A DNA stretch of 24,310 nt. Origin: a virus. The translations under genes were made by a program, and so were the position numbers. Shown here piece by piece: positions 1-24,310 of the stretch (position 1 is the stretch's first letter; each line of letters starts with the position of its first letter). The notes beneath the pieces are model-generated. The model was not told the origin of the DNA, did not search any database, and saw only the letters and a program-made list of their open reading frames with translations. Location: IMG/VR virus record IMGVR_UViG_3300021057_000034, positions 1 to 24,310 of that record, one strand, 5' to 3'.

Positions 1-69
1 CGCTTGCTTTAGGTTGTCAGCGTCATCCGCTGTTCCCTTGGCGATCATGGAGAGGGCTATTTTGTCCAT
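1..69 (-). CDS. Partial CDS, N-terminus resembling a family 2 glycosyltransferase
   Basis: Only the first 23 codons are in the window; the gene runs off the left edge. The reading starts at an ATG at 69 and gives IALSMIAKGTADDADNL, which resembles the first beta strand and following loop of GT-A fold family 2 glycosyltransferases (typically ISLCMIVKN or KGT followed by acidic residues). It overlaps the end of the 70-aa gene upstream by 47 nt in another frame and has no clear ribosome site. It is the last visible gene of the left late operon. If the assignment holds, it could modify virion or host surface glycans. The call rests on a short N-terminal pattern only; no catalytic DXD motif is visible. 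Confidence 0.5.
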   Translation of the reverse strand, partial: MDKIALSMIAKGTADDADNLKQA

Positions 70-235
70 TATCTAAAAAGACGCCACAATATACGCAGCG
101 TATAATTTTTAACTTTTCCTTGAAGTGTTCGCTCTTTTGAAATTCAACGATGCTTTCTGTGAACTTGTGAACGCCATGTACTTCTTTTGTACATTCAGGT
201 ACGTCCTTTGTAGTTACCGTTGCAAGATTTATCAT
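23..235 (-). CDS. Small protein with a single CxxC knuckle
   Basis: A 70-aa product not assigned to a family. It is charged and ends with a CVYCG knuckle (Cys47, Cys50). Only one cysteine pair is present (plus Cys15, His20, His24), so zinc binding is possible but not assured. The start ATG overlaps the stop of the upstream gene as TAATG, which suggests translational coupling. Its last 47 nt are also read in another frame as the start of the glycosyltransferase-like gene. That overlap is long, so its true C-terminus deserves checking for a sequencing frameshift. Confidence 0.55.
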   Translation of the reverse strand: MINLATVTTKDVPECTKEVHGVHKFTESIVEFQKSEHFKEKLKIIRCVYCGVFLDNGQNSPLHDRQGNSG

Positions 236-648
236 TAGTTTTTTGCCTCACGAATCCGAAGGTGGGGGAACTTACGACCAAATTCAACAAAGAACTCTTT
301 ATTCATAGGCAATTCCTGGGGTGTATAGAGAGCGCGTATCATGTACTGAATGGGTTGTGGCATGTCTATCGTGTAGGAAATGTACCCATCGTGACCTTTA
401 TCCTTTGTTACCCCTCTGAAGCGCTTTCCACCGACTCGTATTTCTTTTCTTGTTTCCTTAACGTCCTGAACGTCTACTAAGTACGAATCCCATTTGGTTG
501 GATTTGTGGCGATCCACACCTTAAAGCACTCTTCAATAACAGGCCAGGGGTTCATACCAGACTTTTTCTTTAACTCTTCGAGGTGTTTAACAGCACGAAC
601 ATGGGAGAATTTGCGAGGAATACCAAATTGATCAATGAAGGTGTCCAT
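235..648 (-). CDS. Hypothetical late protein downstream of capsid gene
   Basis: A 137-aa product beginning MDTFIDQFGIPRKF. A TTG one codon upstream is possible, but the ATG at 648 is preferred. No domain was recognised. It is mixed alpha/beta in appearance, with a basic middle (KETRKEIRVGGKRFRG) and a Pro-rich loop. No signal peptide or membrane segment is seen. It lies downstream of the capsid gene, after a strong terminator and a hairpin-rich leader, so it may be separately transcribed or need read-through. Position suggests a virion or head-tail connection protein; this is inference from gene order only. Confidence 0.75.
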   Translation of the reverse strand: MDTFIDQFGIPRKFSHVRAVKHLEELKKKSGMNPWPVIEECFKVWIATNPTKWDSYLVDVQDVKETRKEIRVGGKRFRGVTKDKGHDGYISYTIDMPQPIQYMIRALYTPQELPMNKEFFVEFGRKFPHLRIREAKN

Positions 649-657
649 CAAGTATAA

Positions 658-715
658 GCAAGGGGTGATCAGACCCTTGCGCCTATAGTCTGATTATTGG
701 CGCTATAGGTGTCAA
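658..715 (-). promoter_or_regulatory. Leader with hairpins and weak promoter candidate
   Basis: Reading on the minus strand after the capsid terminator there is a TTGACA (715-710), but the best -10 candidate (GACTAT, 690-685) is 19 nt away, so the promoter call is weak. The leader holds a perfect 7-bp hairpin (658-664 with 674-680, 9-nt loop) just upstream of the ATG at 648. It also holds two overlapping, mutually exclusive pairings (GCGCC with GGCGC, or CCTATAG with CTATAGG, within 679-709). No Shine-Dalgarno precedes the ATG. Confidence 0.35.
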
Positions 716-717
716 GA

Positions 718-753
718 GGAAAAAATAAGAGGGGAGTTGATCAGTCTCCCCTC
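718..753 (-). terminator. Rho-independent terminator after capsid gene
   Basis: A perfect 8-bp stem, GAGGGGAG with CTCCCCTC (729-736 and 746-753), closes a 9-nt loop. On the minus strand it is followed by TTATTTTTT. It sits about 24 nt beyond the capsid stop codon. The A-run on the other side (CTCAAAAA) could give weak termination on the plus strand too. Confidence 0.9.
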
Positions 754-776
754 AAAAACTACCACCTGCCAGGTTA

Positions 777-1697
777 TTAGCCTTCTTGGTTGTAGCCTGT
801 TCGGCGAGCATTTGCACGCTCAGCCAAGAACTCAAGAGTTGCTTCTCCAATAATCATTCCTTTGGTGTTGTCACCTGTTTTATCAAGTGATTCACGTTTA
901 GGTTGACGATTCTTAAGATAGGCGATTCTCCATTTGTCCTCTTTAAGACCTAAGACAGTCGGTCCAGGAGTTGCATTTGAAGAATAGACGTCTTTGTGAC
1001 CAAAGATTCTATGTACTCCAAAGTCAGACTCGTAAACCATAACTGGTCGAGTAAGTCTTTTGTCTGACGCATCAACATATTTAGTTGATCCAGCCGTAAA
1101 GGTTGAAATCTTCTGTCTAAGTTGAAGTGTGGTCAGAACCATATCAAACACATCAGATGTTCCTACATCTACTGCGACATCGTACACCATAGAGTTAAAC
1201 TCAGTTTCCGATAAGGAAGTACCTGAATTTCTGTTGGTGTAATGTGAAGTCACAATGTTGTGGACACCTGCCATTTGACGTGCGACACCCGAATCACCTG
1301 ACGCGCGGGAGCCTCTTAAGAGGGAATACTCCAATTTGTTTTTCCAATCTTTGAGGGCTTTAGCTGCCTGGTAATCATACGGATCAGCCATGCCAGCAAC
1401 AGATACTGCTCGCTCAGTTCCAGAAACCTTAAAGGTTGTTCTGATGATCTGAGTTACATTATTGCGGCGGGATGGTTGAGTAAGGTCTGAAAAGGTTGCA
1501 TCAGCACCTTCCACTTCAGTTGAAACTGAGGTAGGTCGGGCCAAGTAATCTTCAAGCCACTCGTGAAGCGTTTGATTTGCGGTTGTGGTCGCAAGCATTG
1601 TTGATAATGGATTATCATCAGGAGAAACATCACCAATAATATCTAAAAGATCCTCTCGGCGAGCTCCGTCCTGATATGTTTGTAGTCCAAAAGCCAT
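777..1697 (-). CDS. Major capsid protein, SU10/DUF5309-like (HK97 fold)
   Basis: This 306-aa product is the probable major head subunit. The N-terminus has the pattern of the SU10-type capsid family: REDLLDIIGDVSPDDNPLSTML, then an HEW block near residue 45, then an EGADATFSDLTQPSRRNN stretch where the E-loop is expected. It ends with a conserved-looking EATLEFLAERANARRTG. Length is close to that expected (about 300-350 aa). The product is preceded by an AAAGGAAGG ribosome site that is rather far (about 12 nt) from the ATG, and is followed by a strong terminator, as is usual for a highly expressed head gene. The scaffold-like gene is directly upstream. Family assignment is from remembered pattern, not a search. 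Confidence 0.9.
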   Translation of the reverse strand: MAFGLQTYQDGARREDLLDIIGDVSPDDNPLSTMLATTTANQTLHEWLEDYLARPTSVSTEVEGADATFSDLTQPSRRNNVTQIIRTTFKVSGTERAVSVAGMADPYDYQAAKALKDWKNKLEYSLLRGSRASGDSGVARQMAGVHNIVTSHYTNRNSGTSLSETEFNSMVYDVAVDVGTSDVFDMVLTTLQLRQKISTFTAGSTKYVDASDKRLTRPVMVYESDFGVHRIFGHKDVYSSNATPGPTVLGLKEDKWRIAYLKNRQPKRESLDKTGDNTKGMIIGEATLEFLAERANARRTGYNQEG

Positions 1698-1719
1698 AAG
1701 TAAATTTCACCTTCCTTTC

Positions 1720-1753
1720 TCACATGAAAAGAGATACCCGATAAGGCATGTGA
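1720..1753 (-). repeat. Inverted repeat in capsid mRNA leader
   Basis: A perfect 7-bp inverted repeat, TCACATG (1720-1726) and CATGTGA (1747-1753), flanks a 20-nt spacer in the 84-nt gap between the scaffold and capsid genes. The minus-strand transcript could fold it just upstream of the capsid ribosome site, for example as an mRNA-stabilising or translation-tuning element. The function is inferred. Confidence 0.5.
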
Positions 1754-1781
1754 ACTTAAAGGGCCTAAGCAAATAAATAAA

Positions 1782-2549
1782 TTAACGGGGAATCTTAGAA
1801 AGTCTTACAGCAAGGGCGTCCTGATTGCCTCGTCTACTTTCGTATACTAGGGTCTGATCGTCCTCTGGTAAGCTTCTTGCCTCACCCGTTGCCTCTAAAG
1901 ATGCTTGTTCTTTAGGAGCTAAGCTCTCCAGAGTTTCCTTCTGGACTTGAGCCTTTGTTTTTTCAGCGATAGGTTTTTGAATACTTTTGAGGTAAGATGC
2001 TGCCTCACCAAGTGAGAGCTGTCTTCCCCCGTACTTGTCAGGATTTACTTGAGAGTGATACATAAGTCCTTGAGCTTGGGTCGCAAATAATTCGTCCGCA
2101 AGCTCGGGATGCTTCGCATACGCTTCTTTCTGTTCCTGTTCATACAGGTATTGTGCAACCGATGCTTCTGCACGCTGTGCTCGTTGAATCGCCTCTTGTG
2201 CTTGTAGTTGAGCTTGTGTTACCACATTCTCGTTAATAAGCCCTGTTTCAGGATCGTATACTGGTTGGGGCGTTTGAGGCTGTGGCGTATTCATGGAAGT
2301 AAACACTCCCTCAAAATACTCACGCCTTGTTCGCTCCTCCCGTAACTGTTCCCTAAGCTTTTCAAACTCACGCGCTGTGCGTTCTTTTACCCCTTCGGGT
2401 AATCCTTGTGCGTCTTTACCTTCTGTTGTTTGTGTTTCCACCGTTTCAGTAGGTGTAACCGCATCAGGAGTTTGTTGTTCTGTGGCAGGCATTGCCACGT
2501 CCTGAGTTACTTTCTCAGGATCTGTATTGCCTTGTGGTGTAGCCATCAT
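1782..2549 (-). CDS. Scaffold-like head assembly protein
   Basis: A 255-aa product with the composition and position of a phage scaffolding protein. The N-terminal third is low-complexity and Thr/Pro/Gln-rich. A charged helix follows (RTAREFEKLREQLREERTRRE, about residues 58-78), then a Pro-rich linker (PQPQTPQPVYDPETG) and a long Gln/Ala/Glu helical region. No cysteine or enzymatic motif is seen. It lies immediately upstream of the capsid gene, the usual order portal-(small genes)-scaffold-capsid. The start is an ATGATG pair 6 nt after a near-perfect AAAGGAGGTGAT site, so it should be strongly translated. It could also carry a maturation role, but no protease motif is seen. Confidence 0.8.
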   Translation of the reverse strand: MMATPQGNTDPEKVTQDVAMPATEQQTPDAVTPTETVETQTTEGKDAQGLPEGVKERTAREFEKLREQLREERTRREYFEGVFTSMNTPQPQTPQPVYDPETGLINENVVTQAQLQAQEAIQRAQRAEASVAQYLYEQEQKEAYAKHPELADELFATQAQGLMYHSQVNPDKYGGRQLSLGEAASYLKSIQKPIAEKTKAQVQKETLESLAPKEQASLEATGEARSLPEDDQTLVYESRRGNQDALAVRLSKIPR

Positions 2550-2729
2550 CTATCACCTCCTTTCGTAAGGTTAATTGTTAAAATGTGCGATTTTTTACAA
2601 GCCCGCATAGCTTGGATGGTTGGGATTTAGATCATCCCAGTTCCAACCCCTATAGGTGCTAAAACTGAATCCTCATGTAAGGGATATGAGATTAGTGAAA
2701 GATTATTCAGTGCCTATAAGAGCCAGAGC
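2550..2729 (-). promoter_or_regulatory. 180-nt leader before scaffold gene
   Basis: No convincing gene is seen here. On the minus strand it contains a nested hairpin (GGGAT with ATCCC, flanked by GGTT and AACC, about 2610-2648). It also contains a copy of the 9-mer CACCTATAG (2658-2650), which also occurs in the leader at 711-703. A 20-codon reading frame starting near 2607 overlaps the scaffold start and may be chance. The strong scaffold ribosome site lies at its downstream end. A promoter is plausible but no good -35/-10 pair was found. Confidence 0.4.
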
Positions 2730-2969
2730 TCAGATGACCTTTGTGCCGTTAATGTAAATGTGCCCGTCTACTACGTCTGCACCAGTACCAAGGGGAAATC
2801 CCGTTGTGCACTTAATGCAAACACCGTCATGTCCACGTCTTTCAAACGTATGCAACCCTCGTTCGCAGTTTCGAAGCTGAAGGGTATGCACTCTATTTTT
2901 TGCTTCATGTTCTCCCACCTTCCAAAACTCGTTATCGTTATCTGGTAGGGGATCTACTGCTTTTGTCAT
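2730..2969 (-). CDS. Small late protein with CxxC and C-terminal beta motif
   Basis: A 79-aa product, unassigned. It begins MTKAVDPLPDNDNEFW and has a cysteine/histidine set that could bind zinc (Cys34, His40, Cys51, Cys54 in GVCIKC). It ends with GHIYINGTKVI, a short beta hairpin pattern. Its start ATG overlaps the stop of the upstream 78-aa gene as ATGA. It lies between the portal and scaffold genes, so a minor head or head-assembly role is possible. Confidence 0.65.
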   Translation of the reverse strand: MTKAVDPLPDNDNEFWKVGEHEAKNRVHTLQLRNCERGLHTFERRGHDGVCIKCTTGFPLGTGADVVDGHIYINGTKVI

Positions 2970-3202
2970 GATCTTGATGAACCAAATGGCTGTGTGTCTT
3001 CAACGACACCATCTGTTTTAAACGCTGCGTGTGCTGCGCCTACACCTTCATCTAAAAAGTTGCGCGTCTCATTAACACCCCAATGAAACGTATATCCGTC
3101 AACCGTTGTGGTTCTTTGATCTATAGAACTATCTGTGTACTCGGTTGTTACTACTTCAGTTGCGCTTTGAATTTTTGGTCTTGCCTTTACTCTTACTCCC
3201 AT
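2966..3202 (-). CDS. Small late protein, unknown
   Basis: A 78-aa product starting MGVRVKARPKIQSATEVVTTEY, with a Thr-rich N-terminal half and a GAAHAAF segment. No family was recognised. It has a good AAAGGAGGTG ribosome site 9 nt before the ATG. That site lies inside the last 47 nt of the upstream 66-aa gene, which it overlaps in another frame. It is translationally linked by ATGA to the next gene. A head accessory function is inferred from position only. Confidence 0.7.
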   Translation of the reverse strand: MGVRVKARPKIQSATEVVTTEYTDSSIDQRTTTVDGYTFHWGVNETRNFLDEGVGAAHAAFKTDGVVEDTQPFGSSRS

Positions 3203-3356
3203 GCTTAACCACCTCCTTTGGTTTATTTGAAACTTCTAATATGACTACTGCGTCCCGTTCTGCTAACTCCTGTGCCGTCTTATCATCCATCTCAACGACA
3301 TCTCCAACGTTCCACCCCGTATTTACAAATCCTTTACTTACTCGAACTATCGCCAT
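3156..3356 (-). CDS. Small late protein, head-region accessory
   Basis: The ATG at 3356 is preferred over a GTG at 3365 because AGGAGGTGA sits 8 nt ahead of it, and the GTG would overlap that site. The 66-aa product starts MAIVRVSKGFVNTGWNVGDV and resembles the short beta-barrel proteins often found near phage head genes (pattern 'G..v.vgdvv.l.d..A..Li..g.av'). It ends with a very basic Lys/Ser tail (KHGSKSKGKTKNSKRN). The resemblance is weak, so the function is left open. It overlaps its downstream neighbour by 47 nt. Confidence 0.65.
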   Translation of the reverse strand: MAIVRVSKGFVNTGWNVGDVVEMDDKTAQELAERDAVVILEVSNKPKEVVKHGSKSKGKTKNSKRN

Positions 3357-3669
3357 TTTGTTCACCTCCTATTGCAAATGGATCTTGAATTTCATTCTTT
3401 TCTTTTTTCTTTAAGGCCTTTGCCTGCTCGCCCATTGCATCAATCCATCCTAAAAGCTCTGCTACTACCTTCTTAAATACAGATGCAGTTTTTGCTGCAT
3501 ATAAAAACTCTTCTTCCTTCTTAAAATGTGTTGGATCAGGAAACGACTGGTTGAGCTTGTCCATTAGGTACGGCTTGAATACCTGCTGGAACCCCTCCGA
3601 CTGCTCCATTGCCTGAATTAACAGGGACTGGCGCAGCGCTTCCTGCTCCTCCTTGGATAGGTTGGCCAT
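3334..3669 (-). CDS. Helical protein overprinted on the portal 3' end
   Basis: A 111-aa reading beginning MANLSKEEQEALRQSLLIQA and rich in amphipathic helix (MEQSEGFQQVFKPYLMDKLNQ, FLYAAKTASVFKKVVAELLGWI). It ends GGEQNGDSSSK. Its first 134 nt overlap the portal gene in the +1 frame, where the portal reads a Pro/Gln/Gly-rich tail. The downstream 66-aa gene starts just before its end (23-nt overlap). No ribosome site precedes the ATG, so translation could depend on coupling or on a +1 frameshift from the portal. The remaining 200 nt contain no other gene and its composition is protein-like. Function unknown; a head-assembly partner is possible. Confidence 0.7.
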   Translation of the reverse strand: MANLSKEEQEALRQSLLIQAMEQSEGFQQVFKPYLMDKLNQSFPDPTHFKKEEEFLYAAKTASVFKKVVAELLGWIDAMGEQAKALKKKEKNEIQDPFAIGGEQNGDSSSK

Positions 3670-5575
3670 TTTGCATTGCTGGAACTGGTAACTGTGGTTG
3701 TATCTTTTCAAAGTATTTGTCTGCGTCTTTCTTGCCTAGTTGCTCAAAGAAGTCTTCAAGCAAGTCCTTAACCTTAAGCTTGTATCCCTCTTGTGCAAGC
3801 ATTTGGGTAGCTGCTGGATTAAGGGCGGTCTCAACCATATTCTTTGAAGCCTGAAGTATCTGTGCCTCATCGGGGATTCGCATAGATTCAATATCTGCTA
3901 TATAGTCGTAGTTGCCCGACAAGTCTTCAGGTTCTAAAATGAGCGCTCCTGTCTGCATGTCGTCCTCCATCGTGAGCTTTGGAACGGTAACGCCCGCAGC
4001 GGACACTGGGTAGAGTGGCTCTGTGAAGTCAGAGATGTTAATGTCAGTTGGTGTGTTCTCATCGCTTAACATGTCAATTGAGCGATCAGTTAGCCCCTCT
4101 CCGTCTAAACCAACATTCTGAAAGTATTTGATGGCGTCTTTACCTGTAATGCGAATTATCTTTATGCGTTCTTGAGGATTTGAGAATAAGAATTGCTGAT
4201 TCATTGAAAACCAGAACATCATTTGCTTCTTAAGGGCATCTCCTAGAAACTGCTGGTTGAAGTTATCACGTGCAGAGCGTTGCAGCGCTGTATCTCTTAC
4301 CTCAGTCGCGGTCTTATCATCTGCTCCTGGGTCTATACCTGATATGCCTTGTGATGTTTCACCCAGTGCCTCTTGCATAGCGCCAACAAGAAGACGATAG
4401 GTTGTGGGAAACTCACGAACTCCTTGTGGGGTAAAGTTACCCGCCACAACATCATTTGTGGGATCTTGCATCATCCACTTAGCACCTGCGCCAAAGTTAA
4501 GAGTGTGCATCTGAACGGCACCGCCTGTAGATTTGACCTTTATGATTGGGTAGGTTGTGAGATTGACTGCGTCTATATATTGGGAAAGAAGTGCGTTTAT
4601 TGCCTTTTGAATCTTCTCAACAGGTTCAATTTCAGATAATCCATAGAGGTCTTGATCTATGGGGTAGTACTTAAGCTGAATAACAGGAATTTGACCATGC
4701 TTATAGGGATTGGGGATATCTCGAAGGATTACTCCGTGCTTTGGCGCAAAGGTGATCCACCTATCACATCTGTATTCAGTCACAACCTCAACCGTGCGAT
4801 ATACCTCATCTCGACCTAAAAAGTCCTGAAGACCTTTAATTGACTTGTCCTTTACGACATAATTGGTTGATCGTTGATCGCCACCAACTTGTGCATCTTC
4901 TCGAAGCACACGTTGCAAGATATCAAGGTTTTTATATATTGGCTTACTACGTGCTGCGTCATTTGTTTGCTGCAAGGATTGAAGGGTAGGATAGGAGCGT
5001 ACCTGGCACCAGTTTTTAATGGTTGCGTATGAAGGATTAGCCAACACATCGCGGTTACTTAAGACTTCAAAGTCAGGTCCGTCAAAGTGAGGATAGGATT
5101 TTTTAGCATCTGAGTCATACTTTCTTTCATATTTCCACTTACAGATACCAAATGAGGCGCCATATTTTCTTGCATTAAGATCCATTAAAGCCCACTTAGC
5201 AAGCATGGTCTGCCCATCAGCTCGTTCGTTATCATCCCACTGCCATGATAGAAGTTCATTATTGATCTTAGCGCCAAGTGCATCTCCTCCTTCACGTGGC
5301 ACAAGTCTTCCTTTTGGCTTTCTACCTACTAAGCGAGAGGTCTTTTCATATAAAGCGGTGAAGGTTCTTGGATCAAACATGGTTGCCTTATAGGGCCATG
5401 CGTTTTCTTGGATATAGGATCGGAAGAGGATGTCTTTTTTGTCAAAGTCCACAATGCGTGTGTCAAGATCCTGTCTTGACATTTCATAGTGACCTACTAC
5501 CTCAGTAAAGGTTTTGCGTTCTTCTTTGGTACCAACTGCAGGAACCTCGTTTATTGAATTAGATCGAGCTGGCAT
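3536..5575 (-). CDS. Portal protein, P22/SU10-type
   Basis: A 679-aa product, close to the size of P22-type portals. The dodecameric portal forms the DNA entry vertex and docks the terminase. The N-terminal region (YIQENAWPYKATMFDPRTFTALYEKTSRLVGRKPKG, written here in two pieces: YIQENAWPYKATMFDP and RTFTALYEKTSRLVGR) matches the early helical region of such portals. A central segment IPNPYKHGQIPVIQLKYYPI and GLSEIEPVEKIQKAINAL corresponds to the clip/wing part, followed by a long helical region with ATEVRDTALQRSARDN. The C-terminus is a disordered Pro/Gly/Gln tail whose last 134 nt are shared with another frame. The gene has no ribosome site and its ATG lies only about 12 nt after the U-run of a terminator, which is unusual. 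Confidence 0.9.
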   Translation of the reverse strand: MPARSNSINEVPAVGTKEERKTFTEVVGHYEMSRQDLDTRIVDFDKKDILFRSYIQENAWPYKATMFDPRTFTALYEKTSRLVGRKPKGRLVPREGGDALGAKINNELLSWQWDDNERADGQTMLAKWALMDLNARKYGASFGICKWKYERKYDSDAKKSYPHFDGPDFEVLSNRDVLANPSYATIKNWCQVRSYPTLQSLQQTNDAARSKPIYKNLDILQRVLREDAQVGGDQRSTNYVVKDKSIKGLQDFLGRDEVYRTVEVVTEYRCDRWITFAPKHGVILRDIPNPYKHGQIPVIQLKYYPIDQDLYGLSEIEPVEKIQKAINALLSQYIDAVNLTTYPIIKVKSTGGAVQMHTLNFGAGAKWMMQDPTNDVVAGNFTPQGVREFPTTYRLLVGAMQEALGETSQGISGIDPGADDKTATEVRDTALQRSARDNFNQQFLGDALKKQMMFWFSMNQQFLFSNPQERIKIIRITGKDAIKYFQNVGLDGEGLTDRSIDMLSDENTPTDINISDFTEPLYPVSAAGVTVPKLTMEDDMQTGALILEPEDLSGNYDYIADIESMRIPDEAQILQASKNMVETALNPAATQMLAQEGYKLKVKDLLEDFFEQLGKKDADKYFEKIQPQLPVPAMQNGQPIQGGAGSAAPVPVNSGNGAVGGVPAGIQAVPNGQAQPVVS

Positions 5576-5586
5576 AAGTTTTTGGC

Positions 5587-5624
5587 CATAAAAAAAGACC
5601 CACCTATAAAAATAGTGGGCCTTT
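5587..5624 (-). terminator. Terminator directly upstream of the portal gene
   Basis: A 10-bp stem (5594-5603 with 5615-5624; on the minus strand AAAGGCCCAC with GTGGGTCTTT, one G-U pair) closes an 11-nt loop and is followed by a continuous U-run. It should be efficient on the minus strand and may also act on the plus strand. It stands between the TerL operon and the portal ATG, so portal expression requires read-through. Confidence 0.85.
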
Positions 5625-5657
5625 GCCTTTTACAAGCTTTGGGCTTTCTTAAATACT

Positions 5658-5685
5658 ATGTTAATTCACAAAATCCTATTGTCAA
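5658..5685 (-). promoter_or_regulatory. Promoter candidate feeding the portal leader
   Basis: TTGACA (5685-5680) is separated by 16 nt from TAACAT (5663-5658) on the minus strand, just after the stop of the 89-aa gene. A transcript starting near 5651 would run only about 65 nt before reaching the U-run of the terminator at 5587-5624. The same TAACAT -10 form occurs in the plus-strand promoter at 7993-8021. Confidence 0.6.
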
Positions 5686-5689
5686 GTTT

Positions 5690-5959
5690 TTACTCAACAG
5701 ACGCCTTTTCATCAACTTGCACGCTCTCCTCACCCTTAATTTGAGTAATCGTCCTTGCCTGCATAAATATCTGTACCTTGCCGTATCCTGATCCAATAAT
5801 AAGGTTTGATATGGAGCGTATGATCTTAGGCAGTATCATAGGGTTCAGTCCCGTTTCAATAAGCGCCATCTTGATAAGGTAAAGCTCTGGGTCTGCCTTA
5901 GATAGAGTTTCCAAGTACTTTTGTTCGTTATTCTGTTTTTGCTTATCGTAATCGTTCAT
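5690..5959 (-). CDS. Hypothetical protein between TerL and portal
   Basis: An 89-aa product starting MNDYDKQKQNNEQKYLETL. It is mainly helical, with a hydrophobic middle (NPMILPKIIRSISNLIIGSG) and an acidic C-terminus. No family was recognised. The middle segment is too polar for a confident membrane helix. It starts one nucleotide after the TerL stop, so it is in the terminase operon and precedes the promoter and terminator of the portal leader. A packaging or portal-related accessory role is inferred from location. Confidence 0.65.
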   Translation of the reverse strand: MNDYDKQKQNNEQKYLETLSKADPELYLIKMALIETGLNPMILPKIIRSISNLIIGSGYGKVQIFMQARTITQIKGEESVQVDEKASVE

Positions 5960-5960
5960 T

Positions 5961-7274
5961 TCAGTTTAGACTCCAATTCTTATTCGATATGTCATCAAGT
6001 GGTGGTATATATTTCTGCTCCTTCCCTTTGTAACTTACTGCAAAATACCTTAATGCGTCCATTGCATGATCGTTTGCCTTTTCAGGTACATCTGGCTCAT
6101 TTAAATCTTGAGCTTGTGTGACTGACTTTTCCTTCCACCTGTAGGTTTCAAATTCACGGATAACATTGGCACATGTATTAAAGACGAACAGTCGGGGCAT
6201 TCCATCTCCCCCAGCATATCTAACAGAAGGCACGGCGTGACCTGGTATTTTTTTAAGAGCCTCTGATACTTTTTCAATGCCGAATCGTACCCAGTTGTTT
6301 TGATTGGTTCCTGTTTCTTTATTGGCTGGGGTAATGTAGATCCCACGTTGCGCGAATTCATTAATCCATTGAGCTCCGCTTGGATCTCCGAAAGTGGAGA
6401 TGAGTCTTCCCATATTGATTGTTTTGGCATTGATGATCCCAGCGTGATAATCAATCGTTTGCCCCGTTTCGTAATGTTCTTGATATATGAACCAGTTATC
6501 ATCTCCATCGACACCGATCCATAAGCAAGCTGTAGGGTTAGTAGATCCAAAATCGATTGCTCTGTATATTTGCCATTCTTGGGGTATGTCAAACGGCTCA
6601 ATAACGTGGACTTGTCTATCGAAACCTTTATATACGAGCCCTGTGTATTTTCTAAAATCCGCCATAAACTCTTGGGCGAACGTGTCTTCTGTAAGTTCTT
6701 TCTTTTGTGCATCTATTTCCTCCTCTGCAATGTAGGGATTATCGTAACTTGTAAAACGCCATGATTTATATAAACCATCGGTTGCCTGCCCAATCTGGTA
6801 TAGATCGTAAAAGTGGTTGTATCCTTTAGGTGTGGAAATAAAAATAACAGGAGCTTGGTAATCGGTGAGGGTAGGGCGAAGTACCTCCGACCATAGCCAA
6901 TCCCAATTTCGTATAGAGGCGATTTCGTCAACGACCAAGCCACGTAGTTTGACCCCGCGGAGAGCGTCAGGGTTTTCAGCTCCTTTAAGTTCGATGACCG
7001 AACCATTTTTAAGGGTGATTGATAGCTCGACTTCATTTTTCTTGTCAATGATTGCTTGTGGGACATAGCTTTGTAATCCTTTCCAGTGAATTTGTTTTGC
7101 CTGACGATAGGTGGGGGCGACAATCCAATATGTTCCAACCTCACGTGACGCCCAGTCTATAACTGTCAGTTCTGCAAATACAGACTTGCCCGACCTTCGA
7201 CCCGCACATACCACTCTAAAGCGATGTGGATCATCCCATACCTTTGTCTGCCATTTAGATAAGTTGATTTGCAT
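5961..7274 (-). CDS. Terminase large subunit (ATPase and nuclease)
   Basis: The 437-aa product is the DNA-packaging motor that acts at the portal. Walker A is GRRSGKS (residues 25-31), Walker B is LVVDE (113-117) and the coupling motif is FISTPKG (about 145-151). The C-terminal RNase H-like nuclease shows AIDFG (Asp241), GDPSG (Asp297) and NDHAMDALRY (Asp402/Asp406). All key acidic residues are present, so both activities should be intact. Length is typical of Terminase_6-type enzymes. It starts one nucleotide after the TerS stop, so the pair is translationally linked. Confidence 0.96.
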   Translation of the reverse strand: MQINLSKWQTKVWDDPHRFRVVCAGRRSGKSVFAELTVIDWASREVGTYWIVAPTYRQAKQIHWKGLQSYVPQAIIDKKNEVELSITLKNGSVIELKGAENPDALRGVKLRGLVVDEIASIRNWDWLWSEVLRPTLTDYQAPVIFISTPKGYNHFYDLYQIGQATDGLYKSWRFTSYDNPYIAEEEIDAQKKELTEDTFAQEFMADFRKYTGLVYKGFDRQVHVIEPFDIPQEWQIYRAIDFGSTNPTACLWIGVDGDDNWFIYQEHYETGQTIDYHAGIINAKTINMGRLISTFGDPSGAQWINEFAQRGIYITPANKETGTNQNNWVRFGIEKVSEALKKIPGHAVPSVRYAGGDGMPRLFVFNTCANVIREFETYRWKEKSVTQAQDLNEPDVPEKANDHAMDALRYFAVSYKGKEQKYIPPLDDISNKNWSLN

Positions 7275-7275
7275 C

Positions 7276-7584
7276 TCATTCTTTATCTTTTACAATAACA
7301 AGTCCTTCTATCTTTTCGCCTTTTGATGTGACATCCATAGCTTGTCCAAAGTGTCCGCGCATTAGTCTTTCTAAGAGCCACTCGCGCGATCTAACACCCT
7401 TAACTTGTTTCATCGCCCACTGAGCAGCAGCGATCTCAATTTCATCCGCAAACTCCGCATCGTCATTTTTCCATCTGATAATGGTATCTTCATTTTTTCC
7501 AATAGAAGCAGCGGCTAATCTTTGTACAGGAAGATCGCGATAGTACGCTAAAAATTGTTCTTTCTTTTCTTTATTTTTGTCCAT
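7276..7584 (-). CDS. Terminase small subunit candidate
   Basis: A 102-aa product directly upstream of TerL, the normal position of the DNA-recognition subunit. The segment PVQRLAAASIGKNEDTIIRWKND (residues about 19-41) reads as a helix-turn-helix of the kind used by TerS to bind the packaging site. It is followed by a helical part and a short C-terminal tail (GLVIVKDKE) that could contact TerL. It is somewhat short for a TerS. Its start overlaps the end of the zinc-ribbon gene by 14 nt. The pac or cos site is not identified. Confidence 0.85.
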   Translation of the reverse strand: MDKNKEKKEQFLAYYRDLPVQRLAAASIGKNEDTIIRWKNDDAEFADEIEIAAAQWAMKQVKGVRSREWLLERLMRGHFGQAMDVTSKGEKIEGLVIVKDKE

Positions 7585-7741
7585 ACATCATTCGATTCTC
7601 TCTCACCTTTTGAATCCTAAAATACATAACCCGTTGACTCCAACAATATCTATCGCAATAGCTCTGATTTGAATATCTAGCATAGGATCTTTTCGTACTC
7701 TTATTAGGTAATTCCTCACCGCACGTCTTGCAGCGTCTCAT
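7571..7741 (-). CDS. Zinc-ribbon miniprotein upstream of TerS
   Basis: A 56-aa basic product starting MRRCKTCGEELPNKSTKRS. Cys4, Cys7, Cys29 and Cys33 (CKTCG and YCDRYC) form a likely four-cysteine zinc site; the Arg/Lys content suggests nucleic-acid binding. The ATG overlaps the previous stop as ATGA, and the 3' end overlaps the TerS start by 14 nt, so it is embedded in the packaging operon. It might help packaging-site recognition or late regulation, but no such function can be read from the sequence. Confidence 0.75.
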   Translation of the reverse strand: MRRCKTCGEELPNKSTKRSYARYSNQSYCDRYCWSQRVMYFRIQKVRENRMMYGQK

Positions 7742-7926
7742 TTTTCAATTTCAACTGTTATCTTTAGAGCGGTATTATGCTCTATTTGTAATAATGGAAT
7801 TAACGTTTGCAGTTGAGAAGAGTCAAGCTCAAAGGTAACGTCTGAGTCACCATTTGACTTATTGACTTTGAGTTTATGATTGTGGGCGTGGAATACAAAT
7901 TGATCTGCCATTGTGTGAAATGGCAT
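7738..7926 (-). CDS. Small protein at the head of the late operon
   Basis: A 62-aa product with no recognised family. A second ATG at 7911 (MADQFVFHAHNHKLKV) is an equally plausible start; neither has a ribosome site. The sequence alternates hydrophobic and polar residues in a beta-rich way (FVFHAH, VTFELDSS, ALKITVEIEK) and has a His-rich HAHNHK patch. It is the first gene after the candidate late promoter at 7944-7971, and its stop overlaps the next start. It may be regulatory, given that position, but this is inference. Confidence 0.6.
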   Translation of the reverse strand: MPFHTMADQFVFHAHNHKLKVNKSNGDSDVTFELDSSQLQTLIPLLQIEHNTALKITVEIEK

Positions 7927-7943
7927 ATATTGAGGTTGCTCTT

Positions 7944-7971
7944 ATATTACTTCACATTTTATAAATTGCAA
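7944..7971 (-). promoter_or_regulatory. Candidate late promoter
   Basis: On the minus strand TTGCAA (7971-7966) lies 16 nt before TAATAT (7949-7944). Transcription from about 7937 would cover the whole packaging and head operon. The spacing is slightly short and the -35 imperfect, which would suit a promoter that needs an activator. A 17-bp palindrome lies about 30 bp upstream. Confidence 0.45.
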
Positions 7972-7992
7972 GGGGATAAAATGAGGCCAAAC

Positions 7993-8021
7993 TTGACATT
8001 GAGTTACATTGTATGTAACAT
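7993..8021 (+). promoter_or_regulatory. Plus-strand promoter with embedded palindromic operator
   Basis: Consensus TTGACA (7993-7998) and TAACAT (8016-8021) are separated by 17 nt. A perfect 17-bp dyad, GTTACATTGTATGTAAC (8003-8019), fills the spacer and overlaps the -10, so a dimeric repressor bound there would block the polymerase. The same site sits upstream of the minus-strand late promoter and could act there too. The bound protein is not identified in this window. Confidence 0.65.
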
Positions 8022-8062
8022 CTTTTTAAGCGCAGAATTTCTAATATAATAGAAGTTTTCAG

Positions 8063-8091
8063 TTGAAGATTTCTATGCGGATTGTTATAAT
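8063..8091 (+). promoter_or_regulatory. Plus-strand promoter (consensus -10)
   Basis: TTGAAG (8063-8068), 17 nt, then perfect TATAAT (8086-8091). The predicted transcript starts near 8098 and runs antisense across the 37-codon minus-strand gene at 8141-8254. No plus-strand gene follows before the terminator at 8659-8692, so the product would be a noncoding or antisense RNA. Confidence 0.55.
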
Positions 8092-8105
8092 GCGCTAAAG
8101 AGAAG

Positions 8106-8140
8106 ATATTTCGGAGGAGCTGCTTTCTCCCCCGAGATAC
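8106..8140 (-). terminator. Terminator of the 37-codon gene
   Basis: A 14-bp stem (8106-8119 with 8127-8140) and a 7-nt loop begin directly after the TAA at 8141. On the minus strand it has two G-U pairs and one mismatch and is followed by the moderately U-rich ATCTTCTCTTT. The plus-strand version has two A-C mismatches and is weaker, which supports use on the minus strand. Confidence 0.65.
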
Positions 8141-8254
8141 TTACTTACCTTTCGGCAAATAAATACCTAGTTTTTTATTCAAATAAAGATCCTTGACCTT
8201 AGCGCCAAGGATTACCTCTATTTGTTTTTTTGTGAGTTTTTTTATTTTACTCAC
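8141..8254 (-). CDS. 37-codon basic protein with unusual start region
   Basis: The frame reads VSKIKKLTKKQIEVILGAKV and continues to LYLPKGK-like basic residues (ending GIYLPKGK) before a TAA that is followed at once by a hairpin terminator. It is a small, Lys-rich, helical and possibly DNA-binding product. An excellent AAAGGAGGTGA site overlaps the GTG at 8254, so that GTG is too close to be served by it. The in-frame codon at the ideal 8-nt distance is ATA (8245). A five-codon frame ATG-AAA-GGA-GGT-GAG-TAA starts at 8264 and ends just upstream. Initiation may therefore be at GTG, at ATA, or by re-initiation after the mini-frame. Its site between phage control promoters suggests a regulator, but no family is recognised. 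Confidence 0.45.
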   Translation of the reverse strand: MSKIKKLTKKQIEVILGAKVKDLYLNKKLGIYLPKGK

Positions 8255-8278
8255 CTCCTTTCATAGACGTTAAACTGA

Positions 8279-8313
8279 TAATAAGTCACTCAGTAAAACT
8301 TTGAGTGGCTTAT
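8279..8313 (+). other. 13-bp hairpin, possible bidirectional terminator
   Basis: AATAAGTCACTCA (8279-8291) and TGAGTGGCTTATT (8301-8313) pair along all 13 positions on the plus-strand RNA (one G-U), with a 9-nt loop. The ends are A-rich and T-rich, but no real U-run follows. It may end or stabilise the antisense RNA from 8063-8091, or lie in the leader of the 37-codon gene. Confidence 0.5.
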
Positions 8314-8658
8314 TCCAGCTATTAGCCCACGAAAGATAACAAGGGGTGTCTCCTCCTAAATATATCCTCTTTTAAAGTGCATGAAAAAAGCTCTCCTTGC
8401 ACGGCCCTAGAACATTACTGTTACCAGGACTGTACAAAAAGAGCTAGTTGTAAAATTCTTGATAACTGCAAATTGTCTGGCCGTGTCTCGTAATACAACG
8501 AGAATGCATTTATTCTAATGAAATATATACTAAAAATCAAGAGGTATTTATTACCCATCTCTTACTCGCTTTTTGTTGCAGATTTAAGTACAAGAAGTAA
8601 TATGCGTCTATGATATCTTAAATCGCCTGATAAGGGCATTGTGTGAAAAAAACCAAAA
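8314..8658. other. Gene-free segment next to the integrase module
   Basis: No convincing gene lies in this 345-nt stretch. It holds interlocked inverted repeats that could form a pseudoknot (8389-8394 with 8440-8445; 8400-8406 with 8479-8485). It also holds a 6-bp hairpin TCTCGT/ACGAGA (about 8486-8503) and a small GGTA/TACC hairpin near 8543. The position downstream of the integrase genes suits an attachment site with integrase arm sites, but no core repeat can be defined without the integrated form. No tRNA-like sequence is seen. Confidence 0.4.
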
Positions 8659-8692
8659 CAGCTTACGCGGGGGGCTTCGTAGGCTGTTTTTT
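8659..8692 (+). terminator. Bidirectional rho-independent terminator
   Basis: CAGCTTACG (8659-8667) pairs with CGTAGGCTG (8678-8686) through 9 bp with one G-U on the plus strand, around a 10-nt loop, followed by TTTTTT (8687-8692). The A/C-rich run before it reads GTTTTGGTTTTTTT on the minus strand, so it should also end the integrase transcript, whose last gene stops at 8691. It insulates the integrase unit from the control region. Confidence 0.85.
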
Positions 8693-8828
8693 ATTTCTTC
8701 GTCTTCATTTTTTTCTCCACCATCTTAAGAAGTGCGTTTCTATAATCTCGTTCTTTACGCAGTATTGTCCTGTAATGATAAACGCTACCAAGTAGCATTA
8801 CAAATAATAAGGCAACAAGAAATGCCAT
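8691..8828 (-). CDS. 45-aa single-helix membrane protein after integrase
   Basis: The product begins MAFLVALLFVMLLGSVYHYR, a clear N-terminal membrane helix (residues 2-17). A highly charged cytoplasmic tail follows, rich in Lys/Arg/Glu (KERDYRNALLKMVEKKMKTKK in part). It starts 5 nt beyond the integrase stop and ends at the terminator stem, so it is the last gene of the integrase transcript. Small membrane proteins in prophage lysogeny units sometimes act in superinfection exclusion; whether this one does cannot be read from its sequence. Confidence 0.7.
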   Translation of the reverse strand: MAFLVALLFVMLLGSVYHYRTILRKERDYRNALLKMVEKKMKTKK

Positions 8829-8832
8829 AGCA

Positions 8833-9798
8833 TTATCGTGATTTTGTGACATTGAAACACAGTTCATTAGGATTAGTTGATACTTTGGTATGGAATTGGG
8901 TTCCGTCAGTGAGTTTTGCTATCATCTCCTGTACTTTAATTCTAATGAAGTCTAGCGTAATCCCTTCAGAAAGTAAAGGGTGTACTGACACTGCGTTTGC
9001 TATATCTTCTAGGTCAAGGTGCGAGTAGTATTTATTGGTCGTTTGGATGTCTGCGTGCCCGACCATTCGAGATATCATAATAATAGGCACGCCTCTTTTA
9101 ATACACTCTGTAATAAAGGAGTGGCGGAAAATGTGAGCGTGTACCTTTTTCTTAATTCCTAATATTCTTGCCCTCTTATGAAGGTCTTGATTCACACCTG
9201 ATGTGTCAAGCTTCTTGCCCCTGTATGATGTGAATACATAGTCATCAGATGACAGGTCACGCAGCCTCTCATAGAGCTTGTAGGGGATAGGCACTCGTCT
9301 TGGTTTTGCTGTCTTTGTCTTTGCAAAATATACAGAGGGTGGAGTGGCAAATAGATGTTTCTTTCGAAGGTCTAGTGCCTCATTGATCCTGCATCCAGTA
9401 AGGGCAATTAGCTCAATAATAAGACCGTAGAGGAGGTTTAAATGGGTAGACATCCGCGCATAGGGTACTTGAAGGGTATAGAGTGATTTGATCTCAGAGA
9501 TGGTTAGTACCTCAACCTCATGGTCTTCTATGATAAAGTACTTATAATCCTCAAGATGGTGTGTTCCCTGAAACTTATCGTAGTTTTTACCAAGTGCTAT
9601 AAAGTTATTTAAAGATCCCAGAGACATCCCGCGATCCATAAGGTGGGATATGAATGACGTGAAGGTTTCCCTTGTGAAGTCTCTTTTATCGTCAAAAAAC
9701 TCGTACCAATGATTAAGCATCGTATGTAAAGTGGCACGATTCTTAAGTTTTCGGTCTAAAAAGAGATAGGCCTCAAAGGCCTGACGCTTGGGGCTCAT
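8833..9798 (-). CDS. int: Tyrosine integrase
   Basis: A 321-aa site-specific recombinase for phage integration and excision. The ATG at 9798 is preferred over a TTG at 9843, because the integrase promoter (9809-9837) lies between them. Residues 1-100 form the helical core-binding domain. The catalytic domain shows TGCRINEAL (Arg137), a TKTAKPRRVPI strand with the likely Lys, HIFRHSFI (His222, Arg225), MVGHADIQTT (His248) and NKYYSH with the nucleophile Tyr257 or Tyr258. The set is complete, so the enzyme should be active. A C-terminal extension of about 60 residues follows the tyrosine. Its presence indicates a temperate phage. Confidence 0.95.
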   Translation of the reverse strand: MSPKRQAFEAYLFLDRKLKNRATLHTMLNHWYEFFDDKRDFTRETFTSFISHLMDRGMSLGSLNNFIALGKNYDKFQGTHHLEDYKYFIIEDHEVEVLTISEIKSLYTLQVPYARMSTHLNLLYGLIIELIALTGCRINEALDLRKKHLFATPPSVYFAKTKTAKPRRVPIPYKLYERLRDLSSDDYVFTSYRGKKLDTSGVNQDLHKRARILGIKKKVHAHIFRHSFITECIKRGVPIIMISRMVGHADIQTTNKYYSHLDLEDIANAVSVHPLLSEGITLDFIRIKVQEMIAKLTDGTQFHTKVSTNPNELCFNVTKSR

Positions 9799-9808
9799 AT
9801 GTGCATTA

Positions 9809-9837
9809 AGATTAAGCAAATAAAATACACTTGACAA
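9809..9837 (-). promoter_or_regulatory. Integrase promoter
   Basis: On the minus strand TTGTCA (9837-9832) and TAATCT (9814-9809) are separated by 17 nt. The start point would fall near 9802, only about 4 nt before the integrase ATG at 9798, which implies a nearly leaderless mRNA. Its -35 overlaps that of the divergent early promoter. Confidence 0.6.
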
Positions 9838-9859
9838 GCGCAAATTACTATAGTAATCT
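9831..9859 (+). promoter_or_regulatory. Early promoter with palindromic operator
   Basis: TTGACA (9831-9836), 17 nt, TAATCT (9854-9859). A perfect 14-bp palindrome, ATTACTATAGTAAT (9844-9857), covers the spacer and most of the -10. This is the same layout as at 7993-8021, although the half-site spacing differs (TTAC-N4-GTAA here, TTAC-N7-GTAA there). Transcription from about 9866 would enter the early operon. Confidence 0.7.
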
Positions 9860-9866
9860 TAAAGGA

Positions 9867-9928
9867 AGAGAACGAATACTCCTGACTTTCTGCTATAAGC
9901 CCAGCATGAAGTCAAGCATTCATTCTCT
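9867..9928 (+). promoter_or_regulatory. Stem-loop at the predicted 5' end of early mRNA
   Basis: Two nested imperfect inverted repeats are present: AGAGAACGAAT (9867-9877) with ATTCATTCTCT (9918-9928), one mismatch; and GACTTTCTGCT (about 9884-9894) with AGCATGAAGTC (about 9903-9913), one mismatch and one G-U. Together they make a stem-loop of 62 nt that ends 9 nt before the first early ATG. It also contains an 11-codon frame, ATG at 9906, that stops within the next start region (CTATGAATG). A protective or regulatory role is inferred. Confidence 0.55.
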
Positions 9929-9937
9929 AACAAACCT

Positions 9938-10204
9938 ATGAATGATTATAGCACCAGGACAACCCAAACTCAAGCAGAGACTATTTTAAAACAGACTGCT
10001 GATCTTTATCATCAGGCGCTCTTTCACAGAAGCGAAGATGAGAAGCTTTATTCCTTTGTCTGCGATAACGTTTTGCTTCTTAAAGATAAATATAAGGTAA
10101 AACCTTCTGCAATAAAACGAGCACTTGGACTTGAGTATGCGCAAACAGTTGAACACATGATTAAAAAAGCTAAGGAAAAAGGAGGTGAGGTACATGGTCA
10201 ATAA
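9938..10204 (+). CDS. First early gene, unknown helical protein
   Basis: An 88-aa product beginning MNDYSTRTTQTQAETIL, highly charged and predicted to be helical. The segment YKVKPSAIKRALGLEYAQTVEHMIKKA (about 51-77) may contain a helix-turn-helix-like turn (PSAIKRALGLEYAQTVEHMI), so DNA binding is possible. It has no ribosome site and follows a structured leader. Being first in the early operon it may be a regulator, but no family was recognised. Its last 11 nt overlap the next gene. Confidence 0.7.
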   Translation: MNDYSTRTTQTQAETILKQTADLYHQALFHRSEDEKLYSFVCDNVLLLKDKYKVKPSAIKRALGLEYAQTVEHMIKKAKEKGGEVHGQ

Positions 10205-10388
10205 AGCAAAAAACAAAATACTCGACTTTTGCAATGAGGCAGTTAAATACCTTGCTGGATTTGCAGTCGGAGTCGTATTAACAGCCCTTTTACTTGATAA
10301 CAGAGTTGGAGCGATGTGGAAGGCGTTTCAATATCCTGAAGTTATAAATTCAGCAACCTTTACAGCAGAAGTTACGTCAAAAAAATAA
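10194..10388 (+). CDS. Small single-pass membrane protein
   Basis: A 64-aa product. The ATG at 10194 is chosen because AAGGAGG lies 8 nt upstream; a GTG at 10185 would overlap that site. A basic N-terminus (MVNKAKNKILDF) precedes one membrane helix (YLAGFAVGVVLTALLLD, about residues 18-34) and a short outside tail. It is the only early gene with a classical ribosome site, so it is probably made in quantity. Its stop codon lies in the stem of the following hairpin. A membrane role such as exclusion or host-membrane modification is possible but unproven. Confidence 0.7.
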   Translation: MVNKAKNKILDFCNEAVKYLAGFAVGVVLTALLLDNRVGAMWKAFQYPEVINSATFTAEVTSKK

Positions 10389-10411
10389 GCGACCTCGTAA
10401 AAGATCGCTTA
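10386..10411 (+). terminator. Weak terminator or attenuator in the early operon
   Basis: TAAGCGA (10386-10392) and TCGCTTA (10405-10411) form a perfect 7-bp stem with a 12-nt loop. It is preceded by an A-run and followed by CTTTATAAATTT. The U-tract is interrupted, so termination would be partial. It divides the first two early genes from the remaining operon. Confidence 0.55.
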
Positions 10412-10435
10412 CTTTATAAATTTCACCAAAAAACT

Positions 10436-10636
10436 ATGAAAAGTTTACAAACAGAAGAACAAAAAGTCAATGAGCATGACCAGACGTTCTTTAATGCAGC
10501 CGAGAATCAAGTCAACTCCTACGGATCAAGTGTAGAGAAGTTGGCATACATTCAAGGCTATCAAGATGGAATCAGATTTGCTCAGTCTGTACACACAGAC
10601 ATTGTAAGTTCATTTCCAAAAAAACATGAATCATAA
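10436..10636 (+). CDS. Hypothetical early protein
   Basis: A 66-aa product beginning MKSLQTEEQKVNEHDQTFF, acidic then mixed, with YIQGYQDGIRFAQSV near the C-terminus, a pattern common in small helical phage proteins. No ribosome site, no cysteine and no membrane segment. It overlaps the next gene by 11 nt. No function can be assigned. Confidence 0.65.
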   Translation: MKSLQTEEQKVNEHDQTFFNAAENQVNSYGSSVEKLAYIQGYQDGIRFAQSVHTDIVSSFPKKHES

Positions 10637-10817
10637 ATGCGAGTTCTGCTCCAGTAGAAACATGGAGCGTGACGATAACAACATGATTTATTGCCTGGAC
10701 TGTGGGAACTTGTCCTCAGATCAGCCAGAGTTTGTTGATAGTGAGGATATAGATCCTATGGAGTTAGCAGTTGAGCAGATGCGGGAGGAACAAAACTATG
10801 AGCGAGCAAACCTTTAA
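10626..10817 (+). CDS. TFIIB-type zinc-ribbon miniprotein
   Basis: A 63-aa product. The N-terminal half is a compact zinc ribbon with CEFC (Cys5, Cys8) and CLDCG (Cys23, Cys26) spaced 14 residues apart, the usual geometry for such domains. The C-terminal half is very acidic and helical (EFVDSEDIDPMELAVEQMREE). An acidic tail on a ribbon suggests protein contacts, for example with a nucleic-acid enzyme. It overlaps both neighbours. Partner and function are unknown. Confidence 0.75.
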   Translation: MNHKCEFCSSRNMERDDNNMIYCLDCGNLSSDQPEFVDSEDIDPMELAVEQMREEQNYERANL

Positions 10818-11091
10818 TAGATTGCAGTGGCAGCTTGACAGCAAGGGATTTTGCATGATTGTCATACGCGAGAATGATGAGGCTGAATTTGATCGTCTGA
10901 CTGATAAGTATGAGAAAAAATTTCCAGGCGCCAAAGTGGTCGCTAAGCCAGCACCAACGAGCAATGGAACACCTAAGGTATGCGATAAACATGGAGTAGA
11001 GCTTGAATGGAGTCAATATCCATCCAAAAAGACTGGCAAGAAGTATCTATTTCACAAAGACGAAGAAGGAAATTATTGTTTCGGACATTAA
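10798..11091 (+). CDS. Small protein with C-terminal CxxH-H-C zinc motif
   Basis: A 97-aa product. The ATG at 10798 (MSEQTFNRLQW) is preferred to a TTG at 10771. The N-terminal half is a charged alpha/beta segment (GFCMIVIRENDEAEFDRL). The C-terminal half is a zinc motif, CDKHGVELEW (Cys62, His65), YLFHKDE (His86) and YCFG (Cys94), a pattern seen in many phage hypothetical proteins and DNA-metabolism accessory proteins. It comes just before the replication gene, so a replication accessory role is a reasonable inference. It overlaps its upstream neighbour by 20 nt. Confidence 0.7.
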   Translation: MSEQTFNRLQWQLDSKGFCMIVIRENDEAEFDRLTDKYEKKFPGAKVVAKPAPTSNGTPKVCDKHGVELEWSQYPSKKTGKKYLFHKDEEGNYCFGH

Positions 11092-11148
11092 GACATATAT
11101 TGAGGGTTGGTCATCTGCAAGGTAAGAAACCATTGGGCTTGCAGACAG

Positions 11149-11181
11149 ACCTTAGAGGTATCGGGGGACAACTTCTAAGGT
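11149..11181 (+). repeat. Hairpin in the leader of the replication gene
   Basis: ACCTTAGA (11149-11156) and TCTAAGGT (11174-11181) form a perfect 8-bp stem with a G-rich 17-nt loop (contains TCGGGGGACA). It lies in the 110-nt gap before the replication gene, one of the larger gaps of the early operon. No U-run follows, so it is not a terminator. It may be an operator or a translational control element. Confidence 0.5.
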
Positions 11182-11201
11182 TTGGAAAGGATAAAAGCCC
11201 T

Positions 11202-11954
11202 ATGAAATATTTTGAGCACTATACAACAGACCGCAACTCAGTACCTTCAAAGCTAATAAGAAAACGCTTTGGGGCACAGGGGTATGGGGTGTATCAAGCA
11301 CTCCTTGAAGTTATTGGCGAACATGTGAAGCCAAATAACATAGAAGACTGGGGTCATGTAGAGAAAATGCACGATTTAGAGACATTAGCGGATGAATGTG
11401 CTACAGACATCACCTTCTTAAAAGAATTCCTCAAATTCTGCGATGATAAGAAAATCTTTGAAAAGCATGATGGAAGGTTGTATAGCGCCTTGATGCTTGA
11501 AAGACTTGATCCCTACTCCAACAAAATCAAACAAAGTCTGACAAAATCCGACAAAGTCAGTATTAATAGAAGAGAAGAGAATAGAACAGAACACAATAGA
11601 ACACAACAGAATAGAAAAGAAGAGAAGAGAGTAGAAACTAATGCTAACGCATTACAAAAAGAGGAAAAGAGCTTAACAAAATACGGAAGCGAAGAAATCA
11701 CTTCACTTATAGGCTACCTAAAAGAAAGACTAGGTTTACCAGCGCTTGATGAGTCCGAGCAGGTAAACCGCAATTACTGCAACCTCCTTATTAGAAAGTT
11801 TGGCGGGGCTGATAAGGTCAGGCTATTAATAGATTCCACTGCACAGCATAAGTTCTGGGCATCAAGAGTAACATCGACCAAGAAGCTGTATTACCACGCC
11901 GTTGAAATTATAAGTTCTAACCGCGATAGGAAACACGCTGTTGTAAACGTATGA
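11202..11954 (+). CDS. Replication initiation protein, DUF4373-like N-terminus
   Basis: A 250-aa product. The start is the ATG at 11202, preceded by GAAAGG; upstream in-frame codons read as noise. The N-terminus FEHYTTDRNSVPSKLIRKRFGAQGYGVYQALLE is, in two pieces, FEHYTTDRNSVPSKL and IRKRFGAQGYGVYQALLE. It matches the Lin1244/Lin1753-like (DUF4373) winged-helix domain found in replication proteins of many phages. Residues about 105-150 are a low-complexity linker with four NRxxx units encoded by direct DNA repeats. The C-terminal domain (GSEEITSLIGYLKERLGLP, then FGGADKVRLLI) resembles DnaD/initiator-like helical tails. The internal repeats suggest the origin lies within this gene, as in lambda O. 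Confidence 0.8.
   Translation: MKYFEHYTTDRNSVPSKLIRKRFGAQGYGVYQALLEVIGEHVKPNNIEDWGHVEKMHDLETLADECATDITFLKEFLKFCDDKKIFEKHDGRLYSALMLERLDPYSNKIKQSLTKSDKVSINRREENRTEHNRTQQNRKEEKRVETNANALQKEEKSLTKYGSEEITSLIGYLKERLGLPALDESEQVNRNYCNLLIRKFGGADKVRLLIDSTAQHKFWASRVTSTKKLYYHAVEIISSNRDRKHAVVNV
11521..11560 (+). repeat. Four tandem 10-bp iterons
   Basis: ACAAAATCAA, ACAAAGTCTG, ACAAAATCCG and ACAAAGTCAG follow one another without gap. Consensus ACAAARTCNR. The 10-bp period puts each copy on the same helix face. They lie inside the replication gene. Confidence 0.75.
11565..11624 (+). repeat. Four tandem 15-bp iterons, A-rich
   Basis: Four copies start AATAGAA and follow in exact 15-bp phase at 11565, 11580, 11595 and 11610: AATAGAAGAGAAGAG, AATAGAACAGAACAC, AATAGAACACAACAG, AATAGAAAAGAAGAG. 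The strand is almost pyrimidine-free. They encode repeated NRxxx pentapeptides, but the DNA repeat could be the selected feature, as a replication origin or unwinding element. Confidence 0.75.
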
Positions 11955-12190
11955 AGCTAAATGAGGTTCCTGAAGAATTTATTGTTTACACGCTTTGCAT
12001 GTCTGATGGAAAAGAGCATCTCATAACGGGTAAGACGAAAGAGAACATATTAAGAACACAAGCACAGTTTGTTGTGCTTCCAAATAAGAGCGTAATCAAT
12101 AAGTCGTTTATTACATCAATAAGTGTGAATAAAGATGAGACGCGAGCTAGTGTTATTAAAAATAAGCCCAAGCTTTTAGGAAAGAACTAA
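11951..12190 (+). CDS. Hypothetical early protein
   Basis: A 79-aa product beginning MKLNEVPEEFIVYTLCMSDG. Beta strands alternate with loops (FIVYTLCM, HLITGKTKENI, AQFVVLPNKSVINKSFITSISV), as in a small barrel, and it ends in a basic tail. No family recognised. The start overlaps the replication gene stop as ATGA, so it may be co-translated with it, and a replication accessory role is possible. Confidence 0.65.
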   Translation: MKLNEVPEEFIVYTLCMSDGKEHLITGKTKENILRTQAQFVVLPNKSVINKSFITSISVNKDETRASVIKNKPKLLGKN

Positions 12191-12191
12191 T

Positions 12192-12926
12192 ATGGAAGAC
12201 TATATTAATCTCGCCACCAAAATAACAATCCGCTGGATGCGCTCAAACGGCCATCAGTACCGTTTCAAAAATGTTAAAGATACCGCAGAGCTTAAAAAAG
12301 CAGTTGTTGACCATTTGAAGCCATCAGACCTTAATCGCTTTGCAAGTGGCGCACGCCTTACCAATTGGGATGCAGTATTTAAGTTTGTAAAAGCCTTCTC
12401 AGCAATCATATTTCTGTTATTTGTTTCACTTCCAGTAGAGGCCAAGACCTTTACCGTAACCTACACAATTTCGCGCAGCGGTGGTTACCAGTTTGTGCCT
12501 AAAGCAAAAGTATCATCTCCTCCTAAACAGGCATTCAAAGCAACTAAGGCACAAACACAATCTAAGGATATGGTGGCTGCCGCTGTTAATAAAAAGCCAT
12601 CTCCAACACAAGTTCCTGACGAGAGTGAGGCGCAGATTATTGCAAAACTTCCACACGCAGAGCTTGTCGCACACATCTATCAGCACGAATCCTCATTTGG
12701 CAAAAACGATGTATGCCGCAAGAAAGGCATGTATAACGGCTTCGGGTACGCAGAATCGAACCCCAAAGTTGATGGCCCCACTTGCTTCTCAACATTTGAA
12801 GCGGTAGCAACACAGGTTTCCATGTGGATTGAACAGAGGAGACATCTTAGTAACGCACACCTTACCTGTTTATATATTCGCGGTGTCAATGGGCCAAACT
12901 GCGACACAGCATATAAATTTTTATGA
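12192..12926 (+). CDS. Membrane-anchored transglycosylase-like protein
   Basis: A 244-aa product with three parts. Residues 1-66 are a charged, probably cytoplasmic segment. Residues 67-84 are a membrane helix or signal-like segment ending in LPVEAK. The remainder should be outside the membrane: a Pro/Lys/Ala linker, then a lysozyme-like domain with LVAHIYQHESSFGKND (Glu166 as probable catalytic acid), GMYNGFGYAESN and a cysteine-bearing CFSTFEAVATQVSMWIEQR. That pattern resembles VirB1/SLT-type lytic transglycosylases. It is far from the lysis cassette and lies among early genes, so a role in lysis is unlikely. Exclusion, cell-wall remodelling or DNA entry is possible. Enzyme class is likely; role is inferred. 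Confidence 0.65.
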   Translation: MEDYINLATKITIRWMRSNGHQYRFKNVKDTAELKKAVVDHLKPSDLNRFASGARLTNWDAVFKFVKAFSAIIFLLFVSLPVEAKTFTVTYTISRSGGYQFVPKAKVSSPPKQAFKATKAQTQSKDMVAAAVNKKPSPTQVPDESEAQIIAKLPHAELVAHIYQHESSFGKNDVCRKKGMYNGFGYAESNPKVDGPTCFSTFEAVATQVSMWIEQRRHLSNAHLTCLYIRGVNGPNCDTAYKFL

Positions 12927-13135
12927 AAAAAGTTTGTTTACACGACTGGTGCTACAACAAGGTAATTGATGCCACTAAGCGCAAATGCTCTAAATGCAAA
13001 AGAACTGAATATAGAGAGTCAAGGTTAGAGGAGGTAGCGGTAGGCATTGCTTACGACTCTAATGGTTGTGGACATCCTATGAATAATCTCCGAGTGTTGT
13101 GGAGCGATTGGGTAAAAGTTTGCAAAAACATATGA
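12923..13135 (+). CDS. Zinc-finger miniprotein
   Basis: A 70-aa basic product beginning MKKVCLHDWCYNKV. Potential zinc ligands are Cys5, His7, Cys10 and the KCSKCKR knuckle (Cys22, Cys25). The C-terminal half contains a further Cys, GCGHP and a Trp-rich LRVLWSDWVKVC. The start overlaps the previous stop as ATGA. Probably nucleic-acid binding; no specific function can be assigned. Confidence 0.65.
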   Translation: MKKVCLHDWCYNKVIDATKRKCSKCKRTEYRESRLEEVAVGIAYDSNGCGHPMNNLRVLWSDWVKVCKNI

Positions 13136-13500
13136 AACGCCAATACCTAAAAATAAACATTGACCGCTTGTATCCAAAACGAATAGAGACTTATTCAGGA
13201 AACACCGTGTCTTTTAGAACAAAGTATGTGGCAACCATTAGATCCTATCAGTGGAATAAAGCGGTAGAGGAGGGAAAAGGTGTAATCATAAAGTGTCGTC
13301 AGCTTAATCAAACGATGACAATTCAATGGGAAGACTTAAAGAATGTTGAGAAAGGAGAGCGCGCATTTCAGAGTAAGAGCAATCCCCTACAAACCTATCA
13401 CCTCTACGACTTTGACTGGAAGGAAGATGAGAAGAAGGTAGAACCCGTACAGTTTGGAATCTTTGACACGATGTTAGCAATTCAAGGAGCACACAAATAA
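13132..13500 (+). CDS. Hypothetical early protein
   Basis: A 122-aa product. The ATG at 13132 is chosen because it overlaps the previous stop (ATGA), as throughout the operon; a longer in-frame reading from 13099 lies within the upstream gene. It starts MKRQYLKINIDRLYPKRIE and is basic and beta-rich, with TMTIQWEDLKNVEKGERAFQ. It is placed just before a RecB/Cas4-like nuclease, so it may belong to a recombination module (for example, an ssDNA-interacting partner), but no family was recognised. Confidence 0.6.
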   Translation: MKRQYLKINIDRLYPKRIETYSGNTVSFRTKYVATIRSYQWNKAVEEGKGVIIKCRQLNQTMTIQWEDLKNVEKGERAFQSKSNPLQTYHLYDFDWKEDEKKVEPVQFGIFDTMLAIQGAHK

Positions 13501-13501
13501 T

Positions 13502-14281
13502 ATGCCAAAAGTACTTACAGACATAAACAAAAAGATTGAAAACCACATACTCGAAGTCAATCGAGTTAAGAGAGAAGCTCGTAAAAGATCGGGTAAATTT
13601 TCACCTACACAACTTGGTAAGCCTCTATTGTGGCAATTGCTATCAGTTCACGGTTTTACTGAGTCATTTGATGCTTATACTCTACTTAAGTTCCTGCGGG
13701 GTGAACAGGTAGAGGCATGGTACACGCAATTTTTAGATGGAGCAAAGCAAGTGCCAATCGCTTATCGTGACTGTATTGGTTACTGCGACTCTGTTGCATC
13801 TGAAGAAAATGGAACGAGTCTCCTCACACCAGATGAAATCAAGTCTGTTACTGGCAAAAAATACAAAAGAATTGTCGAGCAGAAATCCGCCGACATAAAT
13901 CATAGACTACAGGCGACATATTACGCTTTAGGACTCGATTCAAATCTTTATAGACTTCATTACGTTAATTGCGATGATCTCAGAGTATACATTCTCGAAT
14001 ATGACATTAACGAACCTGTTTCCGATGAGGATAAAAGAACAACAAAAGATGTGGTGGAACAAGAAATTACAGATTTTCAGAAATGGTTTGCGACAGGCAA
14101 GCTTCCCGCTTTTGCTCCTAAAGTTAAATGGCAGTCAGATCCTAGATACATGAATTATAAGGATTGGAATAAGTTGTCAGAGGAAGAGGTGAATAAAAAG
14201 TTTCAGACATTACAAATTCAAAAGTCTAATGGGACACCGCCAAGAGATAATTTTGGCACTGATCATCCACATCAATACTAA
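13502..14281 (+). CDS. PD-(D/E)XK nuclease, RecB/Cas4-like
   Basis: A 259-aa product carrying the motif order of the RecB/Cas4 nuclease clan. These are a helix with Glu in LRGEQVEAWYTQFL (Glu68/Glu71), then YRDCIGYCDSV (Asp96), RIVEQKSADI (Glu126-x-Lys128), and the trailing HRLQATYYALGL (Gln137 and a Tyr at 140/141). Such enzymes process DNA ends for recombination or replication. There are few cysteines and no CxxC set, so an Fe-S cluster as in Cas4 is unlikely. No CRISPR array or cas genes accompany it. Its neighbour is a VRR-NUC nuclease, so the two form a nuclease module. Confidence 0.8.
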   Translation: MPKVLTDINKKIENHILEVNRVKREARKRSGKFSPTQLGKPLLWQLLSVHGFTESFDAYTLLKFLRGEQVEAWYTQFLDGAKQVPIAYRDCIGYCDSVASEENGTSLLTPDEIKSVTGKKYKRIVEQKSADINHRLQATYYALGLDSNLYRLHYVNCDDLRVYILEYDINEPVSDEDKRTTKDVVEQEITDFQKWFATGKLPAFAPKVKWQSDPRYMNYKDWNKLSEEEVNKKFQTLQIQKSNGTPPRDNFGTDHPHQY

Positions 14282-14424
14282 TGAAAAGTAAACACATGTT
14301 CACCAGTCAAATCAGGGTATCGAAAAATGGTCATGGTTGGGGCGTGGTTACGTTTTTACCAAAAAAACGATTTGGGATACGGTGCATGCCTAGCAAATTT
14401 ATGGCGCATTTTCGTAAAAAATAA
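14281..14424 (+). CDS. Small basic protein between two nuclease genes
   Basis: A 47-aa, strongly basic product beginning MKSKHMFTSQIRVSKNGHGW and ending FMAHFRKK. It is beta-like (WGVVTFLPKKRFGIRCM). Both ends overlap neighbours as TAATG, so it is embedded between the RecB/Cas4-like and VRR-NUC genes. A DNA-binding partner of a nuclease is conceivable; no family is known to me. Confidence 0.65.
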   Translation: MKSKHMFTSQIRVSKNGHGWGVVTFLPKKRFGIRCMPSKFMAHFRKK

Positions 14425-14795
14425 TGAAAAACAACGAATACAAAATACCACCACCGACAGAAAAAGAAATCCAAAACTTTACGCTCTCTCTATTTAATAG
14501 CAGAGGTTATTATCTCTGGCGAAATAATACGGGCATGGTGCACATAGGAGAGGGAAGAAATGCACGTATGTTTCACGCAGGCTTAAAAGGATCGGCAGAC
14601 ATAATAGGCGTTTCTCCAAAAGGCTTATTTGTCGCACTTGAGATCAAACGAAAAGGCAAGAAGCCATCACCGTTTCAGGTCAATTTTCTAAAAGAGGTTA
14701 AAGATAAGGGGGGCATTGCAGAGGTTATAGATTCCATCGAGGGCGCAGAACAGTTACTAATTGACCTTAACGTTGAGGTCATAGCAACGCCATGA
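14424..14795 (+). CDS. VRR-NUC domain nuclease
   Basis: A 123-aa product matching the minimal VRR-NUC fold, a PD-(D/E)XK enzyme of Holliday-junction or structure-specific type common in phages. Motifs are Glu15 in TEKEIQNF, GLKGSADIIG (Asp59), LEIKRKG (Glu73-x-Lys75), and PFQVNFLKEVKDKGG (Gln85), followed by IAEVIDSIE. All catalytic positions are present and the length is typical. It probably resolves branched replication or recombination intermediates before packaging. It sits next to the RecB/Cas4-like nuclease. Confidence 0.88.
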   Translation: MKNNEYKIPPPTEKEIQNFTLSLFNSRGYYLWRNNTGMVHIGEGRNARMFHAGLKGSADIIGVSPKGLFVALEIKRKGKKPSPFQVNFLKEVKDKGGIAEVIDSIEGAEQLLIDLNVEVIATP

Positions 14796-14917
14796 ACATA
14801 CTAAACACCAAGTGGGCTTATTTCATTTACGGGTTACTCACAGGTCATGTAGCTTCCTATTTAATAGTTTTAGCAGCGGAGCTTAGTTATATATTTCAAT
14901 ACCTATATGAAAAATAA
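14792..14917 (+). CDS. 41-aa membrane peptide
   Basis: The product begins MNILNTKWAYFIYGLLTG and contains one hydrophobic helix (FIYGLLTGHVASYLIVLAA, about residues 11-29). It overlaps the previous stop as ATGA and the next gene by 11 nt. No family recognised; the size and location resemble the small membrane proteins of other phage early regions. Confidence 0.6.
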   Translation: MNILNTKWAYFIYGLLTGHVASYLIVLAAELSYIFQYLYEK

Positions 14918-15344
14918 ACCATATCTTCAGTCTAAAAAAGGAGAGTTCTATCGCATCCCTGAAGAGCTTCTGAAGGGCAAGTTCTTTGGCTTAGTGTGGA
15001 AGAGTAAAGAACCTGCAAATACTCATACGATGTATTTGAGAAGAGTTGATGTGCCTGAGATAAGATTCAAATCTATAAATAAAAAGAAGGCAGAAGGAAA
15101 ATTAGCAGAAATCTTGAATGAGTATATGAAAGATTTTGGAGGGAATATGACAACCGCTTCGTTTCCAATGGCGCCCAACTTTTTCTATAAAGACAAAGAC
15201 GATACAACAGACTTCTTATTCAAAGATTACGATAAGTTAAAAACTCTCCGTAAAGAACGTGACCAATACCAACGCCTTCTCGCTTATGTATTAGGGTTTG
15301 TTGTGGGGTGTATGGGGTTAGTAGTTCTTAGTTGGATGATATGA
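14907..15344 (+). CDS. Tail-anchored membrane protein
   Basis: A 145-aa product with a soluble N-terminal domain (MKNKPYLQSKKGEFYRIPEE onward, basic and mixed alpha/beta), a helical charged linker (DYDKLKTLRKERDQYQRLL), and one C-terminal membrane helix (YVLGFVVGCMGLVVLSWMI, about 126-145). It would face the cytoplasm from the inner membrane. No enzymatic motif is visible. It could anchor an early complex to the membrane; this is inferred from topology alone. Confidence 0.65.
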   Translation: MKNKPYLQSKKGEFYRIPEELLKGKFFGLVWKSKEPANTHTMYLRRVDVPEIRFKSINKKKAEGKLAEILNEYMKDFGGNMTTASFPMAPNFFYKDKDDTTDFLFKDYDKLKTLRKERDQYQRLLAYVLGFVVGCMGLVVLSWMI

Positions 15345-15634
15345 AAAAGAAAGAAAAGATACAGACACATACGGTACGCACATTACCCGATATGTATCAG
15401 ATGACCATAGACAACTACCTAGCAAAGCAAATAGCTCAAAGGATAAGTACTGGTATATCTAACAAGATGATGAAACATATAAAAGTTATGGCAGACAACT
15501 TGGCTGGAAAAATAGTATCGTGTTATCACATAGAACTGAGCACCGAAGATTTAATTGCAGGAAACAAGACGGCCATAATTATAAAACTCAGAAATAAAAG
15601 GGAACTCAATAAATTATTTGGAAAACCTTTATGA
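15341..15634 (+). CDS. Hypothetical early protein
   Basis: A 97-aa product. The ATG at 15341 is preferred to a TTG at 15332 because it gives the usual ATGA overlap. It begins MKKKEKIQTHTVRTLPDMYQ and is basic and helical (QIAQRISTGISNKMMKHIKVMA), then beta (AIIIKLRNK). No family recognised and no membrane segment. Confidence 0.65.
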   Translation: MKKKEKIQTHTVRTLPDMYQMTIDNYLAKQIAQRISTGISNKMMKHIKVMADNLAGKIVSCYHIELSTEDLIAGNKTAIIIKLRNKRELNKLFGKPL

Positions 15635-15744
15635 CACATATTCATTACTCATCAGTAAACAGAAAAAATAAGTTACCCATACAGGTAAAGATGTGTTCTT
15701 GTAGTCGTCCTAAAGGTAAGTTCGTAATTATAAATTCAAAATAA
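15631..15744 (+). CDS. 37-aa basic peptide
   Basis: The product begins MTHIHYSSVNRKNKLPIQVK and has CSCSRPKGKFV, a single CxC. Its start overlaps the previous stop as ATGA, and its stop lies 2 nt before the next ATG, so the packing supports it being a gene. Too short for a functional call. Confidence 0.5.
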   Translation: MTHIHYSSVNRKNKLPIQVKMCSCSRPKGKFVIINSK

Positions 15745-15746
15745 AT

Positions 15747-15980
15747 ATGAAAAGTGCAATCTTTATAAGAGAAGATAGACAACAGATAGTCTTAACTCCC
15801 GAGAATGATTGGGAGCGTAATATCTTAAAGACGCTAGAACAAAAGAAAAAAAATATGAATGTATATTTCTCACAGTTTGTTGATGTGCAAGGTGGATGGA
15901 CTATGAATAGTTATGCAGGATACAGAGGAGAAGACAGTGATAGTCTAATAATAGTTTTAGACGAAGAAATTAAAAGTTAA
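15747..15980 (+). CDS. Hypothetical early protein
   Basis: A 77-aa acidic product beginning MKSAIFIREDRQQIVLTPEND. The layout of beta strand, helix and beta (SAIFIRED, NILKTLEQKKKNMNVYF, DSLIIVLDEE) resembles small phage proteins of unknown role. No cysteines. It has no ribosome site. Confidence 0.65.
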   Translation: MKSAIFIREDRQQIVLTPENDWERNILKTLEQKKKNMNVYFSQFVDVQGGWTMNSYAGYRGEDSDSLIIVLDEEIKS

Positions 15981-15995
15981 TTCCTCAATGAGATT

Positions 15996-16328
15996 ATGAA
16001 AAAGAAAAAGCACGAGCATGAGTTTAAGAAACGATATCTAGATTTAGAAACTAATGAAATGGAGAAGTTTTGTGAATGTGGAAAAAGTCTTTCCGAGGAT
16101 AGAGAAGAGCTTATGAGGTGGATGAGCAAGCATACACCCAATTTATATGAGCAAATTACTCCCCCCAAGAAAGAGATAGAGAAGTTGGAATTTGAAGGAA
16201 TCGGTCTAGGTCCCATAAAAGAATCATCGGCAAATGAGATAAGAATAAGACAAGCCATGCAGCACGACAAAATAAACGAAATAATAGACCGTCTAAATAC
16301 GTTATTAAATACTCAAGACAGAGTATGA
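15996..16328 (+). CDS. Hypothetical protein with H/C zinc-like motif
   Basis: A 110-aa charged product. The N-terminal HEHEFKKRY and KFCECGKSL provide His and Cys pairs (His6/His8 and Cys26/Cys28) that could hold a metal. The rest is helical, with a C-terminal heptad-like segment (DKINEIIDRLNTLLN). It overlaps the following zinc-ribbon gene as ATGA and is in the last gene pair before the structured RNA. Confidence 0.65.
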   Translation: MKKKKHEHEFKKRYLDLETNEMEKFCECGKSLSEDREELMRWMSKHTPNLYEQITPPKKEIEKLEFEGIGLGPIKESSANEIRIRQAMQHDKINEIIDRLNTLLNTQDRV

Positions 16329-16468
16329 AACAATTCATCATACATTGTTGTAAGTGTAAGAAAGAACACACCGTAACAGCCGAGAGAAAGGAAGATGTGA
16401 TGTGTCCTGAACATAAAGAGATGGAAGAGTGTGAAAGACGACAGGTATATGTAGTGAAGGAAAGGTGA
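16325..16468 (+). CDS. 47-aa zinc-ribbon miniprotein
   Basis: The product begins MKQFIIHCCKCKKEHTV. Cys8/9, Cys11, Cys27 and His30 (HCCKCKKEH and MCPEHKE) make a plausible zinc site. It is very charged. Its TGA stop forms the first base pair of the structured RNA that follows, so translation to the end would disturb the base of that stem. Function unknown. Confidence 0.65.
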   Translation: MKQFIIHCCKCKKEHTVTAERKEDVMCPEHKEMEECERRQVYVVKER

Positions 16469-16560
16469 TTGAGAGAGTTTCGTGGATTGCGGGATGTCCC
16501 TGAAGAATAAGGGGAAGCCGAAAGGTTGCGCCACCTCCTACAATCCACCAAGCTCTCAAT
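16468..16560 (+). ncRNA. Structured RNA element upstream of the sigma4/alpha-CTD gene
   Basis: This is the larger part of a 121-nt gap, the largest gap within the early operon. P1 pairs ATTGAGAG (16468-16475) with CTCTCAAT (16553-16560), P2 pairs GTGGATTG (16482-16489) with CAATCCAC (16541-16548); both are perfect 8-bp helices. P2 may extend by GGGA (16491-16494) with TCCT (16536-16539). Inside, CCCT (16498-16501) can pair with AGGG (16510-16513), and AGCC-GAAA-GGTT (16516-16527) makes a GNRA tetraloop hairpin. The outcome is a rod topped by two hairpins. It does not match a riboswitch, ribozyme, tRNA or 4.5S pattern I know. No U-run follows. It could be a leader element of the next gene or a separate processed RNA. 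Confidence 0.7.
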
Positions 16561-16589
16561 TAAGAGCCTGTTAGAAATTTATAAAAGAT

Positions 16590-17237
16590 ATGAAAAATGC
16601 GAGTGCAATAGTACAACTTCAGATGAGGTTAGAGGAAGCCATTGAAGTTCAACGGCGTTATATTGGAAAGATAAGATTGTTACGAGCAATTATGGGATCT
16701 TTACATAGTGGGGCGGCAAAAACATGGGAACAGTCAATAGACGAAGTTTTAGAAACTTTAAGTCCTCGTGAGAATAAAGTTTTAAGATTGCGATTTGGAT
16801 TAGACGGGAATAAACCACAGGACTTAGAAACAGTAGGACGACAATTCGGTGTAACTAGAGAGAGAATAAGACAGCTTGAGGCGAAAGCAATTCGCAAACT
16901 AAAACATCCTTCCCGCAAACGAGTTATTTTAGGTGAGAGTTGGCAGATGGCAGTCCAAGAAGCAAAGGCAGAGGGTGTTAAGTTGATTAAAGAATATCAG
17001 CAACTACGAACAAAACCAATGAAACAGATTTCTATAAATCCCAATCCCAATGATGAGCTTATGGTAGATGAACTCAATTTGCCCACAAGGGTTATAAATG
17101 CTCTCTATCGTGCAAATATAGATAAAGTAGGTGTATTACGCCGAACTCCAGTAGAGATGTTAGAAACAATAAAAGGCTTAGGGAAAAAAGCGGTTATTAA
17201 GATTCAAGATGAAGTTAAAAGAAAAAGCCAATCATGA
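16590..17237 (+). CDS. Sigma region 4 fused to RNA polymerase alpha-CTD-like domain
   Basis: A 215-aa product. Residues about 57-108 ([17 protein letters not shown], then [19 protein letters not shown] and [10 protein letters not shown]) match region 4 of primary RpoD-type sigma factors, including the 4.2 helix-turn-helix. Residues about 160-212 ([41 protein letters not shown]) match the helix-hairpin-helix fold of the RNA polymerase alpha C-terminal domain. Sigma region 2 is absent, so it cannot melt promoters alone. The combination suggests a regulator that docks on the beta flap and on DNA or UP elements, redirecting host polymerase to phage promoters. It lies just after a structured RNA. 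The domain calls are strong; the mechanism is inferred. Confidence 0.85.
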
Positions 17238-17455
17238 ACATTTTTAAGCTATTTAGGAAGAAGGAATCAATATGGAGCGAAAACACCAAGCCTATTACTA
17301 TGACTGATGTGATAAATGCTCAATGGGAGATGGCAGAGTTAATCTTCTCAGACCTTGAATCTAAAATGCACACAAAAGGATATTACAAGGTTATAAATAC
17401 CAGAAGTTTGTATTGGCTCAAAAAGAAATATGGCGTACAAAAGAAAAGTAAGTAA
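17234..17455 (+). CDS. Hypothetical early protein
   Basis: A 73-aa product beginning [14 protein letters not shown], basic at both ends with a helical centre ([20 protein letters not shown]). The start overlaps the stop of the sigma-like gene as ATGA, so the two are co-translated. No family recognised; a partner of the sigma-like factor is conceivable from the coupling alone. Confidence 0.65.
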
Positions 17456-17723
17456 AGATTGGGAAGACGAATTTGATGAAATGTGTTTAGAGTATGTGGT
17501 GTCTGTAGAAAAGAACACATTACTTACCAAGATAAAAAAGTTCATCCGTAAAGAACTCACACAGGCGAGGAAGGAAGAACGAGAGAGAAGAACTACAACC
17601 ATAATGCTTGATGAGCCAGCTCAAGAAGTATTCACACCCCACGAAGAGAAAGAGATTTACTGGAAGATACGATATGACGAGTTGATAGGCGCTATTAAAA
17701 AACATGGAAAGAAGCGAGCTTAG
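17430..17723 (+). CDS. Charged helical protein
   Basis: A 97-aa product beginning [18 protein letters not shown]. It is rich in Lys, Arg and Glu with a long helical middle (LTKIKKFIRKELTQARKEE) and looks like a coiled-coil or nucleic-acid-associated protein. It overlaps its upstream neighbour by 26 nt and the next gene by 20 nt. No family recognised. Confidence 0.6.
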   Translation: MAYKRKVSKDWEDEFDEMCLEYVVSVEKNTLLTKIKKFIRKELTQARKEERERRTTTIMLDEPAQEVFTPHEEKEIYWKIRYDELIGAIKKHGKKRA

Positions 17724-17898
17724 AACTCACATAGCAGTCCTTAAAAAAGGAATAAACACTGATGGAAGTTATATGGAAGCTCTATCAACGGTTATGCCAC
17801 AACTATTAAACTTTAGACGTCCCGATAGACAGGTGAAGATTTTAGTTGAGTTTATTGAGCCGTGTAAGAGGATTAAGAATTTGTTTAGAAGAAGATGA
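17704..17898 (+). CDS. Hypothetical early protein
   Basis: A 64-aa basic product beginning MERSELRTHIAVLKKGI, helical, with a VKILVEFIEPCKRIKNLFRRR C-terminus, given here as VKILVEFIEPC and KRIKNLFRRR. The Arg-rich end suggests nucleic-acid contact. It overlaps both neighbours. No family recognised. Confidence 0.6.
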   Translation: MERSELRTHIAVLKKGINTDGSYMEALSTVMPQLLNFRRPDRQVKILVEFIEPCKRIKNLFRRR

Positions 17899-18065
17899 AA
17901 AAGAAGAAACGAGAATGCAGCAAATGCCATAAGAAGCTAAAAGAAGGAGAATCATATATTGGCATTCAAGTTGATTGGAATCCGTTTGAGAGCACATACG
18001 ATATGTTAACGAAACATCATGTATGGAAATATACTCATACAGAGTGTCCTAAAGCTGTAAGTTAA
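17895..18065 (+). CDS. 56-aa zinc-knuckle protein
   Basis: The product begins MKKKKRECSKCHKKLKEG. A CSKC pair (Cys8, Cys11) and distal His (about 48) and Cys51 (THTECPKA) form a likely zinc site. The strong Lys/Arg N-terminus suggests nucleic-acid binding. Start overlaps the previous stop as ATGA. One of a group of short zinc-binding-looking early proteins. Confidence 0.65.
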   Translation: MKKKKRECSKCHKKLKEGESYIGIQVDWNPFESTYDMLTKHHVWKYTHTECPKAVS

Positions 18066-18074
18066 TTAAATTTT

Positions 18075-18284
18075 ATGAACAAGCAATTATCTATAAGGGA
18101 TTATCAAAATATTAGAATAGGAACATTTATGTCAAGATGGGCGCTGGATGAGTTTAAGAAGAGACTACCTAAAGAATCTAAAATCCTCAGAGAAGAAGAG
18201 GATTTGGGAACATACGATACATGGCGCTTAACCTGGTGGCAACCTGAATCTAAATTATCAATTCAAAATAAAGAGGGAGTATGA
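18075..18284 (+). CDS. Hypothetical early protein
   Basis: A 69-aa product beginning MNKQLSIRDYQNIRIGTFMS, with RWALDEFKKRLPKES and a Trp-rich YDTWRLTWWQPE near the C-terminus. No ribosome site, no cysteine. No family recognised. It overlaps the next gene as ATGA. Confidence 0.65.
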   Translation: MNKQLSIRDYQNIRIGTFMSRWALDEFKKRLPKESKILREEEDLGTYDTWRLTWWQPESKLSIQNKEGV

Positions 18285-18508
18285 AAAGTAGTTTAATAAT
18301 GGAGTTGGGAAAATTAGATTGGACTCCACGTCCTACTCTAGGAAAATGGGTTTGTTCCTATTGTGGAAAAGGCGGATTGGCTACGAATAGTTGTTGTTTC
18401 AAAAAGTGGATAAAATCTGGTGAATGGTATTGTGACCTATATCCTTTTATGGTGGCTTTATATATTACTGGGTTTTTATTTTTTTTAAGATGGTTTTTAA
18501 GAAGTTAA
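18281..18508 (+). CDS. Zinc-ribbon protein with C-terminal membrane helix
   Basis: A 75-aa product. Cys25, Cys28, Cys38 and Cys39 (KWVCSYCGKGG, TNSCCF) indicate a zinc site in the soluble N-terminal part. It ends in a membrane helix (PFMVALYITGFLFFLRWFL, about 55-73). The pairing of a zinc ribbon with a tail anchor suggests tethering of a nucleic-acid or protein partner at the membrane. Function not known. Confidence 0.65.
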   Translation: MKSSLIMELGKLDWTPRPTLGKWVCSYCGKGGLATNSCCFKKWIKSGEWYCDLYPFMVALYITGFLFFLRWFLRS

Positions 18509-18525
18509 ATTCACAAAAATAGGAT

Positions 18526-18705
18526 ATGAATAAAAAAGTAGTTAAATACATAAAAATGTCAGATATAGGAAGATACTATGCTCATTTAGAAGTAAGCTCT
18601 AAAAACCTTCCATATAAAATAGTTTCAGTACATCCTTTAGGAACAGATATAAGAATGGTAAAGTCTCTACTAGAACAAGGATATAAATTAAATTCACTCA
18701 AATAA
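18526..18705 (+). CDS. 59-aa hypothetical protein
   Basis: The product begins MNKKVVKYIKMSDIGRYYAH. It has alternating beta strands (HLEVSSK, YKIVSVHPLG) and a C-terminal helix (IRMVKSLLEQGYKL), a compact alpha/beta fold. No ribosome site. No family recognised. Confidence 0.6.
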   Translation: MNKKVVKYIKMSDIGRYYAHLEVSSKNLPYKIVSVHPLGTDIRMVKSLLEQGYKLNSLK

Positions 18706-18710
18706 TTGTT

Positions 18711-18890
18711 ATGAGAAACGAGGATTTTTATGGATTACATCTCTCTGAGAGAAAATTAATAAACAGAGCTAAATATTCTGGCAAAGGAAGACCAAAGAAG
18801 AATGATTATATGACTTTGGTAGAAGCCCAAAAAGCGCTCAATAAACTATTTAATCTATATTTAGATGCAAGAGACAAGAAGTTTAGTTAG
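18711..18890 (+). CDS. 59-aa protein with AT-hook-like motif
   Basis: The last early gene. The product begins MRNEDFYGLHLSERKLINRA and contains GKGRPKKND (about residues 24-32), the core of an AT-hook that binds the minor groove of AT-rich DNA. The C-terminal half is helical (MTLVEAQKALNKLFNLYLDA). It stops 10 nt before the end of the convergent late operon, with no terminator between. A DNA-binding role is likely but unspecific. Confidence 0.6.
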   Translation: MRNEDFYGLHLSERKLINRAKYSGKGRPKKNDYMTLVEAQKALNKLFNLYLDARDKKFS

Positions 18891-18900
18891 CTCATTCTAA

Positions 18901-19242
18901 TCATCTCGGCTCCTTAGGATTCCATCTCTCTTTGGCTCTATCTACAATCTCTCGTCCCATCCGCTCATGTCCTGTTTTTCTCATCTCATGAAAGGCTTGC
19001 TGTGCCATTGATGCTAAGATGTTTGGTATCTGGTCTCGTATATCTACCTGTATGACATCACCTGATGAAAGTTGTACGGGAAGAAGCAGTGTTTTGTCCT
19101 GATGGTCTTTGACAAACCTTTGAGAGAGTCCCCACGCGTCCATAAATGTTGAGAGGGTGTCTTTCATATAAGACACTTCCTCATCCTGCATTAAGAATAA
19201 CTCCATATCCACCGCATCTGGTTGCCACTTCTCAATACTCAT
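18901..19242 (-). CDS. Hypothetical late protein, end of lysis-side operon
   Basis: A 113-aa product beginning MSIEKWQPDAVDMELFLMQD. It is helical and acidic at the start, with GDVIQVDIRDQIPNILASM in the middle and a charged C-terminus (RKTGHERMGREIVDRAKERW). No family recognised. It is the last late gene, meeting the early operon tail-to-tail. Its start overlaps the previous stop as ATGA. Confidence 0.65.
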   Translation of the reverse strand: MSIEKWQPDAVDMELFLMQDEEVSYMKDTLSTFMDAWGLSQRFVKDHQDKTLLLPVQLSSGDVIQVDIRDQIPNILASMAQQAFHEMRKTGHERMGREIVDRAKERWNPKEPR

Positions 19243-19487
19243 AGTTTTGGATACCTCCTGTCAAATAGGGGTGGGAGGAAATTACAATCCCGCAAGAACT
19301 CCCTATGAACTTCTAACTCAGAAGGCGCTATTTTTGAAGGCTCATCAAGCATTCTTTTTCTTTTGTAGATTTCTGTTGCAAGGTCAGGATTATGCTGGCA
19401 CAGGTCAGCAAATCGCTCTATCTGCTCCAAAGACCAGATGGGGCGCTTAGGCTTTAGTTTTGGTAGGGGCTGGCTTTCTATTAACAT
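19239..19487 (-). CDS. Hypothetical late protein
   Basis: An 82-aa basic product beginning MLIESQPLPKLKPKRPIWSL, followed by EQIERFADLCQHNPDLATEI and a Pro/Arg tail. Charged and helical in the middle. It overlaps the upstream gene by 41 nt in another frame and has no ribosome site. No family recognised. Confidence 0.6.
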   Translation of the reverse strand: MLIESQPLPKLKPKRPIWSLEQIERFADLCQHNPDLATEIYKRKRMLDEPSKIAPSELEVHREFLRDCNFLPPLFDRRYPKL

Positions 19488-19713
19488 TTTTTTGGGAACT
19501 AATAATCTGTCGGTAATGGGCTAACAGGGCTAAATCTTCAGAACGAGATGTTGTGTCAAAGGTTTGGTATTTAAGCTGAAAATCACGGTGTCTTGTACTG
19601 CATCCTCCACACCCGCATAGCTTGTCTGATACGTCCTCAACACGTTCTCTAAATGTAGGCTCAGGGTGAGCGATTGATAACGGCTCAACTTTAGCCAGCT
19701 CTCCGAGTGCCAT
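19447..19713 (-). CDS. Small late protein with Cys-rich knuckle
   Basis: An 88-aa product beginning MALGELAKVEPLSIAHPEP. CGCGGCSTRH (Cys33, Cys35, Cys38, His42) is a compact likely metal site. The C-terminal part is basic (NRKPAPTKTKA). It has an AAAGGAGG ribosome site 4 nt before the ATG. It overlaps both neighbours. Small zinc proteins also occur near phage tail and lysis genes, but no function can be inferred here. Confidence 0.65.
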   Translation of the reverse strand: MALGELAKVEPLSIAHPEPTFRERVEDVSDKLCGCGGCSTRHRDFQLKYQTFDTTSRSEDLALLAHYRQIISSQKNVNRKPAPTKTKA

Positions 19714-19990
19714 GTTGCCTCCTTTTCTCCTCTAACTTTCTAAGAAGAACCCGTCTGTAGAGAATGTCAAACTGGCCTATGGGCATTTCCATAAAGTGAT
19801 GGAAGTTTTTGGTATCCATGGGATTGTTGGAGTTTACAATCATATCTGTTGTTTTCCCCACAAGTTCCTGAGCTTCAGGTGGTAGGTCATCTATGTGGTG
19901 TCTTAGGGTATGACAGTGAAGAAGTATATAGGAGGGTGTAATCTCCCCAGGCTTTTTAACTTCAATTCGTCTTACCTCTCCTTCTTTCAT
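19691..19990 (-). CDS. Hypothetical late protein
   Basis: A 99-aa product beginning MKEGEVRRIEVKKPGEITPS, His-rich in the middle (LLHCHTLRHHIDDLP and KNFHHFMEM), with a basic C-terminus (RKLEEKRRQHGTRR). No family recognised. Start overlaps the upstream stop as ATGA. Confidence 0.65.
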   Translation of the reverse strand: MKEGEVRRIEVKKPGEITPSYILLHCHTLRHHIDDLPPEAQELVGKTTDMIVNSNNPMDTKNFHHFMEMPIGQFDILYRRVLLRKLEEKRRQHGTRRAG

Positions 19991-20166
19991 TGTTTGGGGA
20001 TGGGGAGAGGAGTTTTGGGGTGGTGTACTCCTCTTCGGGGAACTGGTAATTTGCGTGCTTTATCAATCTCAGCTTTAGTCAGAGCATCTTCAAAGGCAAA
20101 TAGCTTGCCTCGAAACCATTGATTCTTATATTCCGTTCCTTCTATATGGGGTCTTTCTGCGCTCAT
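19987..20166 (-). CDS. 59-aa late protein
   Basis: The product begins MSAERPHIEGTEYKNQWFRG and continues with KLFAFEDALTKAEIDKARKL and a Pro/His-rich end. The composition is protein-like and the frame closes the only gap between its two neighbours. It overlaps the upstream gene by 41 nt and couples to the next gene by ATGA. No family recognised. Confidence 0.65.
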   Translation of the reverse strand: MSAERPHIEGTEYKNQWFRGKLFAFEDALTKAEIDKARKLPVPRRGVHHPKTPLPIPKQ

Positions 20167-20320
20167 AGATACTCCCTATAACTGGTAATGGAGCTGGACG
20201 AAGCTCGAGTGATCTATCCTGAAAACCTGTCAGAATCTGTTTAAGACGTTTTTTATCGCGTCTTGTTATATCTGGCAAGGTGATCTTATTTGGATATGGT
20301 CTATGAGCTTCGGTTGCCAT
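20126..20320 (-). CDS. Small basic late protein
   Basis: A 64-aa, very basic product beginning MATEAHRPYPNKITLPDITR, with RRDKKRLKQILTGFQDRSLE and a Pro/Arg tail. No family recognised. It starts in a TAATG overlap with the holin-like gene upstream, so it is expressed with the lysis cassette. Confidence 0.65.
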   Translation of the reverse strand: MATEAHRPYPNKITLPDITRRDKKRLKQILTGFQDRSLELRPAPLPVIGSIYERRKTPYRRNGI

Positions 20321-20508
20321 TATTTTTTGCCCATGCGTTCAACAGCATGTTCACCTACATTTGCTCCAAGGTAGGTAACTAATATCCACTGGACAATATT
20401 TGACCAGTCCTGAAAATTTGCTTTATTAAATACGACAAAGCAGGTGGCGGTAAAAAAAACCAAAACCGCCAATACAAACTTCCTGCTTGTCCAAGACTCT
20501 GTACTCAC
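20320..20508 (-). CDS. Holin-like membrane protein, 62 aa
   Basis: The product has a short polar N-terminus, two hydrophobic segments (FVLAVLVFFTATCFVVF, residues 11-27; IVQWILVTYLGANVGEHAV, about 38-56), and a charged end ERMGKK. This is the shape of a small class II holin or antiholin. It starts at a GTG that overlaps the stop of the 51-aa membrane gene (GTGA), and it lies downstream of the CHAP endolysin. Two small membrane proteins in tandem fit a holin/antiholin pair; which is which cannot be told from sequence. Confidence 0.7.
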   Translation of the reverse strand: MSTESWTSRKFVLAVLVFFTATCFVVFNKANFQDWSNIVQWILVTYLGANVGEHAVERMGKK

Positions 20509-20660
20509 AACAGAGCCCTCCCTGTAACAACGTATAAGACAACAATAACAACTGCAATTACCCAGATGATCTGCCTGGCTTTTGGTTCAAGCCCAACAGC
20601 ATCTAAAAGAAACTGCAACAACACAAGAATAAGGACTGCAATTAAAAGTGCTTGTAACAT
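20505..20660 (-). CDS. Holin-like membrane protein, 51 aa
   Basis: The product begins MLQALLIAVLILVLLQFLL, has a polar turn (DAVGLEPKARQ) and a second helix (IIWVIAVVIVVLYVV), and ends GRALL. Two closely spaced helices fit a small pore-forming holin. It has a strong GGGAGGTGAT ribosome site 3 nt from the ATG, well above its neighbours. It is translationally coupled to the 62-aa membrane protein. Confidence 0.7.
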   Translation of the reverse strand: MLQALLIAVLILVLLQFLLDAVGLEPKARQIIWVIAVVIVVLYVVTGRALL

Positions 20661-20675
20661 ATAATCACCTCCCTT

Positions 20676-20990
20676 CTAAAATGGAATTTGTAATGGTAAT
20701 AGGGGGGGTCGAGTTGGGGTGGGGGTATGAGTGGGTTGAGTTGACTGTACCTCTCTTACCTCTGTTTTTGATTCCGTGTGCGTTTCTTTTACAACAATTG
20801 GTGTTGGCGCAATAAAAGGCTTCACCTCTCCCGTTTGTTGGTTATAGACAAATGAGGGAGTGGGGGTAACTGTCGGAGTTACTTTTGGAACTTCCTCAGT
20901 TGAAGATGGAGAATTAAAAATACCAATAGCAATGGCGATAAACAGCAAGCCAAGCAAGACGTAAATAATTCTAAAAACATATTTGTTCAT
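20676..20990 (-). CDS. Spanin-like membrane protein with Pro-rich tail
   Basis: A 104-aa product. Residues 1-25 contain an N-terminal membrane helix (VFRIIYVLLGLLFIAIAIGI). The rest is a Pro/Thr-rich chain (TPTVTPTPSF, IAPTPIVVKETHTESKTEV, THTPTPTRPPLLPLQIPF). The combination, within a lysis cassette, suggests a spanin-like or wall-contacting protein, but no lipobox cysteine or coiled coil is seen, so it is not a standard Rz or Rz1. Its Pro codons make a G-rich template strand with quadruplex potential. Confidence 0.6.
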   Translation of the reverse strand: MNKYVFRIIYVLLGLLFIAIAIGIFNSPSSTEEVPKVTPTVTPTPSFVYNQQTGEVKPFIAPTPIVVKETHTESKTEVREVQSTQPTHTPTPTRPPLLPLQIPF

Positions 20991-20991
20991 G

Positions 20992-21345
20992 TTATTTGAT
21001 ATTTATGATTTCGGTTCTCATAAGAATTAAAATGATGAGAAACACGATAGCGTTTGCAACAACCATTGAAGCCCAATCCTTCCATCTATCCTTCTGTTGT
21101 TGCTCTTTTTCCCTTTCCTTCTGCTCCTGAGCTTCCTTACCGTCAATCTGAGTTACATGATCTTTCAAGACTTTCATATCCTCTCTGATCTCAATGATTG
21201 ATTTGCAGATAAGAGGTATTCGCGATACATCAATAAATCGCTTTTTATCCTCACCTTCACCAAATACCTCACGCAAGGCGTTAGACAAGGCGCGAGTTAT
21301 TTCGTCTTTGTGTTTACTTTTAGGTGCCATCTTTCTAAGTGTCAT
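20992..21345 (-). CDS. Coiled-coil protein with C-terminal membrane helix
   Basis: A 117-aa product. It begins MTLRKMAPKSKHKDEI, has a helical core (ALSNALREVFGEGEDKKR), a coiled-coil (MKVLKDHVTQIDGKEAQEQKE and KEQQQKD), and a C-terminal membrane helix (ASMVVANAIVFLIILILMRTE, about 92-112). This resembles XhlA-type holin-associated proteins, which recruit or regulate endolysin export. It sits between the endolysin region and the holin-like genes. Resemblance only, no search. Confidence 0.65.
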   Translation of the reverse strand: MTLRKMAPKSKHKDEITRALSNALREVFGEGEDKKRFIDVSRIPLICKSIIEIREDMKVLKDHVTQIDGKEAQEQKEREKEQQQKDRWKDWASMVVANAIVFLIILILMRTEIINIK

Positions 21346-21494
21346 ATTTTAAAAACTAGCTTGATCTTCTCTCTCCACTTCATACCTCGTGCAAGATCGG
21401 TTATTCGTTTTTTTATAATCTCCTCTTTTAATTCTTCTTTGACTTTTAACAATGTTTCTGCAAGTATCTGTTGTTTTTTTGTTAGTCTTTTCAT
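21342..21494 (-). CDS. 50-aa basic helical protein
   Basis: The product begins MKRLTKKQQILAETLLKVKE, rich in Lys/Glu, and ends WREKIKLVFKI. It reads as one amphipathic helix. It lies between the endolysin and the coiled-coil gene, and its stop overlaps the next start as ATGA. A stop codon lies 6 nt upstream of the ATG, which fixes the start. The competing longer frame here (starting from a TTG at 21531) has a less protein-like composition. Confidence 0.7.
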   Translation of the reverse strand: MKRLTKKQQILAETLLKVKEELKEEIIKKRITDLARGMKWREKIKLVFKI

Positions 21495-21523
21495 TAGCAA
21501 TTAAACTGTTAATCTGCCAGTAG

Positions 21524-22297
21524 CTATCCAAGTAATTTATGGACTGCTATATCAACCTCTTCTATGCCCTTAATTCTTCCTTTTTTGAATGCTTCATCAA
21601 GGTCTTTCTGCGTAAATCCACCGAGCTTTTCTAAGATTTGCTTGCTTGTAATTTTGTTTGAATCTTGACCTGGGAAAAGCGCCTTTACAACCTCATCAGT
21701 TGTAACAGCTCGCTTCATTTCCCTTAAAGATCGCTCTCCAAATTCCTTATCCTGAGCATCAGTTCTCTTGTTTGTATCCTGATCGCCTTCACGTGCTATG
21801 ACCCATCTGTCATACCATGAGGCTTTTCGCTGAAGTGATGGATTAGATGGAACAGGCGATGGAGTTACATTGTAATTTTTAGGTCTAAGCCATCCTAAAA
21901 CATGGTTGTAATTGTAGTTTCTTACAATGCATACCGAACCTGTAGGATCGTTTTGAGAGAAGGCTTGAAAAGTATTAGCATCACCCTTACCTGTTGCAAC
22001 TGCAACATGCCCTATACCTCCGTTATATGAGGCAGCCCAGACAACAATGTCGCCTTCTTGAGGAGAATTGGAAGGGCCATTTGCGATGCGTTCAAAATGC
22101 TTTGCCTGAAACTCACCAAATGACGTATAGATTTGATGTGCATTAACGTAGGGAAATGGGGTGGGATTACCTGGAAAATCAGGTACACCTAAAATATCAC
22201 ACCACTTGGCAGGGACATCAAAACATTGCCTACCAGGATTTAAAACTGTCAAATACTTACCATTCCACGCACCCACAAACTCTGTGAATTTACTCAT
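21524..22297 (-). CDS. CHAP-domain endolysin
   Basis: A 257-aa product. The N-terminal CHAP domain has the nucleophile Cys25 (NPGRQCFDVPAKW), a GDIVVWAAS strand (82-90), His97 in GIGHVAVATG, and Asn108 region NTFQAFSQND, followed by a VLGWLRPKNYN domain end. This is a cysteine peptidase or amidase against peptidoglycan. A Pro linker (about 141-152) leads to a C-terminal helical domain (FTQKDLDEAFKKGRIKGIEE and the like) that may bind the cell wall. No signal peptide, so export depends on the holins. It could instead be a virion-associated hydrolase, as it follows the large virion protein. Confidence 0.88.
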   Translation of the reverse strand: MSKFTEFVGAWNGKYLTVLNPGRQCFDVPAKWCDILGVPDFPGNPTPFPYVNAHQIYTSFGEFQAKHFERIANGPSNSPQEGDIVVWAASYNGGIGHVAVATGKGDANTFQAFSQNDPTGSVCIVRNYNYNHVLGWLRPKNYNVTPSPVPSNPSLQRKASWYDRWVIAREGDQDTNKRTDAQDKEFGERSLREMKRAVTTDEVVKALFPGQDSNKITSKQILEKLGGFTQKDLDEAFKKGRIKGIEEVDIAVHKLLG

Positions 22298-24310
22298 AGT
22301 TCTCCTCTTTTTTTCATAATTTTTAACTGTTGCAACACTCTATCTGTAATAATCTTTTTCTTTTTCCACTCCTTATAGAGAGCGTTCTTTTCCTCTTTTG
22401 TTTTTAGCTTCTTAAACTCATTGGCGATGTATTTGGCGCGTGTTCCATCTTCAACACCTAGATTTCTTATGCTTCGTTCTTTGTAATTAAGACCATATTT
22501 GTTATTTTCAACTTCTTTCTTAAGCTCGGTAAAAGCTAGGGGATCATTCTTTTTTATGTCTTTTGCAATTTGATTAGCTACTTCAGGAGAAAGAGTCTTT
22601 AGCTTCTCATATACGGGAAGAGCACGTTCACGTGCTTGCTTTCTGTCATAATCAGCTTTTTTGTTAATCTTTTGAATTTCTTGTATTTGTTTATACTCTT
22701 CTGCCTTCTGAGGATTTTGGGTTGAGATTCGGGAAGGAGATAGCGCATTTAAAAATCTATGTTGCGTTTCTATTGGATTACCTAGAGAATTAACCCTTGC
22801 AGGTACTTGCTGGGACAAGCCTGGAATTTGCGTCATAAACTGTTGAAGTTGCTGTGTTACAAAACCAGCGTCAGGATCAGACTTTCTTTGGTATGGATCA
22901 ATAATTCGTGTTACCCATCCTAGAAGCGCTCTAAATGGAACAAGTTGTTGTGCATAATTAGCAAGTATTCTGCCTTTCCCTTCAACATCTCCGCGGCCAG
23001 ACGAGATCATATCTCCTACGCTTTTAAGGTACGACTGATCTGCGTAAAATTGCCACCAGTTAGATAAACCTTGTAGGATCTTCTCTGCTTGGGAATCTTC
23101 GATTTTGCCGTTATCTAGTGAATCTCTTACTGCGGCAACAAGCGCCATATTCATAGCTAAGGCAGGATGAAGTTTTGAATAAGATACCCATGTGTCACCT
23201 ATACGTACTGAATAAGGCTGAATGCCTGCCGCCCTATATTCATTTTTCTTGTCTTGATCAATTGGCTCACCCCACGAAAGTCGGTCTGATGAGGTGAGAA
23301 TTGCAGTTCCCAGACCAATAGATGAACCTATTATTATTTTAGTAATAGCCTCCTGTTTTGCCGTATTACCGATTAAATTTGTAACTCCCAGTGGCGAATA
23401 CTCAACGCCTTGCTTTATGATATTCATGGGAGTCTTGACGAAAGGAAGTGTGAAGCGAGCTAGATTTCTAACCACTACATTCTTACTGTTTCGAAAACTC
23501 ATTATCGCATTGGTGACTTCATCCATCGCACCTAGCACTATTCCTTGTCCTTTCTCGCCAGTATCTTGCCTAAATAGTCTCTTCTGAGCTTCCTTTATGG
23601 CTGTTGCCTGAGCGTTTGGCGCTTTAACTCCCTTTGAAGCGCGATAGGCGAGCGACCTTTCCACACCTTTTGTAGTAAGTGTTTGAAAAAACTGATCCGT
23701 AGCTTCTAGCAGTCTCAATGGTACGTCTAACGTTCTTTCTACCAATCGGGCTTTTGTTCCTGCTTTAGTTAAAGGAAGATTGCGAACATCAGGGTTACCT
23801 GATAGGACTTTACCTTTCATAACATCTGCAAACTTAAAAGAGGCGTCACGAAGCGCGCCATAATATCCTTTTGCAAATTCCTTGCCTTCACCTGCGAGAT
23901 ATTTTCTTTCTGTTCCTGTTGCTTTAGCACGAAGAAAGTCCACTCCTCCTAAGACGGTTTTTTCAATTGGTGCCAGAATGCCTGTGCCTTGAAAATTTGA
24001 GGCGGTATTTATGATATGTGTGTTGGGCGAGGTAAGCATTGAATTGTAGCGCACTAGGGTAAGCCAATCTTCTGCATTTGGCTTGACAAACTGTCTGTAA
24101 AAGTCTGTAGCCTGATTGATGTCATTAAAATCAACGCCCTTAGCTTTAATGAGAATATCGTCAGCGTTTTTAGTTTGTTTAAGTATTGATTCAAGAATTG
24201 CCTGTTTTGCTGTTATCTCTTTAGGATCGGCGCCAATTGACATAGATTGTAGTTTCCGAGCAATATCTGATCCCAAAGACTTAACCGTTAAGAGATTGTC
24301 TATATATTCA
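22294..24310 (-). CDS. Large virion protein, partial at the N-terminus
   Basis: The frame stays open to the right edge, with 11 more codons before the TTG at 24276 (EYIDNLLTVKS), so the true start lies outside the window. The visible part is about 670 aa, almost entirely helical. The segment RDASFKFADVM, a VERTLDVPLRLLEATDQFF stretch, and NLARFTLPFVKTPMNIIKQG then YSPLGVTNL match a pattern common to very large phage proteins (polyvalent or internal/ejection virion proteins). A hydrophobic KIIIGSSIGLGTAILTSS suggests membrane insertion. The C-terminus is charged (EKNALYKEWKKKKIITDRV). Directly followed by the CHAP endolysin, it is best read as the C-terminal part of an ejected or tape-measure-like protein. 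Confidence 0.7.
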   Translation of the reverse strand, partial: EYIDNLLTVKSLGSDIARKLQSMSIGADPKEITAKQAILESILKQTKNADDILIKAKGVDFNDINQATDFYRQFVKPNAEDWLTLVRYNSMLTSPNTHIINTASNFQGTGILAPIEKTVLGGVDFLRAKATGTERKYLAGEGKEFAKGYYGALRDASFKFADVMKGKVLSGNPDVRNLPLTKAGTKARLVERTLDVPLRLLEATDQFFQTLTTKGVERSLAYRASKGVKAPNAQATAIKEAQKRLFRQDTGEKGQGIVLGAMDEVTNAIMSFRNSKNVVVRNLARFTLPFVKTPMNIIKQGVEYSPLGVTNLIGNTAKQEAITKIIIGSSIGLGTAILTSSDRLSWGEPIDQDKKNEYRAAGIQPYSVRIGDTWVSYSKLHPALAMNMALVAAVRDSLDNGKIEDSQAEKILQGLSNWWQFYADQSYLKSVGDMISSGRGDVEGKGRILANYAQQLVPFRALLGWVTRIIDPYQRKSDPDAGFVTQQLQQFMTQIPGLSQQVPARVNSLGNPIETQHRFLNALSPSRISTQNPQKAEEYKQIQEIQKINKKADYDRKQARERALPVYEKLKTLSPEVANQIAKDIKKNDPLAFTELKKEVENNKYGLNYKERSIRNLGVEDGTRAKYIANEFKKLKTKEEKNALYKEWKKKKIITDRVLQQLKIMKKRGEL

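Follow-up and report, generated by a model that had tools for sequence, protein, structure and literature searches.

Does the RNA encoded in a strongly folding gap of a phage early operon control the transcription regulator gene that follows it, or does it serve the early messenger RNA in a more ordinary way? The question is raised by a 24.3-kb virus record (IMG/VR record IMGVR_UViG_3300021057_000034; the whole stretch of 24,310 nt is here called the window), in which the plus-strand early operon is made up, according to the ORF listing, of small genes that overlap or lie close together. Between the 47-aa gene and the regulator gene of Table 1 lies a non-coding gap of 121 nt (16469-16589), and a preliminary description had placed in this region a structured RNA of 93 nt that might sense a signal or bind RNA polymerase.

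The gap, its flanking genes and the predicted fold

The hairpin region (16468-16560, plus strand) adjoins the TGA stop codon (16466-16468) of the upstream gene, the product of which had no match in the Pfam and PHROG searches. In the downstream protein, the domains Sigma70_r4 (5.7e-16) and RNA_pol_A_CTD (3.8e-11) were found using Pfam, and the initial call of a sigma4/alpha-CTD gene is thus right. Regulators joining sigma region 4 to an alpha-CTD were observed in the window and in locus L161 (2869-3516), both without sigma region 2, and the regulator of locus L005 (4701-5303) features sigma region 4 and an apparent HTH domain, also without sigma region 2. The linker between hairpin and regulator contains neither a U-tract nor a clear Shine-Dalgarno sequence, and its in-frame TAG (16572-16574) makes the ATG at 16590 the earliest start possible for the regulator. 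Based on the gene packing, the 47-aa gene and the regulator gene appear to be co-transcribed.

Table 1. Coordinates of the flanking genes, the linker and the predicted helices of the hairpin.
Feature	Position	Strand	Basis
Gene of 47-aa Cys-rich (possible zinc) protein	16325-16468	+	ORF listing
P1, 5' arm, favoured register (partner 16550-16557)	16473-16480	+	minimum free energy fold
P2, 5' arm, GUGGAUUG (partner 16541-16548)	16482-16489	+	minimum free energy fold
P3, 5' arm, GGGA (partner UCCU, 16536-16539)	16491-16494	+	fold
Apical hairpin 1, CCCU-GAAGAAUA-AGGG	16498-16513	+	minimum free energy fold
Apical hairpin 2, AGCC-GAAA-GGUU, GAAA tetraloop	16516-16527	+	minimum free energy fold
P3, 3' arm, UCCU	16536-16539	+	minimum free energy fold
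P2, 3' arm, CAAUCCAC	16541-16548	+	minimum free energy fold
P1, 3' arm, AAGCUCUC	16550-16557	+	minimum free energy fold
A/U-rich linker, 29 nt, up to regulator start codon	16561-16589	+	sequence, upstream-sequence table, terminator scan
Gene of regulator with sigma region 4 and RNA polymerase alpha-CTD, 215 aa	16590-17237	+	Pfam, NCBIfam

As modelled by folding, the gap encodes a stable, isolated, intergenic and branched RNA hairpin. The predicted stem is composed of P1 (8 bp), P2 (8 bp) and P3 (4 bp), with a single C.C mismatch between P1 and P2 and a 1x1 mismatch between P2 and P3, giving about 22 stacked positions, and P3 leads into a three-way junction bearing both apical hairpins. The two 8-bp complements on which the preliminary description was built (16468-16475 with 16553-16560, and 16482-16489 with 16541-16548) are present at these coordinates, and its two apical hairpins, one of them GAAA-capped, are borne out in the predicted fold. 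The outer helix likewise exists, but a GAGAGAG run makes two P1 registers possible and the favoured one is shifted to the position given in Table 1, the register described earlier being 3.6 kcal/mol weaker (-34.8 vs -38.4 kcal/mol). The last base of the stop codon, previously counted among the paired bases, is unpaired in the favoured register of the 93-mer, and the possible extension of the stem appears in longer folds only, as weak UUGA/UUAA and AGGU/GCCU pairing.

With regard to stability, the fold of the 93-mer (-38.4 kcal/mol) was not reached by any of 200 dinucleotide shuffles (z -4.39), which makes the RNA thermodynamically exceptional; that a structured RNA lies directly 5' of the sigma4/alpha-CTD gene agrees with the earlier claim. 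Across measurements, z ranged from -4.4 to -5.5, and the hairpin ties for the lowest energy among all 95-nt segments when both strands of the record are scanned (mean -15.9, sd 5.7). The minus strand of the hairpin region folds well too. In the other measurable plus-strand gaps of the early operon, a hairpin of comparable strength was not found.

Elsewhere in the window, a stretch of about 900 nt flanked by the integrase and a 62-aa gene (7927-8832, minus) is without a clear gene and carries several strong minus-strand hairpins, one of which, at about 8376-8470, has a U-run at its end and resembles a terminator. Additionally, where the integrase and the early operon diverge, a long imperfect minus-strand hairpin is present (9844-9943, z -4.5), which could be an operator or leader.

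Relatives of the RNA, the regulator and the terminase

The hairpin region had no Rfam match to a riboswitch, ribozyme, 6S or other family at the gathering score and only chance-level matches at E up to 10 (best 14.9 bits), consistent with the earlier statement that it fits no familiar riboswitch, ribozyme or housekeeping RNA pattern. Resemblances to ribozymes and cobalamin-like RNAs were considered and set aside, any model match being absent. The Rfam search of the loci of five relatives returned nothing, and the tRNA/tmRNA search found none. Among phage and plasmid records, blastn revealed no significant DNA homologue, and a piece of a Vibrio phage (E 0.1) was judged to be a chance match. Viral contigs contained zero matches to the exact core pattern and the helix pattern, and a covariance model with the window as its sole sequence recovered only the window, both in 32 whole records and in 39 sources. 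Further, the flanking 110-aa protein as bait did not lead to a relative of the RNA, and nothing was found using the Cas4-like neighbour protein. As an RNA homologue was not found in these searches, a conserved core was not recognised and there was nothing to align for covariation.

When the sigma protein was used as bait, L001 was the only close relative (60% identity over residues 24-135); with this and the 110-aa protein as baits, the sole other match, L169, was judged spurious from its neighbour genes. The L001 regulator starts 4 nt past a RusA-like gene and has no structured gap. The terminase as bait yielded 80 related loci, among which a sigma4-type gene is present in L005/L006 only, as an HTH-sigma4 fusion with a 141-nt gap 5' of the gene. 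The hairpin in the L005 gap (-55.6 kcal/mol, z -8.2) is similar to that of the window in position and stacked-helix plan, but its sequence is unrelated and its apex different. In L161, a sigma4/alpha-CTD fusion of equal length lies 1 nt past its neighbour without a hairpin, and L088 and L089 feature a 36-nt gap without a comparable hairpin. Such a hairpin was considered as a possible signature of sigma4 genes, an idea that was rejected since L005 fits but L001, L088/L089 and L161 contradict it. Scans of genome contigs did not find a sigma relative. The same contigs included four terminase relatives, in mixed bins (a Micrarchaeota-labelled MAG, Thermoanaerobaculia, Anaerolineaceae and Gammaproteobacteria), which do not fix the host.

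Gap hairpins were also assessed across the terminase-related phages. The shuffles were of the mononucleotide type and the genes came from a simple caller, and the z figures of this clade are therefore comparative rather than absolute. In a first pass, 57 of 468 gaps had z below -4; in a second pass, run with controls, a z below -5 was reached by 16.3% of the same-strand gaps (n = 263) compared to 0.7% of the coding segments (n = 584). The window's own gap was missing from the automatic count, probably due to a competing antisense ORF (16156-16551, minus), and was measured separately; its z of -5.2 is matched in extremity by 12.9% of the gaps but only 0.3% of the coding segments. The strong hairpins of the clade precede many gene types, such as lysozyme-like and portal genes, and some of them are ordinary terminators; as a whole they may be a mixed class including terminators and coupling hairpins of other kinds. 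The hairpin begins at the upstream stop codon in 15 of 59 strong gaps vs 14 of 131 weak ones. In L044 (minus strand, at 380, 958, 1826 and 2135), four related gap hairpins each start at the preceding gene's stop codon; they show some compensatory changes, and in their four-row alignment 90% of cells pair and four pairs have two-sided changes, a covariation exceeding that of all slid versions, albeit in a small sample of paralogues.

Two further observations concern this clade. The stop-codon region pairs with the downstream RBS and ATG in L009 (5067-5137), L055 (minus, upstream gene ending at 3342), L050 (6359) and L032 (15955), for example as CATAG...CTATG, and these gap hairpins are likely translational-coupling hairpins. 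In addition, the loop UUGGGCAGG is common to hairpins of L005 (2689), L008 (1418), L053 (2682) and L055 (17178, minus), the stems of which are unrelated, and the 10-mer GTTGGGCAGG occurs six times in 32 records vs zero times for the reversed control, being hairpin-borne in some cases only; this may be a small conserved RNA motif.

A probable intercistronic mRNA hairpin and its alternatives

Strong intergenic hairpins being frequent in related phages, we regard an ordinary intercistronic hairpin of the early-operon mRNA, with a processing or insulating role, as the most likely reading, and hold it with about even confidence. Such a hairpin would form after the transcript, and the ribosome that completes the 47-aa gene, have passed, and would present an A-form duplex, about 22 stacked positions in length, whose tip is branched. 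Host RNase III could cut this duplex, as at the early sites of phage T7, or its sheer stability could shield the 3' side of the upstream mRNA and keep translation of the sigma4/alpha-CTD gene apart from that of the preceding overlapping genes. The regulator starts 30 nt 3' of the hairpin, in a stretch that is A/U-rich and open. The analysis provides the predicted fold, its position and rarity and the enrichment of gap hairpins across the clade, from which cutting, stabilising and decoupling are inferred.

The minimum target of RNase III is 22 nt of double-stranded RNA (PMC5371410), and the near-continuous duplex of about 22 positions characteristic of such a site is found in the predicted 8+1x1+8+1x1+4 arrangement, as is the placement between same-strand genes, here with putative co-transcription. 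Coupling between genes is reduced by structure just 3' of the stop codon according to a review (PMC12548453), which fits an insulator. The GAAA-capped branched apex exceeds the needs of a simple processing site, and as the other measurable gaps of the operon have no comparable hairpin, its location in front of the regulator might be relevant. If the processing or insulating reading is correct, the locus adds a well-defined example to the evidence that these little-studied metagenomic phages commonly keep the messages of a densely packed operon apart by means of RNA hairpins between genes.

A chance or neutral structure without function is unlikely: homologues were not found and selection on the sequence is hence not evidenced, but so extreme a z (-4.4 to -5.5) was reached by just 0.3% of the coding control segments and the hairpin stands exactly between two genes in an operon that otherwise overlaps.

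We consider rather unlikely a dedicated leader controlling expression of the regulator through binding of RNA polymerase, a protein or a ligand, for example as a put-like antiterminator or a sensor. The branched apex with its GAAA tetraloop, the position directly 5' of the gene of a polymerase-binding regulator and the very strong hairpin likewise preceding the sigma4 gene of L005 speak for it. Nevertheless, Rfam matches are within chance even at the permissive threshold, the empty homologue search leaves no conserved core, the L005 hairpin differs in sequence and apex, a gap is missing in front of the regulators of L001 and L161, and clade hairpins stand before genes of many types. The sensor or polymerase-binding RNA of the preliminary description thus gained no positive evidence beyond position and decorated apex. 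Its most specific form, a new class of leader RNA in which a long stem interrupted by mismatches carries a three-way junction capped by GAAA, and which would sense a signal or bind polymerase and time expression of a sigma4/alpha-CTD regulator of late genes, is very doubtful; the regulatory reading, if true, would add a new RNA switch acting on a phage transcription regulator.

It is quite unlikely that the hairpin is a translational coupling switch, with the regulator silent until a ribosome reaching the end of the 47-aa gene opens the structure. The 5' arm begins at, or at most 5 nt from, the stop codon, RNA unfolding has been proposed as a coupling mechanism (PMC12548453), and in clade gaps (L009 5067-5137, L055 and L050) the stop of the upstream gene does pair with the RBS and ATG of the next one. 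In the window, however, the start codon follows 30 nt after the end of the 3' arm, and a downstream RBS or start hidden until upstream translation was not found. When a ribosome on the stop codon was modelled by blocking the bases up to 16480, P1 alone opened, P2 and the apex remaining, and the mean unpaired probability of 16575-16602 was 0.64 compared to 0.63 in the free RNA; this unchanged exposure of the sigma start argues against a switch that hides the start codon. Competition between folding and translation of the 47-aa gene, as first suggested, is therefore possible for P1 but does not extend to P2, the apex or the exposure of the sigma start. Further, structure right after a stop codon is reported to lower coupling (PMC12548453), which would make the hairpin an uncoupler.

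A DNA-level structure or mobile inverted-repeat (MITE-like) insert, not acting as RNA, is highly improbable, as the near-symmetric arms and the well-folding minus strand are offset by a single copy in the record, no copies in the phage and plasmid collections and flanks (AAAGGTGA / TTAAGAG) without an obvious target-site duplication; multiple copies and such a duplication were thus not seen within the record and the flanks. A factor-independent terminator or attenuator is extremely improbable: the stem is strong, GC-rich and placed at an operon boundary, but it is followed by AAUUAAGAGCC and not by the U-tract of intrinsic terminators, which 16558-16589 lacks, and the terminator scan called no plus-strand terminator at the hairpin.

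Comparison with known systems

The HK022 put RNA and 6S RNA are polymerase-binding RNAs. Similar to these, the window features a structured RNA positionally tied to transcription control (for put, the comparison is by description only), but in contrast to 6S RNA it has no Rfam 6S match and no large central bubble. The coupling hairpins of phage f1 VII/IX and MS2 lysis (PMC12548453) likewise lie near an upstream stop codon, whereas in the window neither the linker nor the start codon is part of the hairpin and their predicted exposure is independent of the upstream ribosome. The hairpins of terminase-related phages (L005, L009, L044, L048 and others) share with the window the placement in a same-strand gap, often from the upstream stop codon, and a comparable z, but differ in sequence, and several of them pair the downstream RBS or start, which the hairpin of the window does not.

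The RNase III sites of the T7 early operon are, like the hairpin of the window, long imperfect hairpins between co-transcribed early genes that end 5' of the next start, and the T7 record, folded identically, yielded mismatch-interrupted hairpins in gaps 0.4/0.5 and 1.2/1.3, just 5' of the next gene. Compared to these sites, the predicted duplex of the window is longer and more regular and has a branched tip with a GAAA tetraloop, and sequence similarity to any phage record is within chance.
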